NCBI RefSeq assembly: GCF_011683915.1
Contig: NZ_JAAQPH010000006.1
Location: forward strand, 62,001 to 126,000
DNA from: Pelagibius litoralis
Lineage (GTDB): Bacteria; Pseudomonadota; Alphaproteobacteria; Kiloniellales; Kiloniellaceae
Direction of reading: 5' to 3'
DNA length: 64,000 nucleotides
Under the pieces are notes generated by a model that worked only from the letters and a program-made list of their open reading frames with translations, did no database searches and was not told the DNA's origin. Of the stretch, positions 1 to 64,000 are shown in pieces. A program made the position numbers and the translations under genes. Each line of letters opens with the position of its first letter. The first letter of the stretch is position 1.

Positions 1-780
1 ATGGACGAAGCCATGTTCAAGTCTCTGAGGACTGAAATCGACGCGACCATGCAGCGCGACCCGGCGGCGCGCTCACGCTTGGAGGTGGTGCTCTGTTACC
101 CCGGTTTCCAGGCCATAATGCTTTATCGCCTGTCGAGCGTCTGTTGGCGCCGTGGTTGGACCCTGCTCGGACGCTGGATTTCTGCCGTCGGGCGCATCCT
201 GACCGGGATCGAAATCCACCCCGGCGCCGTTGTCGGCGAGCGATTTTTTATCGACCACGGCATGGGCGTGGTGGTCGGCGAGACAGCGGAAATCGGCAAC
301 GATGTAACGCTCTACCAGGGGGTCACCCTGGGCGGTGTCGCCCCCAGTGTCGATAGCGACAGCCAGCGCAACACCAAGCGTCATCCAACCCTGCTGGACG
401 GCGTGATCGTCGGTTCCGGCGCCCAGGTGCTGGGCCCCATTACGGTGGGCCGCTGCGCGCGCGTCGGCGCCAATGCCGTCGTCACCAAAGAGGTTCCGGA
501 ATGCGCAACCGTCGTTGGCATCCCCGCCCGGGCAATCCAGACACAAAAGACACCGGCAGCCGAGAAGGCACCCTTCGTGGCCTATGGGACACCGACCGGC
601 AATATTCCGGATCCGGTTGCCCGTGCCCTTGATGGCCTGCTCGATGAGGTTCACAGCTTGAGAGCGCGGGTGAACGAGCTTGAGGAAGGTCGCCAGGCTG
701 CCGACTCCGGGGGAGGCCCCGGCGCTGATGGCGACGATCGGGATGCCGAAGCATCCAAGGCAGCCGAAGGCAAGTGTTGA
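1..780 (+). CDS. cysE: Serine O-acetyltransferase
   Basis: It acetylates L-serine with acetyl-CoA to give O-acetylserine, the carbon skeleton for cysteine synthesis in the cytoplasm. The N-terminal helical part (about 5-70) carries the family pattern [16 protein letters not shown]. A left-handed beta-helix follows (about 70-180) with the hallmark blocks [29 protein letters not shown], and the closing VVGIPAR. The C-terminal 70 residues are low-complexity and acidic, which is common in this family. The first ATG is the first base of the window; the second ATG (base 13, MFKSLR) matches the usual N-terminus better, so the true start may be there. It lies 53 bases upstream of iscR, so cysteine supply and iron-sulfur assembly are neighbours. 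Confidence 0.95.
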
Positions 781-833
781 GGCTGTCCGGTTTCGTGAGA
801 AAAGGTTTGGGCCTTAGGAAAGGAAGTCACTAG

Positions 834-1364
834 GTGAAACTCAGCACAAAGGGCCGCTATGCCGTGATGGCGCTCTGCGATCTCGCCGGCCATTCCGAAG
901 ACAAACCCGTTGCGCTGGCCGATATTGCCGAGCGGCAGGAAATCTCGCTGTCCTATCTGGAGCAGCTCTTCGCCAAGCTGCGCCGGGGCGGCCTCGTCAA
1001 GTCGGTCCGCGGCCCTGGTGGCGGTTATCTGCTGGCCCACAAGGCTGCTGAGACCCGCATTTCGGATATCATTCTTTCCGTCGACGAACCGATCCGCGCG
1101 ACCCGCTGCATGCCCGGCCAACCGGTTGGCTGCCGTGGCAATCAGAGCCGCTGCCAGACCCATGACCTCTGGGAGGAACTGGGCAACCAGATCTATCTCT
1201 ATCTCTCTTCGGTTACGGTCGACGACGTGATCTCGCGTCGCGTTTTGGGCACCAGCGGACTTCTGACCGGTGATGGACCGGCAGGCCAGTTAGACCCGGC
1301 GGACAATCCGGCTGCCGCTGCGCCGGGCGGGAAGCCGCCTGTGCTGGCCGACGCCGGTGATTAG
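834..1364 (+). CDS. iscR: Rrf2-family iron-sulfur regulator IscR
   Basis: This is a transcription factor that senses [2Fe-2S] status and controls the iron-sulfur operon that follows. The winged helix is at residues 1-70 (MKLSTKGRYAVMAL, then GGLVKSVRGPGGGY). The cluster ligands are visible as Cys92, Cys100 and Cys107 with His110 after the third cysteine (RCQTH), as in IscR. The spacing is slightly longer than the C-x5-C-x5-C of E. coli. The start is GTG, chosen because AAAGGAAG lies just upstream and because the protein then begins exactly as the family does. The last 35 residues (Ala/Pro-rich) are extra. It is first in an operon with two cysteine desulfurases and a ferredoxin and probably autoregulates. 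Confidence 0.93.
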   Translation: MKLSTKGRYAVMALCDLAGHSEDKPVALADIAERQEISLSYLEQLFAKLRRGGLVKSVRGPGGGYLLAHKAAETRISDIILSVDEPIRATRCMPGQPVGCRGNQSRCQTHDLWEELGNQIYLYLSSVTVDDVISRRVLGTSGLLTGDGPAGQLDPADNPAAAAPGGKPPVLADAGD

Positions 1365-1413
1365 CCCGTTCAAGCGCCTGCAAAGGCAGTAACGGTTCTT
1401 GGATGAGAGCTGA

Positions 1414-2514
1414 ATGATCGCCTACCTCGACTACAACGCAACCGCACCGCTTCGCCCGGAAGCCCTTGATGCGATGACCCGGGCAGTGGCCGAGCCGGGC
1501 AATGCCTCTTCCGTACACGCCGCCGGCCGGCGCGCGCGCCGACTGGTCGAGGAAGCGCGCGAGAAGGTGGCGGCGCTGGCGGCGGTCGATCCGCGCTGGG
1601 TGATCTTCACCTCCGGCGGGACCGAGGCCAATAACCTGGCGCTGGGCGGCTTGGCTGCCGGGCCGCGGCTGGTCTCGGCGACCGAGCATGACTCCGTCCT
1701 TCAGGCCGCACCGCAGGCAGAGCGGCTGGCGGTTCGTCCGGATGGGCAGATCGATCTCGATGCCCTGGAGGAAGCCCTTCGCGGCCAGCCGGCGGGCGCC
1801 CTCGTTTCCGTCATGCTGGCCAACAACGAGACCGGGGTGCTTCAGCCCATGGAAGCCGTTGTTGAGCGTGCCAAAGCGGCAGGTGCCCTGGTCCACTGCG
1901 ATGCGGTTCAGGCGGCGGGCAAGCTGCCGTTGGATATGGTCCGTCTGGGCGTCGACTGCATGACCCTCTCGTCCCACAAGCTTGGCGGGCCGCCGGGCGT
2001 CGGTGCCCTGCTGTGCCGGGATAACCTGCCGCTGACACCTCTGTTGCAGGGGGGCGGACAGGAACGCCAGCGTCGGCCCGGTACGGAGAACCTGCCGGGT
2101 ATTGCGGGCTTTGGCGCCGCTGCCGAGGCGGCCTTGCGGGACCTGCCGCAGGTTGGGTCCATTGCCGGCCTGCGCGACAGCCTGGAAACCGGCGCGCAGA
2201 CCATCGCGCCGGAGGTCAGGGTTTTCGGCGCCGAGAGCGCCCGTTTGGCGAACACCTCCTGTCTGGCGCTTGCCGGCATGGCGGCCGAGACCCAGATCAT
2301 GGCGCTGGATCTTGCCGGTGTCGCGGTCAGTGCCGGTGCGGCCTGTTCCTCCGGCAAGGTGCGGCCATCCCACGTGCTGACCGCCATGGGGGCGAGTGCG
2401 GGCGAAGCGGCTTCGGCGATCCGCGTCAGCCTGGGTTGGCGCAGCAGCACCGATGATGTCGACCGTTTCCTGGCCGCCTGGGGCGATCTCTACCGCCGCA
2501 GCCAGGCGGCTTAG
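1414..2514 (+). CDS. Cysteine desulfurase (NifS/IscS-like), first copy
   Basis: This is a PLP enzyme that removes sulfur from cysteine as an enzyme-bound persulfide for iron-sulfur clusters or tRNA thiolation. The fold-type I aminotransferase domain covers the whole 366 residues. His92 (TEHDSV), Asp163 (HCDAVQ) and the Schiff-base Lys189 (SSHKLGG) are present. The mobile-loop cysteine is Cys311 in AGAACSSGK. A short loop around the cysteine and the SSHKLGGP motif fit class I enzymes of the nifS-like group seen in alphaproteobacterial isc/suf operons. It starts 49 bases after iscR and ends 8 bases before the second desulfurase. The tandem arrangement suggests division of labour, which the sequence alone cannot define. 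Confidence 0.9.
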   Translation: MIAYLDYNATAPLRPEALDAMTRAVAEPGNASSVHAAGRRARRLVEEAREKVAALAAVDPRWVIFTSGGTEANNLALGGLAAGPRLVSATEHDSVLQAAPQAERLAVRPDGQIDLDALEEALRGQPAGALVSVMLANNETGVLQPMEAVVERAKAAGALVHCDAVQAAGKLPLDMVRLGVDCMTLSSHKLGGPPGVGALLCRDNLPLTPLLQGGGQERQRRPGTENLPGIAGFGAAAEAALRDLPQVGSIAGLRDSLETGAQTIAPEVRVFGAESARLANTSCLALAGMAAETQIMALDLAGVAVSAGAACSSGKVRPSHVLTAMGASAGEAASAIRVSLGWRSSTDDVDRFLAAWGDLYRRSQAA

Positions 2515-2522
2515 GGGGCAGC

Positions 2523-3746
2523 ATGACGCAGACGAAGCAGTGCTCCCCAGGCCAGGATACCAAGGACAAGGCAAATCGCTCGGCACGGCCCGTCTATCTT
2601 GACAACCAGGCGACGACCCCCACCGACCCGCGGGTGGTGGAGGCCATGCTGCCTTTCTTCAACGAACGCTTCGGCAATGCCCATTCCGCCGCCCATGCCT
2701 ATGGTTGGGACGCGGAAGACGCGGTGGAGCGGGCGCGCGCCGATCTGGCGGCGTTGATCGGCGCCTCGCCGCGAGAGATCGTCTTCACCTCTGGCGCGAC
2801 CGAAGCCAACAACCTGGCGATCAAGGGCGCGGCGCGTTTCCACCGGGCTGCGCGCCCGCACGTCGTGACCTATGCCACCGAGCACAAGTGCGTGCTGGAA
2901 AGTTGCCGCCAGCTGGAGCGTGAGGGCTTTCGGGTCACCATCCTGCCGGTGCAGCCCGACGGCCTGATCGATCTCGACCTGCTGGCCGATACGGTGAGCG
3001 ACGAGACGGCCGTGGTGTCGGTCATGGCGGTGAACAACGAAATCGGGGTCATCCAGCCGCTGGCCGAGATCGCCGCCATCTGTCGGGAAAAGGGCGCCTA
3101 CTTTCACAGCGATGCGGCCCAGGCGGTTGGCAAGATTCCCGTGAACGTGGTCGACAGCGGTATCGACCTGCTGAGCATCTCCGGCCACAAGTTCTACGCG
3201 CCGATGGGGATTGGCGCCCTCTACGTACGGCGGCGTCCACGCGTGCGCCTGGAGGCGATGATCGATGGTGGCGGGCAGGAACGGGGCCTGCGGTCCGGCA
3301 CCCTGGCGACGCCGCTCTGTGTCGGTCTCGGCATGGCCGCGCGTCTTGCCGCTGAGGAGATGCCTGAGGAAACGGCCCGTATTTCCGGCTTGAAGACCCG
3401 GCTGCTGGAAGGCATTAGAAGCCGCCTGGACGGGGTCCTGCTGAATGCCGATGCCGAGGCGCGGGTTGCCGGTAACCTGAATCTCGCCTTTGAGGGGGTC
3501 GATGCCGAGGCTTTGATGAAAGCCATGCCGCGCCTGGCCCTTTCCAGCGGATCGGCCTGTACCTCGACATCGGTCGAACCGTCCTATGTCCTGCGGGCCC
3601 TGGGGATGCCGGAGGCGCGGGCGCGGGCATCGCTGCGGGTCGGGATCGGGCGCTTCACCAGTGAGGCCGATATCGATCTGGCGATAGAGGAGTTTGCGGC
3701 CAAGGTGGCCAGCCTTCGTGCCGAGGGCAGCCAGGCGGCCGAGTAG
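2523..3746 (+). CDS. iscS: Cysteine desulfurase IscS
   Basis: This is the second PLP-dependent cysteine desulfurase, and the closer match to housekeeping IscS. The N-terminal 22 residues are an extension before the conserved [15 protein letters not shown]. His121 (ATEHKC), Lys223 ([10 protein letters not shown]) and the persulfide cysteine Cys346 (SSGSACTS) are all present. The 407-residue length is normal. It would supply sulfur to cluster assembly and also to MnmA, encoded downstream in this window. Start is the ATG after GGGGGCAGC, 6 bases beyond the previous stop, so it is surely co-transcribed. No scaffold gene (iscU) follows; a ferredoxin does. Confidence 0.93.
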
Positions 3747-3798
3747 GGGATTTCCGCCGGCGGGCCGGCCGGAATGCGAAGAGATGGGAGCAGTGTTT

Positions 3799-4128
3799 AT
3801 GCCGAAGTTGGTGTTCGTTGAGAAGGATGGCAACCGCAAGGAGGTTGACGCTCCTGTGGGTCTCTCCGTGATGGAAATCGCCCATCGCTTCGATGTCGAT
3901 ATCGAAGGGGCCTGCGAAGGTTCGCTCGCCTGTGCGACCTGCCATGTCATCGTCGACGAGGGCTGGTACGCAAAGCTGGGGGAGCCGTCCGAGGACGAAG
4001 AGGATATGCTGGATCTGGCCTTCGGCCTGAAGCCGACCTCCCGCCTCGGCTGTCAGATCGTGATGAGCGACGAGCTGGACGGCCTTGAGGTCGCTCTGCC
4101 CCGTGAAGTGAACAACATGCTCGGCTGA
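3799..4128 (+). CDS. fdx: [2Fe-2S] ferredoxin, Isc/adrenodoxin type
   Basis: This is a 109-residue electron carrier of the adrenodoxin/Isc-ferredoxin class that supplies electrons for cluster assembly. Cluster ligands are Cys39, Cys45, Cys48 and Cys85 in the pattern C-x5-C-x2-C-x36-C ([12 protein letters not shown] ... LGCQI). The conserved DEGWYAKL and acidic [11 protein letters not shown] helix are the partner-docking surface in this family. An in-frame ATG at 3784 exists, but 3799 is preferred because GGGAG is correctly spaced and the protein starts at the usual MPKLVFVE. It is last in the iscR operon and ends 6 bases before the convergent DUF302 gene. Confidence 0.92.
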
Positions 4129-4134
4129 GGCCGG

Positions 4135-4608
4135 TTACGTTCCCGCCGCCTGGGCGGCGATCTTTGCAAAAATTTCATCGAGTTCGACTGCCAGCGTTTT
4201 CAGTGCCGCGCCGCCGTCCGCGTAGGGGGCGAAGACGGCGCTGGGCGTCTTGTAACTGAGATCGGCGCTGCCGTCGGCGTTCTCGGTCACGTAAAAGCGA
4301 ATCGGCGCTTCGATGCCGGCGGCAAGGCTGACCTCCAGCATGCGCACGGCAAAGTCCGGGCGGTAGACCCCGATCACCATGTTGCCGGGGATCGTCTTGT
4401 CGAGCATCCGCTTGGCGCCCAGGGTGGCGCTGGCCCGCGACACCAGCCCCATCTTGTTGTCGGCAATCGCTTGCTCCAGCCGCTCCACCAGGACCGGATA
4501 GCTGTGGGCTGTCTTCATGACCTTCCAGCCCGGCAGCTCGGCGGCCGCCGCAAGCGGCGGCGAGAAGAGCAGAAGGGCGAACAGAACGCTGGCCAGTCGA
4601 AGTCGCAT
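4135..4608 (-). CDS. DUF302-domain exported protein
   Basis: A 157-residue protein with a clear signal peptide (MRLRLASVLFALLLF, cleavage near AAAAE), so it is periplasmic or membrane-attached. The remainder matches the DUF302 fold: an N-terminal HSYPVLVERLEQAIADNK helix, then GNMVIGVYRPDFAVRMLE and RFYVTENADGSADLSYKTPS. The biochemical role of DUF302 is not known. The start was moved 25 codons in from the longest frame because GAGGAGA sits upstream of this ATG and the signal peptide begins here. It is convergent with the ferredoxin gene and appears monocistronic. Confidence 0.85.
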   Translation of the reverse strand: MRLRLASVLFALLLFSPPLAAAAELPGWKVMKTAHSYPVLVERLEQAIADNKMGLVSRASATLGAKRMLDKTIPGNMVIGVYRPDFAVRMLEVSLAAGIEAPIRFYVTENADGSADLSYKTPSAVFAPYADGGAALKTLAVELDEIFAKIAAQAAGT

Positions 4609-4727
4609 GGCGGGAGGTCTCCTCGGGTTTTGCTGTGCCGAAAGCTGGGGCGAGTGTAATCGCCGCCGGGCCCGGGGGCCCATAAATTCCCTGTGATTTG
4701 GGCCCGCGATGACTATGCTCGCGCGCT

Positions 4728-6128
4728 ATGACGGAACGCGATTCGCATTTGCCGGCGCCCCGGCGCAACCCGCTGGATTGGAACCCCCTGGGCGATCTTG
4801 TCATGCGGCCGTGGTACGACCGCTGGGCCCTGGGTCTGGTGGCCCGCTGGTATCTGCCGCTGTCGCGGGCCTGGGCGGCCGGCCTGGCCCACGCGGGCGA
4901 CAAGGCGGCTTTTGCCGAGGCGGCCGGGCTGGAGGGTTTCCCCGGCGGCCTGACCGGCCGTGCGATCCGCCGCGCCATCGCCAAAAACCAGCGCCGCCTG
5001 GGCGATTATCTGGCCGCCGACGCGCGCTGGCTTGAAGCTTACTTCGCTGCTGCAGCGCCGTTGGATGAAGTGCTGGTGGATCGGGAGCGGGCGCGCCTGG
5101 CCGCCGCCAGCGCCTTGATGGCGGCGCGGGCCGGGTTCATGCCGATCCGCCGGCGCGTTGCCCAGGTCCGTTGGCAGATGACACCGCCCGGGGATTTCGC
5201 GCCGCCGGAAGATTGGCTGGGCAGCGCCGGCACCTGTATCACCCAGCCAAGTGGCGCGGGGCCGGACAGCCCGCTGCCGCCGGTCGAGGTCTCGCACCCC
5301 GTGCCCGGTCCCTTAGGGCCGGAGCGTTGGCTGCGGTTTGCCTCACCGGGCTTGCCCGGCGATACCGCCTGGGCCCGGGTCTTCGAGCCGGAGGGCGTCG
5401 AGAACCCGCCCAGCTTCATCAATCTCCATGGCATCGGGATGGAATTGGATTTCTGGAGCGGCGCCGTGGACAGCACCGCCAGCCTGCTTCGCCGGGGCTT
5501 GCGGGTGATCCGGCCGGAAGGGCCCTGGCACGGCCGACGGCGGATCGCCGGCTGCTATGGCGGTGAGCCGGCCATGGCCCTGGGGCCGGAGGGCTTCCTG
5601 AAGCTGTTTTCCACCTGGGGCGCCGAGGCCGGCGTAATGACCGCCTGGGCGCGGCAGAATGGCAGCCGGCGGGTTGCCATCGGCGGAGTCAGCCTGGGGG
5701 CGCTGACCAGTCAACTGACCGCTGTGGCCGCCAGCGAATGGCCGGAGATCACGCGGCCGGACGCCCTGCTTCTGGTTGCCACCAGCGCGAACTCGCTCGA
5801 TGTCGCCATGGCCGGCAGCCTGTCGCGCGCCGTGGGCTATCCGGCGGCGCTGGCGCAGGCCGGTTGGTCGCCGGAGGATCTTGCCCGCTATGCCCCCCTG
5901 CTGGAGCCCCGCGGGGCGCCTGCCATGCCGCCGGAGCGGATCGTCATGACCCTGGGGGAGGCCGATACGGTGACGCCCTTTGATGGTGGTCTGGCGCTGG
6001 CCCGGCGCTGGGGGGTGCCGCCCGAGAACCTCTTCATCCGCCGCCAGGGCCATTTCTCCGTCTCCCTGGATCTCAACCGCCAGCCCCAGCCGCTCAACCG
6101 GATCGCCGCCATCCTTAACGGTGACTAA
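4728..6128 (+). CDS. Alpha/beta hydrolase, ABHD18-like
   Basis: A 466-residue alpha/beta-hydrolase. The nucleophile elbow is GGVSLG (Ser322), with candidate acid Asp413 (GEADTVTPF) and His442 (RQGHFSV). The oxyanion-region motif INLHGIGMELDF is at 231-243 and PEGPWHGRRR at 263-272. The N-terminal half is helical and not recognised. The pattern, with a charged GRRR after a proline-rich turn and GVSLG, resembles the ABHD18/DUF2048 group; substrate is unknown. It has no signal peptide, and its ribosome site is weak. It is convergent with the TetR gene; the stop codons overlap by 4 bases. Confidence 0.7.
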   Translation: MTERDSHLPAPRRNPLDWNPLGDLVMRPWYDRWALGLVARWYLPLSRAWAAGLAHAGDKAAFAEAAGLEGFPGGLTGRAIRRAIAKNQRRLGDYLAADARWLEAYFAAAAPLDEVLVDRERARLAAASALMAARAGFMPIRRRVAQVRWQMTPPGDFAPPEDWLGSAGTCITQPSGAGPDSPLPPVEVSHPVPGPLGPERWLRFASPGLPGDTAWARVFEPEGVENPPSFINLHGIGMELDFWSGAVDSTASLLRRGLRVIRPEGPWHGRRRIAGCYGGEPAMALGPEGFLKLFSTWGAEAGVMTAWARQNGSRRVAIGGVSLGALTSQLTAVAASEWPEITRPDALLLVATSANSLDVAMAGSLSRAVGYPAALAQAGWSPEDLARYAPLLEPRGAPAMPPERIVMTLGEADTVTPFDGGLALARRWGVPPENLFIRRQGHFSVSLDLNRQPQPLNRIAAILNGD

Positions 6129-6712
6129 GGCCTTTTCATCAAGCCGCTCATCAGCAGCTGCCAAAGCGTGGCAAAATCCTCGTCAATCCCCGGCTTCAGC
6201 CATTCACCGGCATGGACCGGATGGTGAAACCGCAGTGTCGCCTGAAACACCGCCGCGGCTGAGGCTCTGGGGTCGGCGACGACGAAGCTGCCCTCGCGGA
6301 CACCATCTTCGATGATCTGCGTAAGCTGCGTGACGAGTTCATGGACATGCGCGTCGACGACGTCGCCTGCCTGCTCGGCGATGCGGTGGTAGGTCGCGAA
6401 AAGTTCCGGATCATCGAGCACTTTGCGGCGCTTGATGGCGATCAACGCGTCGAACCACTTTTTCAATCGTGCCGGCGCCGGCGCCTGTTGCGCGGCGATG
6501 GCCTGGAGCGGCGCCGAGACACGGTGAAGCCAGCGCTGCGCCACGGCATCGCGCAGCGCGGCTTTGCTCGGGAAGTGGCGATAGATCGAACCGTGGCTGA
6601 CGTTGAGCGCGCGCGCCACGTCGACCACTGTCGTCTTGGCCGGCCCGAAGCGGCGCAGCACCTGCTCCGCCGCTTCGAGAATCCGATCTGCCGTGAGAAC
6701 CGCCTCGGTCAT
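6125..6712 (-). CDS. TetR-family transcriptional regulator
   Basis: A 195-residue repressor. The N-terminal helix-turn-helix (about 10-57) reads TTVVDVARALNVSHGSIYRHF, the canonical TetR recognition helix. The C-terminal domain (60-195) is the variable ligand-binding part and gives no substrate clue. Its start overlaps the stop of the upstream aldo-keto reductase gene by 4 bases (ATGA type), so the two are one transcript and the regulator probably controls that operon. Confidence 0.92.
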   Translation of the reverse strand: MTEAVLTADRILEAAEQVLRRFGPAKTTVVDVARALNVSHGSIYRHFPSKAALRDAVAQRWLHRVSAPLQAIAAQQAPAPARLKKWFDALIAIKRRKVLDDPELFATYHRIAEQAGDVVDAHVHELVTQLTQIIEDGVREGSFVVADPRASAAAVFQATLRFHHPVHAGEWLKPGIDEDFATLWQLLMSGLMKRP

Positions 6713-7752
6713 CGCGTCAACGCTGACGTCCTTTCACTGTCCAGCATCGCCATCTGGTCGGCACCGTAGCGCTCGCCGGCGGCGGCCTGGGGCCCAAGAG
6801 CTTCTTCTATACGTGTCATATCGCTCTCTGTCAGGTGGAGATCGAGCGCGGGCAGGGCTTCGGCCAGGCGTTCGCGCTTGCGGGCACCGATGAGCGGTAT
6901 GATATCCGCACCACGCGCCAGCACCCAGGCGATCGCCAGTTGGGCGACCGTCGCCGATCTTTCCCAGGCAAGGGAGCGCAGGCTCTCCACCAGGGCGAGG
7001 TTGTGCGCCAGGTTGTCACCGGCAAAGCGCGGCAGGTGATTGCGAAAGTCCTGTGCCGCGATGCCGCGATCGGGCGACCAATGGCCGCTCAACAGGCCGC
7101 GGGAAAGGACACCGTAGGCGGTAATCCCGATACCCAGTTCCCGGGCCGTCGGCAGGATCTCCTCTTCGACACTGCGGCTGAGCAGCGAGTACTCGATCTG
7201 AAGGGCGGTGATCGGGTGCACCGCCTGGGCCCGCCGCAGGGTTTCGGCGCCCACTTCCGACAGCCCGATGTGCCGGATGTAACCCGCCTGCACCATCTCC
7301 GCCATGGCGCCGACAGTCTCCTCGATCGGAACGCCCGGGTCGAGGCGCGCGGGCTGGTAGAGGTCGATGTGGTCGGTTCCGAGCCGCTGCAGGCTGTACG
7401 TCAGTGCCGTCTTGACGGCCTGTGGTCTGCCGTCGAAGCCAATGAAGCTGCCGTCCGGTGTCCGCTGGGCGCCGAACTTTACCGCGATGAAGGCCTTGTC
7501 GCGCCTGCCGCCCTGCAAGGCCTCCCGCAGCAGCAGTTCGTTGTGGCCCATGCCATAGAAGTCCCCTGTGTCCAGCAGGGTGATGCCGGCTTCCAAGGCT
7601 GCGTGCAGGGTAGCCAGGCTCTCTTTGCGGTCGGCGGGCCCGTAAAAGTCCGACATGCCCATCGCACCGAGGCCGATGGCGGAAAGCACCGGCCCATCCT
7701 GGCCCAGTCGGCGTGTTTGGCTGGGTGAGTGGCCCGCTGTCTCATGTTGCAT
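6709..7752 (-). CDS. Aldo/keto reductase
   Basis: A 347-residue NADPH-dependent aldo/keto reductase (TIM barrel). Family blocks include LGAMGMSDFYG, LLDTGDFYGMGHNE (tyrosine of the catalytic set), VKFG (lysine), VPIEETVGAM, GYIRHIGLSEV and ITAYGVLSRGLL. The usual catalytic histidine context QHRxDP is replaced by QPARLDP, a variant typical of one subgroup rather than a loss by mutation. Native substrate cannot be named. It lies upstream of and overlaps a TetR gene, so it is probably inducible. TGGAGC lies at the right distance before the ATG. An AT-rich 213-base divergent space separates it from mnmA. Confidence 0.88.
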   Translation of the reverse strand: MQHETAGHSPSQTRRLGQDGPVLSAIGLGAMGMSDFYGPADRKESLATLHAALEAGITLLDTGDFYGMGHNELLLREALQGGRRDKAFIAVKFGAQRTPDGSFIGFDGRPQAVKTALTYSLQRLGTDHIDLYQPARLDPGVPIEETVGAMAEMVQAGYIRHIGLSEVGAETLRRAQAVHPITALQIEYSLLSRSVEEEILPTARELGIGITAYGVLSRGLLSGHWSPDRGIAAQDFRNHLPRFAGDNLAHNLALVESLRSLAWERSATVAQLAIAWVLARGADIIPLIGARKRERLAEALPALDLHLTESDMTRIEEALGPQAAAGERYGADQMAMLDSERTSALTR

Positions 7753-7965
7753 GGTTTTGCTCCAGATGTGTGTGTCTGTGTAGGAGATAATAATGGAATG
7801 ACAGATTTCAATATTTGTTATTTACTTTTTTTCACACTAAGCGGGTTTTGCGCCGGGTGGCGCCTGCGGCTTCGCTCTTTGGGGCTTGGGGCTGGCGTTA
7901 TCCGGACATCAAAGCGTCGCCCAGCGCCCTTGCGCCGACCGCCGCTTTGCCTATAGTCCGGCCTC

Positions 7966-9123
7966 ATGAACTCGATGGGTATAGACAAGGCGGTGGGCGC
8001 CACCCGGGTGGTGGTGGCGATGTCCGGCGGGGTGGATTCCTCGGTTACGGCGGCGCTTTTGCATGCCGAGGGCTATGACGTCGTCGGCATCACCCTGCAG
8101 CTTTACGACCACGGGGCCGCGGTGGCCAAGAAGGGCGCCTGCTGCGCCGGCCAGGATATCTATGACGCCCGCCGGGTGGCCGAGAACCTGGGCATTCCGC
8201 ACTACGTGCTGGACTATGAGAGCCGCTTCCGCGATTCCGTGATGGAGGACTTCGCCGACAGCTACCTGCGCGGCGAGACCCCGATCCCCTGTGTGAACTG
8301 CAACCAGACGGTCAAGTTCCGCGACCTGCTGGCGACGGCCCGCGACCTGGGCGCCGACGCCCTGGCCACCGGCCACTACGTGCAGCGCAAGATGGGGCCT
8401 GAGGGGGTCGAGCTGCACCGCGCCGTCGACCGGCGCCGCGACCAGAGCTATTTCCTCTTCGCGACCACACGAGAGCAGCTCGCCTTCCTGCGCTTCCCCC
8501 TGGGCGGGCTGGAGAAGGACCAGGTGCGGGTGGAGGCCGAGCGCCACGGCCTGGCCGTCGCCGACAAGCCGGACAGCCAGGACATCTGCTTCGTGCCCCA
8601 GGGCTCCTACGCCGCGGTCGTGCAGAAGCTGCGCCCCGGCGCCGCCGACCCGGGCGAGATCGTCCACGTTGACGGGCGTGTCATGGGCCGGCATGAGGGC
8701 ATCATCCACTACACCATCGGTCAGCGCCGCGGCCTCGGCCTCGGCGGTGAGAGCGCGCCGCTCTTCGTCATCAAGCTGGAGCCGGAAGCGCGCCGCGTGA
8801 TTGTCGGCCCAAGGGCCGCCCTGGCGCGCGATTCGATCATCCTGCGCAGCCTCAACTGGCTGCCCGGCACGCCGGTCCCCGCTGCCGGCAGAGCGGTGCA
8901 GGTAAAGCTGCGCTCGGTCAGCGAGCCGGCGCCGGCGACGATCTATCCGCGCCCCGGGGGCGGGGCCGAGGTGGTGCTGGACGCCCCGGAGTTCGGCGTC
9001 GCAGCGGGCCAGGCCGCCGTCTGTTATGACGGCGACCGGGTGCTGGGCGGTGGCTGGATCGCCACGGCCGAGAGCCGCCTTGCCGCCGAGCCCTCCGTCG
9101 CCGCCGTTGTCGGCGCCGAATAG
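7966..9123 (+). CDS. mnmA: tRNA-specific 2-thiouridylase MnmA
   Basis: It inserts sulfur at C2 of wobble uridine 34 in tRNA for Glu, Gln and Lys, with ATP activation and sulfur relayed from IscS. The PP-loop SGGVDSS is at 20-26. The catalytic cysteine is Cys109 in PIPCVNCN, and the persulfide-accepting Cys208 lies in [11 protein letters not shown]. The central tRNA-binding segment and C-terminal barrel ([23 protein letters not shown]) are complete. At 385 residues it is normal length. The first ATG was kept; a second in-frame ATG lies four codons later. An SCP2-domain gene follows within 40 bases. Confidence 0.95.
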
Positions 9124-9159
9124 GCCGAAGTGAAAGACCCGTCGAAGGAGCCGCCAACC

Positions 9160-9471
9160 ATGTCCCTGGAAAGCCTGACCGAACAGTTGAAAGCCCAGGC
9201 GGCGTTGAACGCGCCGCTCGGCTACCGCGTGCTTTTCGACATGGGCGACGACGGTGCCATCCTCTGGGACGGCACCGCCACCCCGGCGGAGATTGCACCG
9301 GTGGAAAATGGTGCTGCCGAGGCCGACACCACCCTGCGCTTCAGCCTGGACGACCTGGGCAAGCTGCTGGAAGGCAACCTGGACCCGACCCTGGCCTATA
9401 TGACCGGCAAGCTGAAGATCGAGGGTTCCATGGGCGTTGCGATGAAGCTGGCAGCCCTGCTGGGCGACTGA
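9160..9471 (+). CDS. SCP2 sterol-binding-like protein
   Basis: A 103-residue protein made of a single SCP2-type lipid-binding fold (ADTTLRFSLDDLGKLLEG, then AYMTGKLKIEGSMGVAMKLAALL). In bacteria such proteins are thought to bind acyl chains or other hydrophobic ligands; the ligand here is unknown. The ATG at 9160 is preferred over the earlier in-frame GTG because AAGGAG lies 9 bases before it. It probably shares the mnmA transcript. Confidence 0.85.
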   Translation: MSLESLTEQLKAQAALNAPLGYRVLFDMGDDGAILWDGTATPAEIAPVENGAAEADTTLRFSLDDLGKLLEGNLDPTLAYMTGKLKIEGSMGVAMKLAALLGD

Positions 9472-9586
9472 GGCCCGCAGAAACCCTGACGAGGCCGGCC
9501 CAGGCGACCCCCAATCAGCTTGACAGGGCCGGGGTGAGATCATATATCGCAGCCCGGCGCCCATGTTAGGCTGCCAAATACCCTAT

Positions 9587-9663
9587 GGCGGGGTAGCTCA
9601 GCTGGTTAGAGCAGCGGAATCATAATCCGCGTGTCGGGGGTTCAAGTCCCTCTCCCGCTACCA
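9587..9663 (+). tRNA. tRNA-Met (CAT), elongator type
   Basis: A 77-base cloverleaf with encoded CCA. The acceptor arms are GGCGGGG and TCCCGCT (G-U at both ends), with T8-A9 in place. The D-arm is GCTCAGCTGGTTAGAGC, the anticodon stem GCGGA/TCCGC closes a loop with CAT at 9621-9623, and the T-arm contains GGTTCAAGTCC. The sequence is the standard alphaproteobacterial elongator methionine tRNA rather than initiator, whose first pair is unmatched. The lysidine-modified isoleucine tRNA also reads CAT but has a different acceptor stem. Confidence 0.95.
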
Positions 9664-9668
9664 ACAAA

Positions 9669-9705
9669 AACAAGGCCTTGGCCCGAAAGGGACAGGGCCT
9701 TGTTT
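9669..9705 (+). terminator. Terminator-like hairpin after tRNA-Met
   Basis: AACAAGGCC at the left pairs with GGCCTTGTT at the right, with an inner CCC/GGG extension around GAAA. The downstream T-tract is short (TTGTTTGCGTTT), so termination may be only moderate. It sits directly after the CCA of the tRNA. Confidence 0.65.
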
Positions 9706-9915
9706 GCGTTTGCGGTCGTTATTGAGACTCCCTCCGGGCCGCTGGCCCCCCTGGCTCCATAGGGCTGGCCTATCTGGCTCTTGGGGGTGGCCCTGCTGCT
9801 GCTCTATATCATGTCTCAGGTCAGGGCTGCCGGCTTCTGCGCTGTATCAGCGCGAACCGGGCCCGGGCGGCGGGGCCGCCGATGGGGCGTATCCAAGAAC
9901 AAGGAATCTCAGAAG

Positions 9916-11694
9916 ATGAAAATGACGACCGAAGAGGCCTTCGTGAAGGTTCTGCAGATGCATGGCATCGAGCACGCCTTTGGCATTATCGGCTCGGCGA
10001 TGATGCCGATTTCCGATCTCTTCCCGGCTGCCGGGATCAACTTCTGGGACTGCGCCCACGAAACCACCGCCGGCATGATCGCCGACGGCTACACCCGCTC
10101 GACCGGTAAGATGTCCATGGCCATTGCCCAGAACGGTCCGGGCATCACCAACTTCGTGACGCCGATCAAGACCGCCTATTGGAACCACACGCCGATGCTG
10201 CTGGTAACGCCCCAGGCCGCCAACAAGACCATCGGTCAGGGCGGCTTCCAGGAAATCGAGCAGATGGCCCTCTTCGAGGACATGGTCTGCTATCAGGAAG
10301 AGGTCCGCGACCCCTCACGTATTCCGGAAGTCCTGAACCGGGTGATCGAAAAGGCTTGGCGCGGTTGCGGCCCGGCGCAGATCAACATACCGCGCGACTA
10401 CTGGACCCAGGTGATCGACGTCGACCTGCCCCAGCGTGTGCAGTTCGAACTTCCCGCGGGTGGGCGCGAGGCCATCGCCGAGGCGGCGCGGCTGCTGTCG
10501 AAGGCGAAGTTCCCGGTGATCCTGAACGGCGCCGGCGTGGTCATCGGCGGTGCCATCGAGGCTTCCAAGGCCTTGGCCGAGCGCCTCGACGCGCCGGTCT
10601 GCTGCGGCTATCAGCACAACGACGCCTTCCCCGGCTCCCACCCGCTCTTCGCCGGTCCGCTGGGCTACAACGGCTCCAAGGCGGGGATGGAACTGATCGC
10701 CAAGGCCGACGTCGTGCTGGCGCTCGGCACCCGCCTCAACCCCTTCTCAACGCTGCCCGGCTACGGCATCGACTACTGGCCCAAAGAGGCCAAGATCATC
10801 CAGGTCGACATCAATGCCGACCGCATCGGGCTCACCAAGAAAGTCAGCGTCGGCATCCAGGGCGACGCCAAGGCGGTCGCCGAGCAGATCCTGGAGATGC
10901 TGGCCGGCAATGCCGGCGACCAGGACCGCACCCAGCGCAAGGAGATGATCGCCGAGACCAAGTCGCGCTGGCTGCAGACCCTTTCCTCCATGGATCACGA
11001 AGACGACGATCCGGGCACCAACTGGAACGAGCGTTCGCGCAAACGCCAGCCCGAACATATGTCGCCGCGCATGGCCTGGCGCGCCATTCAGGCCGCGATG
11101 CCGCGCGATGCCATCATCTCCTCGGACATCGGCAACAACTGCGCCATCGGCAATGCCTATCCGACTTTCGAGGAAGGCCGCAAGTATCTGGCGCCTGGCC
11201 TCTTCGGGCCCTGCGGTTACGGTTTCCCTTCGATCCTGGGGGCCAAGATCGGCCGCCCGGACGTGCCGGTGATCGGCTTTGCCGGCGACGGCGCCTTCGG
11301 CATTTCCATGAACGAGATGACCGCCTGCGGGCGCAACGACTGGCCGCCGATCACCATGGTGATCTTCCGCAACTACCAGTGGGGGGCGGAAAAGCGCAAC
11401 ACCACGCTGTGGTACGATGACAACTTCGTCGGTACCGAACTGAACCTCGGCGTCGAGTACGCCAAGATTGCCGAGGGTTGTGGCCTGAAGGGCGTGCAGG
11501 TCAGGACCATGGATGAACTGACCGAGGCCTTGCGCGCCGCGGTGAAGGCGCAGATGGAAGACAACGTAACCACCTTCCTGGAGGTCGTGCTGAACCAGGA
11601 ACTGGGCGAGCCCTTCCGCCGCGATGCGATGAAAAAGCCGGTCGTTGTCGCCGGCATCAAGAAAGAGGATATGCGTCCGCAACAGGGGGCCTGA
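9916..11694 (+). CDS. xsc: Sulfoacetaldehyde acetyltransferase
   Basis: A ThDP enzyme that converts sulfoacetaldehyde plus phosphate to acetyl phosphate and sulfite, the central desulfonation step for taurine, isethionate and related C2 sulfonates. The Pyr domain has the activating glutamate Glu49 (CAHETTAG). The ThDP-binding GDG is at 457-459 ([11 protein letters not shown]) followed by [10 protein letters not shown], which is typical of Xsc rather than acetolactate synthase. At 592 residues it has normal length. The longest frame is longer, but this ATG is preceded by AAGGAA and matches family N-termini ([10 protein letters not shown]). pta follows after a hairpin. No taurine uptake, tpa or tauXY gene is in the window, so the source of sulfoacetaldehyde lies elsewhere. 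Confidence 0.95.
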
Positions 11695-11750
11695 AGCCCG
11701 GTCCGGAGGTATCTGGTCCACGCTCAAGTGGTCCACATTCAAAACCCTGC

Positions 11751-11783
11751 GCCAAGACGCCTTCAGGCGTCTTGGCGTCTTTT
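11751..11783 (+). terminator. Strong intrinsic terminator between xsc and pta
   Basis: An 11-base perfect stem, GCCAAGACGCC at 11751-11761 and GGCGTCTTGGC at 11766-11776, closes a TTCA loop and is followed by GTCTTTT. It lies 27 bases before the pta ATG, inside what is functionally one pathway operon. It could end most xsc messages, lowering pta relative to xsc, or act as an attenuator. A direct repeat TGGTCCAC (11714 and 11729) precedes it. Confidence 0.85.
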
Positions 11784-11809
11784 CGGGAACCCTCATAAGG
11801 GAACGGCCG

Positions 11810-12808
11810 ATGAAGCCTCTGGATGACCTTCTTGCCGCGGCGGCCAAGGCACCGAAACGCATCGTGCTGGCAGAGGGCGAGGATCAGCGGATCATCGAGG
11901 GGGCGGCGCGCGCGCTGCGTGATGGGATCGCCCACATCGTTCTGCTCGGGAACCCGGCGCGGATCGAGAAGGGACTCACCACTGCCGGGGCCAACCCGGC
12001 GGACTTCGACCTCATCGATCCGGCGGGGGCGGCCCAGGCCGAGGCCTATGCTGCGGCCTACTTCGACCTCCGCAAATACAAAGGCGTCGATCGTGATGCT
12101 GCCCGCGCGGCCATGACCGATCCGCTTGTATTTGCGGCGATGATGGTACGGCAGGGCGATGCCGACGGCACCGTTGCCGGCGCGGTCGCGACCACCGCGG
12201 ATACGGTGCGTACGGCCTTTCAGATCATCGGCCGCGCGCCGGGCGTGAAAACCGTCTCAAGCTTTTTCCTCATGCTGCTCTGTGAGCCGTATCATGTGAA
12301 GCAGGGGGCCCTTGCCTTCGCCGACTGCGGGCTGATTGTCGATCCGACTGTCGAGGAATTGGCCGAAATAGCGATCTCGTCGGCCGAGTCTTTCCACGCC
12401 CTGGTCGGAGAGGAGCCACGCGTCGCCATGCTGTCTTTCTCGACCAACAGCAGTGCCAGGCACGAGCGCGTTACCCGCGTGGTCGAAGCCACCGCCCGGG
12501 TCAGGGCCGCGCGGCCGGATCTGAAGCTGGACGGCGATATACAGTTCGATGCGGCCTTCGTGCCGGCGGTCGCTGCCACGAAGGCGCCGGACTCGCCGCT
12601 TGAGGGTCAGGCCAATGTGATGGTCTTTCCCAGCCTCGAGGCCGCCAATATCGGCTATAAAATCGCGCAGCGCATCGGTGGGGCCAAGGCCATCGGTCCG
12701 ATCCTGCAGGGCCTCGCCAAGCCCGCGAACGATCTGTCGCGGGGCTGCAGCGCCGATGACGTTTATCACCTCATCGCTATCACAGGTGTACAGGCGGCCG
12801 CAACGTAA
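11810..12808 (+). CDS. pta: Phosphate acetyltransferase
   Basis: It converts acetyl phosphate and CoA to acetyl-CoA, completing the Xsc pathway. The 332 residues form the single PTA_PTB domain of the short enzyme class, without the DRTGG/CobB extension of enterobacterial Pta. Diagnostic blocks are [45 protein letters not shown], the FFLMLL segment, [11 protein letters not shown] and [16 protein letters not shown]. The start at 11810 has AAGGGA upstream and matches other Pta proteins; the upstream extension contains the xsc terminator and is not coding. The xsc-pta pairing is the standard sulfonate arrangement. Confidence 0.93.
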
Positions 12809-12929
12809 CGAGCCAAGTTGCCGTCTGCCGTATCCGGGTTCGCCGGGCGCAGCAACTTTTTGTGTGGCTGCCCCACAGCCCGGGCGCTCCTGCTAAGCTG
12901 CAGCATGACTGCAACGACGGGAGGATGCT

Positions 12930-13616
12930 ATGGAGACGGATGAAGCGGGCCCGCGCGGCGACGCCAGGGTTTTCAGTGCCGCCGAACTGGGGGCCTTGGC
13001 GCATCTCTACCGGGGCGAGGTCTACCGCAGTACGATATGGCGCACCCGCCTCGACACCACGACCAACTGGACCGTGGTGACACTGGGAGTGGCGCTTTCG
13101 ATCTCGTTTTCCTCACCGACGGCTTCGCCCCTGCCGCTGGTTCTGGTCGGCGTGCTGATCATGTTCTTCGTTACCATCGAATCCCGGCGCTACCGTTATT
13201 TCAACGTCTGGCGCGCCCGCGCCCGCTGGATGGAAACCCATCTTTACGCCCCTCTGCTGACCGACGGCGACCTGCATACGGAAGACGGCTGGCAGGAAAC
13301 CTTGGCGCGCGACTACTGGGCGCCGCGCTATCACATCACCTTCTTCACCGCCCTTGGGCGGCGCATCCGGCGCAACTACCTCTGGATCCTGATCATTCAG
13401 ACCGTTGCCTACCTGGGCAAGCTGGCGGTTCATCCGTCCGCTATCACCAGCCTGGACGATCTCTGGCAGCGGGCGACGGTCGGGCCGATCCCCGGCCAGG
13501 TGATGCTGCTTGCCGGTTTCGTCTACATCGTGACCTGGGGCGGCATTGCCTTCCTCAGCTATCAGGCCGACCAGGCACGTCACGGCCGCAGGGTTGACAG
13601 CACCGGGATGGGGTGA
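12930..13616 (+). CDS. DUF2270 integral membrane protein
   Basis: A 228-residue inner-membrane protein of the DUF2270 family, whose role is unknown. There are two membrane segments near residues 47-85 (WTVVTLGVALSISF and LVLVGVLIMFFVTI). Conserved SRRYRYFNVWRARARWMETHLYAP then faces the cytosol, and two more segments lie near 150-165 and 190-212. GGGAGG precedes the ATG. It converges on the histidine kinase gene, 21 bases apart, and has no obvious functional partner. Confidence 0.8.
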   Translation: METDEAGPRGDARVFSAAELGALAHLYRGEVYRSTIWRTRLDTTTNWTVVTLGVALSISFSSPTASPLPLVLVGVLIMFFVTIESRRYRYFNVWRARARWMETHLYAPLLTDGDLHTEDGWQETLARDYWAPRYHITFFTALGRRIRRNYLWILIIQTVAYLGKLAVHPSAITSLDDLWQRATVGPIPGQVMLLAGFVYIVTWGGIAFLSYQADQARHGRRVDSTGMG

Positions 13617-13637
13617 GGGCGCAGGCAGCGCCTTGCG

Positions 13638-15581
13638 CTACTCGGCTGCCGCTTTAGGCGTGTCGTCGCCGAGGGGCGGTGTGCGGTCTTCGTCGTCTTC
13701 AACGATGCGGTGGGCAGGCAGGCGGAGCGTCACTATGGTGCCTGCACCTTCTTCGCTCTGAACATTGAGGACGCCCTGGTGCATTTCGATCAGTGCCTTG
13801 GTCAGCGGCAGGCCGAGCCCCGTGCCCTCATAGCGGCGGTTGAGATTGCTGTCGACCTGACCGAACTGGCGCAGGGCTTTTGGGATGTCTTCTGCGGCCA
13901 TGCCGATGCCGCTGTCGATCACCTGCAGGACATAGCCGGTATCGCGCCGGCACCAGACCTTCAGGGTAATGCTGCCGTCTCTCTCAGTGAACTTCACCGC
14001 GTTGGTCAACAGGTTCAGCAATGCCTGTTTCAGCTTGCGTTCGTCGGCGAAGAGTTGTGGCAGGTCCGCGGCGGGCTCAAACCGCAAGGCAACGCCGGCC
14101 TTGTCGGCGCGCGCGGAGATCACCCGCAGAACCGCCTGGGCAAGGGTGGCAACATCCACGACCTCCTCATTCAGTTCGTCAGCGCCCGCTTCGATCTTGG
14201 AGAGGTCCAGTATGTCGTTGATGAGGGAAAGCAGATGATGGGCTGCTTCGTGGATGTCCGTCAGGTATTCGCGATACTGCTCGTTGTCGGGGTTTTCCGG
14301 GATTGTGGTCAGCATGAGTTCCGAGAAGCCGATGATGGCGTTCAGCGGCGTGCGCAGTTCGTGGCTCATGTTGGCCAGGAACTCGGACTTGGTGCGGTTG
14401 GCCGTCTCCGCCAGGTCCTTGGCGCTGCGCAGCTTCTCCTGCAACTCGATCTCTGCGGTGATATCGCGTCCGGTGCCGCGGTAACCCAGGAAAACGCCGT
14501 CGGCGTCGAAAGCCGGGGTGCCGCTGATGGCCAGCCAGACTATCTGGCCGTCGGCCTTTTCACGCGGATGGGTGAAGTTGCGGAAGGGACGTTGCGCGGC
14601 GAGATCCGCCAGGTGCTGTTCCCAGACCTCCAGGGCCACCCCGGGGATGCCGGTTTCCTGTCGTGTCTTGCCGAGCAGTTCGCGCTCGTCGACGCCCGTT
14701 ACCTCGGCGAAGCGTTCGGAGAAGAACGAGAAGCGCAGCTTTTCGTCCATCTCCCAGAACCAATCCGAACTCGATTTTGCGAAATCCTCGAAGCGCTGTT
14801 CCTCGTTGCGCAGGTCGCTGCGGCGCAGGTCCGCCACGCGGTCGAGCAAGACGTTCAAGGCGGTTACGGTTTCGCCGATCTCATCGCACGGCCGGATGTC
14901 CAGCTTGTAGGCGTCGGCGCGGCCCGGATCGGCATGGGCGGCCGTCAGGTTTCGATGGATCGCCAGAAGCGGGGTGAGAACCTCGCGGCCCAGGATCAGG
15001 ATCGTTGTCACCGAGACAAAGCAGGCAAGAAGCAAGACCAACCCGCCGATGCGCAGGACAAAGGCCTTCAGTTCCCCGTCGATGGCCGTCGTGTCGAGAC
15101 GCACCGACATCACGAAGGGCAGACCGCTTGCCTTGCCGGGCCAAAGGACCGCGTAGATACCGGAAGCTTCCCGGAGGCGGCGGAAGGTCGTGGCCGGCTC
15201 AGGCCCGGCCTGGGCTTCACCCTGACGTACCGTGCTGTCGGGTACCAGGACCACCGGATCGCCTTTAGCGGCGAGCGGCAGGCCGGCCCCATCATAGAGG
15301 GCGATGCCGGCCACGCCGACGTTCTGAAAGTCCTGCCAGCTTTCTTCCAGCAGTTGGACCGGGCTCCGCTCGTCTGATGAGACCAGGGTGAACCGGGCCG
15401 TCGTCAGGACGTCCTGTTCCATCGCTTCATAGAGCGCGCTGCGCAGATTGAGATAGGAAGGCACCAGGATCGCCGCTTCGACCAGGATGATGCTCAAGGA
15501 CACAAGCAAAGCGATCCGCCGGCTGAGGCGGGATCTCAGGAAGTTAAGGGCCTGAGCCAGCAAATAAAAACGCGAGGTCAT
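13638..15581 (-). CDS. Membrane sensor histidine kinase (HAMP-PAS-HisKA-HATPase)
   Basis: A 647-residue sensor. Membrane helix 1 is at about 22-42, a periplasmic sensing region at 45-172, membrane helix 2 at about 173-197, HAMP at 198-252, and PAS at about 262-380 (FAEVTGVDERELLGKTR). The HisKA domain carries the phospho-acceptor His407 (SHELRTPLN). The HATPase domain has the N box (Asn527), DSGIG at 556-560 and GTGLGLPL near 587. The C-terminal 30 residues are acidic with no receiver domain. No response regulator is adjacent, so it is an orphan and its signal is unknown. The architecture resembles kinases of the PleC/DivJ type in alphaproteobacteria, but only by general layout. Confidence 0.92.
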   Translation of the reverse strand: MTSRFYLLAQALNFLRSRLSRRIALLVSLSIILVEAAILVPSYLNLRSALYEAMEQDVLTTARFTLVSSDERSPVQLLEESWQDFQNVGVAGIALYDGAGLPLAAKGDPVVLVPDSTVRQGEAQAGPEPATTFRRLREASGIYAVLWPGKASGLPFVMSVRLDTTAIDGELKAFVLRIGGLVLLLACFVSVTTILILGREVLTPLLAIHRNLTAAHADPGRADAYKLDIRPCDEIGETVTALNVLLDRVADLRRSDLRNEEQRFEDFAKSSSDWFWEMDEKLRFSFFSERFAEVTGVDERELLGKTRQETGIPGVALEVWEQHLADLAAQRPFRNFTHPREKADGQIVWLAISGTPAFDADGVFLGYRGTGRDITAEIELQEKLRSAKDLAETANRTKSEFLANMSHELRTPLNAIIGFSELMLTTIPENPDNEQYREYLTDIHEAAHHLLSLINDILDLSKIEAGADELNEEVVDVATLAQAVLRVISARADKAGVALRFEPAADLPQLFADERKLKQALLNLLTNAVKFTERDGSITLKVWCRRDTGYVLQVIDSGIGMAAEDIPKALRQFGQVDSNLNRRYEGTGLGLPLTKALIEMHQGVLNVQSEEGAGTIVTLRLPAHRIVEDDEDRTPPLGDDTPKAAAE

Positions 15582-15808
15582 TCTCAGGGTCCCTGCGGCG
15601 GGGATTGATAGGAACCCTAGTCAACTTGCCTTCAAGTTTGGTTAAGAGCGGAGCAAAGTCCCATTCTGCCAGTCGCAGAAGGATCGGTTTCCTGCACGAG
15701 TCATGAAAAAAACAACCCCTGGCCGAACGGGCGACTGTCATTCGTCTCGGGCGGGCGGTTTGGCTTGGTGACATTGGTATGAGGACGCCCCGACTGCGGG
15801 CTGTCGTT

Positions 15809-16678
15809 TCAGTTGCTGCGGAACCCGCCGAAGCCCCGTTTCTTGGCGTCGGCGAAATCTTCCAGGGCCGCCGCGCGGTCGCCGGACAGTTCGTGGGCCG
15901 TGCCGCGGTTGGAATAGGCGCCGGCAAAGCCGGGGTCCAGGAAGATCGCCACATCGAATTTGACGATGGCGCCCCCGTAGTCGGCGCCGGCCAGCAGTTG
16001 CCGGCCTTCCAGGTTGAACTGCCTGGCCAGTTCGGGCCGGGTGATGCTGCCGTCGGCCAGGGCCTTGCGGTGTGGTTGCAGCGCTTCCTCGATCCGCGCC
16101 TGACGCTCCGCTGCCGGGTCATCGGGCGGCGTGGCAGCTTCCTGGGTCACATCTTCTGGAGCCGCATCTACTGGGGCCGGCTCCTCAGCGGGCGGCAGTG
16201 CGGCGACCTGTGGCGGCTCCGCCGCCGGTTCGGGGGCCGCTTCCAGCGGTCTCAGTTTGGGCGGCGCCGGTGGTGGCGGGACGATCGTCTTCGCGGCGGT
16301 TCCGGGTTCCGTGCTCTCGGGCGCAGTCGTGCCCGGTAGCGCCGGTTCTGCGGCCGTGGTCGGCGTCTCTGCCGTGGCGCTGTCGTTGCGCAGCGCGGCA
16401 AAGGCCGCGGCCACACCCCGCAGTTCGGCGAGCAGCGCCTTGTTGGGCTCCGGATCGCCGGGCAGGGAGGCGAAGTCCTGATAGCGCCCGATTGCCGCAA
16501 GAGTTGCGGCATCGACAATGCCGTCGACCGGGCCGGGATCGAAGCCGAGGTCGCGCAGCAGGTTTTCGAATTCAAGCAGATCGGATTGTGCAAGCCCATT
16601 GTCCGCGAGGGCCTGCGGTGCAAGGAAGGTCAGACAGGCAAGCAAGCCGGGGGCCAGGGCGCGCGGGAATCCATACAT
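15809..16678 (-). CDS. Exported peptidoglycan-binding/TPR-like protein
   Basis: A 289-residue secreted protein. The signal peptide covers residues 1-25 (ending QALA). A peptidoglycan-binding-like helical domain follows at about 32-90 (LLRDLGFDPGPVDGIVDAATLAAIGRYQ, where GxVDGxxxxxT is diagnostic). A long Pro/Ala/Glu linker spans 100-190, and a TPR-like segment ends the protein (about 235-285, GGAIVKFDVAIFLDPGFAGAYSNRGTAHEL). It probably sits on the cell wall and acts as an adaptor. The single short TPR and the linker make function uncertain. Confidence 0.8.
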   Translation of the reverse strand: MYGFPRALAPGLLACLTFLAPQALADNGLAQSDLLEFENLLRDLGFDPGPVDGIVDAATLAAIGRYQDFASLPGDPEPNKALLAELRGVAAAFAALRNDSATAETPTTAAEPALPGTTAPESTEPGTAAKTIVPPPPAPPKLRPLEAAPEPAAEPPQVAALPPAEEPAPVDAAPEDVTQEAATPPDDPAAERQARIEEALQPHRKALADGSITRPELARQFNLEGRQLLAGADYGGAIVKFDVAIFLDPGFAGAYSNRGTAHELSGDRAAALEDFADAKKRGFGGFRSN

Positions 16679-16749
16679 TCCGGTATTTTAGTTGATTTGC
16701 CCCGGCTGGCCAGCGCGCTAAAGGCGGGGCCTGGACAGGCTGTAGACCT

Positions 16750-17091
16750 TCACTCCGGTATGGTGGCCTTGATCTCGATGGAGGCATACCACGCCGCCAG
16801 ATCGGCAATGTCCTCGTCGCTCAGGTTCTCGGCGATCACCGACATGATCTCATGGGTGCGCTTGCCGGAGCGGAAGGCCTTGAGTTGCGTGATCAGGTAG
16901 ATGTCGTTTTCGCCGGCAATATGCGGGGCGATGGGAATCCTGGCGATCCCGTCGATCCCATGACAGGTCTGGCACTGACGCGCCTTCTGGCGTCCGGCCT
17001 GGGCATCGGCGCCAAACGCACCGTCGGGCAGGGCCATCGCCGTCAGGGCGGCCAGGCCGATCAGCAGGAAAGGCAGCTTGGTCAGAGTCAT
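16750..17091 (-). CDS. Class I cytochrome c
   Basis: A 113-residue periplasmic electron carrier. The signal peptide covers about residues 1-27. The haem site is CQTCH (Cys40, Cys43, His44), and the distal Met83 lies in HEIMSVIAENLSDEDI, the pattern of c553/c4-type cytochromes. It is 73 bases downstream of the PQQ-type sugar dehydrogenase gene on the same strand and is a likely electron acceptor for it. A GC-rich stem-loop lies between the two genes. Confidence 0.9.
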   Translation of the reverse strand: MTLTKLPFLLIGLAALTAMALPDGAFGADAQAGRQKARQCQTCHGIDGIARIPIAPHIAGENDIYLITQLKAFRSGKRTHEIMSVIAENLSDEDIADLAAWYASIEIKATIPE

Positions 17092-17120
17092 CTGGCGAAC
17101 CGATCTTGGTTTTTGGCAAG

Positions 17121-17148
17121 GGCGGCCGGGCAGGGGCGCCCGGCCGCC
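17121..17148. other. GC-rich stem-loop between dehydrogenase and cytochrome genes
   Basis: A perfect 11-base inverted repeat, GGCGGCCGGGC at 17121-17131 and GCCCGGCCGCC at 17138-17148, with a 6-base loop. Read on the minus strand, in the direction of both genes, no T-tract follows. It is therefore more likely an RNA-stability element or partial terminator than a full stop. Confidence 0.6.
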
Positions 17149-17164
17149 GTTTTGCTTATCCGGC

Positions 17165-18424
17165 TTACTCGCCGCTGTAGGAGATGCGATAGATCGCCCC
17201 GGCGAGGTCGTCGGAGACGAGAAGGGAGCCGTCGCGCAGCTGCTTCACGTCCACCGGCCGACCGAGATACTCGCCGTTCTCGTCGATCCAGCCCTCTGCG
17301 AAGGGCCTGCTTTCACCCGCCGAGCCATCCTCGTTCACAGCCGTGAACATCACCCGGGCACCCACCGGTGTCGTGCGGTTCCAGGAGCCGTGCTGTGCCG
17401 AGAAGATGCCGCCGCGGTACTGTGCCGGGAACATCTTGCCGGTGTAGAAATGCATGCCGAGGTCAGCCGCGTGGGCCACCATGTCGACGGCCGGGAAAAC
17501 CGTGTCGGCCGGCGGTTCGGAATCGGCATATTCGTTGGTGCGGGTATCGCCGCCGCCGTACCAGGGGAAGCCGAAGTGTTGACCCTTGGCGGTCTGGCGG
17601 TTCAGTTCGCCCGGCGGGATATCGTCGCCCATACCGTCGACCTGATTGTCGGTGAACCAGAGTTCGCCGTTGGCCGGGTTGATGTCGAGGCCCACGGAGT
17701 TGCGGACGCCGTAGCTGTAGACCTCACGGCCGCTGCCGTCTCGGTTCATGCGGATGATCCCGCCGATACCCTTTTGTGTATAGAGATCCATCTTCTCAGG
17801 TGCGAAGACGTTGAAGGGCTGTCCGATGGTGATGTAGAGCTTGTCGTCCGGGCCGATGACGCAGACCCGCGCCGTGTGGTTGTAACTCTCTTCCTCGACC
17901 GGGATCAGCTCGCCCTTGGGCACCACGTTGAAGGCGGCGACATCCGGGCTCTCATAGAAGAACTCGGCCGCCGGATAGACCAGCACCCGGTTCTGCTCGG
18001 CGATGTAGAGGAAGCCGTCTGTCGAAAAGCAGGGGCCGTTGGGAATAGCGAATTCGATGGAGGGCGCAAAACGCTTCACTTCGTCGGCGACGCGGTCCTT
18101 GTTGCGGTCGGTCACCGACCAGACATCGGTCTTGCGGGTGCCGACAAAGGTGACAATGCCCTGAGGACCGACTGCCATGTGGCGGGCATCGGGCACGATG
18201 GCATAGAGTTCGATCTTGAAGCCGGCGGGCAGCTTGATGCGCTTCAACGTCTCGCGGATCGCCGCGGCGTTGTCGCCGCCCTGTTCGACGAACTGAAATT
18301 CCGTCACACCGGTCTGTTTGAATTCGCCCAGCTTCTCGAGGTTGCTCTGCGCCAAGGCAGGCATGGCAAACAGCGTCGCAGCGACGGTGGCGGCGAGCGA
18401 TTTGGCGGGCATGGCTCTGAACAT
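17165..18424 (-). CDS. PQQ-dependent soluble sugar dehydrogenase family protein
   Basis: A 419-residue periplasmic six-bladed propeller of the glucose/sorbosone dehydrogenase family. The signal peptide is at 1-25 (MPALAQ). Blade motifs include GPQGIVTFVGTR, IGGIIRMNRDGS, YSYGVRNSVGLDINP, GELWFTDNQVDGMGDD and FPWYGGGDTRTNEYADSEP. AQHGSWNRTTPVGARV and DGSLLVSDDLAGAIYRISY sit near the C-terminus. It would oxidise an aldose and pass electrons to a cytochrome, probably the one encoded next to it. No PQQ biosynthesis genes are in the window. An alternative start four codons later (MPAKSL) would give a tidier signal peptide. Confidence 0.85.
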   Translation of the reverse strand: MFRAMPAKSLAATVAATLFAMPALAQSNLEKLGEFKQTGVTEFQFVEQGGDNAAAIRETLKRIKLPAGFKIELYAIVPDARHMAVGPQGIVTFVGTRKTDVWSVTDRNKDRVADEVKRFAPSIEFAIPNGPCFSTDGFLYIAEQNRVLVYPAAEFFYESPDVAAFNVVPKGELIPVEEESYNHTARVCVIGPDDKLYITIGQPFNVFAPEKMDLYTQKGIGGIIRMNRDGSGREVYSYGVRNSVGLDINPANGELWFTDNQVDGMGDDIPPGELNRQTAKGQHFGFPWYGGGDTRTNEYADSEPPADTVFPAVDMVAHAADLGMHFYTGKMFPAQYRGGIFSAQHGSWNRTTPVGARVMFTAVNEDGSAGESRPFAEGWIDENGEYLGRPVDVKQLRDGSLLVSDDLAGAIYRISYSGE

Positions 18425-18565
18425 AGTGAGACTCCTCCCGTAGATTTTTTTGTTTATGGCTTAAGCCTAGCCGGATTGGCCGACCAGAGGTAGTAGGACG
18501 ATACTACGCTTCACCGTGGGTGCAGTGATGGAATCGGTGCAAACAAGCCATTTCCTGTATGTGCT

Positions 18566-18622
18566 CTTTTTTCGCATCCGCCTCTGGTCTGTTTGCCAAA
18601 CCAGAGGCGGATGCGAAAAAAG
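18566..18622. repeat. 23-base perfect inverted repeat
   Basis: The left arm at 18566-18588 (CTTTTTTCGCATCCGC...) and the right arm at 18600-18622 are exact reverse complements, separated by 11 bases. The T-run is at the outer left and the A-run at the outer right, the opposite of a normal bidirectional terminator. It abuts, and shares its A-run (T-run on the minus strand) with, the terminator of the minus-strand gene beside it. No coding sense was found. Confidence 0.85.
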
Positions 18623-18646
18623 GCCCGGTGCGGAGTGCACCGGGCC
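18615..18646 (-). terminator. Intrinsic terminator of the secreted-protein gene
   Basis: On the minus strand, GGCCCGGTGC and GCACCGGGCC form a 10-base stem with a 5-base loop, followed directly by TTTTTTCGC. It lies 25 bases after the stop of the gene at 18672-19505, an excellent terminator. Confidence 0.88.
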
Positions 18647-18671
18647 CGTCGTTTTCGACTGCGCAGTGGCG

Positions 18672-19505
18672 TTACTGCACCTTGCGCTGCTTCATTACCG
18701 GCGGCGGGCAGTCGTAGGGACACCCGCCGGTGGCCTTGAAGGCCGGGGTCTTCAGAACGGGTACCGCAACCACGGCAGGCTTGCGATGCCGCAGGCGTTT
18801 GATTTCTCGCGGCTCCGCAGTGGTGTTGCCGTTGGCGGCTTTGAGCTGCTGGCCGGTGCTCATCACAAAGCTGTTCTGCAGTTGATAGCGCACGCGGGTC
18901 ATCGGGCGCAGGTCGCCGTTTTCGGCATGGCTGTCGTAGTACAGGAACGGCAGGCCGGAGCTGGGCTGGCTTGCCGAACAGCTGCCGTAGAACTCGGTAC
19001 GGCTGTCGAGCTCCTTGTCGAGGCTGACGTAGACCGGCCCGTTATTGCCCGCGTCCTCGATCGCGGCGATGCCGGTCGAGACGACCTTGTCGAAGTCCCA
19101 GGGCTCCTGCTCCAGAGCCTGTTCCCAGGTGTTCTGGTCGTAGGGCAGGTCGCCAGGGCTCACCAACTCGAACTCGTAATTGAAGACGTCGTTGCCGCGT
19201 ACGCGGATACCGGCCTCGTGCACCCGATAGTTCGCCGGGCAGTTCACGGAAAAGCGCAGCTTGATGAACTTGTTGAAGGCGGTGCCGGCGGGCACGTAGG
19301 CGCTGTCGCCGATATAGTTGAAGCCCATGTTCCCGGTAAAGCCGGAAATCTGCTTCAACTGCACGAAACTGTTGTTACCGCCGCCTGGGGTGGCAACCGA
19401 TTCCGAGGCTCCGAAGGGCCCGGCCTGGCTTGCGGCGGTGGAGGAAAGAAGAACGGCGAGCGCGGCGAGCGCGGTCTTCGGCACTGAAAAACGATACTGG
19501 GTCAT
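18672..19505 (-). CDS. Secreted hypothetical protein, cysteine-containing
   Basis: I do not recognise this 277-residue protein. A signal peptide covers residues 1-28 (LAALAVLLSSTAASQA). The mature part looks globular and beta-rich (FIKLRFSVNCPANYRV, GIRVRGNDVFNYEFEL, TEFYGSCSASQPSSGLPFLYYDSH). Two cysteines there could pair, and the tail is basic with CPYDC near the end. It has its own terminator and GAAAGGAC upstream of the ATG, so it is monocistronic. It is probably periplasmic or extracellular; no function is proposed. Confidence 0.75.
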   Translation of the reverse strand: MTQYRFSVPKTALAALAVLLSSTAASQAGPFGASESVATPGGGNNSFVQLKQISGFTGNMGFNYIGDSAYVPAGTAFNKFIKLRFSVNCPANYRVHEAGIRVRGNDVFNYEFELVSPGDLPYDQNTWEQALEQEPWDFDKVVSTGIAAIEDAGNNGPVYVSLDKELDSRTEFYGSCSASQPSSGLPFLYYDSHAENGDLRPMTRVRYQLQNSFVMSTGQQLKAANGNTTAEPREIKRLRHRKPAVVAVPVLKTPAFKATGGCPYDCPPPVMKQRKVQ

Positions 19506-19633
19506 AGCGGTGTCCTTTCAGGAAATGGACGGTGCCCAATTGCGGCGGCTGTCCCCATCTGTCGGGGCCGCCTCGGCTAAGGTTCAGTGGCAAAAGAGGT
19601 AGGCCGCTCGTCGACAGGCCTTGCGTGGCCGGG

Positions 19634-20536
19634 TCAGGCGTTCAGGAGAAAGGGCAGCAGCCCCGCCAGGGTGCCGGTGGGGTCCTCCTCCGGGCTGAAA
19701 TGGCCGGAATCCGTGGTTGAACCGGTGACATTCTCTGCCCAGTTGCGCCAGATACCCAGGGGGTCGCCGGCCTTGGCGGGAAAGCCGGCCTGGCCCCAGA
19801 TGAAGTGCAGGGGCGCGGCAATCTTTCGCCCGGCAGCAAGGTCTGCCTCGTCGTCGGCGCGGTCGCAGGTCGCGCCGGCGCGATAGTCCTCGCAGAGTGC
19901 ATGAAGCCGTGCCGGGTCGCGAAAGGCGCTGCGGTAGAGTTCCAGCGCCCTTGTGTCGAAGACCGCGAGGTCCCTGTCCCGGGTCCAGGAAGCAAGGGTG
20001 TGATCGAGGTAATCGTCGGCATGACTGCCGATCAGGCGCTCGGGCAGGGGGGCCGGTTGTGCCAGGAAGGGCCAGTGGTAGGCCTTCAGCGCCATCTCGG
20101 CGGAAAAGCTGGCCCACATCACCTGGGTCGGAACCACCTCGATGATGGCAAGCCTCTCCACGGCTTCCGGGTGATCGAAGGCCAGACGATAGGCGACCCT
20201 GGCGCCCCGGTCGTGGCCGGCCAGCCGAAAAGACCGGTGCCCCAGGCCCTGCATCACCGCCACGATGTCTTCCGCCATGCGGCGCTTGGAGTAGTTCCTG
20301 TGTTCCGGATCGTCGCCGGGGATACCGCTCTGGCCGTAGCCGCGCAGGTCCGGCAGCACACAGGTGAAATGCTCCGCCAAGCTCGGCGCGACGCGGTGCC
20401 AGGTCGCATGACACTGAGGGTAGCCATGGAGCAGTACCAGCGGCGGGCCGTCTCCACCGATCCGGCAGTAGATCTCTGTGTCGGCGCCGGTGCAGCGTTC
20501 TTCGCGGAAGCCGGGAAACAAATCGTCTGACGTCAT
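19634..20536 (-). CDS. Haloacetate/fluoroacetate dehalogenase-like alpha/beta hydrolase
   Basis: A 300-residue alpha/beta hydrolase with the dehalogenase signature GHDRGARVAYRLAFDHP. The nucleophile is Asp109, carboxylate-binding arginines are Arg110 and Arg113, and the base is His280 (SGHFSPEE). The halide pocket residues His154, Trp155 and Tyr219 of fluoroacetate dehalogenase are all conserved in place. The catalytic acid position holds Glu133 (IIEVVPT) where characterised enzymes have Asp (LDxVPT), so activity may be altered. Epoxide hydrolase is the main alternative. It has no signal peptide and no obvious operon partner. The weak context before ATG at 20536 leaves the start slightly open. 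Confidence 0.8.
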   Translation of the reverse strand: MTSDDLFPGFREERCTGADTEIYCRIGGDGPPLVLLHGYPQCHATWHRVAPSLAEHFTCVLPDLRGYGQSGIPGDDPEHRNYSKRRMAEDIVAVMQGLGHRSFRLAGHDRGARVAYRLAFDHPEAVERLAIIEVVPTQVMWASFSAEMALKAYHWPFLAQPAPLPERLIGSHADDYLDHTLASWTRDRDLAVFDTRALELYRSAFRDPARLHALCEDYRAGATCDRADDEADLAAGRKIAAPLHFIWGQAGFPAKAGDPLGIWRNWAENVTGSTTDSGHFSPEEDPTGTLAGLLPFLLNA

Positions 20537-20614
20537 GCTTCTTTCCCTGCGCTCGAAGGTTTCTCCAGGCGGCAGGCTAGCGGTCCGGAGCCCCTTTGCT
20601 CAAGACGTTAGACG

Positions 20615-21082
20615 TCAGGTGACGGTCGACGGCCGTGTGAGGACATAGAGCGCGCCGAGAAGAATCAAGCCGAGGCCGGCCATCGATATCAGCAGCGAGG
20701 ATGACAGCAGGACCAGGATTGTCGCGGCGAGGGTCATGCCCAGCAGGGCGGCGCGTTTGGACTTGGCCTGGATGACGCCGTGCAGAAGAAAGTCCTCGAC
20801 AGCCGGGCCGACGACCGGCCAGGCGAAGATCCTGCGCTGCATGGCCGGGCAGCTCTTGGCAAAACAGGCGGCGGCGGCGATCCAGAAAATCGTAGTCGGC
20901 AGAACCGGCAGCACAAGGCCGACGAGGCCGATCACGAAAAAGCCGTAGCCGGCCCCGGTCCAGGCCCAGGCTACACGGCTGCGGTCCGCCTCTTCGGCGG
21001 ATTTGCCGGCGGTCTGTTCAACCGCTTCCCGTGTTGCTGCGTCGCCGGTCATCGTCTGGAATCTCGTATTTTCTTGGGTCAT
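20615..21082 (-). CDS. DUF454 (YbaN-like) membrane protein
   Basis: A 155-residue inner-membrane protein. The family core is GFFVIGLVGLVLPVLPTTIFWIAAAACFAKSCP, followed by RIFAWPVVGPAVEDF and two C-terminal membrane helices (LLGMTLAATILVLLSSSLL and GLILLGALYVL). The function of DUF454 is unknown. The start was placed at MTQENTR rather than the longest frame because GGGGGCCCG and better family length favour it. It lies between the dehalogenase-like gene and the membrane-protein pair, all on the minus strand. Confidence 0.8.
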   Translation of the reverse strand: MTQENTRFQTMTGDAATREAVEQTAGKSAEEADRSRVAWAWTGAGYGFFVIGLVGLVLPVLPTTIFWIAAAACFAKSCPAMQRRIFAWPVVGPAVEDFLLHGVIQAKSKRAALLGMTLAATILVLLSSSLLISMAGLGLILLGALYVLTRPSTVT

Positions 21083-21210
21083 CGGGCCCCCGGCCCCAGC
21101 CCAAAAAAATGGGCTTGAGGAGAAGATGGTCAAAAGAGGGGAACTATACCAATGGAATCTTTCGATTAGATTGATTGGCCAGGCCGATAATGGCGCCGAT
21201 AACCTCAGGA

Positions 21211-22404
21211 TCAGGCGCTATCGAAGCTTTTTTGGTTGATCAGAGCCCGGGGCGGTTCGCTTTCGCCCGGCAGCAAGGGCATGAGCTCGAGGTCGTCTGT
21301 CACCAGTACTTTCACCGGACTTTGCCGTGCCGCAGCATCGTCCAGGTAGCTTTGCAGGGCTTTCAGGGCGGGGTCTTCGATAAAGTAGAAGCCGGCCAGA
21401 ACGGGTGTCGGGAAGCCGCGGTCGAATTCGAGGTTGTAGAGGCGATAGGGTGGCCGCTTGTTTGGTATCCGGCTGGCCTGACCTGTACGGCTGCCGACCG
21501 GACCGCTCTCGCGCCGTTGCGCAATCTTTTTTGCGTCGATGAGGTTGGTGCTCAGAATGGCGCCGGGTTGAATCTCCGTCGGCAAGGCTGCGTAGGCTTC
21601 GCCCCTGCTTTTCAGGAGTTCCCGGCGGGCTGTTGAGAAGCGGCGCGCGGAGAAACTGGCGGCAAGAGCAATCACGAATGCGCCGCCCAGGTAGGCGCCG
21701 AGAACGGGCAAATGATCGACAACAAAAGCCAGGGCGAGACTCTCTGTGTCCTGCAGGCGCTGTTGGCCGGAGGCGGTCAGTTCCAAGCCTGCCTCATAGG
21801 CGATCTGCAGGCTGCCGCCGGTGGTTATCAGAACGAAGAGCAATGCGCTGCCCCCGCCCAGCAGTCCATAGACCAGAAGCTGCTTCAGGGATGATGCCGC
21901 CCAGGCCGTTGCCAGGCGCGGGTCGTCGGTGGACATCTGATAGAGTTGGTATCGCAGAACTCTGGCGAAGCCTTGCGCCCGCCGACGGCCCAGGCCGCCC
22001 TCGTAGACGGTGAAGACCCCCCAGCCGGGATGATCCGGGCAGAGGAAGCGTGTTTCTCCATCAAGGCCGTGGCCCAGAAAGACGTAGCGCTCGATCCGCA
22101 TCCACCAGTCCCGTATCGGCTGCACGATATGAAACAGAAGCGACGAGACTGCGACGATGCAGCAAAACTGGATGAAAAGGGCGACGCCCAGCGGCACCGC
22201 CGGCCCTTCCCGCAGGCCCTGTGTGAGCACGGAGAGGTAATCGCTTGCAAACTGGGTCTCTGTCCAGCGGTCGGCGAGGAGAACCAGCAGACCATAGGGA
22301 ACCGCCAGGTAGAGGCACAGAAAGAACACCGCCTTCAGATAGGCCAGGGGACTGTGGGTCGCCGGTCCGCTGTGCCGGTCGCCCCGGCGCCTTACGCTAC
22401 TCAT
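21211..22404 (-). CDS. Unrecognised multi-pass membrane protein
   Basis: I do not recognise this 397-residue protein. Predicted membrane segments lie near 23-45 (AVFFLCLYLAVPYGLLVLL), 70-92, 170-190 (LLVYGLLGGGSALLFVLI) and 228-250 (LGAYLGGAFVIALAA). Soluble regions lie at 95-165 and 255-397. The C-terminal part contains a short beta-strand-rich stretch. Its start overlaps the stop of the upstream membrane protein by 4 bases, so the two are translationally coupled and likely form a complex. Confidence 0.75.
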   Translation of the reverse strand: MSSVRRRGDRHSGPATHSPLAYLKAVFFLCLYLAVPYGLLVLLADRWTETQFASDYLSVLTQGLREGPAVPLGVALFIQFCCIVAVSSLLFHIVQPIRDWWMRIERYVFLGHGLDGETRFLCPDHPGWGVFTVYEGGLGRRRAQGFARVLRYQLYQMSTDDPRLATAWAASSLKQLLVYGLLGGGSALLFVLITTGGSLQIAYEAGLELTASGQQRLQDTESLALAFVVDHLPVLGAYLGGAFVIALAASFSARRFSTARRELLKSRGEAYAALPTEIQPGAILSTNLIDAKKIAQRRESGPVGSRTGQASRIPNKRPPYRLYNLEFDRGFPTPVLAGFYFIEDPALKALQSYLDDAAARQSPVKVLVTDDLELMPLLPGESEPPRALINQKSFDSA

Positions 22405-23423
22405 TCGCCAACCTCGGCTAGGGATTCGGACAGGGGGCGGATCCTTGCATGCGGATCGACCCAGACGCGCACTTTGCCATCAGTGGCAGCAGCCCGTTCC
22501 AGGCCGGCATAAACCGGGCAGTCGGGACTTGCGGCCAATGAGAAGCCCAGGACCACCGGCGGCTCAAATCGGCCGGCGATCTCCAGGCTGTAGCCTACAT
22601 GGGGCGTATGATACCAGACCGGATCGATCCGGCTGCGTTCGATGATGCGGCCATCCAGGATCTCGCCGCTTTGTACACGTGGCCTGGCCGTCGCGTTCGG
22701 ACGGGTCTCTTCGTAATAGACCAGCAGGCTGTGGCGCCGCCATAGCGCCGCCAAACCCAACGCCAAGGTGGCGGCAAATGCCAAGGCGAGGCCGGGCATG
22801 GAAGGCAGCAGAACCTGGTCCGCATAGATCATTTGCAGCGGCAGAAAGAACCCGTTCTCGGGCAGGCGTGGCGCTCTCAGCACCTCAAATATCATCGATG
22901 GCAGGAATGCCAGTCCGACGAAGATGAAAATCAGCCAAAAGGTGATCAGGCTGATGATCAGCTGCTCGACGCCGTGGTGCAGCCCGGTCTCCTGGTGTTC
23001 CAGGCGAAGGCCGGCATCGTCCAGCAGGTGATAGCGGAAGAGGTGCCGAAAACTCTGTGCGCTGGGGTTTCCCGCGTCATTGGTCTTGAAGGTCATCAGG
23101 GCTTTGCCGGCCCGGGGGTATTCGACGTAGTACCGGGCGCCCGAAAAGGTCTCTCCCAGATAAAGGCCGCACCGCAGGCCGCCATTGCGCGCGACAGCCC
23201 GGGTCAGCCAATTGCCGAATGTCAGACCGACAATGGTCAGGAACAAGAGGCACAGCAGTCCGATGACGGTGAGTGAGAGCGGGATGCCGATATTGTCTGT
23301 CATTGATGAACGGCGAAGTACCGCCGGCAGGTGCGCACCAAAGACCGCTGTGAAACCCTGATCCAGAAAGTACAGAAAAACGCCGGCTGGCAGAAGCGCC
23401 ATCGGGTACTTTATCGCCTGCAT
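22401..23423 (-). CDS. Unrecognised membrane protein, partner of the next gene
   Basis: I do not recognise this 340-residue protein. Membrane segments lie near 9-28, 50-72 (LTVIGLLCLLFLTIVGLTF), 155-178 (LIISLITFWLIFIFVGLAF) and 208-228. A cytosolic or periplasmic domain follows (about 235-330) with RRHSLLVYYEETRPN and VWYHTPHVGYSLEIAG. It overlaps the following gene by 4 bases and has a similar layout (paired helices, soluble insert, C-terminal soluble domain), so the two may be distant relatives. Its start and promoter face the lipoprotein gene divergently. Confidence 0.75.
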   Translation of the reverse strand: MQAIKYPMALLPAGVFLYFLDQGFTAVFGAHLPAVLRRSSMTDNIGIPLSLTVIGLLCLLFLTIVGLTFGNWLTRAVARNGGLRCGLYLGETFSGARYYVEYPRAGKALMTFKTNDAGNPSAQSFRHLFRYHLLDDAGLRLEHQETGLHHGVEQLIISLITFWLIFIFVGLAFLPSMIFEVLRAPRLPENGFFLPLQMIYADQVLLPSMPGLALAFAATLALGLAALWRRHSLLVYYEETRPNATARPRVQSGEILDGRIIERSRIDPVWYHTPHVGYSLEIAGRFEPPVVLGFSLAASPDCPVYAGLERAAATDGKVRVWVDPHARIRPLSESLAEVGE

Positions 23424-23603
23424 GCTCCACCCCTCTGAAAGACTGTTCTTGAGAGGCGAGCGCTTGTCGCGCAGTCTTCTCCTCTGGGCCTTAGTCGCCA
23501 GGGGCGGCAGAAAGGTTCATTGCCGGATTTCGTTGGGAGAAGTTGCGTTTGCCGGGCGGGCCTGCTACGGCCCATGCTGCACGTTAAAAGGGAGATTCGC
23601 TAA

Positions 23604-24311
23604 ATGTACCGACCCATGATCGTGATCCTGACGCTGTTTTTGGCTGCCGGCTGCGCCGCGGTGAATCCGCAGAGCGAAACCGACAGTTCGGCCATTCTTC
23701 CGATCGAAATTCAGGCCGCTCTGAAGCCTGGGCAAGGCGCGTTTGCGCCCGATCAGTTCTATTTGACGGCTGCGGCGTCACGGGCCGGCTACGACAAGAT
23801 CCTGCTCGATCCCTTGCTTTACTATGCGCCCCTGGAGCAGATGCGCCTGGTGTCTTCCGGTGACCGGCAGATCCTGCTGAATAACTTCTACATCCTGCTC
23901 AATCAGGAACTGGCCAAAGACTTCACTATCGTGCGCTACCCCCAACCCGGCGCCGCGCGAGTCCAGTTCGCCCTTCTTCCCGTGACCCGCGATGCGGTGG
24001 CGCTGGATACCGTATCAACGGCACTTCGCGATGCGGACGAGAGCGCCGTCGTGCGTGACCTGCTTGCCAGCCCGCTTCTCAAAGGCCGGGCCTACATCGT
24101 CGAAGCGGAGTGGACCGATTCCCTGAGCGGCGCGGTTCTCGGCGCGACGGTAGACCGCCATTTCGGAAGGAAGACGATCGATGTGGCGCAGATCAGGAAC
24201 TGGGCCGACGTTAACCTGCTGCTGCAGGACTATGCGGCCTTGGTGCGCTATCGCCTCTGCCGCTTTCGCGATGCCCGGAACTGCATTGAGCCGCCGGAGG
24301 CGATGCGCTGA
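23604..24311 (+). CDS. DUF3313-like lipoprotein
   Basis: A 235-residue exported lipoprotein with a type II signal peptide and lipobox LAAGC (Cys17). The mature region has YDKILLDPLLYYAP near the start, then FYILLNQELAKDFTIV and VRYRLCRF at the end. The order and motif style match DUF3313 outer-membrane lipoproteins; function unknown. GGGAGATTC precedes the ATG. It is divergent from the membrane-protein pair and may be part of the same envelope function, an inference from position only. Confidence 0.75.
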   Translation: MYRPMIVILTLFLAAGCAAVNPQSETDSSAILPIEIQAALKPGQGAFAPDQFYLTAAASRAGYDKILLDPLLYYAPLEQMRLVSSGDRQILLNNFYILLNQELAKDFTIVRYPQPGAARVQFALLPVTRDAVALDTVSTALRDADESAVVRDLLASPLLKGRAYIVEAEWTDSLSGAVLGATVDRHFGRKTIDVAQIRNWADVNLLLQDYAALVRYRLCRFRDARNCIEPPEAMR

Positions 24312-24351
24312 CGGGTCGTTCGAAGCGCGAAAAGCCCTCTTCCTCAATTGG

Positions 24352-24368
24352 TTAACCATTATGGTTAA
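24352..24368. promoter_or_regulatory. TTAACCAT palindrome, possible CtrA-type site
   Basis: TTAACCAT-T-ATGGTTAA is a perfect 8+1+8 palindrome in the 191-base gap before the TerB/MipZ-type gene. TTAACCAT is a known half-site motif of the alphaproteobacterial cell-cycle regulator CtrA, although the standard full site has direct TTAA repeats with a 7-base gap. The match is therefore suggestive, not definitive. Confidence 0.45.
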
Positions 24369-24502
24369 AATTCTCCGCATTAAGGGTTACACTGACGATT
24401 GAATGGGGGGCCGTTCTGATCGAGGGCGTGGGCTGCCGATAAGCAATTTCCGCGGTTATTGTCTCGACGGACGGCTGAGAAGTCGTATGCGGGGGGGACC
24501 GC

Positions 24503-25777
24503 TTGACCTTCCTTGGCAAGCTTGCCGGCGGTGTGCTGCGCGGACAGGGTTGGCCGCGCTCTACGCCGCTTCTTCGCGGATGCCTTTCCGCAGCGGCGCT
24601 CGTGGCCTCGGTCGACGGCACCCTCTCGCTTGCCAAGCGCAACCGGCTTGACCAGATCCTCGATGAGCTGAGCGGCGCCCAGAGTTTCGATCTTCATCGC
24701 GCCGTCGAATTCTTCGAAAGCGAGCTGGGGCGCATCCGTGCCGATGGCCGGGCCGGGCGGTCGGCTGCGCTTGGCAATCTCCAAAAAACAGCCGGCGATG
24801 AGGGGGCGGTCGCTCTCGTTTTGCGGGTCGCCCAGGCCATCGCCCTGGCCGATGGTGCCGCAAGCCCGCATGCAAAATCGGCCGTCGGCGATATTGCCGC
24901 CGCTCTGTCCGCGCCTGCCCCCGACTTATCGCAGGCGGCGGCACCGCAGAGCGGCGCTGCCCGGGTTATCGTGATCGGCAATGAAAAGGGCGGCACCGGC
25001 AAGTCGACGGCGGCCATCCACATCGCCACCGGTCTGGCGGTGCAGGGAAAGGCGGTGGCCTGCCTCGATCTGGACGGGCGTCAGGCGACCCTGTCGCGTT
25101 TTCTGCAGTATCGCAGCGCCAGCGGCAATGCTCTGTCCGCTGGTCTGGCGGTGCCGCGGTATCGGCGGATCGAGCCCTCTGCGGCGCCGGAGCGGGCGCA
25201 GGGGGAACAGGAAGAGCGCTCTCTCTTTGAAGCAGCAATGACCGAGTTGCGGGCTTGTGAAGCGATCGTCATCGATACGCCGGGCTACAACAGTCATCTT
25301 GCCCGCCTGGCTCATGCCCGGGCCAATGTCGTGGTGACGCCGATCAATGACAGTTTCATTGACATTGATGCCTTGGCCGACATCGACCGCGAACGCCATG
25401 AGGTCAGGGCGCCCAGCAACTACTGCCGGATGGTCTGGCAGGAAAAAGAGGACCGGGCCTTAAGGGGCGGCGCGGCGTTGGATTGGATTGTCACGCGCAA
25501 TCGGGTCGGACAACTGGATAGCCGCAACACGCGTGAGATGGCCGCCCTACTGGATGTGCTTGCACGGCGCATGGGGTTTCACCTGGAGCCCGGCTTCAGC
25601 GAGCGGGTGGTGTTTCGTGAGCTGTTCTTCCGCGGCATGACGCTTTTCGATCTCGCCGAAGAGGATGTAGCACGCAGCGGACGGGCCAGCCTGAAGCGTG
25701 CCAAGTCGGAGGCCGCTTCCTTCCTGGCGGCGGTTACTGCGCCGGCAGATCATAATACCAAGGCGCAAAGAGACTGA
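24503..25777 (+). CDS. TerB-like domain fused to a MipZ-type ParA ATPase
   Basis: A 424-residue fusion. Residues about 20-140 match the TerB helical fold (VASVDGTLSLAKRNRLDQIL, then VLRVAQAIALADGAASPHA). Residues about 152-405 form a MipZ/ParA ATPase with the deviant Walker A NEKGGTGKST (160-169). Switch regions near CLDLDGRQ and VIDTPG and the MipZ-like WIVTRNRVGQLDSRNTRE and RVVFRELFFRGMTLFDL are also present. MipZ positions the FtsZ ring in alphaproteobacteria; the extra TerB-like domain suggests a regulatory or membrane-linked variant rather than the housekeeping copy. The start is TTG, chosen because a G-rich Shine-Dalgarno lies 8 bases upstream. The 3' end overlaps the convergent permease gene by 44 bases. 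Confidence 0.82.
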   Translation: MTFLGKLAGGVLRGQGWPRSTPLLRGCLSAAALVASVDGTLSLAKRNRLDQILDELSGAQSFDLHRAVEFFESELGRIRADGRAGRSAALGNLQKTAGDEGAVALVLRVAQAIALADGAASPHAKSAVGDIAAALSAPAPDLSQAAAPQSGAARVIVIGNEKGGTGKSTAAIHIATGLAVQGKAVACLDLDGRQATLSRFLQYRSASGNALSAGLAVPRYRRIEPSAAPERAQGEQEERSLFEAAMTELRACEAIVIDTPGYNSHLARLAHARANVVVTPINDSFIDIDALADIDRERHEVRAPSNYCRMVWQEKEDRALRGGAALDWIVTRNRVGQLDSRNTREMAALLDVLARRMGFHLEPGFSERVVFRELFFRGMTLFDLAEEDVARSGRASLKRAKSEAASFLAAVTAPADHNTKAQRD

Positions 25778-27623
25778 AGGCGATCCAGACGAGAAAGATC
25801 AACGGCAGGCCCACTCTGACGAAATCCATGAAGCGGTAGTTGCCGGGTGTCATCACCACAAGGTTGGTCTGATATCCAATCGGCGACGCGAAGGAGCAGT
25901 TGGAGGCGAAAATCACCGCGACGGCAAAAGGCTCCACCGGCAGGTTCAGGGCATAGGCCAGATCGACGGCGATCGGCGTGAAGAGGACAGCTGTGGCCTT
26001 GGTGCTCAGGACATTCGAGAGCAGGGCGAGCAGCAGGAAGAAAGCCGAGAGGATCTGGGCCGGCGTTGCGCCGCTGAGCATCCCCATCATGGCGTCGGCC
26101 AGGAATTGCGCACCGCCGGTTGCCTGCATCGCCCCGCCCAAGGCAAGCGCCATGGCAATGGTCAGGATGATCTTGCGGTCGAGCACCCGCAGCGCATCGC
26201 CCAATGAGAGGATTCGGGTGGCGATCATCGCTGTCGCCCCGCAAAAAGCCGCCAGGGCGATGGGGATCAGTCCGCTGGCGGAGGCGGCGATGACGCCCAG
26301 GAAGATGATGGCGGCGGTTCGCTGATGCTGGGGTGTCACCAAAGGCTGGCGCGACCACTCCATGAGGACGACGCTGCGTTCGCCCCGCAGGTGGTCGACG
26401 TCCTCGGGCCGTCCTTGGATCAACAGGACGTCGCCGTCTTTCAGGGGAATCCGGGTGATGCGCTCGCGCAGCATGCGGCTGCGCCGCTCGATACCCAGGA
26501 CGATGCAGTGGTGCTTGTAGCGGAAGCCGATCTCTTCGAGGGTGTGGCCGACGATCTCGGAATCCGGACGGATCATGACCTCTGCCTGAACCTGCCCGCC
26601 TGCGAGCCACGGCGGGCGCCTGCCTTCTTCGCCTGGTTCCTCGCTCGTGGCCTCACCACCAGAGGTCTCGGCCACGAGTTCGGGGTGCAGCAGTTCAGGC
26701 TCGCCCTTGACAAGGCTTGCCAGCGCCGAGCGGGTGGCTGCAATCATGATCAGGTCGTTGACCTCCAGAACGACATCCTCGAAAGGCGGCAGAACCGCCT
26801 GTTCGCCGCGCTGGATCATCAGAATTGTGATGTTGGGCAGGGCGGGAAAGATGCCGCCGACCGGCGCCAGGCCGACGAGGCGGGAGCCGGCGGTTACTGA
26901 AACCTGAGCAACGAAATGACGGCTCTGTTCCTCGATACCACCCTGGCTGGCCGGGCGGTCGGGCAGCAGGCGCGGGGCAATCAGAAGAAGGTAGGCCAGG
27001 CCGCAAACCGCCATCACGAGACCGGGGATGGTGAAGTCGAAGAATCCGAAAGCCTCTTCGCCCAGCTCGTCCAGTTCCAGCGACACCAGCAGGTTGGTGG
27101 AGGAGCCGATCAGGGTCGTCATGCCGCCAAGCACGGAGGCGTAGCTCAGCAGCATCATGTAGCGGCTGGGGGACTGCCGGAAACGCTTTGTCAGGCTTTG
27201 CATGATGGGGATGAAGAGCACCACCACGGGGATGTTGTTGAGAACGGCGCTGAAGACCATGACGACGACCAGCATCAAGGTGACAGCGACAAAGGGGTTG
27301 GAGCGTGTCCATTGGATAACGGTGTTGGCCGCCAGGTCCAGCATGCCGGTGCGGGTCAATCCCTCGCCGAGGACAAGCAGGCCAAGAACCGCGATCAGGG
27401 CCGGGTTGGCAAACCCGGAGAGGAGATGCCGCAGATCCAGAAGGTCGCTGCCATTCTCGTCGATGACGGGAAAGAAGTGAAAAAACAGAATCAGCAAGGC
27501 AATCGTGGAGAGCGAGGTCAGCTCAATCGAAACCGCCTCCGTCGTCAGGAGCGCCAACACCACCACGACCAGGACGAAGAGAAAGCCCATTTGGAAGGGC
27601 GCCAGGAGATCGGCAGAAATCAT
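25734..27623 (-). CDS. SLC13-type permease with two TrkA-C domains
   Basis: A 629-residue transporter of the ion transporter superfamily (DASS/SLC13-like). The first membrane half covers about 1-210, with conserved FANPALIAVLGLLVLGEGLT, FSAVLNNIPVVVLFIPIM and MTTLIGSSTNLLVS. Two RCK_C/TrkA-C regulatory domains follow (about 225-310 and 350-420). The second half (about 440-629) carries ALALGGAMQATGGA, FSFASPIGYQTNLVV-like signatures (NCSFASPIGYQTN) and ends in a hydrophobic tail. Substrate is an anion such as a dicarboxylate or sulfate and cannot be fixed. It is convergent and overlapping with the TerB/MipZ gene. Confidence 0.88.
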   Translation of the reverse strand: MISADLLAPFQMGFLFVLVVVVLALLTTEAVSIELTSLSTIALLILFFHFFPVIDENGSDLLDLRHLLSGFANPALIAVLGLLVLGEGLTRTGMLDLAANTVIQWTRSNPFVAVTLMLVVVMVFSAVLNNIPVVVLFIPIMQSLTKRFRQSPSRYMMLLSYASVLGGMTTLIGSSTNLLVSLELDELGEEAFGFFDFTIPGLVMAVCGLAYLLLIAPRLLPDRPASQGGIEEQSRHFVAQVSVTAGSRLVGLAPVGGIFPALPNITILMIQRGEQAVLPPFEDVVLEVNDLIMIAATRSALASLVKGEPELLHPELVAETSGGEATSEEPGEEGRRPPWLAGGQVQAEVMIRPDSEIVGHTLEEIGFRYKHHCIVLGIERRSRMLRERITRIPLKDGDVLLIQGRPEDVDHLRGERSVVLMEWSRQPLVTPQHQRTAAIIFLGVIAASASGLIPIALAAFCGATAMIATRILSLGDALRVLDRKIILTIAMALALGGAMQATGGAQFLADAMMGMLSGATPAQILSAFFLLLALLSNVLSTKATAVLFTPIAVDLAYALNLPVEPFAVAVIFASNCSFASPIGYQTNLVVMTPGNYRFMDFVRVGLPLIFLVWIAFSLFAPWYYDLPAQ

Positions 27624-27820
27624 CGGTCGAGGTTTACTCCAGAGGGTCGGTCCGGGCTTGTGGGAAACATTGGATGGAACGCGGTTCTGTCCGGCGGTTC
27701 GATTCTTTGTCGACCTGCTTCAGAGAGTTTACCGCAGATTGCGGACACGGCGAGCACTCACCTGCGGCCCCCACGAAACGTGCCTTTCCGGTGCAAACCA
27801 TGGCCATCTTGCGCAGCCTG

Positions 27821-27873
27821 TTGACGCCAATTGCGAAGCGCGCCTAGATTAAAGCATATTGTATGAGGAATAG
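27821..27873 (+). promoter_or_regulatory. Promoter and putative GntR operator of the first sugar ABC operon
   Basis: TTGACG (27821-27826) and TAGATT (27845-27850) at 18-base spacing form a good sigma-70 promoter. Directly after it, at 27853-27873, is a 21-base element whose core reads TTGTATGAGGA. The identical 21 bases recur at 34415-34435, again 25 bases after a TTGACGCC. The core fits the FadR-family operator pattern TNGTNNNACNA with one mismatch. The rest of the 382-base gap upstream of the binding-protein gene holds nothing else I can name. Confidence 0.7.
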
Positions 27874-28005
27874 ATCTGCCTATGGGGGCCTGCGGGAAGC
27901 GGGGCGCAGACCGGCCTTCCGACGCCTCGTGATCAGGCGTGGTCCGGGCGCAAGATCCAGTAAGACAAAACGAATAAACAAATAATCAAAACGGAGGAGG
28001 AACCC

Positions 28006-29004
28006 ATGAAAAAGGGAAAAATGAAGAAGCAGGCTGCGGTGCTCGGGCTTTTGGCCGGGCTGGCCTTTGCGGCACCGGCGGAGGCGGCGGATATGTCCTG
28101 CGAGGGCAAGCGGTTTGTTTTCTTCCCCGGCGGCCCGGAAGGCGGGTCCTTCGCATCCATCGTCTACAATGGGGCCGTTCTGGCGGCAGAACACACCGGT
28201 TGTCAGGTGGACTATGTCTGGTCCGACTGGAACCCGGCGAAGATGGTGCAGCAGTTCAAGGAGGCGATCGCCCGGCGCCCCGACGGTATCGCCCTCATGG
28301 GGCACCCTGGCGAAGCCGCGCTCGGCAACCTGGTCGACGAAGCGCGCTCCAAAGGGATCATTGTCACCACACAGAACGTCGACCTGCCGGATTCCGAAGG
28401 CAAGTACAAGGCTGACGGCATGGGCTATGTCGGCGCGACGCTTTATCAGGCCGGCAGCTTTCTGGGCCAGGGCACGGTGAAGACCTGCGGCCTGAAGTCC
28501 GGCGACGAGGCCCTGGTCTGGGGCTTGCTGGGGCAGGAGGCGCGGGGTCAGCGCACCAAGGGCGTGATCGACGCCCTGGAGGCCGCCGGCGTGAAGGTTT
28601 CCTATCTCGAAATCTCCGACTCCACGAACAAGGATGCGGCGACGGGTACGCCGGTCTTTGCCAGCTTCGCGGCCAGCCATCCCGGCCTGAAGGCGGTGGT
28701 GACCGACCACGGCGCCCTGACCGCGACCCTCGGCACCTATCTGCGGACCGCCGGCAAGAAGCCGGACGAGGTCTGCGGCGCCGGCTTCGATCTTTCCGCC
28801 GCGACGGCACAGGGCATCGAAGAGGGCTACATCGATGTGGTGCTCGACCAGCAGCCTTTCCTGCAGGGGTATCTGCCGATCGTGCAGCTGTATCTCACCG
28901 CCAAGTTCGGCTTTGCCGGGATGAACGTGGATACCGGTGCGGCACTGATCACGGCAGGCAACATCGACATGGTCGCCCCGCTGGCGGCGGAAGCCATTCG
29001 CTAA
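28006..29004 (+). CDS. Sugar ABC transporter substrate-binding protein, system 1
   Basis: A 332-residue periplasmic binding protein of the ribose/galactose (RbsB-like, Peripla_BP_4) class, with signal peptide 1-27. It captures a monosaccharide and delivers it to the permease encoded downstream. Characteristic segments are PDGIALMGHPGEAALGNLV, ARSKGIIVTTQNVD, GYVGATLYQAG and VWGLLGQEARGQR, then the C-terminal GYIDVVLDQQPFLQGYLP. A close relative is encoded at 37181-38200. GGAGGAGG lies upstream of the first of two near-start ATGs. It is the first gene of binding protein-ATPase-permease. Confidence 0.93.
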   Translation: MKKGKMKKQAAVLGLLAGLAFAAPAEAADMSCEGKRFVFFPGGPEGGSFASIVYNGAVLAAEHTGCQVDYVWSDWNPAKMVQQFKEAIARRPDGIALMGHPGEAALGNLVDEARSKGIIVTTQNVDLPDSEGKYKADGMGYVGATLYQAGSFLGQGTVKTCGLKSGDEALVWGLLGQEARGQRTKGVIDALEAAGVKVSYLEISDSTNKDAATGTPVFASFAASHPGLKAVVTDHGALTATLGTYLRTAGKKPDEVCGAGFDLSAATAQGIEEGYIDVVLDQQPFLQGYLPIVQLYLTAKFGFAGMNVDTGAALITAGNIDMVAPLAAEAIR

Positions 29005-29025
29005 GCGTTACGCTTTGCAAAGGGT

Positions 29026-29050
29026 GGGGGGCAGGCAGGGCCTGCTCCCC
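29026..29050 (+). other. Stem-loop after the binding-protein gene
   Basis: GGGGGGCAGGC (29026-29036) pairs with GCCTGCTCCCC (29040-29050), one G-U pair, 3-base loop. There is no T-tract. Placed between binding protein and ATPase, it probably protects the binding-protein mRNA end and skews expression towards it. Confidence 0.6.
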
Positions 29051-29087
29051 CATCCTGACCCTGGGCATCCAGTGAGGAGGGTTCGGC

Positions 29088-29870
29088 ATGACCGCAAGCG
29101 AGAGTCTTCTGTCGCTGCGACGGATTACCAAGGGTTTCGGTAAGATCCCCGTCTTACACGAAATCGACCTGGACATCGGCAGCAATGAGATCGTTGCCCT
29201 GGTCGGTGACAACGGGGCCGGGAAGTCGACCCTGATCAAGGTCATTACCGGTGTGCACAGCCCGTCCTCGGGCGAGGTCTGGTTCAAGGGCGAGCGGCGC
29301 AACGAGCACTCGGTAAAACGTTCGCGCGAGATCGGCATCGAGACGGTCTATCAGGAGCGCGCGCTGGCCGATCAACAGGCGCTGTGGCGCAACATGTTTG
29401 CAGGGCGGGAACTGACCAACCGCTTCGGCTTCATCGATGTTGCCAAGCAGAAGGCGGAAACCGAGCGCCTGCTGCGCCGGCAGATGGGTTTCACTTCCAA
29501 GGCCATCACCATCGATTCGGAAGTGCGCGGCCTTTCCGGCGGCGAGAAGCAGGGCGTCGCCATCGGCCGGGCCCTCTACTTCGATGCCGACCTCATTATC
29601 CTGGACGAACCCACCATGGGCCTCTCCCTGAAGGAGACGACGCGGGTGCTGGATTTCGTGAAGGATATCCGCCGCCAGGGAAAGTCGGCGATCTTCATCG
29701 ATCACAACATCTTCCACGTCTACGACGTCTGCGACCGCTTTGTGATTCTGGATCGTGGCCGTATTGCCGGTGACTTCCGCAAGGAAGAACTCAGCCAGCC
29801 GGAACTGGTACGCAAGATGCTGCTGCTGGCCACCACCGGCAGCCTGGACGAGGAGGGCGCGCAGGCATGA
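29088..29870 (+). CDS. Sugar ABC transporter ATPase, system 1
   Basis: A 260-residue single-domain ATPase, unlike the duplicated RbsA/XylG type, so it resembles FrcA. Walker A is GDNGAGKST (near 43-51), followed by a Q-loop TVYQERALADQQ, signature LSGGEKQGVAIGRAL, Walker B LIILDEP and switch histidine in FIDHN. It energises import with the permease that follows, whose ATG overlaps this stop (ATGA). A very similar ATPase occurs at 35310-36101. Confidence 0.93.
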   Translation: MTASESLLSLRRITKGFGKIPVLHEIDLDIGSNEIVALVGDNGAGKSTLIKVITGVHSPSSGEVWFKGERRNEHSVKRSREIGIETVYQERALADQQALWRNMFAGRELTNRFGFIDVAKQKAETERLLRRQMGFTSKAITIDSEVRGLSGGEKQGVAIGRALYFDADLIILDEPTMGLSLKETTRVLDFVKDIRRQGKSAIFIDHNIFHVYDVCDRFVILDRGRIAGDFRKEELSQPELVRKMLLLATTGSLDEEGAQA

Positions 29871-30895
29871 GCGGGGGAAGCGAACAGGTGACCGGCGAAG
29901 CCGTCGCACCGCAGCCGGTGGCCAAGGGCCGCGATTGGGCGGCCTTCGTCGCGGCGCATAAGATCCAGATCGCCATTACCTTGATCCTGGTGGGGCTCTA
30001 TTCGCTGTTCCTCACCGGCAACCCCGATGTTTTTCTACGCTACGACATCTATCGCTCTTTCATGTCGACAATGCCCTTTTTCGGCATCATGGCGCTGGCG
30101 ATGACCTTTGTGGTGACGCTGGGCGAAATGGACCTTTCCTTCCCCTCGGTGATGGGGTTTTCCACCTGGGTCTTCGGTACGGTCTATGTGTCGAGCGAGA
30201 GCTTTCTGCTGGCCTTGCTGGCCTGCCTCTTGGTCGGGGTCATTGCCGGGCTGGGTAACGGGCTGCTGGTGGCCAAGGTCGGCATCCCCTCCATCGTCGC
30301 GACCATCGGCACCATGTTTTTGTGGCGCGGCGCGGTGAACATGGCGGCGGAAGGCAAGGGCATCGCCCTTGTTTCCCTGCGCGAGTCGCCGCTGCATCAG
30401 GTCTTCGTCGGCCGGCTCTTCGACGATGTCCTGCCGATGCAGTTTGTCTGGATGGTGGCGATTGCCGTGTTCCTGGGATTGATCTACCGGCGCCATCGTT
30501 TCGGCAGCCATGTGCTCTTCGTCGGCGACAACGCGGCTTCCGCGGCGATGATGGGTATCAAGGTCGACCGCGTTAAAATCGCCTGCTTCATGCTGGTCGG
30601 CGGTTTCGCCGCCCTGGCGGGCGTTTTCCTGACCTCGGAGGTGACCTACTTCTGGCCGAGCCAGGGCGACGGCATGCTGCTGACGACGCTGGCGGCGGTC
30701 TTCATCGGCGGTACCTCGGTTTTCGGCGGCAAGGGTACGCTCTACGGCACCTTCATCGGTGTGCTCATCATCGGGTCCCTGGAAGCGGGCATCGTGGCGA
30801 TCGGCCTGACCGGGTTCTATGTGCAGTTCCTCTACGGTCTGCTGATCACCGTTTCGGTTTCCATCTATGCCCTGCTGTTGCGCCGGGGGGGCTAA
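29867..30895 (+). CDS. Sugar ABC transporter permease, system 1
   Basis: A 342-residue inner-membrane permease of the RbsC/FrcC family (BPD_transp_2) with about ten membrane helices. Family markers are FGIMALAMTFVVTLGEMDLSFPS, GLGNGLLVAKVGIPSIVATIGTMFLWRG, the GDN motif (FVGDNAASAAMMGIKVDRVK) and the late AVFIGGTSVFGGKGT. The N-terminal 35 residues are cytosolic. The 3' end is followed by a 28-base inverted repeat. It is translationally coupled to the ATPase. Confidence 0.93.
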   Translation: MSGGSEQVTGEAVAPQPVAKGRDWAAFVAAHKIQIAITLILVGLYSLFLTGNPDVFLRYDIYRSFMSTMPFFGIMALAMTFVVTLGEMDLSFPSVMGFSTWVFGTVYVSSESFLLALLACLLVGVIAGLGNGLLVAKVGIPSIVATIGTMFLWRGAVNMAAEGKGIALVSLRESPLHQVFVGRLFDDVLPMQFVWMVAIAVFLGLIYRRHRFGSHVLFVGDNAASAAMMGIKVDRVKIACFMLVGGFAALAGVFLTSEVTYFWPSQGDGMLLTTLAAVFIGGTSVFGGKGTLYGTFIGVLIIGSLEAGIVAIGLTGFYVQFLYGLLITVSVSIYALLLRRGG

Positions 30896-30913
30896 GCTTT
30901 GGATTTGACGGCA

Positions 30914-30984
30914 CCGGCCCGCTCCCCCTCCCGACCACCCAACGCGATTATACTGGTGGGTGGTCGGGAGGGGGAGCGGGCCGG
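30914..30984. repeat. 28-base perfect inverted repeat between convergent operons
   Basis: Left arm 30914-30941 begins CCGGCCCGCTCC and right arm 30957-30984 is its exact reverse complement. The 15-base spacer contains GCGATTATAC. It sits between the permease stop (30895) and the convergent permease-like gene (31012). There is no flanking T-run on either strand, so it is an unusually long, GC-rich structure rather than a textbook terminator. It could insulate the two convergent transcripts. Confidence 0.9.
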
Positions 30985-31011
30985 AACCGCTTCGACGTAA
31001 GTCGAAATACC

Positions 31012-32475
31012 CTAAAAGGCCGTCAGGCCGGCATAGATCAGCGCCAGGACCGCCATGGCGACGAGGGTATAGGGCAGGTTCCATTTCCAGGCCAGCTCGA
31101 TGCCGCTGTGGCCGCTGGCGCGGGCCAGCATCAGGGTGCCGGAGGCAAAGGGCGCGCCGGTGGTGCAGATCGCCGTGCCGGCGGCAATGGCCAGCGCTGC
31201 CAGTGTCGGGCTCACCGGAATGATCCCGAGGTCGGCGACCAGACTGCCCAGGAACACCGCCGTGGTGATCGGGCTGAGAGCGATCTGTCCGCCCAGCCAG
31301 ACAAAGGCGCTGAGACCGAAAAGGAACAGCCAGCCGGGCATCTGTTCGACCGAGAGGGCGCTGGCGACCTGATCGGCCGGGATCAGCCGGGCCGCCAGCG
31401 TGCCGATGAAGCCAGCGGCGCCGAGCGAGACCGCTTCGCGTACAAAGGACGGCAGGTTGCCGGTGGTGATCGCGCCGAGCCGGACGAGGCTGCCGCGCAG
31501 CTTGGCCGTCGCCGAGTGTCCCCCCTGCTGTGCGAAGACCCAGACCATCAGAACCAGGGGCGCGGCCAGCATGACGCCGTTCACCAGAGAGACCGAACCC
31601 AGGGTGCTGAGGGCCAGGGTCAGGCCAAGCAGGAGCGCGGAGATGCAGCCCAGGCGGAAAAAGGCGGGTCCCGGGAAAGCCTGGCCGCCGGTTTCCGGCA
31701 TCTGGCCGCTGTTGCGCAAGCGGCGGCGCAGCGGCCACCAGCGCAGCATGTCCTCCAGCCAACTGACCAGCAGCATGACGAAGGCGACGGCCAGGCCGGT
31801 GACCAGCAGGCGGCCGGTCTCGATACCCGGAATCAGCGTCGGCAGGATCGCCTGGGTGACCGCTGTCGGGGCCCAGACCAGAAACCAGGCGAAGCCGCGC
31901 AACAGCGCCGAGAGCTGGCGGCGCTCGCGGACCCGCCCGATCTCGTCCAGGGCTTCGCCAGTGGATTTGTCGCCGCGAACGCCGCGCAGGATGATCGGCG
32001 CGAGCAGAGAGAGAGCCCCGAGGTTGATCAGCACGGAAAAGAAGTGGCTGCCCATGAAGACGGCGAGGAAACGCCGCTGCGGGGGTTGCCGGGTGATGTA
32101 GGTGCCGCAGTCGCGCACTGCGGGTGAGGTAATGCCGCCTTCGCGCAACAGGCCCATCAGTAGAATGAAAGCGGCCAGGAAAGAGGCCCGCTCCAGACCG
32201 CGCTCGATTGTCTCGGCGGCGTCGGGCAGGCGATAGAGAGCGAGCGCCAGCAATACCAGCGCGATGCCGAGAAGGTAGAACTCCCGCAGCCGCAACCGCG
32301 TGAAGCCGAGCAGCGGCGTCGCGAGAACCAGCACCTGCGTGCCCAACTCGGCAAAGCGGCCGGGCGAGAACAACTGCAGCAGTTCGCAGGCCATCAGGGC
32401 CAGCAGCAAGGGCCCAAGAAACGGCCCGGGCGATGTCGGCGCGGAAGGGTCGCCCGCCGGCGCCGGGGCGGACAT
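31012..32475 (-). CDS. Polytopic permease-like protein (ion transporter superfamily type)
   Basis: A 487-residue membrane protein with roughly twelve hydrophobic segments, including LLALMACELLQLF, ASFLAAFILLMGLL, a paired-helix hairpin around QIALSPITTAVFLGSLVADLG and CTTGAPFASGTL near the C-terminus. The proline- and glycine-rich re-entrant signatures resemble anion permeases of the IT superfamily, but I cannot name the family or substrate. It starts 1 base after the DHDPS-like gene stop, so it is surely in the same minus-strand operon. This makes uptake or export of a sugar acid plausible. Confidence 0.7.
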   Translation of the reverse strand: MSAPAPAGDPSAPTSPGPFLGPLLLALMACELLQLFSPGRFAELGTQVLVLATPLLGFTRLRLREFYLLGIALVLLALALYRLPDAAETIERGLERASFLAAFILLMGLLREGGITSPAVRDCGTYITRQPPQRRFLAVFMGSHFFSVLINLGALSLLAPIILRGVRGDKSTGEALDEIGRVRERRQLSALLRGFAWFLVWAPTAVTQAILPTLIPGIETGRLLVTGLAVAFVMLLVSWLEDMLRWWPLRRRLRNSGQMPETGGQAFPGPAFFRLGCISALLLGLTLALSTLGSVSLVNGVMLAAPLVLMVWVFAQQGGHSATAKLRGSLVRLGAITTGNLPSFVREAVSLGAAGFIGTLAARLIPADQVASALSVEQMPGWLFLFGLSAFVWLGGQIALSPITTAVFLGSLVADLGIIPVSPTLAALAIAAGTAICTTGAPFASGTLMLARASGHSGIELAWKWNLPYTLVAMAVLALIYAGLTAF

Positions 32476-32476
32476 C

Positions 32477-33400
32477 CTAGGGCAGGGGGCCCAGTGCCTC
32501 GGCGTAACGCCGGGCGCAGGCGAGGCCGAAGTCGCTGGGCTGCAGCGCCGGCGCCCGGTCGTGAACGGTCAGGCCCAGCCGTAGCGCGGCGATGCGTTTG
32601 CCGTAGCAGAGCAGGGTTTCGATCGATTGCATGACGAAGGTGATGGTCGGCAGGATCTCGCGGTACAGCGCTTCGGCGGCGGCTTCATCCTCGGCCTTTC
32701 CACTGCGCATCAGTTCGTAGATACGGATCTGCCGGTCGAAACAGTCCGGCGCGGGGACCAGCCCGGCACAGCCGGCGCGCAGGTTGTCCGGCAGCTCCAG
32801 CCCGCCACGCCCGTTGAAAACGGTCAGCCGGCCCTCGGTCTCCGCGATCATGCGCTGGATCGTCAGCGCCGGGCCCTCGCCCTTCAGCAGGCAGACGTTG
32901 GGATGTTGCCGGTTCAGCTCGAAAAGGCCGGCGGCGGAGAGCCCGATGCCGATATAGTCCGGCGCGTTCTGGATGGCGATGGGCAGGTCGATCTGCTCGG
33001 CGACGGCACCGAAGAAGCGGACGTATTCGATCTCCGGCAGGCCCTTGACCGGCGGCGGCTGCAGGATCAGCCAATCGGCGCCCGCAGCGGCGGCGGCCTT
33101 GGCCATGGCGACCTGCTGGGCGACCGAGTTCCCGAAGATGGTGAGGGCCACCGGGCAGCGCCCGGCAACGTCGCTGCAGACCCAGTCCATCACCTGGCGG
33201 CGCTCCGCCTCGCTCAGCTTGGCGACCTCGGTTGCCAGCCCCAGCGCCGCAATGCCGTGGGCGCCCTGGGTCAGGCAGGCCTCCACCTGGCGGCGCATGG
33301 CATCCCGGTCCAGCGCGCCGGCCTCGTCGAAGAAGGCGTAGAGCATGGGATAGATGCCGTGAAAGCTGGAAGCGGTGTCCGGTTCGGTCAGGTTCGTCAT
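32477..33400 (-). CDS. DHDPS/KDG-aldolase family protein
   Basis: A 307-residue class I aldolase/lyase fold. The Schiff-base lysine is Lys173 in CLLKGEGPA, and the GIAALGLATEVAKLSEAER block matches the GTTGE region of the family. The proton-relay tyrosine position of DHDPS (normally YN-P) is Gln in IQNAPDYIG, so it is not a lysine-pathway enzyme. Ketodeoxy-sugar-acid aldolase or dehydratase is likelier. Its start overlaps the epimerase stop by 4 bases, and the permease gene follows 1 base later. Confidence 0.82.
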   Translation of the reverse strand: MTNLTEPDTASSFHGIYPMLYAFFDEAGALDRDAMRRQVEACLTQGAHGIAALGLATEVAKLSEAERRQVMDWVCSDVAGRCPVALTIFGNSVAQQVAMAKAAAAAGADWLILQPPPVKGLPEIEYVRFFGAVAEQIDLPIAIQNAPDYIGIGLSAAGLFELNRQHPNVCLLKGEGPALTIQRMIAETEGRLTVFNGRGGLELPDNLRAGCAGLVPAPDCFDRQIRIYELMRSGKAEDEAAAEALYREILPTITFVMQSIETLLCYGKRIAALRLGLTVHDRAPALQPSDFGLACARRYAEALGPLP

Positions 33401-34335
33401 GCCGTTTCCAGCGCCGGTGCAAAGCGCAGCTTGGCGGCAAAGCGTTCGCCGGGGGCAAGGCTGCGAAAACCGGTGTCGCCGCGGCCTTCCTGGGCCAGGT
33501 TCACCGCATCGGTCATGGCGGAAACCGGCTCAACGCAGAAGAAGTTTTCACCCGGCGGCGTGAAGACGACCAGGAAGCCCAGCGAGGCGCCGGAGTAGAT
33601 TGTCATCTTGGCCCGCCATTCCGGCCATTCGATGACCGCCTTGCCGCCGAAGCCGGCGAAACAGTTGTCGATGCCGGCGCTGCTGGGCAAAACCCCGTGA
33701 TTGGGGTCCTTCTCCGGCGGCGGCGTGACCATCAGTGTCGGCATGACTTCATCGTCGTTTTCCCACATGCGCCCGACCTCGGCGGTCAGACGGCATTCCG
33801 GGGTTCGCGGGAAATAGGGGTGCAGGCCAAGGCCCACAGGCATCGATTGATCGCCTTCGTTGGAAACGGCGATCTCGACCAGCAGATCGTCTTCGCTGAG
33901 CTCAAAGCGCTGCTCCGCGCGATAGGCTGCCGGCCATTCGCCGCGGGTGGCACTGTCGCTGTTCTCGAAGACCAGGGTGGCGCTCGCCTCGCCGCGGGCT
34001 TCGACCTGCCAGCGGCCCTGCCATCCATGGCCGTGGATCGCGTGGCTTTCCGGCGGAAAGTTCAGCGGCAGCTGATAGAGTCTTCCCTCGAAATCGAAGC
34101 GCCCGTCGCGAATGCGGTTCGAATAGGGAACCAGGGGAAAGCAGGCGGTATCGGTCGGCGGGAAACCGCTCCCGGCCGGGGCCGGCCGCATCCAGTCGAT
34201 CGCCCCTGCGCTTCCATGCCAGCGGAAGGCCGTGATGCAGCCGCCGTCCAGCGAAAGCTCCAGCTCTGCCCGGCCGGCCCGCAAAGTCACGCGGTCATCG
34301 GCCTTTTCTTCGGTCTTTGCCCTATCGTCCGGCAT
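33397..34335 (-). CDS. Aldose 1-epimerase (mutarotase) family protein
   Basis: A 312-residue galactose-mutarotase-fold enzyme that interconverts alpha and beta anomers of an aldose. Landmarks are CFPLVPYSNRIRDGRF (substrate arginine), HAIHGHGW with the catalytic histidine, GLGLHPYFPRTP with the second histidine, and a late VVFTPPGENFFCVEPVSAMTDA containing the glutamate base. It is the first gene of the minus-strand operon and is divergent from the GntR gene, sharing the operator region with it. Confidence 0.85.
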   Translation of the reverse strand: MPDDRAKTEEKADDRVTLRAGRAELELSLDGGCITAFRWHGSAGAIDWMRPAPAGSGFPPTDTACFPLVPYSNRIRDGRFDFEGRLYQLPLNFPPESHAIHGHGWQGRWQVEARGEASATLVFENSDSATRGEWPAAYRAEQRFELSEDDLLVEIAVSNEGDQSMPVGLGLHPYFPRTPECRLTAEVGRMWENDDEVMPTLMVTPPPEKDPNHGVLPSSAGIDNCFAGFGGKAVIEWPEWRAKMTIYSGASLGFLVVFTPPGENFFCVEPVSAMTDAVNLAQEGRGDTGFRSLAPGERFAAKLRFAPALETA

Positions 34336-34383
34336 GTCGCAATCCTTCGTATCCTGCGCTGTTGCGTGTTCCGGTCACGAGGC

Positions 34384-34435
34384 TTGACGCCCCACATGGT
34401 TTCGCTAACCTATCAGCATATTGTATGAGGAATAG
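34384..34435 (+). promoter_or_regulatory. Promoter and putative GntR operator of the regulator/ABC-2 operon
   Basis: TTGACG at 34384-34389 and a weak -10 near TAACCT (34406) lie just before the 21-base element at 34415-34435. That element is identical to the one at 27853-27873 upstream of system 1. It sits in the divergent gap between epimerase and the GntR gene, so it can serve autoregulation and possibly both directions. Confidence 0.7.
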
Positions 34436-34511
34436 AGAGAAAGCACCTTTGCCGACTCTCTCCTCCCATCGGCTTCGCAAGGATGATTCGCGATGCCGCA
34501 AGGAAAAAACT

Positions 34512-35273
34512 GTGTCAGGGACGAAACCCGCGAGCAAGACCTACTCGAAGCGCAGCCTGCATGGGCTGGTTGCCCATGATCTCGGTCTTCGTATTGTCGG
34601 CGGCGAACTGCCATCGGATACCCTGTTGCCCAACGAGGCGGATCTCAGTGCCCTGCTCAAAGTTTCGCGCACCGCGCTGCGCGAGGCAATAAAGGTCCTC
34701 GCGGCCAAGGGGCTTCTGGTGTCCAAACCGAAAGTCGGCACCCGGGTCAGATCGCGCGCCGAATGGAACATGCTCGACCCCGACATTCTGGCCTGGCATT
34801 TCGAAGCGGCACCTTATGAGGACTTTGTCCGGGGCCTCTTCGAGATGCGCCAGATCATCGAACCTTCCGGGGCGGCAATGGCGGCGCAGCGGCGCAGCAA
34901 AACCGAACTGGCGGCGATCCGGGCGGCCTATGAGGCGATGGAACGCGCGCCAAGCGGCAGCGACGCCGTGGTCGAAACCGACCTGCGGTTTCATCAGGCA
35001 ATTCTCAATGCTTCGGACAATCAGTTCATGGGCTCGCTGGGCTCGCTGATCGAAACCGCGCTGCTCGGCTCGTTTCGGCTTTCCAGCGCGTCGCGGCCGG
35101 ATGCTCATGTGACCTCTTTGCCCGGCCACAAGGCGGTCCTCGATGCCATCGAGCGGCGTGATCCCGAGGCCGCGCGCTCGGCGATGCGTGAGCTGCTGCG
35201 CGGCGCCAAGGCGGACGTTCTGGCGGTGCTTAAGCTGCCCCAGAAGAAGGAGCCGGCGGCCTTCTACAACTAA
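34512..35273 (+). CDS. FadR-type GntR regulator
   Basis: A 253-residue regulator. A winged helix is at about 10-75 (LLPNEADLSALLKVSRTALREAIKVLAAKGLL and GTRVRSR). An FCD ligand-binding domain (about 100-235) carries the metal-site pattern DLRFHQAILNASDN and LPGHKAVLDAI. The GTG start at 34512 is preferred over upstream in-frame codons because AAGGAAAAAA precedes it and the extension is not protein-like. It is followed 36 bases later by the second sugar ABC operon. It most likely represses both sugar operons through the shared element and is relieved by a sugar acid. Confidence 0.9.
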   Translation: MSGTKPASKTYSKRSLHGLVAHDLGLRIVGGELPSDTLLPNEADLSALLKVSRTALREAIKVLAAKGLLVSKPKVGTRVRSRAEWNMLDPDILAWHFEAAPYEDFVRGLFEMRQIIEPSGAAMAAQRRSKTELAAIRAAYEAMERAPSGSDAVVETDLRFHQAILNASDNQFMGSLGSLIETALLGSFRLSSASRPDAHVTSLPGHKAVLDAIERRDPEAARSAMRELLRGAKADVLAVLKLPQKKEPAAFYN

Positions 35274-35309
35274 GAAATCCATGTCGGGTGAGCGCCGAAG
35301 GAGAGGGGA

Positions 35310-36101
35310 ATGAGCGGCAGTGAGTACAGGGATGTGGTACGTCTGGAAAATATCCAGATGCACTACGGCAATGTTCAGGCACTGAGTGACATCAACTTTG
35401 CCGTCGGCCGCAACGAGATCGTCGGGCTGATCGGCGATAACGGCGCCGGCAAGTCGACCCTGATCAAGATCATGACCGGCGTCGAACGGCCCACGGCCGG
35501 AAACCTCTATATCCGCGACAAGAAAGTCGATTGGGAGGGATACTCCGTCGGCCGCGCTCACGAACTGCGCTTCGAGACGGTCTATCAGGAAAAGTCTCTG
35601 GGCGAGAAACAGCCGCTGTGGCGTAACTTTTTTGTCGGCCGCCAGATTACCAACCGCCTCGGCTTCATCAAGGTGAAGCAGCAAAAGCAGATCGCCAACG
35701 ATGTGCTGCTCAACCAGATCGGTTTTCGCGGCGCCGGCATCGATGCGGACAGTCCGGTCGCACAGCTTTCCGGCGGCGAGCGCCAGGGCGTCGCCATCGG
35801 GCGGGCGATGCACTTCGATTCCGATCTTATCGTGCTGGACGAGCCGACGGTCGCCCTGGCGATCACCGAGGTGCGCAAGGTCCTGGACTTCGTGCGCGGT
35901 ATCAAGGAGTCGGGCCGCGCCTGCGTCTACATCGAGCACAACCTTGCCCATGTGCACGAACTGGCGGACCGTTTGGTGGTGCTGGACCGCGGGCGCGTCG
36001 TCCGGGAAATCCACAAGGGCGAAATGTCTCTGGCGGAGTTGACCTCGGCGCTGATCGACCTCCAGCATGCCAAGGTGGAAACAGCGGAGGCCGGGTCGTG
36101 A
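35310..36101 (+). CDS. Sugar ABC transporter ATPase, system 2
   Basis: A 263-residue single-domain ATPase, paralogous to the one at 29088-29870. Walker A is GDNGAGKST, the Q-loop TVYQEKSLGEKQ, the signature LSGGERQGVAIGRAM, Walker B LIVLDEP and switch histidine in YIEHN. AGGAGAGGGG precedes the ATG. Its stop overlaps the permease start by 4 bases. In the second system the order is regulator-ATPase-permease-binding protein, the reverse of system 1. Confidence 0.93.
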   Translation: MSGSEYRDVVRLENIQMHYGNVQALSDINFAVGRNEIVGLIGDNGAGKSTLIKIMTGVERPTAGNLYIRDKKVDWEGYSVGRAHELRFETVYQEKSLGEKQPLWRNFFVGRQITNRLGFIKVKQQKQIANDVLLNQIGFRGAGIDADSPVAQLSGGERQGVAIGRAMHFDSDLIVLDEPTVALAITEVRKVLDFVRGIKESGRACVYIEHNLAHVHELADRLVVLDRGRVVREIHKGEMSLAELTSALIDLQHAKVETAEAGS

Positions 36102-37093
36102 GCGGTCGGGCGAAAAGCCTTCCCCAGATCGAAGGCCTGCCGATTGTCGGGGTCTTCGTGTTGCTGGTCGGCCTCTTCATGGTGTTGGCGCCCAATGTCT
36201 TCCTCGGTTACCGGATCTACATGTCGTTCCTGATCACGGTGCCGCCGATCCTGTTGCTGGCCCTGGGCCTGACGCTGGTCATCGCGGCAGGGGAAATCGA
36301 CCTTTCCTTTCCCTCTGTCATCGCTTTTTCCGGTTTTCTCTTCGCCTACCTCTTCAAGACCTATGAGCTGACCTGGCTGGCGCTTCTGGCGGCCCTGGCC
36401 GGCGGCGCCTTGATCGGTTTCGTGAACGGTATCCTGGTGGCGGGTATCGGCGTGCCGTCGATCATCGCGACCCTGGCGATGCAGTTCTTCTGGGGCGGGA
36501 TCACCACGGTGCTTTCCGGCGGACTTTCCTACAACATCCGCGCGGTGAAGGAGACCGCGCTCTGGGAGGTCTTCGTCGGCCGTATCGGCGTGCTGCCCGT
36601 GCAGTCGCTCTGGGTCCTGGCGCTGGCGATCTTTCTCTGGTTCCTGCTGAACCGCCACCGTTTCGGCGAGCATCTGTTGTTCATCGGCGACAGCGCCAAG
36701 GTGGCGCGCGTCGTCGGTATCCCGGTCAATCGCGAACGTATCAAGCTGTTCACCCTGATGGGGGTTCTGGCCGCCTTTGCCGCCGTCCTGCTGACGCTGG
36801 AGAACAAGAACTTTTTCAATACCCAGGGCCAGGGCTTTTTGCTGATTGCCCTGGCCGCCGTTTTCATCGGCGGTACCTCGATATTCGGGGGGCAGGGCAG
36901 CATCGTCGGCTCGTTCTTCGGGGCCTTCATCATCGTGATGATCGAGGCCGGTCTGGTGGCCAGCGGTATCCAGGGGTTCTGGGTGCGCGCCGTGGTCGGG
37001 CTGGTCTTCATCGGCGCGGTCATCTTTCATCTGCTGGTCGAAAATCCCGGACGTCTGGCGGCGCTGCGGCGCTTGTTGAGGCGCGATGGTTAG
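36098..37093 (+). CDS. Sugar ABC transporter permease, system 2
   Basis: A 331-residue RbsC/FrcC-type permease with about ten membrane helices. Markers are LALGLTLVIAAGEIDLSFPS, GFVNGILVAGIGVPSIIATLAM, FIGDSAKVARVVGIPVNRERIK and AVFIGGTSIFGGQGS. It shares order and motifs with the system 1 permease at lower identity in the N-terminal helices. It is coupled to the ATPase; the binding protein follows after 87 bases. Confidence 0.93.
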   Translation: MSGRAKSLPQIEGLPIVGVFVLLVGLFMVLAPNVFLGYRIYMSFLITVPPILLLALGLTLVIAAGEIDLSFPSVIAFSGFLFAYLFKTYELTWLALLAALAGGALIGFVNGILVAGIGVPSIIATLAMQFFWGGITTVLSGGLSYNIRAVKETALWEVFVGRIGVLPVQSLWVLALAIFLWFLLNRHRFGEHLLFIGDSAKVARVVGIPVNRERIKLFTLMGVLAAFAAVLLTLENKNFFNTQGQGFLLIALAAVFIGGTSIFGGQGSIVGSFFGAFIIVMIEAGLVASGIQGFWVRAVVGLVFIGAVIFHLLVENPGRLAALRRLLRRDG

Positions 37094-37180
37094 CGCCGCC
37101 TGAGTTCCGGTTTGTTGTTTAGGGGAGGGTCGCCCGGTACCGGCCCGATACAAAGAAAATCCAAACAAATGGAGGAGAGG

Positions 37181-38200
37181 ATGTCACAGCGGAATTCTTC
37201 AAGAATCTTTTCTCGGGCCTTGTTCGGTCTCGGTCTTGTTTCAGGTCTGGCGGTGCTCGCCGGCCCGGCAGCGGCGCAGAGCAGCGACAAGCCGCTCGGC
37301 GACGGCATGGTCATGTACATGCAGATGGGTGGCAATGCCGGCGACGGCGCGACCCTGGCGCGGACCACCGGGGCTCGGGATGCCGCCAAGGCCTTCGGCC
37401 TGCAGCTGATCGAGCAGTACTCGGCCTGGCAACCGGAAACCATGCTGAACCATTTCCGCGAGGGCATGGCGGCCAGCCCGGCCTGTATCGGTATCATGGG
37501 CCATCCGGGCAGCGATGCCTTCGCCGATCTGGTGGACGAGGCCCGCGAGGCCGGCATCGTGGTGACCAGCGGCAACGCGCCGCTCACCGAACTCTACAAC
37601 AAGCATCAGGCCGGCGGCTTCGGCTATGCCGGCGTCGATCTCTTCACCGGCGGCTACATCACCGGCAAGTCGATGGCCGACCAGGGCTTGCAGAAAGGCG
37701 ACAAGGCGCTGGTCTACGGCCTGTTGTCGGAAGCAGAGCGCGGCCAGAGCACGCTTGGCCTGAAAACCGCCCTGGAGGAGGCCGGCGTCACGGTGGACTA
37801 TCTGGAGATCTCGCCGGAGGTGAATTCGGATTCCTCGTTGGTGGTGCCCATCCTGGCGGCCTATCTGGCGAACAATCCGGACGTGAAGGCGATCGGCACC
37901 CAGCATGGCGGCGTGACGGCCTTTATCCCCAAGGCGCTTGAGGATTCCGGCAAGAAGCCCGGCGACGTGGTGGTCGGCGGCATCGATCTGGCGCCGGCAA
38001 CCATCGACGGCCTGGAAGAGGGGTGGATTTCCACCGTGTTGGACCAGCAGCTCTATTTGCAGGGCTTCCTGCCGGTCACCCAGTGCGTGCTCTCAGCCAA
38101 GTACGGCTTTACCGGGCTGTTCACCAACACCGGTTCCGGCACCGTAACCCCCAAGACCATCGGCGCCCTGGTCCCGCTGATCGAGAAGGGTATTCGTTGA
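37181..38200 (+). CDS. Sugar ABC transporter substrate-binding protein, system 2
   Basis: A 339-residue periplasmic protein of the RbsB-like class with a signal peptide at about 1-32 (ending AGPAAA). Segments GIMGHPGSDAFADLVDEAREAG, GYAGVDLFTGGYITG and LVYGLLSEAERGQ parallel system 1, as do GWISTVLDQQLYLQGFLP and YGFTGLFTNTGSG. The start is chosen by GGAGGAGAGG immediately before it. It ends 26 bases before a strong terminator. It is probably expressed in excess of the transporter subunits. Confidence 0.93.
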   Translation: MSQRNSSRIFSRALFGLGLVSGLAVLAGPAAAQSSDKPLGDGMVMYMQMGGNAGDGATLARTTGARDAAKAFGLQLIEQYSAWQPETMLNHFREGMAASPACIGIMGHPGSDAFADLVDEAREAGIVVTSGNAPLTELYNKHQAGGFGYAGVDLFTGGYITGKSMADQGLQKGDKALVYGLLSEAERGQSTLGLKTALEEAGVTVDYLEISPEVNSDSSLVVPILAAYLANNPDVKAIGTQHGGVTAFIPKALEDSGKKPGDVVVGGIDLAPATIDGLEEGWISTVLDQQLYLQGFLPVTQCVLSAKYGFTGLFTNTGSGTVTPKTIGALVPLIEKGIR

Positions 38201-38226
38201 ATCTGGCGCCAGTCTGAAAACCTGAT

Positions 38227-38255
38227 GCGGCCCGGCTGGTCCGGGCCGCTTTTTC
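38227..38255 (+). terminator. Intrinsic terminator after ABC system 2
   Basis: GCGGCCCGG (38227-38235) and CCGGGCCGC (38241-38249) form a 9-base stem with a 5-base loop, followed by TTTTTCTTT. The 341-base gap up to the amine oxidase contains this terminator and no convincing gene. Confidence 0.9.
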
Positions 38256-38541
38256 TTTCCGCGCTCTCTTTCGGATTAGCCCGGGGTTTCCGTCTGCCGG
38301 CGTCCCGCCTTCTGTTATTGCTTCGTTTTGGCGAATCGTCGCGGCCGCTGGATTAGCGCTGACAAGAGGCGTAAGCTCGAACTGCAGCAAGCTGCGGCTG
38401 CTGCGAGGCGCCGGGGGGTTCGCCGACTCTGTTCCGCTTTCGATTGTCCGCTGAGATGGCGTGGCAGCGATGGTCCGGACAGGGCCGATCCACGAAGGGA
38501 ACCGCTGCTTTTGCCGGCGGTCCCGAAAGAGGGGGCGAAAG

Positions 38542-40140
38542 ATGCCGACGACCGCATCCGATATCATCTATGACTGCATCGTTCTGGGCGCCGGGATCAG
38601 CGGCGTTACGGCGGCGCGGGATCTTCAGCAGGCGGGCCTGAAGGTGCTGTTGCTGGAGGGCTCCAGCCGCGTCGGTGGGCGCATGTATTCCCGGCATGAC
38701 TTCGTAAAGAAGAGCGGCAAGCCGGTGCCGGTCGAAGGCGGTGCCGAGTACATCCACGTGCCGGAGCAGGCACGCTACAAGGAATTCTGGCAGGAGGTGC
38801 GCAAGCACGGCTTCACCACCTCGCCGTTTCACAAATGCGGCATGGGCATCTTGAAGATTCCCCGCAACCGCATGTACTTCAGCCCCTGGAAACGGACCAA
38901 GATGCTGGCAGAGGTTATCGTCCAGCCGGAATTCTGGTCGCTGCCCGATGCGCTGCAGAAAATCCAGGAATTCGATGCCGCGACCAAGGCCGACATGACG
39001 GCGGCCAGCTTCGTGAAGCGTTACGCCGCCAAGAACGACCTGTCGAAACGCGGTCTGGCGCTGCTGGCCTATACCCTCTCGGCCCACACGCCGGGGCCGT
39101 TGAACGAAATCTCCATTGCCGGGTTGAAGACCGATGCCATTGTCGATCAGTTGATGGAGCGCAAGGAGTTGCGCATGGAGCATGACGCGGCCAAGCCCTT
39201 CGGCCTTTGCGGTTTCGACAGTCTGCCCAACAGGATTGCCGCGGAGTTCCGCAAGGCCGGCGGCAAGCTTGAGAAGAGTCGCGCCGGGTCGACCAACCGC
39301 AAGGTCGCAGCGGTTGAACGCCTCGCCGACGGCAAGGTGAAGGTAACGACGACGGGCGGGCAGATCTTCACGGGAAAGACAGCCGTCTGCACGTTTTCCG
39401 CCGGCATGCTGAATCCGAAAAGCGGCGAGGGCGACGCCATCTTCGGGCCGCTTCTGACCGCTGCCAAGCGCGAAGCGCTGGGCCTTGTCCGCATGGGGGC
39501 GATCACCAAATTCGCGCTGGAGTTCAAGGAACGCATCTGGGTCGACGACGGCGGCGAATCGGCCAGCCATCTTGCGGTGCTGAGCAATCCCGAAGGCAAG
39601 GCACGCACTTTCTTCTCGTCCTTTCCCAAAGAACACCATGGCCCCCATGTGCTGACCGGGTTGCTGATGAACCAGGACCACGACCAGATCGCCGAGATGG
39701 ACGACGAGGCGGCGGTGGCCCACGTCTTCGAGGCACTTGGCAAGGTCTATGGGCGCAACCGCCGTTGGACGCAAAAAGCCGTACTGGCGGGCAAGCTCGG
39801 CAGTGGTGGCAAATTCAAGCCGAATTTCCTGCGTCAGGACTGGTCGAAAGACCCCTTCGCAAAGGGTGGCAATTCCTATCTGGCTTTTGCGCCGCAACGC
39901 CAGGGTCGCATGCTGGCCAAGCAGGCGCGTGAAGCCCTGAAAGATCCACGCGAAACGCTGCCGCTTTTTTGGGCCGGTGAAGCCGTTGCGCCGGCCTATG
40001 ACCGCGATTATCAGCCCCTGGCTGTACACGGTGCTTACATTTCCGGACGTCGTGTTGCAGAGGACGTGCTTCATTATCTGAAGAATGCCGGCCGCAACGC
40101 CGGCCGTTTCGACCGCTACTACCGGGGAAAATACCTATAA
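38542..40140 (+). CDS. Flavin-dependent amine oxidase family protein
   Basis: A 532-residue FAD protein of the monoamine-oxidase/protoporphyrinogen oxidase superfamily. The dinucleotide-binding site is VLGAGISGVTAARDL near the start, followed by the LLEGSSRVGGRM motif. The C-terminal LFWAGEAVAPAYDRDYQPLAVHGAYISGRRVAEDVL is the FAD-binding tail. The middle region does not identify a substrate. The start at 38542 has AGAGGGGG upstream; the longer frame is not protein-like there. It is probably its own transcript, next to the sugar regulon but not obviously part of it. Confidence 0.88.
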   Translation: MPTTASDIIYDCIVLGAGISGVTAARDLQQAGLKVLLLEGSSRVGGRMYSRHDFVKKSGKPVPVEGGAEYIHVPEQARYKEFWQEVRKHGFTTSPFHKCGMGILKIPRNRMYFSPWKRTKMLAEVIVQPEFWSLPDALQKIQEFDAATKADMTAASFVKRYAAKNDLSKRGLALLAYTLSAHTPGPLNEISIAGLKTDAIVDQLMERKELRMEHDAAKPFGLCGFDSLPNRIAAEFRKAGGKLEKSRAGSTNRKVAAVERLADGKVKVTTTGGQIFTGKTAVCTFSAGMLNPKSGEGDAIFGPLLTAAKREALGLVRMGAITKFALEFKERIWVDDGGESASHLAVLSNPEGKARTFFSSFPKEHHGPHVLTGLLMNQDHDQIAEMDDEAAVAHVFEALGKVYGRNRRWTQKAVLAGKLGSGGKFKPNFLRQDWSKDPFAKGGNSYLAFAPQRQGRMLAKQAREALKDPRETLPLFWAGEAVAPAYDRDYQPLAVHGAYISGRRVAEDVLHYLKNAGRNAGRFDRYYRGKYL

Positions 40141-40264
40141 AACCGAACCTTGTTTGGCAACTGAAAGCGGCGATTTCAACGGCATGCATTTGGTTGTTTT
40201 GATCTCTCCGAGAAGCCTTTAATCTACCGGCCGGTGACATAGTGATGTGAGACGGAGAGTGGGA

Positions 40265-41140
40265 ATGTCGGCAGTGAAATGCCTGTGGCCTGCGGCGGCG
40301 ACGCTGGGGGAGGGTCCACTTTGGTCGGCCACCGAGGGCGCGCTGTATTGGGTGGATATCAAGGCCCCGGCGCTGCATCGTTATCGTCTTTCCGATGGCG
40401 ACACCACGTCGTGGGTCATGCCGGAGAGGATCGGCTGGGTGATCGAGCGGGCAAACGGCGAAGGCTTGGTTGCCGGCCTCAAGGAGCGCGGTTTTGTCTT
40501 TCTGACGCCGGGCAGCATGGCGGTGGAGGCGATCGGCCAACCCGAGCCCGATTACCCCGACAATCGTTTCAATGATGCCAAGGCCGATTCCGCTGGGCGG
40601 ATCTGGGCCGGCACCATGGACGACAACGAACGCGAAGCCAGCGGAAGCCTGTATCGCCTCGATCCGGATCTGGATTGGCAGCGTGTCGATAAGGACTACG
40701 TGGTCACCAACGGCCCGGCGTTGAGTCCGGACGAGCGTGTCCTCTACCACACCGACACCTTCGAGGGGACGATCTACGCTTTTGATCTGACCGGGTCCGG
40801 CAAGCTTTCCGGCAAGCGCGTCTTTGCCAAAATCCCTGAGGGAGACGGCTATCCCGATGGCATGACCTGCGATGCCGAGGGCGGGCTCTGGGTTGCCCAT
40901 TGGGGTGGCTGGCGGATCAGCCGCTTCAAGCCCAACGGTGAGCTTGACCGGGCAATCGAGATGCCGGTCGGCCAAGTGACCAGTTGCGCTTTCGGCGGCG
41001 AAAACCTCGACCGGCTTTTTGTGACCTCGGCGGCTATCGGTCTTAGCGCAGAAGACCTTGAGGCGCAGCCGCTTGCCGGCGGCCTCTTTGAGGTCGAGAC
41101 CGGGAAGACCGGTTTGCGCCCGGGTTTGTTCGCCGGCTAG
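40265..41140 (+). CDS. SMP-30/gluconolactonase family protein
   Basis: A 291-residue six-bladed propeller lactonase. The metal ligands fit the family: Glu16 (LGEGPLW), Asn149 (TNGPALSPDE) and Asp198 (YPDGM), and Asn103 (NRFND) contacts substrate. Aldonolactone hydrolysis is the likely activity and suits the sugar-acid setting. The ATG at 40265 is taken because GGAGAGTGGGA lies before it. It is followed by about 200 bases without a gene and then the small minus-strand gene. Confidence 0.9.
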   Translation: MSAVKCLWPAAATLGEGPLWSATEGALYWVDIKAPALHRYRLSDGDTTSWVMPERIGWVIERANGEGLVAGLKERGFVFLTPGSMAVEAIGQPEPDYPDNRFNDAKADSAGRIWAGTMDDNEREASGSLYRLDPDLDWQRVDKDYVVTNGPALSPDERVLYHTDTFEGTIYAFDLTGSGKLSGKRVFAKIPEGDGYPDGMTCDAEGGLWVAHWGGWRISRFKPNGELDRAIEMPVGQVTSCAFGGENLDRLFVTSAAIGLSAEDLEAQPLAGGLFEVETGKTGLRPGLFAG

Positions 41141-41336
41141 AGTTTCACGTCCAGCGCCGAACACGCCGAAAGGATTCGGGGGTCAGAGCCGACCGACCGG
41201 CAACCCCGCAATGGCTGTTTTGAGCCCGGAGCGCACCTTCGTTGCACCGCATTGAATTACGTCACTGTGCAGCTTTGGGGAGGTTCACAGTACGCGGGGG
41301 TGGGTGGTCTTCCTGACGGCCCGGCCCAGCTCGCCC

Positions 41337-41471
41337 CTATTTTATCTTTTTACCGGCGATCGACAGCGGCTGCCTTGTGGCGTTGGAATCTGCGGTTGCA
41401 GAAACTTTCGGTTTGACCTGTTTGGGTTTCTTGGCCTCTTTGTTGCCGCGCTTGTTGTCGCCTTTAGACAT
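41337..41471 (-). CDS. Small basic protein of 44 residues
   Basis: A compact open frame preceded by GGAAGGAGAG, a near-perfect Shine-Dalgarno, 5-7 bases from the ATG. It begins MSKGDNKRGNKEAKKPK and ends LSIAGKKIK, with 14 Lys/Arg residues. The style (highly charged N-terminus, closing IAGKKIK) matches a conserved alphaproteobacterial short protein family that I know only by appearance. It is too short for most gene callers and its function is unknown. The neighbouring gaps (41141-41336 and 41472-41589) hold nothing else I can name. Confidence 0.75.
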   Translation of the reverse strand: MSKGDNKRGNKEAKKPKQVKPKVSATADSNATRQPLSIAGKKIK

Positions 41472-41589
41472 TGGCTCTCCTTCCAACGTGCAGCAAGCGC
41501 TGGTCTTGGTGGCCAAGACGCGTCCGCTTGCAGCGGGTTATCCATTGACTGCCTGAAATTGGCACTCAATGGTTTGATTTCTTGGTCTG

Positions 41590-42411
41590 TTATATACGGC
41601 TGGCCCCCTGGGCCGAGGCGGCTGCGAGCTGGTGCCGATACCGCTGACCAAGCGCGTCGCGCGGAACGCTGAAAAGGCTGTTTGCCGTTGCGAAATCGTC
41701 GTGCGTGTCGATCTCGGTCCAGTTCAGATCCGTTATTTCGAGCGCGTGAAAGGCTGTACCCTGCGCCATCAGTCGCTCGTAAGCGGCCTCGTAGTAGTCC
41801 TGCTGATGCGCGTCATCTGCCATCATCAAGGTCAGTTCGGCAAACAGAAGCTTGGCGGTCTCGGCGCTGATCTTCTCGATCCCGATGGACTCTCCCAAGG
41901 CAGTTTTTGGATCAACTGTCTTGCTCGCCTGCAGAATACGCAGCTGATCGTCGATGATCACTTTCACCTCTTCGGCATCGAGCTGGATATCGCGATCGAT
42001 GCACAGGGCGTTCTGGAAATCACTATCGATCAGGCGACGCAGGATGCTCGGGTCGAAGACCACGTCGGCATCAAACTTGATAAAGTCGCTGCCGCCGATG
42101 GCGCGTTCGGTCAACATCAGGGAATAGCCGGTATTCGTCCTGGTGTATTTGTCATTGACGACAAATGTGATCTGCAGTTCCGGAAAGGTGTCGTCGACGA
42201 AGCGCCTGATCCGTTCCTCCAAATAGCCCAGAACCAGGACAAATTCGGAGATGCCGCAACTCTGGCAATTACGGATCATGCGTTCGAGGATTGGCGTGCC
42301 CGCGACCGAGAGCAGGCTTTTTGGGCAGTCGTCCGTCAGCGGCCGGATCCGGGACCCGACACCCGCCGCCAGAATGACAGCCTTGTGGGCTGGCTTGGGG
42401 GGAGATTTCAT
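41590..42411 (-). CDS. Nucleotidyltransferase, candidate CTP:phosphonate/choline type
   Basis: A 273-residue enzyme of the NTP-transferase family. The signature is AVILAAGVGSRIRPLTDDCPK (key Gly17, Arg21, Lys31), with a metal-binding Asp114 and Asp116 in KFDADVVFD. Its closest look is to phosphocholine cytidylyltransferase and PntC-type enzymes that activate 2-aminoethylphosphonate with CTP. It would make a CMP-activated head group for the CDP-alcohol phosphatidyltransferase encoded just upstream (36-base gap). Sugar nucleotidyltransferase is the alternative. GC is visibly lower than in flanking genes. Confidence 0.8.
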   Translation of the reverse strand: MKSPPKPAHKAVILAAGVGSRIRPLTDDCPKSLLSVAGTPILERMIRNCQSCGISEFVLVLGYLEERIRRFVDDTFPELQITFVVNDKYTRTNTGYSLMLTERAIGGSDFIKFDADVVFDPSILRRLIDSDFQNALCIDRDIQLDAEEVKVIIDDQLRILQASKTVDPKTALGESIGIEKISAETAKLLFAELTLMMADDAHQQDYYEAAYERLMAQGTAFHALEITDLNWTEIDTHDDFATANSLFSVPRDALGQRYRHQLAAASAQGASRI

Positions 42412-42447
42412 TTTGAACAGGCTTCCCTTCTGCTGCGCATCCGCGCG

Positions 42448-43215
42448 TTATTTGAGGATCGGAAGTTGGTGATTCTGCTGGATCTGTCGACCGTGTTGGA
42501 CGGCGCGATACAGGCCCCAGAAAAGCTGGCCGCCGGCGAAGATCCAAAGCATCGGCTCAAGCGCATCGAAAAGCAGCGCGGCCGACAGCATGAAGATGAA
42601 CACGCCTTCGTCGAAGTGGAAGATCTTGCGCTGCTCCCTTGCAAACCATGTCAGGTTCGCGCGCAGCCCAAAGCCCAGACCCGCGACCTTTTCAGGCTTC
42701 TTCCATTGGGACATCTTGGCGAGATAGCCTGGGTCACGCCCCGTTTCGATCTCAATGGCGATGTATTTTGTGTAGCCCCGCAGACCATACAACGCGATGC
42801 CGATGAGGGCTAAAACAACGGGTGTGACGCTGGACGACTGAAGATAAGCTGCATAACCTGCCGCGCCGAACCAGAGCGTGACCTGCACTTGGTCGGTCAG
42901 GCGGTCGTAATAGCTGCCGATGGGCGAGGACACCTGCCGGTAGCGCGCCATCTGCCCGTCCATGCAATCGAGCATATGGCTCAGATGGATCAGAACGGCT
43001 GCTGCGATGAAATTCGCGGACCCGCCAATGACAATGCACAGCGACGCCACCACAGCCACAAGGAACGACGCCCCTGTGATCCTGTTCGGGGTGATCCAAG
43101 GCGCTTCCACCGCGCCGTAATTCACAGCGATAGCCATGGGGGCAGTGACAAAGGATGACCACCACTCATCATCCACGGTCTTGGTGGCCCAAAGCCGTGC
43201 CAGCTTGCCGGTCAT
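42448..43215 (-). CDS. CDP-alcohol phosphatidyltransferase
   Basis: A 255-residue membrane enzyme carrying the complete motif D-x2-D-G-x2-A-R-x8-G-x3-D-x3-D, at Asp83, Asp86, Gly87, Ala90, Arg91, Gly100, Asp104 and Asp108. It has about six membrane segments. It joins a CMP-activated alcohol to a lipid or the reverse. Start is the ATG overlapping the aminotransferase stop (ATGA), which suits the operon; a longer frame extends nine codons upstream. With a head-group nucleotidyltransferase downstream and an AEP-type transaminase upstream, phosphonolipid synthesis is the best guess. Confidence 0.88.
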   Translation of the reverse strand: MTGKLARLWATKTVDDEWWSSFVTAPMAIAVNYGAVEAPWITPNRITGASFLVAVVASLCIVIGGSANFIAAAVLIHLSHMLDCMDGQMARYRQVSSPIGSYYDRLTDQVQVTLWFGAAGYAAYLQSSSVTPVVLALIGIALYGLRGYTKYIAIEIETGRDPGYLAKMSQWKKPEKVAGLGFGLRANLTWFAREQRKIFHFDEGVFIFMLSAALLFDALEPMLWIFAGGQLFWGLYRAVQHGRQIQQNHQLPILK

Positions 43216-44399
43216 GGAGCGGTTGACGCCAGGGCGCCGCACAGGGGAGTGATCAGCGCCGGGCTCGGCTCGGCTGGTCTGATCGGAACCACGAGATCAG
43301 CCGCCTCGGTTTGCAAGGTCACAAGAACTTCCCTGAGGGTCTGCAGGAAGAACTTGATGTCGAACTTGGACATCTCTCCGATATTGCCGACCTGGAAGAC
43401 CTTGCCCTGGAAACAACCTTTGCCCTCGTAGATGATGATGGATTTCTCGCGCAGACGATCTCGTAAATCACCGACCTTCACCGAAGGGGGTACGATGACC
43501 GTCGTGAGAACCGAGCACATGTCCTGCTCATCGATCAAGAATTCGAGATTCAGTTTCCGCATTCCCCATCGCAATTGTTCGGCGCGGGCGCGGATCGTAG
43601 CAAAGCGTTTCGACACGCCTTCGCGCAGGATGTTCGTCAAGGCCTGCTCCAGCGCAAAGAACAATGGCACTGCCGGGGTATTTGGCGTTTGTGAGCGCGC
43701 TTTGAGGAAGTCGTAGAATGTTGCGAGGTTCAGATAGGTTGTGTTCGCCTTATGGGCCTTCAGTTTCCTGAACTGTTTTTTGCGGCCGATCACGAAGGAT
43801 AGGCCGGGATAAGACCCGATCGCCTTGGAACTGGAACTGGAACAGAACGCGATATTGCAAGCCTCCAGGTCGACCATCTCGGCGCCCACGCTGCTGACAC
43901 CGTCCACGACAAAGATTGCCCCTTGCGCTTTCGCCATTGCGCCGACTTGCGCCAGTGGGTTCAACATGCCTGAGCAGGTCTCATGATGGACCATCGCCAC
44001 CACATCGATTTTGTGGCGCATCAGATAGGCCTCGACCTCAAGCAGATTGAAGGGCTCGCCCCACGGCACCTCAATAAGATGGGTCCGGTCGTTATGGATC
44101 AGAGAGGTCTTGTGCAGGCGCTCGCCAAACTCGCCGTTTGACAAGATCAGGATACGGCCTTTTCCTACAACGGAGGAGAGCATCGCTTCATTCGCTGCCG
44201 TGCCTGATCCGGTGATCACCACAGCGCGGTAGCGGCCGCGTCTCCTGATCTGAAAAAGCGAAAGAAGTTTCTGCTCGATACTGGCAAGCAGCGCATCAAA
44301 ATCGGCTTCTCTGTGGCAAATATCTTCTTTCGAGATCGCCACGCGCAGGTTCTCAGCCACGTTTACAGGGCCGGGGGTAAAGAGAAGATACTTGTCCAA
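43212..44399 (-). CDS. PhnW-like class V aminotransferase
   Basis: A 395-residue PLP enzyme. It opens with LLFTPGPVNV as in 2-aminoethylphosphonate:pyruvate transaminase and alanine-glyoxylate transaminase. Asp166 (FVVDGVSSVGAE) holds the ring nitrogen and Lys192 (SSSKAIGSYPGLSF) the Schiff base. The C-terminal 25 residues are an extra tail. The start is TTG with CAGGAG upstream. In the context of the two following genes it would form 2-aminoethylphosphonate from phosphonoacetaldehyde. No PEP mutase or phosphonopyruvate decarboxylase is in the window, so the precursor supply must be elsewhere or the assignment is wrong. Confidence 0.82.
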   Translation of the reverse strand: MDKYLLFTPGPVNVAENLRVAISKEDICHREADFDALLASIEQKLLSLFQIRRRGRYRAVVITGSGTAANEAMLSSVVGKGRILILSNGEFGERLHKTSLIHNDRTHLIEVPWGEPFNLLEVEAYLMRHKIDVVAMVHHETCSGMLNPLAQVGAMAKAQGAIFVVDGVSSVGAEMVDLEACNIAFCSSSSSKAIGSYPGLSFVIGRKKQFRKLKAHKANTTYLNLATFYDFLKARSQTPNTPAVPLFFALEQALTNILREGVSKRFATIRARAEQLRWGMRKLNLEFLIDEQDMCSVLTTVIVPPSVKVGDLRDRLREKSIIIYEGKGCFQGKVFQVGNIGEMSKFDIKFFLQTLREVLVTLQTEAADLVVPIRPAEPSPALITPLCGALASTAP

Positions 44400-45049
44400 A
44401 TCTGTACAAACTCCTGCGGCGCGCGGCCGTTAGACCTCGCGGTCGCGTGATTGCTGCGCGCCCATGAGAGACACCGCCCAGGTTCAGGGCGCGGTCAGCG
44501 AGAGGGCACAAATCGATTCAGGAAATCAGCAACACAGCTAGATCTGTTCGGTATTCTTCAGGAAAGGAGCCTTCCTGAATCCAACGATGCTGATAAAAAA
44601 ACGTCGTGAACTGCGCCAGCGGGAATCGTGAAAGTAACCCGCTAGAGATTAGTCAATGCAGCTTGCAAGTTAGCGCAGCAGGGCTAATCGGCATCACCGT
44701 GGTGCAGGCAACTACACCGCCGATGTCTTAGATAGTCATGCCAGTCGAGATCGGTATCATCAGTTGGGCTACAGGGATCATCCTCCCCTGAAGTCTCCAA
44801 CACCTCAGCCCTTTCCGAGGTATCAAGCGCTCAATGCATACAACGCTCGAAGGCTTTACATGTACAGAAATGATGGCTGACAAGCAAAGCAATTCGAAAA
44901 AAGACCCAAACCTACCCGGCTTGTCTGGGGCGCAATAAAACTATTCAGCCTGTACAGGCGGGCCAACACTCACCAACATTAAATAGAAAACCGGGGAAAG
45001 CCTGGACATATAGTCCCACCGTCCCTGGTTAACCAGCTCCGCTGGCCGC
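44400..45049. other. 650-base noncoding, AT-richer stretch
   Basis: This lies upstream of the aminotransferase and downstream of the beta-hydroxyacid dehydrogenase gene. It has no gene with a ribosome site and stands out from the GC-rich surroundings. One frame stays open from about 44674 to 44880 without a good start codon, perhaps a decayed gene end. It probably contains the cassette promoter near 44400-44500. Confidence 0.55.
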
Positions 45050-46003
45050 TTACTTCTTCATTTTCGATTTGGCCTTGGCGGTGCCCGGCTTCTTCGGTTT
45101 TTCCGCCAGGTCGAGGCCGTTGAAGTTGGCGATGGCGTCGGCCAGCATCGGCATGTGCTGGTCGCCGCGGCCCATCGCCAAGGCCATGGTGTAGTCCTGC
45201 TGCACCGCCGAGGAAACCATGGTGGTCAGCTTCTCTGCATTGACCATCTGGTTGTAGTAGCTGATGTCCTTCAGGCAGTTGGCCAGGGTGAACTCGTGGG
45301 CCTTGGGGTCGCGGCCGATCACCCACTTGCTGACGTTCTGGAAAAACCCGCTGTTCATCCCGCCGGCGGAAACCACATCGTAGAGTTTTTCCAGGGGCAC
45401 GCCGGTCTTCTTTGCTGCTGTGTAGGCCTCGGCGAAGGTTGCGGCAAAGCTCAGAGAGATGAAGTTGTTGATCAGCTTGATCTTGTGGCCGGCGCCCACG
45501 GGCCCGACGTGGATGATGTTTTCGGCCCAGGTCTCCATGATCGGCCTGACTTCTTTCAAGGTCTTTGGGTCGGCGCCGACCATGGCGTTCAAGCGGCCCA
45601 GTTCCGCCTCCTTGGGGGAACGGCCGAGCGGGGCATCGATCAGGCTCACGCCCAGCGGCTTCAGCTCGGCCGCCAATGCCAGGGTGGAATTCGGGTCGGC
45701 GGTCGAGCAGTCCACAATGATGAGGCCCTTGTGGGCGCCGGCCTTGATGCCGTCGGCACGGCGGATCAGGTCTTCCACCTGCAGCGATGACGTCACGCAG
45801 AGGAAGATCACGTCGCAATCCCGTGCCATCGCCGCCGCGCTTTTGGCTTCCTTGGCGCCGCGTTTCACCAGGTCTTTTACCGGTTTCTTGTTGCGATGGC
45901 CCATGACGGAAAGGGGATAGCCCTTTTCCACGATGTTCTTGGCCATGCCGTGGCCCATCAGGCCGACGCCGATAAAGCCGACACTTTGCTTTTCCTTGCT
46001 CAC
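45050..46003 (-). CDS. Beta-hydroxyacid dehydrogenase (HIBADH family)
   Basis: A 317-residue NAD(P)-dependent dehydrogenase. The Rossmann motif is GFIGVGLMGHGMA (9-21), DCSTADPNST is the substrate-binding block, and the catalytic lysine is Lys176 in GAGHKIKLINN. The C-terminus is lysine-rich and extended. Substrate is likely a 3-hydroxyacid such as a tartronate, hydroxyisobutyrate or sugar-acid derivative. It is the last of three minus-strand genes with short gaps (49 and 28+ bases). Confidence 0.88.
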   Translation of the reverse strand: MSKEKQSVGFIGVGLMGHGMAKNIVEKGYPLSVMGHRNKKPVKDLVKRGAKEAKSAAAMARDCDVIFLCVTSSLQVEDLIRRADGIKAGAHKGLIIVDCSTADPNSTLALAAELKPLGVSLIDAPLGRSPKEAELGRLNAMVGADPKTLKEVRPIMETWAENIIHVGPVGAGHKIKLINNFISLSFAATFAEAYTAAKKTGVPLEKLYDVVSAGGMNSGFFQNVSKWVIGRDPKAHEFTLANCLKDISYYNQMVNAEKLTTMVSSAVQQDYTMALAMGRGDQHMPMLADAIANFNGLDLAEKPKKPGTAKAKSKMKK

Positions 46004-46052
46004 GCCGCTGTTCCTCCAGGTCTTGGATTTATGGTGCCGGGGTTGTCCCGCT

Positions 46053-46898
46053 TCAGTCGCTGGCGACCAGATGCTGGCGCTGCTCGCCCAGGCCTTCGAT
46101 GCCCAGTTGCATGCTGTCGCCCGGCTTCAGGTAGGTCGGCGGCTTCTGGCCCATGCCGACGCCCGGGGGTGTGCCGGTGGTGATGATATCGCCGCTGGCC
46201 AGCGACATGAACTGGCTTACATAGCTGATCAGATGCGCGACCGGGAAGACCATGGTCTTGGTGCTGCCGTCCTGATAGCGGTGCCCGTTTACCTCCAGCC
46301 AAAGCGGCAGGTTCTGCGGGTCGGGCACCTCGTCGGTCGTGACCAGCCAGGGGCCGACCGGGCCGAAGGTGTCGGCGCTCTTGCCTTTCACCCACTGGCC
46401 CGTGCCCTCAAGCTGAAAGGCGCGTTCGGAGACGTCGTTCACGATGCAGTAGCCGGCAACATGATCAAGCGCATCGGCTTCGTCGATGTACTTGCCCGGT
46501 GTGCCGATCACCACGGCCAGTTCGACCTCCCAGTCGGTTTTCTCCGAGCTGCGCGGTATCACCACGTTGTCATTGGGCCCGCAGATGGAGGAGGTGGCTT
46601 TCGTGAAGATTACCGGTTCTCGGGGGACATCAACGCCGGATTCCTTGGCATGATCGGCATAGTTCAATCCGATGGCAATGAACTTGGCGACCTTGCCGAC
46701 GCAGGCGCCGATCCGCGGGGCACCCTCGACCGCCGGCAGGCTCTCCGGATCGAGCGCCTTCAACTTGTCCAGATTCTCAGGCAAAAGGGCCTCACCGGCG
46801 ATGTCGTCGATCTGGCCGGAGAGATCGCGGATTACGCCTTTACGGTCCATCGCCCCCGGCTTTTCCTGACCCAAGGCTCCATAGCGCAACAGTTTCAT
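46053..46898 (-). CDS. Fumarylacetoacetate-hydrolase family protein
   Basis: A 281-residue member of the FAH superfamily. The metal ligands Glu124 and Glu126 (DWEVELAVVIG) and Asp155 (IVNDVSER) are present, with FIAIGLNYADHAKE before them. The closest functional group in sugar pathways is the hydrolase of 2,4-diketo-3-deoxy-L-fuconate or L-rhamnonate, giving pyruvate and lactate. This fits the ketodeoxyfuconate dehydrogenase-like SDR encoded later. AAGGGAGAAG lies before the ATG. Other family activities (ureidoglycolate lyase, acylpyruvase) cannot be excluded. Confidence 0.85.
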   Translation of the reverse strand: MKLLRYGALGQEKPGAMDRKGVIRDLSGQIDDIAGEALLPENLDKLKALDPESLPAVEGAPRIGACVGKVAKFIAIGLNYADHAKESGVDVPREPVIFTKATSSICGPNDNVVIPRSSEKTDWEVELAVVIGTPGKYIDEADALDHVAGYCIVNDVSERAFQLEGTGQWVKGKSADTFGPVGPWLVTTDEVPDPQNLPLWLEVNGHRYQDGSTKTMVFPVAHLISYVSQFMSLASGDIITTGTPPGVGMGQKPPTYLKPGDSMQLGIEGLGEQRQHLVASD

Positions 46899-46926
46899 GT
46901 TTCTTCTCCCTTACTTTCTCTCAGCC

Positions 46927-47865
46927 TTATCGGACCGGCGTCAGAACCGGTTGGCCGGCAAAGTGCGCCCGCAGATTTTTTACCACCAGATCGCCCATGG
47001 CGTGGCGGGTTTCCACGGTGGCGCTGGCGGCATGGGGCTGCAGAACCACCTGATCCATTTCGAAGAGGGCTTCGGGAACTTTCGGCTCCTCCAGAAAAAC
47101 GTCCAGGCCGGCGCCGCCGAGGCGGCCTTCCTGCAGCGCCAGAACCAGTTCGGCCTCGTCGACGACCGTGCCGCGGGCGACGTTGATCAACACGCCCTCC
47201 GGCCCCAGCGCATCCATGACGGCACGGTTGACGATGTTGTTGGTCGCCTCGCCACCGGGGCAGATCGCCACAAGATAATCGCAGTTCTCAGCCATCTCGA
47301 CCAGGTTGTCGAAAAAACGATAGGACACGTCATCCTGTTTCCGGCGGCCGTGATAGCTCAGTTCCAAGCCGAAGGCGGAAGCTTTCTCGGCAATGTCCTT
47401 GCCGATGCGGCCCAGGCCCAGAATGCCCAGCTGCTTGCCGCGGATACTGTGGGTCAGCGGCATGGCGGCTTTCAGCCATTTGCCGTCGCGGACATAGCGG
47501 TCGCCGACGCAGATCCGCCGTGAGGTTGCCAGCAGCAGGGCAATGGCCATGTTGGCGACGTCGTCGTTCAGAACATCCGGCGTATTGGTGACGATCACTT
47601 TGCGCTTGGCCGCATGCTGCAGGTCGATGGAATCGACACCGACTCCATAACACCCGACGATCTCCAGATTCGGCAGGGCATCCATCAGGGCGGCGGACGC
47701 ACCCAGATTGCCGCTGGTGCCGACGGCGCGGACGCGTTCACCGACCTCGGCAAGCAAGGCGTCGCGGTCTTCGGCTTCCCAGAGGCGGTGAACCGTGAAG
47801 TCCTCCTCCATTGCTTCCATGACATGCGGCATCATTGGGCCGACCAAAACAAGCTCCGGCTTCAC
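46927..47865 (-). CDS. D-isomer-specific 2-hydroxyacid dehydrogenase
   Basis: A 312-residue NAD(P)-dependent dehydrogenase of the glyoxylate/hydroxypyruvate reductase type. The nucleotide site is LGLGRIG (149-155), and the catalytic Arg231 (NVARGTVVDE), Glu260 and His278 (LQPHAASAT) are in place. The start is GTG at 47865, preferred because GGAG lies upstream; the longer frame is not supported. It is the first gene of the minus-strand trio and divergent from the denD-type gene across a 257-base gap. Confidence 0.9.
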   Translation of the reverse strand: MKPELVLVGPMMPHVMEAMEEDFTVHRLWEAEDRDALLAEVGERVRAVGTSGNLGASAALMDALPNLEIVGCYGVGVDSIDLQHAAKRKVIVTNTPDVLNDDVANMAIALLLATSRRICVGDRYVRDGKWLKAAMPLTHSIRGKQLGILGLGRIGKDIAEKASAFGLELSYHGRRKQDDVSYRFFDNLVEMAENCDYLVAICPGGEATNNIVNRAVMDALGPEGVLINVARGTVVDEAELVLALQEGRLGGAGLDVFLEEPKVPEALFEMDQVVLQPHAASATVETRHAMGDLVVKNLRAHFAGQPVLTPVR

Positions 47866-48122
47866 TTTTTTCTCCGTACTGCTAGGGCGCCTGAGGGCGT
47901 GAGGTTTCGCGCGCTGGCGGATCTGACACGGTGGATGGCTGCCCTTCTTCTGTTGGGCATACATGATCAATAGCAAACCTTCCGCTCAGCGCCAAGCTGG
48001 CTCATCACGCCTTTGTCCCTGCTGCCGCTTTGTTCCCTCGTTGCGCAACAAGGGTGCGGCGGTCACAATCGGCGCCTGCGTTGAAAACCGAAACCATTGC
48101 GACAAAGCGGGGAGATAGAGGC

Positions 48123-49103
48123 GTGAAAGTTGTTATAACAGGGGGTGCCGGCTTCATCGGTCTTCGTCTGGCGGAAGAGTTGTTGCGGCGCGGTCGTTTG
48201 ACCGGTCCGTCGGGTGAGCCTGAGGCAATCGATTCCCTGTTACTGTTCGATGTCAGCGAGCCGCCGGCGCGGCCCGCCTGGGCCGATGATCGCGTCACCT
48301 TTCAGAGCGGCGATATCTCCGATGCCGCGACGGTTTCGGGCCTGATCGACCGGGACGACATCTCGGTGTTTCATCTGGCCTCGGTGGTCAGCGGCGGTGG
48401 TGAGCTGGATTTCGATCTGGCGATGCGGGTCAACCTGCACGGTGGATTGAATGTCTTTGAAGCCTGCCGTGCCCGCAGTGGCCTGCCGCGGCTTGTTTTC
48501 GCCAGTTCGATCGCCGTTTTCGGCGGGGCGGGCATGCCCGCGGTAGTTGGCGACCACGTGAAGCAGACACCGCAGACGACCTACGGCATGACCAAGACGA
48601 TCTGCGAACTGCTGGTGAACGATTACACCCGCAAGGGTTTCCTCGATGGCCGCTCGGCGCGCCTGCCGACCGTGATCGTGCGGCCGGGTAAGCCGAACCA
48701 GGCGGCCTCCAGCTTCGTTTCCGGACTGTTCCGCGAGCCATTGAACGGTGAGGTCTGCCGAATTCCGGTGGCGCCGGAAACCATGATGCCGGTGTTGGGC
48801 TACCGCTCCATTGTCGGCGGTTTCATTGCCCTTCACGAGGCCGATGGCGAGGCCCTGGGCGATGATCGGGCGGTCAGTCTGCCGAGTTTTACGGTCAGTG
48901 TTGCGGAAATGATCGAGGCGCTGAACCGCGTCGCAAGCGGACGCAGCCTGGGCGAGATCGTCTTCGAGCCCGATCCCTTCATCGAGGCGATTTGCGCCGG
49001 CTGGCCGCAGGATGCGTCCCATGATCGCGCCACGGCCCTTGGCCTGCCCAAGGACGCCAGTTTGGATGTCATCGTTGAGAACTACATAGAGGACTATCTG
49101 TGA
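48123..49103 (+). CDS. denD: DenD-like NAD-dependent epimerase/dehydratase family dehydrogenase
   Basis: A 326-residue extended SDR. The cofactor site is TGGAGFIG (6-13), the active site is Ser128/129 with Tyr154 and Lys158 (TYGMTKTICELL), and RPGKPNQAASSF follows. These features match D-erythronate dehydrogenase (DenD), which oxidises D-erythronate at C2. Here, however, it is in one operon with dgoK and dgoA, not with the usual tetronate isomerase and kinase, so its substrate may be a C6 sugar acid. The GTG start has GGGGAGATAG before it. It overlaps dgoK by 4 bases. Confidence 0.78.
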   Translation: MKVVITGGAGFIGLRLAEELLRRGRLTGPSGEPEAIDSLLLFDVSEPPARPAWADDRVTFQSGDISDAATVSGLIDRDDISVFHLASVVSGGGELDFDLAMRVNLHGGLNVFEACRARSGLPRLVFASSIAVFGGAGMPAVVGDHVKQTPQTTYGMTKTICELLVNDYTRKGFLDGRSARLPTVIVRPGKPNQAASSFVSGLFREPLNGEVCRIPVAPETMMPVLGYRSIVGGFIALHEADGEALGDDRAVSLPSFTVSVAEMIEALNRVASGRSLGEIVFEPDPFIEAICAGWPQDASHDRATALGLPKDASLDVIVENYIEDYL

Positions 49104-50047
49104 CGCCTGCCGGTGTGACACGTCCGGTTATCGCGGTTGACTGGGGCACCTCGTCGTTTCGTGCTTATGCCCTGGGCCCCGCCGGCGAGGTGCGGGAGCG
49201 CCGGGAAACGCCGCGCGGTATCCTTCGTGTGGAGAAGGGCGGGTTTCCGCAGGCCCTGTCAGAGGAAATCGGCGACTGGCTGGCCGCCCGCCCCGCCAGC
49301 CTGGTGGTGATGAGCGGCATGATCGGCAGCCGCCAGGGCTGGCAGGAGGTGCCTTACTGCGCCTGTCCCTGCGATCTTGCCGGATTGGCCGCTGGATTTG
49401 TGCGGCTTGACTGGCCGGAGGCGGAGGTCTGGATTGCCCCCGGTCTGAGCGACGAGACCGAGACCGGCCTGCCGGACGTCATGCGCGGCGAGGAGGTCCA
49501 GATTTTCGGCGCCCTGGCGGATCTGCCCGGCGGCAACGCCCTGGTCTGCCTGCCGGGAACGCACAGCAAGTGGGTGACGGTATCGGAGGGAACAATCGTC
49601 CACTTCGCGACCTACATGACCGGCGAAGTCTATGACCTGCTCCAGGCGCATTCGATTCTCGGGCGCCTGATGACCGACGAGGCGGTGGCGTCGGATGACT
49701 GGTTCGGCGAAGGGGTCGTCCGCGGCGCATCGGACGGCGCCTTGCTGCATATGTTGTTTTCCGTGCGCAGCCGGGTGCTGAGCGGGAACATGCCGGAGGC
49801 CGGCGCGCGCGCCTATCTGTCGGGCATGTTGATTGGTCACGAGATCGCGGCGGCCCTGCGGGCGGCGAAAGACAGGCCGGACGAAGTGGCGCTCCTCGGC
49901 GCGCCCGCCCTGGCAAGACTTTACGAGGAAGCCCTCGGCCGGCTCGGCTGCGCTCAGCGCCGGATCGGCAGCGATGTGGCTGCAAGCGGTTTGTTTCAGC
50001 TTGCACAACGGCTTCCTGACGGTACGACGATGCGGCATGAGGGTTAG
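49100..50047 (+). CDS. dgoK: 2-dehydro-3-deoxygalactonokinase
   Basis: It phosphorylates 2-keto-3-deoxy-D-galactonate at C6 in the De Ley-Doudoroff galactose pathway. The 315 residues carry the sugar-kinase start VIAVDWGTSSFRAYAL, then SGMIGSRQGWQEVPY, GALVCLPGTHSKWV (as NALVCLPGTHSKWV) and the FATYMTGEVYDLLQAHSIL block. The start is GTG overlapping the upstream stop (GTGA), typical of coupled genes, and it ends 3 bases before dgoA. Confidence 0.93.
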   Translation: MTPAGVTRPVIAVDWGTSSFRAYALGPAGEVRERRETPRGILRVEKGGFPQALSEEIGDWLAARPASLVVMSGMIGSRQGWQEVPYCACPCDLAGLAAGFVRLDWPEAEVWIAPGLSDETETGLPDVMRGEEVQIFGALADLPGGNALVCLPGTHSKWVTVSEGTIVHFATYMTGEVYDLLQAHSILGRLMTDEAVASDDWFGEGVVRGASDGALLHMLFSVRSRVLSGNMPEAGARAYLSGMLIGHEIAAALRAAKDRPDEVALLGAPALARLYEEALGRLGCAQRRIGSDVAASGLFQLAQRLPDGTTMRHEG

Positions 50048-50050
50048 AGC

Positions 50051-50689
50051 ATGAAAGATCTGAAAGACTGGCTGGAAGAGATGCCGCTGGTGGCGATCCT
50101 GCGCGGTGTGAAGCCGGAGGAGGTGGTGGCCATCGCTCAGGCTTTGGTGGCTGAAGGCATCGGTATCATCGAGGTGCCGCTGAATTCGCCACGTCCTTTC
50201 GACAGCATTGCGGCTCTGGCGGAGGCCTGCGGTGACGATGCCCTGGTCGGTGCGGGAACCGTGCTCGACCCGGCGGATGTGGGCCGGGTCGCTGCAGCCG
50301 GCGGCCGGCTGATCGTGACACCCAATGCGGGCGAGGCCGTGGTAATCGCGGCCAAGGCCCAAGGCCTGGTCGCCATGCCCGGATTTGCCACCCCTACGGA
50401 GGGGCTGAGCATGGTCAAGGCCGGGGCCGATGCGGTGAAGCTGTTCCCGGCGGAGGCCAATCCGCCGGCGGTGGTGAAGGCGATGCGCGTGGTCTTTCCG
50501 CCGGACCTGCCGATCCTTGCCGTCGGCTCCATCACGCCGCAGAAAGTCGGCGACTACTGGGCGGCGGGGGCAAGAGGCTTCGGCCTGGGGGGCAGCCTCT
50601 ATCGGCCCGGGGACGATGCGGCGACGATCGCCGCCAGGGTTCCCGGGTTTCGCGATGCCATCGAAAAGGCAAAGGCAGCCGCGGCGTGA
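50051..50689 (+). CDS. dgoA: 2-dehydro-3-deoxy-6-phosphogalactonate aldolase
   Basis: It splits KDPGal to pyruvate and glyceraldehyde 3-phosphate. The 212-residue TIM barrel has Arg18 (AILRGV), the base Glu41 (IIEVPLNSP) and the Schiff-base Lys130 (DAVKLFPAE). PLNSP distinguishes the galactonate type from KDPG aldolase. It completes the dgoK pathway. The only candidate for the preceding dehydratase in the window is the IlvD/EDD enzyme at 53972, outside this operon. Confidence 0.93.
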   Translation: MKDLKDWLEEMPLVAILRGVKPEEVVAIAQALVAEGIGIIEVPLNSPRPFDSIAALAEACGDDALVGAGTVLDPADVGRVAAAGGRLIVTPNAGEAVVIAAKAQGLVAMPGFATPTEGLSMVKAGADAVKLFPAEANPPAVVKAMRVVFPPDLPILAVGSITPQKVGDYWAAGARGFGLGGSLYRPGDDAATIAARVPGFRDAIEKAKAAAA

Positions 50690-50707
50690 TGTGGCGCCGG
50701 ATTTGCG

Positions 50708-51364
50708 TTACCGGCTGCCGGCAAAGGCGTTGATGCCGGGGTCGCTGTTCTCGATGTAGCGCAGCAAGGGCGCCCAGTCGTCGCGCAGATCTTCATACTG
50801 TTTGCCCGACAGGTCGAAGATGCTGAGACCCTGGGCGGCGATCTCGGTGTAGATGGTGCGATGGCGCAGACGGCCGACCCCTTTATGGCCGACGCCGATC
50901 ATGAAGCTGTCCAGGCGGCCGGCGGAACGGGTGCCGAGCTGAACCCGGTTGCGCACCACCGCAACGGCCGTCCTGCTCTTGCGGATCGGCTTCAGGGTCT
51001 CGAGTTTTTTCAGAAAGTCGCCGGTTGCCGCAACGTCGAAGCCGGACGGCAGCACCGGCACGACCACCACATCCGCCATGCGCAGCAGATCGTCGATCTT
51101 GCCCATCTTCATTGCCGCGGGAGAGTCGATGATCAGGCGGTCGATGGCCTTGGGCGGCTTGCCCCAGCTGTCGCGCCAGTCCAGCGGCTGAATCGGACCG
51201 GCCTCTGACGGCCTTTGCTTCATCCAGCCCAGCGAACTGCCTTGCTTGTCCGCATCGGCAAGGGCGGTGCGCAGCCCGGCATTCGCAAAGGCCGCGGCGA
51301 TGTGGGTGGCGACGGTGGTTTTGCCACAGCCGCCTTTGGGGTTAGCGACGAGAATCGTAATCAT
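50708..51364 (-). CDS. Orphan ParA/MinD-type ATPase
   Basis: A 218-residue deviant-Walker ATPase. Walker A is NPKGGCGKTT (8-17), the switch region is LIIDSPAAM, and the C-terminal half lacks a DNA-binding or membrane-targeting helix seen in MinD. No parB or cargo gene is adjacent, so it is likely an orphan positioning ATPase or regulator. It is convergent with dgoA (18-base gap) and its upstream gap leads to the CYTH-CHAD gene. Confidence 0.85.
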   Translation of the reverse strand: MITILVANPKGGCGKTTVATHIAAAFANAGLRTALADADKQGSSLGWMKQRPSEAGPIQPLDWRDSWGKPPKAIDRLIIDSPAAMKMGKIDDLLRMADVVVVPVLPSGFDVAATGDFLKKLETLKPIRKSRTAVAVVRNRVQLGTRSAGRLDSFMIGVGHKGVGRLRHRTIYTEIAAQGLSIFDLSGKQYEDLRDDWAPLLRYIENSDPGINAFAGSR

Positions 51365-51444
51365 GACTCAAATCCTAACCCAGGAAGGGGTACACAAACG
51401 ACCGCTTTTCGGAAGTTGCCGGGCAAAGCCGGCGGCCGGTGCTG

Positions 51445-53034
51445 CTATTTCTTGCCGTTCCAGAAGGGATGGGTCTTTGCGAAGGCCCTCCAGGTTTCCC
51501 GCATTTCCGGCTCGAAACTGAGCACGCCGTGCGCATACCAGCCGATCACCTTGCCGATGGCCTGGTCCAGGCCGGCCGGGCGGCGCGCGCCGGCCCGTGG
51601 CCCGGCCAGCTCGGCCAGAAGCGTCTCGGCGACCGCGACATCGTTCAGATGGCCGAGGCTTTCCTGCAATCCCCGCATGGCTTTGAGATAGGGTTTTTCG
51701 GTCTTTGCGGGGTAGAGGGCGCGGAAGAACTCCGTCGTGTAGCGTAGTTTCTTCATGGCAATGCGCACTTCGTGCCGCTTCTCGACCGAAAGCCGGTCGA
51801 AGTGCTTGCCCAGCTTCAATGTCTTGCGGTGTCGTTTGGTGAGCAGCTTGTTTGCCAGCGTGATCAACGGCTGGTCCAGCCAGACCGCCTGCGCCGGCGT
51901 CAGGGCCGCACAATGCCAGGCGCGGTCCTCCAGCCAGCCGCCCAGGCGCAGCAGAAACCGGGTATAGCGCGGTTCGCTGACGGCCTCGCGCACCTGCTGA
52001 TAGGCTTCGGCGCGGCGTTTTTCCGCCACCTTTCTGAGAACGGCGAGATCCTTGTCGCCGGGGCGGTTGGCTTCCACCGGCGCCAGCAGCTCAGCCAGGA
52101 ATACATCCCAGTCGCGGGCCGGGCCAAGCGCATTCAGGGCCCAGCGTGCTTCGGTATTCAGCCAGCGGTGGTGGTCTTCGGGCAGCAGTTCGGAAAAGAC
52201 CGAAAGGGCGGAGCGGAATCGCCGCAACCCGACCCGCATCTGGTGCACGCCCTCAGGGTCGCTGCCGTCGAGGGCGGCCGCCTCGTTGGCCGTCCAATGC
52301 AGAAGGCAGGCTTCCAGCACCGCCGCCAGTGCGTTGTCGGTGCGGGTTTCCGCCGTCAGGGCCAAGGGTTTTGCCGGGTGCCAGGCTGGCTTGCGGCCGG
52401 TCGCCAGGGCATAGCCGCGGGCAGATTTGCTGCGGGTTTCCAACTGGGTCGGTGCGACGTCCTGCAGCGCCAAAGCCAAGTCGAAGAGCGCGCGGGGTGT
52501 TCCCTCAACCAACTCCAGCTCGATCTCCGAGAGCGGTTGAACGCTGCCGGAGGCTTCAATTTCACCACGGTCGAAAGCCGCTTCGATGACCTTCAAACGG
52601 CCCAGGGAGTCGGTACCGTTCACCTGCTGGATCTCGCGGTGCACCCGGGTGACGAAGACAGGGCGCAGCTCACCGGGCAGGATCAAGCCGAGGGCGGCAC
52701 GGATCTCAGGGTCATCTATGATATCGAGCTGCGGTTCCAGCGAAGGAACCGGGCCCTCCCACTCGCCGCGGCTGAACAGGCTGGCCGCCTCATTATCGCC
52801 GGTTTTCACGGTCTGGATGAAGCGCGTACCGTCGCGGCGGATACGAAACGCCAAGCCGCGCTTACGCAAGCGCAGGTCCGCCGTGTCGAAGTAGATGTTC
52901 TCCAGCTCCTTGACCTTGGGCGCCGCGCCATCGCGTCCGCGCAGCATCGGGGCCTGCCAAAGGCGCTCAAGGGTTTCCGGGTCTGCCGCAAGCTTCAGTT
53001 CGACTTCGGTCGCCGTGGAGGGTTGGTTCGCCAT
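51445..53034 (-). CDS. CYTH-CHAD domain protein, inorganic triphosphatase type
   Basis: A 529-residue two-domain protein. An N-terminal CYTH tunnel domain (about 5-205) has the signature ExExK at Glu10, Glu12 and Lys14. A C-terminal CHAD helical domain (about 225-510) is rich in histidine and arginine (GVHQMRVGLRRFRSAL, AMKKLRYTTEFFRAL), the regions that bind polyphosphate. It hydrolyses triphosphate or short polyphosphates. The start at 53034 is six codons inside the longest frame because GGGAGA lies upstream. It is divergent from sixA across 331 bases in which I see only likely promoters and the palindrome TAATCA-AA-TGATTA at 53339-53352. Confidence 0.9.
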   Translation of the reverse strand: MANQPSTATEVELKLAADPETLERLWQAPMLRGRDGAAPKVKELENIYFDTADLRLRKRGLAFRIRRDGTRFIQTVKTGDNEAASLFSRGEWEGPVPSLEPQLDIIDDPEIRAALGLILPGELRPVFVTRVHREIQQVNGTDSLGRLKVIEAAFDRGEIEASGSVQPLSEIELELVEGTPRALFDLALALQDVAPTQLETRSKSARGYALATGRKPAWHPAKPLALTAETRTDNALAAVLEACLLHWTANEAAALDGSDPEGVHQMRVGLRRFRSALSVFSELLPEDHHRWLNTEARWALNALGPARDWDVFLAELLAPVEANRPGDKDLAVLRKVAEKRRAEAYQQVREAVSEPRYTRFLLRLGGWLEDRAWHCAALTPAQAVWLDQPLITLANKLLTKRHRKTLKLGKHFDRLSVEKRHEVRIAMKKLRYTTEFFRALYPAKTEKPYLKAMRGLQESLGHLNDVAVAETLLAELAGPRAGARRPAGLDQAIGKVIGWYAHGVLSFEPEMRETWRAFAKTHPFWNGKK

Positions 53035-53365
53035 ACAACAGTCTCCCTTCACTCGCCCTCATTACTCGGGCGGTTGTTGCATCGGCGAAATGCTGTCGGC
53101 GGCTTGTGCTGGGCACATTTACCCTGGTGCTGCAGGCCCCTCAGCCTTACAGATTTCGCTCACATCTGCTTTTCATGACACCCGTAGAACGGGCGCCTGC
53201 CCTGTTGTCTTTGCGTCGCCTTCACGACCATGGCCGAGGCAACGTTTTCGTTGCATTCTTACGACCCTGTACAATTGTGGAGAAGAACGCATTTGTGCAA
53301 GGCAAATCGTCGGGTTTTCGACATTCGATTGGTCATCATAATCAAATGATTAGGAAGTTGGTCTG

Positions 53366-53875
53366 ATGCCCCATCTTTTGCTGCTGCGCCACGCCAAATC
53401 GAGCTGGGACGCCCCCGCTCTGAACGATTTCGACCGGCCTTTGGCAGATCGGGGACGGCGCGCGGCCCCGGTTATGGGAAGCTTTATCGGTGCCAAGCCC
53501 TGGCGGCCGGCGCTGGTGCTCTGCTCCTCTGCCGTGCGGGCGCGTGAAACCCTGGATCTGGTGCTGCCGAAGCTGCCTGTCGAGCCGTCACTGCGCTATC
53601 TGAAGTCGCTTTACCTTGCCCCGCCGAGCCGCATGATTGCGCTGCTGCGCCAGCAAGCGCCTGAAGTCGCGAGTATCATGGTGGTTGCCCACAACCCGGG
53701 CATGGAAAATCTGGCGTTGAGGCTGGCCAAAGACGCAACCACGCCGGCGGCCCGGCGGATGGCTGAGAAATTTCCCACCGCGGCCCTGGCCCATTTCAAA
53801 CTGCCGTCGTGGCGGTCCCTGGGAGAAGAAGAGGCCGCGTTGAAAGATTTTATCCGCCCCCGGGACTTGGGATAA
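53366..53875 (+). CDS. sixA: SixA-type histidine phosphatase
   Basis: A 169-residue histidine-phosphatase-superfamily protein. RHAKSSW carries the catalytic His9 with Arg8, Arg58/Arg60 lie in SSAVRARETL, and His109 is in VVAHNPG. SixA removes phosphate from phosphohistidine in signalling or PTS proteins; other small phosphatases of the same fold remain possible. AGGAAG precedes the ATG. It is divergent from the CYTH-CHAD gene, a common neighbour pair in phosphate metabolism. Confidence 0.88.
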   Translation: MPHLLLLRHAKSSWDAPALNDFDRPLADRGRRAAPVMGSFIGAKPWRPALVLCSSAVRARETLDLVLPKLPVEPSLRYLKSLYLAPPSRMIALLRQQAPEVASIMVVAHNPGMENLALRLAKDATTPAARRMAEKFPTAALAHFKLPSWRSLGEEEAALKDFIRPRDLG

Positions 53876-53971
53876 TCTGCCGCGGTGCAAAGATTTCGCC
53901 GCAAAGGCGGTGCGGCGGGGCCTGAGGCCTGCTAGTTTCGCGCCAAGCAGTAATCAGGAGGAAGACCCCCC

Positions 53972-55753
53972 GTGAAGATCACCGAGATGGACCGGCGCCT
54001 GCGCAGCCAGAACTGGTTCAACGACCGGGACAATCCCGGCATGACCGCCCTTTATCTGGAACGCTACCTCAACTATGGCCTGACCAAGGACGAGCTGACC
54101 TCCGGCAAGCCGGTCATCGGCATCGCCCAGACCGGCAGCGACCTCTCCCCCTGCAATCGTATCCATGTCGATCTGGCGGCACGGATGCGTGACGGTATTC
54201 GCGATGCCGGTGGCGTTGCCTTTGAGTTTCCGGTTCACCCGATCCAGGAATCCGGCCGCCGGCCGACAGCGGCGCTGGATCGCAACCTGGCCTATCTCGG
54301 GCTGGTGGAGATTCTGCACGGCTATCCGCTCGACGGCGTGATCCTGACCACCGGCTGCGACAAGACCACGCCCGCCTGCCTGATGGCGGCGGCCACCGTC
54401 GACCTGCCGGCCATCGTGCTCTCCGGCGGACCGATGCTGGATGGCCATTGGGACGGCGAACTGGTGGGCTCCGGCACCGTGGTCTGGGAAGGCCGCAAGC
54501 TCCATGCCGCCGGCAAGATCGACTACGAGGAATTCATCGAGATGGTTGCCGCCGCGGCCCCCAGCGCGGGCCACTGCAACACCATGGGGACAGCCCTTTC
54601 GATGAACTCCCTGGCCGAGGCGTTGGGCATGTCTTTGCCGGGCTGCGCCTCGATCCCTGCGCCTTATCGCGAGCGCGGACAGATGGCCCATGCCACCGGC
54701 AAGCGCATTGTCGACATGGTCTGGGAGGAACTGACGCCTTCAAAGGTCATGACCCGCGAAGCCTTTGAGAACGCCATCGTCGTCAACTCGGCGATCGGCG
54801 GCTCCACCAATTGCCCCCCGCACATCACCGCGATCGCCCGCCACATGGGCGTTGAGCTGGATATCGAGGACTGGCAGACCCACGGCCATGATATTCCTCT
54901 GCTGGTGAACTGCCAGCCCGCCGGGGCGCACCTGGGCGAGGGCTTTCACCGCGCCGGCGGCGTGCCGGCGGTGATCGGCGAACTGATCCGCGCCGGCAAA
55001 ATGCGTGACGGGGCGATCACCGTGGCCGGCAAGACCATGGGGGAGCTTCACAGTACGTGCGAGGCCGGCGACCGGGATGTGATCCGTCCCTACGATCAGC
55101 CGCTGATGGAAGAGGCGGGTTTCGTGGTGCTGTCCGGCAACCTCTTTGATGCCGCCGTCATGAAGACGTCGGTGATCAGCCCGGAGTTTCGCGAGCGCTA
55201 CCTCTCCACGCCCGGGCAGGAAGACGCCTTTGAGGGGCGGGCCATCGTTTTCGAAGGACCGGAAGACTATCACGACAGGATCAACGATCCTGCTTTGGAG
55301 ATCGACGAAACCTGCCTGCTTTTCGTGCGCGGCTGCGGGCCCATCGGCTATCCCGGTTCCGCCGAGGTGGTCAACATGCAGCCGCCCGACGCGTTGATCA
55401 AGGCGGGGATTATGGAACTGCCGACCATCGGCGATGGGCGCCAGAGCGGCACCTCCGGCAGCCCCTCCATCCTCAACGCCTCGCCGGAATCGGCAGCGAG
55501 GTCCGGCCTGGCGATCATCCAGACCGGCGACCGCGTGCGGGTGGATCTCAATACGCGGCGCGTCGACCTGCTGGTGGACGAAGCGGAAATCGCGGCCCGC
55601 TGGGCGGACTACAAACCGCCGGCGCTGGAGCATGAAACGCCCTGGCAAGAGATGTATCGCGGCATGGTGGGCCAGCTCTCCACCGGTGGCTGCCTGGAGC
55701 CGGCGGTGCACTATCACCGGGTGGTCAAGTCGCTGCCCAGGCACTCGCACTGA
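53972..55753 (+). CDS. IlvD/EDD-family sugar-acid dehydratase
   Basis: A 593-residue iron-sulfur dehydratase. Cluster cysteines Cys61 (SDLSPCNRI), Cys129 (TTGCDKTTPA) and Cys202 (GHCNTMGTA) are present in the positions of L-arabinonate and D-xylonate dehydratases (sugar-acid branch), not the branched-chain-amino-acid enzyme. GTSGSPSILNASPE carries the active serine. It removes water from an aldonate to form a 2-keto-3-deoxy acid. The GTG start follows CAGGAGGAAG. The SDR that follows (45-base gap) would oxidise the product. D-galactonate, L-arabinonate and L-fuconate are candidates. Confidence 0.9.
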   Translation: MKITEMDRRLRSQNWFNDRDNPGMTALYLERYLNYGLTKDELTSGKPVIGIAQTGSDLSPCNRIHVDLAARMRDGIRDAGGVAFEFPVHPIQESGRRPTAALDRNLAYLGLVEILHGYPLDGVILTTGCDKTTPACLMAAATVDLPAIVLSGGPMLDGHWDGELVGSGTVVWEGRKLHAAGKIDYEEFIEMVAAAAPSAGHCNTMGTALSMNSLAEALGMSLPGCASIPAPYRERGQMAHATGKRIVDMVWEELTPSKVMTREAFENAIVVNSAIGGSTNCPPHITAIARHMGVELDIEDWQTHGHDIPLLVNCQPAGAHLGEGFHRAGGVPAVIGELIRAGKMRDGAITVAGKTMGELHSTCEAGDRDVIRPYDQPLMEEAGFVVLSGNLFDAAVMKTSVISPEFRERYLSTPGQEDAFEGRAIVFEGPEDYHDRINDPALEIDETCLLFVRGCGPIGYPGSAEVVNMQPPDALIKAGIMELPTIGDGRQSGTSGSPSILNASPESAARSGLAIIQTGDRVRVDLNTRRVDLLVDEAEIAARWADYKPPALEHETPWQEMYRGMVGQLSTGGCLEPAVHYHRVVKSLPRHSH

Positions 55754-56539
<786 letters not shown>

Positions 56540-56542
56540 GGG

Positions 56543-57496
56543 TCAAGGTCGCAGGCCGGACTCAAGGAAAGTGTCGCGGGCGCGCACGGCGGCCTGGGTA
56601 TGGGCAACCGTCAGGCCGCAGCAGCCGCCGATGATCTGCGTGCCTGCCTTCAGCCAATCCAGATAGAAAGACTGCAGGCGATCCGCTTCGATGACATCCA
56701 CAAAGCGCCAGTCGGGCATCTCGAAATAACCGCCGTCGGGGTAGGCCATCAGGGGACCGCCGAAGGCCTTCCTGATTTCGGCCTGAGCCTCGGCGATGAG
56801 GTCGGCGCCACTGTGCATGCAGCCGGCGGCATCGACCCCGGCACCCGGCAGCAAGGCCGTGACGGCGTCGAGCGGCAGGTCCTCCAGGTGATGAAAGCTG
56901 AGCAGCTTGCCGTTGTCTCCACGCCGGGCGCTGAGCCCGAACCAGATCGGCAGGCCGGTTGCTTGTGCCGCTTCCAGGGCCAGCCGGCTGCGCAGAGGAT
57001 GGTACATCATCTCCAGGATCAGCAACTCGGCGCCTGACGCCTTCAGGATCTGTGCGAGTTCGTGGAAAGCCTCTGCTATCTGTTGTTCTCCCGGCATGGC
57101 CTGAGGATCGACCCGGGCCGTTCCGCCGGTCAGCGGAACCATGTGGGAGACGGAGCCGGCAACCACGACCCCGCTGTTGGCCGCTGCCGCGTCACGGGCG
57201 CGCAGGGCGGCTTCCACCGCGCGGCGGTTGATCTCCTCCACCCGGTCGCCGTAGCCCGCCGGGGTCAGCATCAGCCGCGAAGAGGCATAGCTGTTGGCGG
57301 TGATCACCTCCGCCCCGGCGGCGATATAGTCGCCGTGGATCTCGCTCAACAGCCGGTCGTTGTCCAGGGTCGCCACACCGCACCAGGCCGCCGGGTCCAT
57401 GCTGACGCCGCGGCGCTGCAGCTCGGTGCCGGTGGCGCCGTCGAGGATGACGATTTCCCCGTCGTCGAGGCGTTCTTTCAGGTTCGCGTAAGACAT
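56543..57496 (-). CDS. Homocysteine S-methyltransferase family protein
   Basis: A 317-residue zinc-dependent methyltransferase barrel. The zinc ligands are Cys226 (AAGCMHSG) and Cys292/Cys293 (GGCCGLT). The N-terminal ILDGATGTELQRRG is diagnostic. Methyl donor may be S-methylmethionine, betaine or another small methylated compound. It is monocistronic or leads into the EamA gene region. No riboswitch fold was evident in the short upstream gap. Confidence 0.88.
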   Translation of the reverse strand: MSYANLKERLDDGEIVILDGATGTELQRRGVSMDPAAWCGVATLDNDRLLSEIHGDYIAAGAEVITANSYASSRLMLTPAGYGDRVEEINRRAVEAALRARDAAAANSGVVVAGSVSHMVPLTGGTARVDPQAMPGEQQIAEAFHELAQILKASGAELLILEMMYHPLRSRLALEAAQATGLPIWFGLSARRGDNGKLLSFHHLEDLPLDAVTALLPGAGVDAAGCMHSGADLIAEAQAEIRKAFGGPLMAYPDGGYFEMPDWRFVDVIEADRLQSFYLDWLKAGTQIIGGCCGLTVAHTQAAVRARDTFLESGLRP

Positions 57497-57531
57497 TAGC
57501 TGTCCGTGTATGTTCGTTGTTTTATAGCGAG

Positions 57532-58431
57532 TTACGCCGCTAACTTGACACGCCGTTCGCGGTAGAGCAGGTAGAGGCCGCTGGTCAGTACCACGGCGGC
57601 CCCGGCCAGGGTCCAGGCATCCGGCAGGTCACCGAAGACCAGAAAACCGAGCAGCACCATGGGCACGATCTGGGTGTAGTTGAAGGGTGCCAGGATCGGC
57701 GCCGGCGCCAGGCGGTGGGCCAGGATCAGCATCCAGTGACCTACCCCGCCGAGGGCGCCGAGCAGCGCCATCAACAGCCAGCCGGTCAGGTCCGGCGTCT
57801 GCCAGACGAAGGGCACGAAGGGGGTGATCATCACCATGCCGATCAGGGCGGTGTAGAACTGGGTGGTCGCCGCCGGCTCGACGCCGGCCAGCTTGCGGGT
57901 GATGATCTGATAGAGCGCGGCGGCGGTCGCGGTGAGCAGGGAAAGCCCGGCGGCCCAGTGGATCATGCCCAGCCCGGGGCGCACCACGATCATGACACCG
58001 ATAAAGCCGACAAGGATGGCGGCCCAGCGCCTGGGACCGATCTTCTCACCCAACAAAGGCACGGCAAACAAAGCGACGATCAGCGGCGTCGAAAAGAAGA
58101 TCGCCGAGGTCTCGGCCAACTGCAGATAGCCGACGGCCACGAAGTTGCTGCAGGTCGCGGTGAAAAGAAGAAGGGAGCGCAGAATCTGCGTGCCAAGACG
58201 CTGGCTGCGTATCAGCCCCATGCCGTGACGGGGCCAGAAGATGATCAGCGCAAAGACAAAGTGCCCGGCATAACGCGCCCAGACCACCTGTTCCGTCGGA
58301 TAGAACTGCACTAGGTACTTCGCCGTCGCATCCAGCATTGCAAAGGTGGTGAAGGCGGCGACCATCAGGGCAATACCCTGCAGCGGCGCGTTCACCAGCG
58401 GTTGGATCTGGAGGTTCCGGGAAGTCTGCAT
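57532..58431 (-). CDS. DMT-superfamily transporter (EamA)
   Basis: A 299-residue exporter-type membrane protein with ten hydrophobic helices in two EamA repeats (about 15-145 and 160-292). Typical elements are MLDATAKYLVQ, WARYAG, ETSAIFFSTPLIVALFA and LLGEKIGPRRWAAILVGFIGVMIVVRPG. Substrate is unknown; relatives export amino acids or metabolites or scavenge SAM. It is separated from the homocysteine methyltransferase gene by 35 bases on the same strand, so a methylation-related cargo is possible. Confidence 0.9.
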   Translation of the reverse strand: MQTSRNLQIQPLVNAPLQGIALMVAAFTTFAMLDATAKYLVQFYPTEQVVWARYAGHFVFALIIFWPRHGMGLIRSQRLGTQILRSLLLFTATCSNFVAVGYLQLAETSAIFFSTPLIVALFAVPLLGEKIGPRRWAAILVGFIGVMIVVRPGLGMIHWAAGLSLLTATAAALYQIITRKLAGVEPAATTQFYTALIGMVMITPFVPFVWQTPDLTGWLLMALLGALGGVGHWMLILAHRLAPAPILAPFNYTQIVPMVLLGFLVFGDLPDAWTLAGAAVVLTSGLYLLYRERRVKLAA

Positions 58432-58582
58432 CTGCGGTCTGTGCCAGCCTCTGCGTTGCGGCCGGCCCGGCCCGCGACAGGCGGCGCCCAGAGCGGCAGA
58501 TCATGCTAGCGGGGCTTGCCGCGGGGCGGTAGGCCCATCTCCGCAGGGCACCCATGTCCGTTTGAAGGGCCGCAACAGCCTT

Positions 58583-59335
58583 TCAGTAGGTTGCGCGACC
58601 GCCTGATACATCGAAAACCGCGCCGGTGCTGAAGGAACAGTCCTCTGATGCCAGCCAGGCGATGAGAGCTGCGACCTCTTCGACCTGGCCGAAACGCCCC
58701 ATGGGAATCTTCGAGAGCATGTAGTCGATGTGCTCCTGGGTCATCTGCTTGAAGATGTCGGTCTCGACCGCTGCCGGTGTAACGCAGTTCACCGTCAGCC
58801 CGCTGCCGGCGGTTTCCTTGCCGAGCGACTTGGTGAGCCCGATGACACCGGCCTTGGCACTGCTGTAGGCCGCGGCATTGGGGTTGCCCTCTTTGCCGGC
58901 GATGGAGGCGACATTGACGATGCGTCCATAGCGCCGCTCCAGCATGCCGGGGATCATCGCGCGGCAACACAGGAAGACGGCGGTCAGGTCGAGGTCCAGA
59001 ACCTGCTGCCAATCGCTCAGGCTGTACTCCCAGGTTTTCTGGTTCGGGCCGGTGATCCCGGCGTTGTTCACCAGAATGTCGGGCGGGCCCAGCGCTGCCA
59101 CGGTCTTGGCCAGCGCCTCGGTTACCGCCGTCTCGTCGGTGATGTCCAGCGCGCAGGGCAGGACGGCTTGCGGATCGGCGAACGTGCTCCGGGCGGCGGC
59201 GAGGGCGGCTTCGTCGATGTCCCAGAGCGCGACCCTGGCACCGCCTGCGGCAAGACGCTTCGCGGTTGCCAGCCCGATGCCGCGCGCGCCGCCGGTGACG
59301 ACGGCGCTGCGCCCTTCGAAATCCTGTGCCGCCAT
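58583..59335 (-). CDS. Short-chain dehydrogenase/reductase
   Basis: A 250-residue classical SDR. Cofactor motif is VVTGGARGIG, NNAGITGP follows, and the active site is Ser (NVASIAGK), Tyr and Lys in YSSAKAGVIGLTKSL. The C-terminal FSTGAVFDVSGGRATY is the usual ending. Substrate is unclear; with the neighbouring sugar ABC transporter it may oxidise an aldose or alditol. It is divergent from the transporter operon across a 380-base gap (59336-59715) in which I see no gene; TACGTATACGATGTATGC near 59637-59654 is operator-like but unproven. Confidence 0.88.
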   Translation of the reverse strand: MAAQDFEGRSAVVTGGARGIGLATAKRLAAGGARVALWDIDEAALAAARSTFADPQAVLPCALDITDETAVTEALAKTVAALGPPDILVNNAGITGPNQKTWEYSLSDWQQVLDLDLTAVFLCCRAMIPGMLERRYGRIVNVASIAGKEGNPNAAAYSSAKAGVIGLTKSLGKETAGSGLTVNCVTPAAVETDIFKQMTQEHIDYMLSKIPMGRFGQVEEVAALIAWLASEDCSFSTGAVFDVSGGRATY

Positions 59336-59715
59336 TTTCCTGCCCCTCCCGTTTTCCCAATCCTCTGGGTGTTCTTGCGGCGCGACAATAGCGCCTGATG
59401 GCGATTCCCGCCTTGGAATGTTTCCGTAACGTTATTCGCCAACGAACGGATTCACCGTCAATTCCTGGCGTGGCCTCGGTGATCATGGTTAAGTTGAGTC
59501 TTGCTGGCCGGGTCACAACTTGGCCCAAAAAAGCCTCGCGGGGGCCGACTTATGGGCTCGCTACCGGGTGTTTGAGCAAGCATGGTGATGCCCGGGACGC
59601 TTGCCGCGGCAGGTACGCACAAGATAATGGACGCGGTTACGTATACGATGTATGCTAGTCGCTGATAAATAAGATAAAGGCCGGGATCATCGGCTTTTGA
59701 GAATGGGGAGGAAGC

Positions 59716-60783
59716 ATGGCTGACGTCGAGATTTGCGACGTTCGCAAGTCGTTTGGCGCCACAGAGGTCCTGCATGGGGTGGATATCACCATCCCGGACA
59801 AGTCCTTTACGGTTCTGGTCGGTCCTTCGGGCTGCGGCAAGTCTACGCTGCTGCGTATGATCGCCGGTCTGGAGAAGGTCACCTCGGGCGACATCGTCAT
59901 CGAAGGTCAAGTGGTCAACGACGTGCCGCCCAAGCAGCGCGACATTGCCATGGTCTTCCAGAACTATGCGCTCTATCCGCATATGAAGGTCTTCGACAAC
60001 ATGGCCTTCTCGCTGAAGCTGGCCAAGGTCGATCCGACGGTGATCGAAGAGGCGGTGCACCGCGCTGCCGGTATCCTGAACCTGGAAGATTATCTGGAAC
60101 GCTATCCGCGCCAGCTTTCCGGCGGCCAGCGCCAGCGCGTGGCCATGGGCCGCGCCATCGTTCGCGACCCGCGGGTTTTCCTCTTCGACGAGCCGTTGTC
60201 GAACCTGGACGCCAAGCTGCGGGTGCAGATGCGCACGGAAATCCGCGAGCTGCACCAAAGGCTCCAGACGACGACGATCTACGTCACCCATGACCAGATC
60301 GAGGCCATGACCATGGCCGATCAGATCGTGGTGATGCATGACGGTATCATCGAGCAGATCGGCGCGCCGCTGGAACTCTATGACAATCCGGCCAACGTCT
60401 TCGTTGCCGGCTTTATCGGTTCGCCGGCCATGAATTTCCTGACAGGCGCGGTTGAGCGTGGCGGTCAGGCGCGGGTGGCGATGGGCAACGGAACCTTCCT
60501 GCCGCTGGGGGAACAGACGGCGGCGGGCGACGGCCAGCCGGTGGTCTACGGCGTTCGCCCGGAGCACCTGGAACTGGTGTCGGAAAACGATGGATTCCCT
60601 GCCGACGTGGTGGTGGTGGAACCCATGGGATCCGAGACCCAGGTGCTGGCGCGACTGGAAGGCCGGGAGATCACGGCGGCTTTCCGCGAGCGTCATGATT
60701 TTCACCCGGGCCAGAAGATCCATCTGCGGCCGGATCTCGCCAAGGTGCACCTTTTCAGCCAGGAGTCCGGCCAAAGACTGTAA
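59716..60783 (+). CDS. Carbohydrate ABC transporter ATPase (MalK/UgpC type)
   Basis: A 355-residue ATPase. Walker A is GPSGCGKST (36-44), Q-loop MVFQNYALYPH, signature LSGGQRQRVAMGRAI, Walker B VFLFDEPLSNLDAKLR, switch YVTHDQIEAMTMAD. A C-terminal TOBE/OB region (about 240-355) with YGVRPEHLEL is typical of MalK-like regulation. GGGGAGGAAG precedes the ATG. It is the first gene of the terminal transporter operon. Confidence 0.93.
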   Translation: MADVEICDVRKSFGATEVLHGVDITIPDKSFTVLVGPSGCGKSTLLRMIAGLEKVTSGDIVIEGQVVNDVPPKQRDIAMVFQNYALYPHMKVFDNMAFSLKLAKVDPTVIEEAVHRAAGILNLEDYLERYPRQLSGGQRQRVAMGRAIVRDPRVFLFDEPLSNLDAKLRVQMRTEIRELHQRLQTTTIYVTHDQIEAMTMADQIVVMHDGIIEQIGAPLELYDNPANVFVAGFIGSPAMNFLTGAVERGGQARVAMGNGTFLPLGEQTAAGDGQPVVYGVRPEHLELVSENDGFPADVVVVEPMGSETQVLARLEGREITAAFRERHDFHPGQKIHLRPDLAKVHLFSQESGQRL

Positions 60784-60887
60784 GCCGGAACGGCCGTGGC
60801 CCGAGGTTTTCAATTGATCTGAGTTTTTTTTACTGGGAATCCGTTATCAGAATTTCGAAGCAAAAAAATGGAGCGGGAGGAATAGTC

Positions 60888-62204
60888 ATGGACAAGAAAT
60901 TTACACGCCGGTCAGTTCTCAAAGGCACAGCGGCAACGGTTGCCGGTGCTGCCTTGGTCAGCAGCGACTTTATGGATTGGAGCAGCGCCTGGGCAGCCGA
61001 CGCGCCCTTCAAGCCGGAAGCCGGCGCGAAGCTTCAGGTGCTGCGCTGGAAGCGCTTCATACAGTCGGAGGAAGACGCCTTCATGGAGCAGGTGGCCGCC
61101 TTTACCAAGGCCACCGGTATCGAGGTCGAGGTTCTGAACGAGTCGCTGGACGACGTGCAGCCCAAAGCCTCTGTCGCGGTCAACGTCGGCTCCGGGCCGG
61201 ATTTGATCTGGGGCTATTATTCCCTGCCGCATCTCTTCCCCAACAAGTGTACCGACCTGACCGACCTGGCTGATTACCTGGGCGGCAAGTACGGCGGCTG
61301 GGTCCCGGCGGCGGAAACCTACGGCAAGAGCGACGACAAATGGATCGGTATCCCGGTGTGCTTCGGCGGCAATTACATCAATTACCGCAACTCCGCCATC
61401 GAGAAGGCGGGCTTCAAGGAAGTGCCGCAGGACCTCGACGGCTTCCTGGCGCTTTGCCAGGGATTGAAGGCCGGCGGCATGCCGGCCGGCATGGCCCTGG
61501 GCCACGCTACGGGTGACGCCAATGCCTGGGTCCACTGGGCGCTTTGGGCGCACGATGCGGCGATGGTCGACGAGAACGACAAGGTCATCCTTAACACCCC
61601 CGAAGCGGTGGCGGCCTGCGAATATGTCAAGAAGCTCTATGACGCCTACATTCCGGGCACGGCGTCCTGGAACGACGGCTCCAACAACAAGGCCTTCCTG
61701 GCCGGCGAAGTCGGCCTTACCAACAACGGCATCTCGATCTATCAGAAGGCGCTGGTTGATGGTCTGGATATCAAGGACGACATGGATCATGCCTACTATC
61801 CGGTCGGGCCGGTCGGTGTGCCGACGGAATTCCACATCGCCTATCCGATGCTGGTGCCGACCTACACCAAGTTCCCGAATGCGGCCAAGGCCTTCATGGC
61901 CTTCCTGATGGAAGCCGAGCAGTACAACCGCTGGCTCGAGGGTTCGGTCGCCTATCTGACTCATTCGTTGAATGCTTTCAACGACAACCCGATCTGGACC
62001 TCCGATCCGAAGCGCAAGATCTTCGCGGAAGCGGCGAACCGCACCCTTGTCGCGGGCTATAAGGGCTCGGTCGGTCAGAAGTCGGCTTCGGCGATTTCCG
62101 AGTTCATCGTCGTCGACATGTTCGCCAATGTGGCGACGGGTCAGATGTCGGCGAAGGAAGCCGTCGCAGACGCGACGAAGAAAGCACGGCGGATTTACCG
62201 CTAA
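60888..62204 (+). CDS. Tat-exported sugar ABC substrate-binding protein (family 1)
   Basis: A 438-residue periplasmic binding protein of the MalE/UgpB class. A twin-arginine signal (TRRSVLKG, Arg7 and Arg8) and hydrophobic segment cover about 1-36 before AADAPF. Tat export is uncommon for this class and suggests cytoplasmic folding or a cofactor. The ligand is an oligosaccharide or polyol and cannot be named. GGAGGAAT lies upstream. It is followed by a long stem-loop and then the permease genes. Confidence 0.9.
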   Translation: MDKKFTRRSVLKGTAATVAGAALVSSDFMDWSSAWAADAPFKPEAGAKLQVLRWKRFIQSEEDAFMEQVAAFTKATGIEVEVLNESLDDVQPKASVAVNVGSGPDLIWGYYSLPHLFPNKCTDLTDLADYLGGKYGGWVPAAETYGKSDDKWIGIPVCFGGNYINYRNSAIEKAGFKEVPQDLDGFLALCQGLKAGGMPAGMALGHATGDANAWVHWALWAHDAAMVDENDKVILNTPEAVAACEYVKKLYDAYIPGTASWNDGSNNKAFLAGEVGLTNNGISIYQKALVDGLDIKDDMDHAYYPVGPVGVPTEFHIAYPMLVPTYTKFPNAAKAFMAFLMEAEQYNRWLEGSVAYLTHSLNAFNDNPIWTSDPKRKIFAEAANRTLVAGYKGSVGQKSASAISEFIVVDMFANVATGQMSAKEAVADATKKARRIYR

Positions 62205-62213
62205 GGAAGGATG

Positions 62214-62270
62214 CCGGCTTGCACGCGTTCCCCGCAGGCGCTGCGCTTTCGGGGGCGTGATGCAAGCCGG
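62214..62270 (+). other. Long stem-loop between binding protein and permease genes
   Basis: CCGGCTTGCA (62214-62223) pairs with TGCAAGCCGG (62261-62270), and an inner stem of CGCG/CCCC with GGGGG/CGTG continues towards the loop. There is no following T-tract. It is the expected position of an RNA-processing or stability element that raises binding-protein levels above those of the permeases. Confidence 0.75.
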
Positions 62271-62323
62271 TAATTTCGGTTCGCAGGTAGTTTGAGTCCC
62301 ATGACGCCAAGAAGGATAGCTTG

Positions 62324-63316
62324 ATGGCGGAATCGACGCTTCGCAGCGGAACGGCGGAGATCCCGACGCCTGGCCTTTGGAGCCGATTGGTCCATGATCG
62401 GAACTGGCTGGGCTTCTGGTTCATGATGCCGGCGGCGGCAATTCTCATCCTTTTCCTGACCTACCCCCTGGGCCTGGGCATCTGGCTTTCCATGACCGAT
62501 GCCAGCATCGGCAACCCGGGAAAGTTTATCGGCCTGCTGAACTTCTATGACAAGGAATGCTATGGGCCCGGCGACTGCGAGCTCTACGGCCTGTTCGGCG
62601 ACACGGTCTTCTGGCAGTCGGTCTGGCAGACGATTTTCTATACGACCTTCGCCAGTGTCGTGAAGTTTGCCGTCGGTCTTTATCTGGCGCTGTTGCTGAA
62701 CAATCACATGCCGTTCAAGGCCATCCTGCGGGCCCTTATCCTATTGCCCTTCATCGTGCCCACGGTGCTGTCGGCCATTGCCTTCTGGTGGATCTACGAC
62801 GCGCAGTTCTCGATCATCTCCTGGGGTCTTACCAAGCTCGGCCTGATCGATGTCTATATTGATTTCCTGGGCGATCCCTGGAACGCCCGCTGGTCGCTGA
62901 TCTTCGCCAACATCTGGCGCGGCGTGCCCTTCGTCGCCATCACCCTGCTGGCCGGCCTGCAGACCGTGCCGGCATCGCTCTACGAGGCGGCGACCCTGGA
63001 CGGCGCCAACCGTTGGCAGATGTTCCGCCATGTGACCTTTCCGGTGCTGACGCCGATCATCGCGGTGGTGATGACCTTCTCCGTTCTTTTCACCTTCACA
63101 GACTTCCAGTTGATCTGGGCGATTACCCGTGGCGGTCCGGCCAATGCCACCCACCTGATGGCGACGCTGAGCTATCAGCGCGCGATCCTGGGTGGCAACA
63201 TGGGCGAGGGCGCGGCGATTTCCACGGCGATGATCCCCTTCCTGCTGGCCGCGATCATGGTGTCCTGGTTCGGTCTGCAAAGACGCAAGTGGCAACAGGG
63301 AGAAACCGATGACTGA
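62324..63316 (+). CDS. Sugar ABC transporter permease (MalF/UgpA type)
   Basis: A 330-residue inner-membrane permease with six main helices. The coupling EAA loop reads YEAATLDGANRWQMFRHVTFPVLTP. The N-terminal membrane helix is near 35-58 (FWFMMPAAAILILFL). ATG at 62324 is preferred to the TTG one codon earlier. AAGGA lies upstream. Its stop overlaps the next start by 8 bases. Confidence 0.93.
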   Translation: MAESTLRSGTAEIPTPGLWSRLVHDRNWLGFWFMMPAAAILILFLTYPLGLGIWLSMTDASIGNPGKFIGLLNFYDKECYGPGDCELYGLFGDTVFWQSVWQTIFYTTFASVVKFAVGLYLALLLNNHMPFKAILRALILLPFIVPTVLSAIAFWWIYDAQFSIISWGLTKLGLIDVYIDFLGDPWNARWSLIFANIWRGVPFVAITLLAGLQTVPASLYEAATLDGANRWQMFRHVTFPVLTPIIAVVMTFSVLFTFTDFQLIWAITRGGPANATHLMATLSYQRAILGGNMGEGAAISTAMIPFLLAAIMVSWFGLQRRKWQQGETDD

Positions 63317-64000
63317 CGTGGCCAAGAACCCGACGGTCGCGGGCAACGACGACTCCGAGGGTATGGACTACCTGATGACCCGCCGTACCCGCTGGGTCAC
63401 TGTCTACCTGCCGCTTTCCGTGATTGTCTTCATCCTGCTGTTCCCGTTTTATTGGATGACGCTGACCGCCCTGAAGCCCAATGCCGAGCTTCTGGACATG
63501 AACACCACGAGTCCGCTCTGGGTAGCCGATCCCACGCTTTCGCATATCCTTCATGTGATCCTTGAGACCGACTATCCGATCTGGATGTGGAACACCATGC
63601 TGGTCTCCGTCGTGGCGACCTTCATCTCGCTGGTTGCCTCGGTCCTGGCGGCCTATGCCATCGTGCGTATTCGCTATAAGGGCGCGCAGTGGGTCGGCGG
63701 CTTGATCTTCCTGGCCTACCTGGTGCCGCCGTCGATTCTCTTCATTCCGCTGTCGGTCATCGTCCACGCCTACGGGCTGTTCGATACGCCCATGGCCCTG
63801 ATCCTCACCTACCCGACGATTCTGATTCCGTTCTCCACATGGCTGCTGATGGGATACTTCAAGACCATTCCCTATGAGCTGGAGGAATGCGCCCTGATGG
63901 ACGGCGCCAGCCGCACCCAGATCCTCATGAAGATCGTGCTGCCGCTGGCCGTGCCGGGCCTCATCTCGGCGGGCATCTTCTCCTTTACCCTGTGCTGGAA
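63309..64000 (+). CDS. Sugar ABC transporter permease (MalG/UgpE type), truncated by window end
   Basis: Residues 1-230 are visible; the C-terminus lies beyond the window. It starts MTDVAKNPTVAG, with a first membrane helix near 32-52 (LPLSVIVFILLFPFYWM) and further helices at about 98-120 and 135-160. The coupling EAA loop ELEECALMDGASRTQILMKI is near 196-215. It overlaps the MalF-type gene by 8 bases, so the order is ATPase-binding protein-permease-permease. It is incomplete because the sequence ends, not because the gene is broken. Confidence 0.9.
   Translation, partial: MTDVAKNPTVAGNDDSEGMDYLMTRRTRWVTVYLPLSVIVFILLFPFYWMTLTALKPNAELLDMNTTSPLWVADPTLSHILHVILETDYPIWMWNTMLVSVVATFISLVASVLAAYAIVRIRYKGAQWVGGLIFLAYLVPPSILFIPLSVIVHAYGLFDTPMALILTYPTILIPFSTWLLMGYFKTIPYELEECALMDGASRTQILMKIVLPLAVPGLISAGIFSFTLCW

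Follow-up and report, generated by a model that had tools for sequence, protein, structure and literature searches.

Pelagibius litoralis carries a compact three-gene cassette encoding a class-V aminotransferase (AT), a CDP-alcohol phosphotransferase (CD) and a LicC/PntC-like nucleotidyltransferase (NT), which is characterized by conserved gene order and catalytic residues, the absence of PEP mutase (PepM) and phosphonopyruvate decarboxylase (Ppd), an Arg-to-Gln exchange in the aminotransferase and a patchy spread among bacteria. Our preferred reading, to which we give about an even chance, is that the cassette represents a mobile, self-contained head-group pathway following Kennedy/Pnt logic, uncoupled from C-P bond formation.

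The trio is tightly packed on the minus strand at positions 41590-44399 of the window, i.e. the whole stretch of 64,000 nucleotides analysed here, and all three ORFs lie at the place and on the strand given in a previous sequence-only reading of this DNA. The features are:

43212-44399, minus strand: AT, class-V (PhnW-sister) aminotransferase; TTG start, 395 aa; Aminotran_5
42448-43242, minus strand: CD, CDP-alcohol phosphotransferase; GTG start, 264 aa; CDP-OH_P_transf, full catalytic motif
41590-42411, minus strand: NT, LicC/PntC-like nucleotidyltransferase; ATG start, 273 aa; NTP_transf_3
41337-41471, minus strand: small basic protein of 44 aa, recurrent 3' of NT in alphaproteobacterial cassettes

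For CD, the ATG at 43215 (255 aa) is a more likely start than the GTG at 43242, since both aligned homologues begin there and the ATG overlaps the AT stop codon as ATGA. The 44-aa gene following NT (41471-41337), a possible fourth member of the cassette, is absent from the sequence-only reading; the same pattern was found in 27 of 81 loci, each with one copy on the same strand, 50-250 bp after NT. Its product had no match in Pfam, and a search for it in plasmids returned nothing, missing the known Sulfitobacter copy as well and hence carrying no weight.

The GC content of the cassette is 57.1 % vs 63.3 % for the window, and the GC3 of its genes is 0.69-0.74 vs 0.79 (sd 0.04) in 13 neighbouring genes, which bears out the lower GC content and codon use noted before. 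When 2.8-kb stretches of the window are ranked by GC content, the bottom eight all overlap the cassette or the flank upstream of it. The sole tRNA gene in the window is located at 9587, and scans for promoters and terminators gave values close to those from shuffles. The repeats found were short and imperfect. CD is present in two of 98 relatives, P. litoralis being one of them, in none of seven other members of its genus and in one of 385 genomes of the alphaproteobacterial sample, again P. litoralis itself, which together with the low GC content supports the lateral transfer proposed earlier. The cassette is horizontally spread and patchily distributed.

Of 82 loci collected via CD, which is therefore present by construction, 73 contain all three genes, the remaining nine being cut off, variant or without NT. 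Record titles place these loci in seven to eight phylum-level groups, i.e. Pseudomonadota, Bacteroidota, Chlamydiota, Chloroflexota, Actinomycetota, Nitrospinota and candidate phyla, mostly marine bacteria, with Litoreibacter, Thalassovita, Roseovarius, Sulfitobacter and Shewanella benthica among the named carriers. Viral contigs gave 36 pattern matches and no CD relative, while all 11 phage records showed less than 60 % identity to AT (28-31 % in the eight listed). A mere neighbourhood of functionally unrelated genes, with AT acting in amine catabolism and the lipid steps being separate, is very improbable: a cassette-type AT adjoins CD in 76 of the 82 loci across distant phyla, with genes overlapping or tightly spaced. 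What speaks for it is that the genome of loci L012 and L024 has a further, stand-alone AT of the cassette type (76 % identity) next to a glutamine-synthetase-like gene, as well as the presence of betaine-monooxygenase-like, MttB-like and FAD-GcvT genes, all below curated cut-offs, near L012, L055 and L073. HAD, GroEL and DMT neighbours resemble roseobacter synteny and were rejected as partners.

CD matches the Pfam family CDP-OH_P_transf with 51.6 bits, and its motif DxxDGxxAR(x8)GxxxDxxxD is complete; over 78 aligned rows, five of the eight positions are invariant, while D92 shows one gap and A99 and R100 one substitution each. The CDP-alcohol phosphatidyltransferase with a complete catalytic motif recognized earlier is thereby confirmed. 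The AF2 model (mean pLDDT 87.6) is closest to AF2299 (Z 21.5, rmsd 2.7 across 211 residues), followed by the IPCT-DIPPS of A. fulgidus (Z 18.5), with PIP synthases (Z 16-17) and human CHPT1 (Z 12.3) as lower matches, and the sequence matches a cholinephosphotransferase weakly (27 bits). Judging from its motif and predicted fold, both of which fit, CD is a member of the CDP-alcohol phosphotransferase superfamily.

NT matches NTP_transf_3 (46.8 bits) and NTP_transferase (45.5 bits) in Pfam, and its PDB matches are LicC (1jyk, 63 bits), T. denticola PntC (6pd1, 62 bits) and IPCT (27 bits), in line with the phosphocholine/PntC look ascribed to it and with the proposed activation as a CMP conjugate and subsequent transfer. 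Cytidylyltransferases of the LicC/PntC type have the motif GxG(T/S)R...PK plus a lysine contacting the substrate (PMC6697681), all of which NT carries in the alignment, as GxGSR and PK, the proline of the latter varying among cassettes (present in 59 of 71). In the alignment read by eye, Arg21, Lys31 and Lys164 of NT correspond to Arg15, Lys25 and Lys153 of Tde-PntC, whereas Asp114 stands at the position of Glu104, as does Asp105 of LicC, and Tyr207 is aligned to Glu196. As judged from the scores, NT would group firmly with neither sugar nor choline enzymes.

The nearest structural matches of CD also raise the possibility that NT and CD form a split IPCT-DIPPS-like pair producing a soluble, osmolyte-like phosphodiester of an aminated compound and not a lipid. 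The IPCT-DIPPS family model NF041135 scores 71.5 bits with NT and 38 bits with CD, both well short of its cut-off of 580. Still, NT is nearer to LicC/PntC than to IPCT, a common fold proves no function, and the inositol route is not known to include an aminotransferase; we regard this alternative as improbable.

AT belongs to the class-V enzymes (Aminotran_5, 80.4 bits), and its scores against TIGR03301 (279.5 bits) and TIGR02326 (203.9 bits) are below the curated cut-offs of 360.8 and 400.8, respectively, its top PDB match being the T. denticola PntC-AEPT (6pd1, 170 bits). It is 31-32 % identical to PhnW proteins and shares the PLP lysine and the aspartate of the 2-aminoethylphosphonate (AEP) transaminases (1m32; 6pd1), with Lys192 and Asp166 kept in 78 of 79 cassette ATs and one gap. 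In the phylogenetic tree, which samples ten AEP transaminases (two solved proteins, the others named by context or family score) and has outgroups with long branches, the cassette ATs form a single clade (100/99), sister to and outside the AEP-transaminase clade (100/97), and AT is closer to the latter than to serine or alanine-glyoxylate enzymes. All ten AEP transaminases of the tree have Arg at a position where the cassette ATs possess Gln336 (78 of 79, the other row having a gap); we take this position to be that of the active-site Arg340 of PhnW. Hence, the PhnW-like transaminase of the sequence-only reading holds as regards its class and nearest relatives, but the enzyme falls outside the AEP-transaminase clade. 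Since a carboxylate-bearing amino donor would also want this arginine, the exchange alone names no substrate, and considering the sister position of the clade, phosphonoacetaldehyde or a close analogue may still be the substrate. In the Planctomycete/verrucomicrobial variant loci, AT retains the arginine.

The synthesis of AEP, as originally proposed for this cassette, finds no support at the genome level: the P. litoralis genome yielded neither PepM (TIGR02320, best 124 bits, cut-off 319.6) nor Ppd (best 37.5 bits, cut-off 312.5), PepM fails in 75 of 78 cassette genomes and AT lacks the arginine. Three Pfam PEP mutase matches in the P. litoralis genome were read by eye and scored with TIGR02320, and none represents PepM. 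The refutation set out in the sequence-only reading is thereby half reached: pepM is lacking, but by its scores NT falls firmly with neither sugar nor choline enzymes, and AT does not join the serine/alanine-glyoxylate group. Overall, the phosphonolipid reading is supported in part. Likewise, no ORF of at least 100 aa with EDKX5(N/T)S was found in any of the 82 loci, whose flanks extend up to 10-20 kb and often much less. PepM exceeded the curated cut-off in three of 78 cassette genomes (1/50 plus 2/28) vs 43 of 385 genomes of the alphaproteobacterial sample, i.e. cassette genomes are not enriched in PepM and tend, if anything, towards depletion (Fisher p = 0.06). These counts omit L052 and L092, which share a MAG with L039 and L086, and include four variant-type genomes (L086, L090, L091 and L099), L086 being among the three with PepM. 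Ppd was above the cut-off in one of 51 cassette genomes. All 51 tested gave a TIGR02326 match of 190-230 bits (cut-off 400.8), whose score and, where compared, position identify it as the cassette AT, and 11 of the 51 had a separate PhnW above the cut-off. P. litoralis likewise encodes a distinct PhnW scoring above this threshold, beside which phnA-like, phnY-like and binding-protein genes were read by eye.

A PepM-like protein of one genome, G020 (285 bits, EDKSFPKVTS), whose gene adjoins an apparent class-I aminotransferase gene, was rejected as PepM and taken for a phosphonopyruvate hydrolase based on a Thr-for-Asn rule that we presume to apply. The PalA/PalB route is described in PMC10574752. 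Locus L098 consists of AT and CD without NT, and its genome encodes Ppd and a fusion of PepM with an NTP transferase, as though CD received CMP-AEP from a PepM-linked source in this case.

The main alternative is a true AEP phosphonolipid cassette, with the phosphonate obtained from outside the cell or by a non-PepM route: an imported phosphonate would give phosphonoacetaldehyde or AEP, AT would (re)aminate it, NT would form CMP-AEP and CD the phosphonolipid. The PepM phosphonolipid-type cluster of Mycetohabitans (NZ_CP062180.1) contains genes for a CDP-alcohol phosphotransferase, an NTP-transferase-type protein and an AEP aminotransferase, and PepM clusters of Nostoc/Burkholderia (PMC5987646) combine a CDP-alcohol phosphotransferase, a phosphocholine-cytidylyltransferase-family/NTP transferase and an AEP aminotransferase. 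These clusters differ from the cassette by also containing pepM and ppd, and the Mycetohabitans cluster additionally encodes a protein with an LPG-synthase domain and a 2OG-Fe(II) oxygenase; BLAST at 1e-4 found no relatives of Ppd or the oxygenase among the called genes of cassette loci. The window proteins are distant from their Mycetohabitans counterparts (AT 31 %, NT 28 %, CD 41 % over 46 aa). The shared enzyme classes, the sister position of AT, the arginine kept in the variant loci and the occurrence of L098 in a PepM genome all count against our preferred reading. NT moreover matches PntC as well as LicC, and with its PhnW and the genes beside it P. litoralis probably meets AEP. Nevertheless, we consider an AEP cassette unlikely, given the rarity of PepM in cassette genomes, the glutamine in place of Arg340 and the fact that AEP use via PhnW is not general among them, while an AEP scavenger would have no need of AT.

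In our preferred pathway, AT would aminate a small aldehyde or ketone, giving a small amine, NT would convert the phosphate ester of this amine with CTP into a CMP conjugate (CDP-X), and CD would transfer X-phosphate to a lipid hydroxyl with release of CMP; here, we infer every substrate, the direction of transamination and the lipid acceptor. The combination of a CDP-amino alcohol with a lipid alcohol resembles the eukaryotic Kennedy enzymes CPT/EPT, to which CD shows the weak sequence and structural matches given above. However, the CD fold is nearer to the archaeal AF2299/DIPPS, and in place of the usual type of choline/ethanolamine kinase the cassette has a transaminase. P-loop kinase genes of two different families lie beside CD in nine of the 82 loci, in six of them between CD and NT, and fit what a phosphomonoester route would need, although they might instead recycle CMP. 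A type-1 kinase as an obligatory partner was rejected, since it is strong in just four of 51 cassette genomes, three of which supplied query rows (L094 replaces L100 in this set, the latter being counted in the PepM set of 50 and in the Ppd and PhnW sets).

As the head group, we consider a C-O-P amino alcohol, either ethanolamine-like or aminopropanediol-like, more likely than AEP. As PEP mutase is missing from almost all cassette genomes, the cassette probably makes a compound that is new to the literature. Tentatively, and at somewhat less than an even chance, the cassette may make an undescribed class of phospholipid (or phosphodiester) in mainly marine bacteria from seven to eight phylum-level groups. 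Its head group would then be built by a new family of transaminases that emerged next to the AEP transaminases, lost their arginine and hence aminates a non-phosphonate aldehyde, before a LicC-like NT and a dedicated CD attach it.

In the open literature, judged mainly by titles and the openings of abstracts, we came across no publication that treats an AT-CD-NT cassette lacking pepM. Both the sequence-only reading and one public annotation label its parts as phosphonate or phosphocholine enzymes. If such cassettes were counted as phosphonate genes, the phosphonolipid potential would be overestimated. Being small and present in named strains, the cassette is readily testable. That the trio is kept together across distant phyla, yet is so rare within the class of P. 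litoralis, suggests a portable trait that its carriers have strong cause to keep whole.

The cassette span (44399-41590) is filled by three minus-strand ORFs, with a fourth, small ORF 3' of them:

Start 44399, minus strand: AT, class-V aminotransferase, 395 aa, Pfam Aminotran_5
Between AT and NT, minus strand: CD, CDP-alcohol phosphotransferase, 264 aa as called, Pfam CDP-OH_P_transf
End 41590, minus strand: NT, LicC/PntC-like nucleotidyltransferase, 273 aa, Pfam NTP_transf_3
41471-41337, minus strand: 44-aa basic protein 3' of NT, no Pfam family

The true start of CD is likely at 43215 (255 aa), overlapping the AT stop as ATGA. At 57.1 % GC the cassette lies below the window (63.3 %), as its GC3 does below the mean of 13 neighbouring genes. 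The sequence-only reading of three packed genes of these families at lower GC is borne out. The flanking genes belong to other families by Pfam, i.e. SMP-30-like, amine-oxidase-like and hydroxyacid-dehydrogenase-like. The 44-aa protein, matched by pattern search in 27 of 81 loci, on the strand of NT and 50-250 bp downstream, possibly belongs to the cassette in alphaproteobacteria.

The catalytic motif of CD is complete, and its confidently predicted structure (mean pLDDT 87.6) matches AF2299 most closely (Z 21.5, rmsd 2.7, 211 residues), followed by IPCT-DIPPS (Z 18.5), PIP synthases and human CHPT1 (Z 12.3). AT retains the PLP lysine and the aspartate, and NT, in an alignment read by eye, retains residues matching Arg15, Lys25 and Lys153 of Treponema denticola PntC, whose alanine mutants have <10 % activity according to PMC6697681. 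AT would form an amine by transamination, to be activated as a CMP conjugate and then used in phosphotransfer, a logic well grounded in the enzyme families. That the product is a soluble phosphodiester seems quite improbable.

CD was found in 2/98 relatives (the own genome and one from another genus) and, within a class sample of 385 genomes, in the own genome only; the same three genes lie on a plasmid of Sulfitobacter sp. SK012. A contig scan gave 108 relatives, of which 80 were kept and joined by L012 and L019 to make 82 loci; L012 and L024 come from one genome, and L079 and L081 are apparently one stretch recorded twice. Since many records are MAGs, taxon names follow the record titles. 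Cassette-type AT occurs in 76 and NT in 74 of the 82 loci, some being cut by contig ends, and all three genes in 73. One contig begins at CD (L046), two stop before NT (L067, L077), and L098 has no NT beside AT-CD. Five planctomycete/verrucomicrobial variants (L086, L090, L091, L092, L099) have the order AT'-NT'-CD, with AT' and NT' merely 22-28 % identical; it looks like two of three enzymes were replaced around the same CD. Both AT', which bears Arg, and NT' represent other subfamilies.

The sequence-only reading proposed an AEP phosphonolipid. In the own genome, which is 99.5 % complete at 6.03 Mb, profile searches returned neither PepM nor phosphonopyruvate decarboxylase (Ppd) above cut-off. 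A separate PhnW on another contig scores 488.7 bits on TIGR02326 (cut-off 400.8), against 203.8 for AT, which is 31.7 % identical to it. This PhnW lies in an AEP-catabolic-looking cluster:

L184:3647-10783, own genome contig 11: PhnW, phnA-like, phnY-like, LysR and substrate-binding-protein genes (named by eye except PhnW)

In a tree of 36 sequences, 18 cassette ATs form a single clade (100/99) adjoining one of 10 AEP transaminases (100/97), and both split (100/99) from serine/alanine-glyoxylate-like ATs and planctomycete AT', some outgroup branches being long and flagged by the program's warning. A grouping with serine/alanine-glyoxylate enzymes is thus not seen, AEP transaminases being nearer. 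This sister relationship and the PntC-like NT leave room for an AEP head group, as does the PepM-containing genome of the NT-less L098. However, Gln replaces Arg in 78/79 cassette ATs (the other has a gap) at the PhnW Arg340 position, presumably the one binding the substrate's acid group, PepM and Ppd are lacking, and PhnW passes its cut-off in only 11/51 cassette genomes. The pathway logic of the earlier claim stands, its AEP head group is weakened, and a lipid built on AEP supplied from elsewhere appears unlikely.

No ORF with EDKX5(N/T)S occurs in any of the 82 loci (flank lengths vary). TIGR02320 (PepM) passed its cut-off in 1/50 cassette genomes (Ca. Lucifugimonas marina, ~1.1 Mb from the cassette) and 2/28 further ones (L086, L098); a relative in G020/L024 (285 bits) and an L087 fragment at a contig end (231 bits) fell below. 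As 43/385 alphaproteobacterial sample genomes pass, PepM is detectable by search and the cassette shows no PepM enrichment (Fisher, 3/78 vs 43/384, p=0.06; once the fragment and own genome are included, 4/79, p=0.15), the sample being one class and the cassette genomes several, many of them MAGs. The complete cassette-bearing chromosome of Rhizobiales bacterium IMCC20636 (L028) gave no PepM match at E 1e-40. Ppd passed in 1/51 genomes (Lucifugimonas), with weak or partial matches (107-165 bits) in 15 more. Elsewhere in the genome of the NT-less AT-CD (L098:294-2473) lie a PepM-NTP-transferase fusion and Ppd. In G020, a PepM-like protein (EDKSFPKVTS; L014:9416-12182) adjoins an apparent class-I aminotransferase, a pair probably serving phosphonoalanine degradation.

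In six loci CD and NT are separated by a kinase gene; in others a kinase gene lies 3' of CD:

L060, L071, L094: type 1 kinase, between CD and NT
L062, L079, L081: uridine-kinase-like gene, between CD and NT
L077 (at contig end), variants L092, L099: kinase 3' of CD

A kinase would be required for a C-O-P head group, not for AEP. The type 1 kinase (middling model, pLDDT 75.6; shikimate/adenylate-kinase-like fold) is missing from most cassette genomes, and either type could instead recycle CMP. Other neighbours recur, none of them general among cassettes: four loci have a 2OG-Fe(II) oxygenase (L075 by Pfam, others by similarity), with no relation detected to that of Mycetohabitans; three alphaproteobacterial loci lie close to genes resembling those for the breakdown of methylated amines; and a glutamine-synthetase-like gene occurs downstream of the cassette in L073 and, 63 % identical, in L203, where it lies next to a solo cassette-type AT (L203:7366-10041, 76 % identity). 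Related-looking ~360-aa proteins, ATP-grasp-like by eye, adjoin the cassette in two gammaproteobacterial MAGs (L078:4002-5093, L080:11707-12777); that of L078 has no Pfam match.

Among 26 stretches fetched around PepM matches, PepM and a neighbouring AT were called in six; these six ATs, and one from a stretch where the gene caller missed PepM, are 27-31 % identical to AT, and all seven carry Arg at the Arg340 position. In Mycetohabitans, CD, oxygenase, LPG-synthase-domain protein, NT, PepM, Ppd and AT are consecutive, and Cupriavidus has relatives of CD, oxygenase, NT, PepM, Ppd and AT; the Nostoc/Burkholderia phosphonolipid cluster holds the same enzyme classes, as excerpted from PMC5987646. 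PepM is required for all phosphonate biosynthesis, according to a passage of PMC9381506, and the literature searched held no account of a pepM-free cassette of this kind. Since PepM clusters hold the same classes, the window trio corresponds to the tailoring part of such a cluster, minus its C-P half. It could well be a lipid head-group pathway uncoupled from PepM, with an amine that is not a phosphonate.
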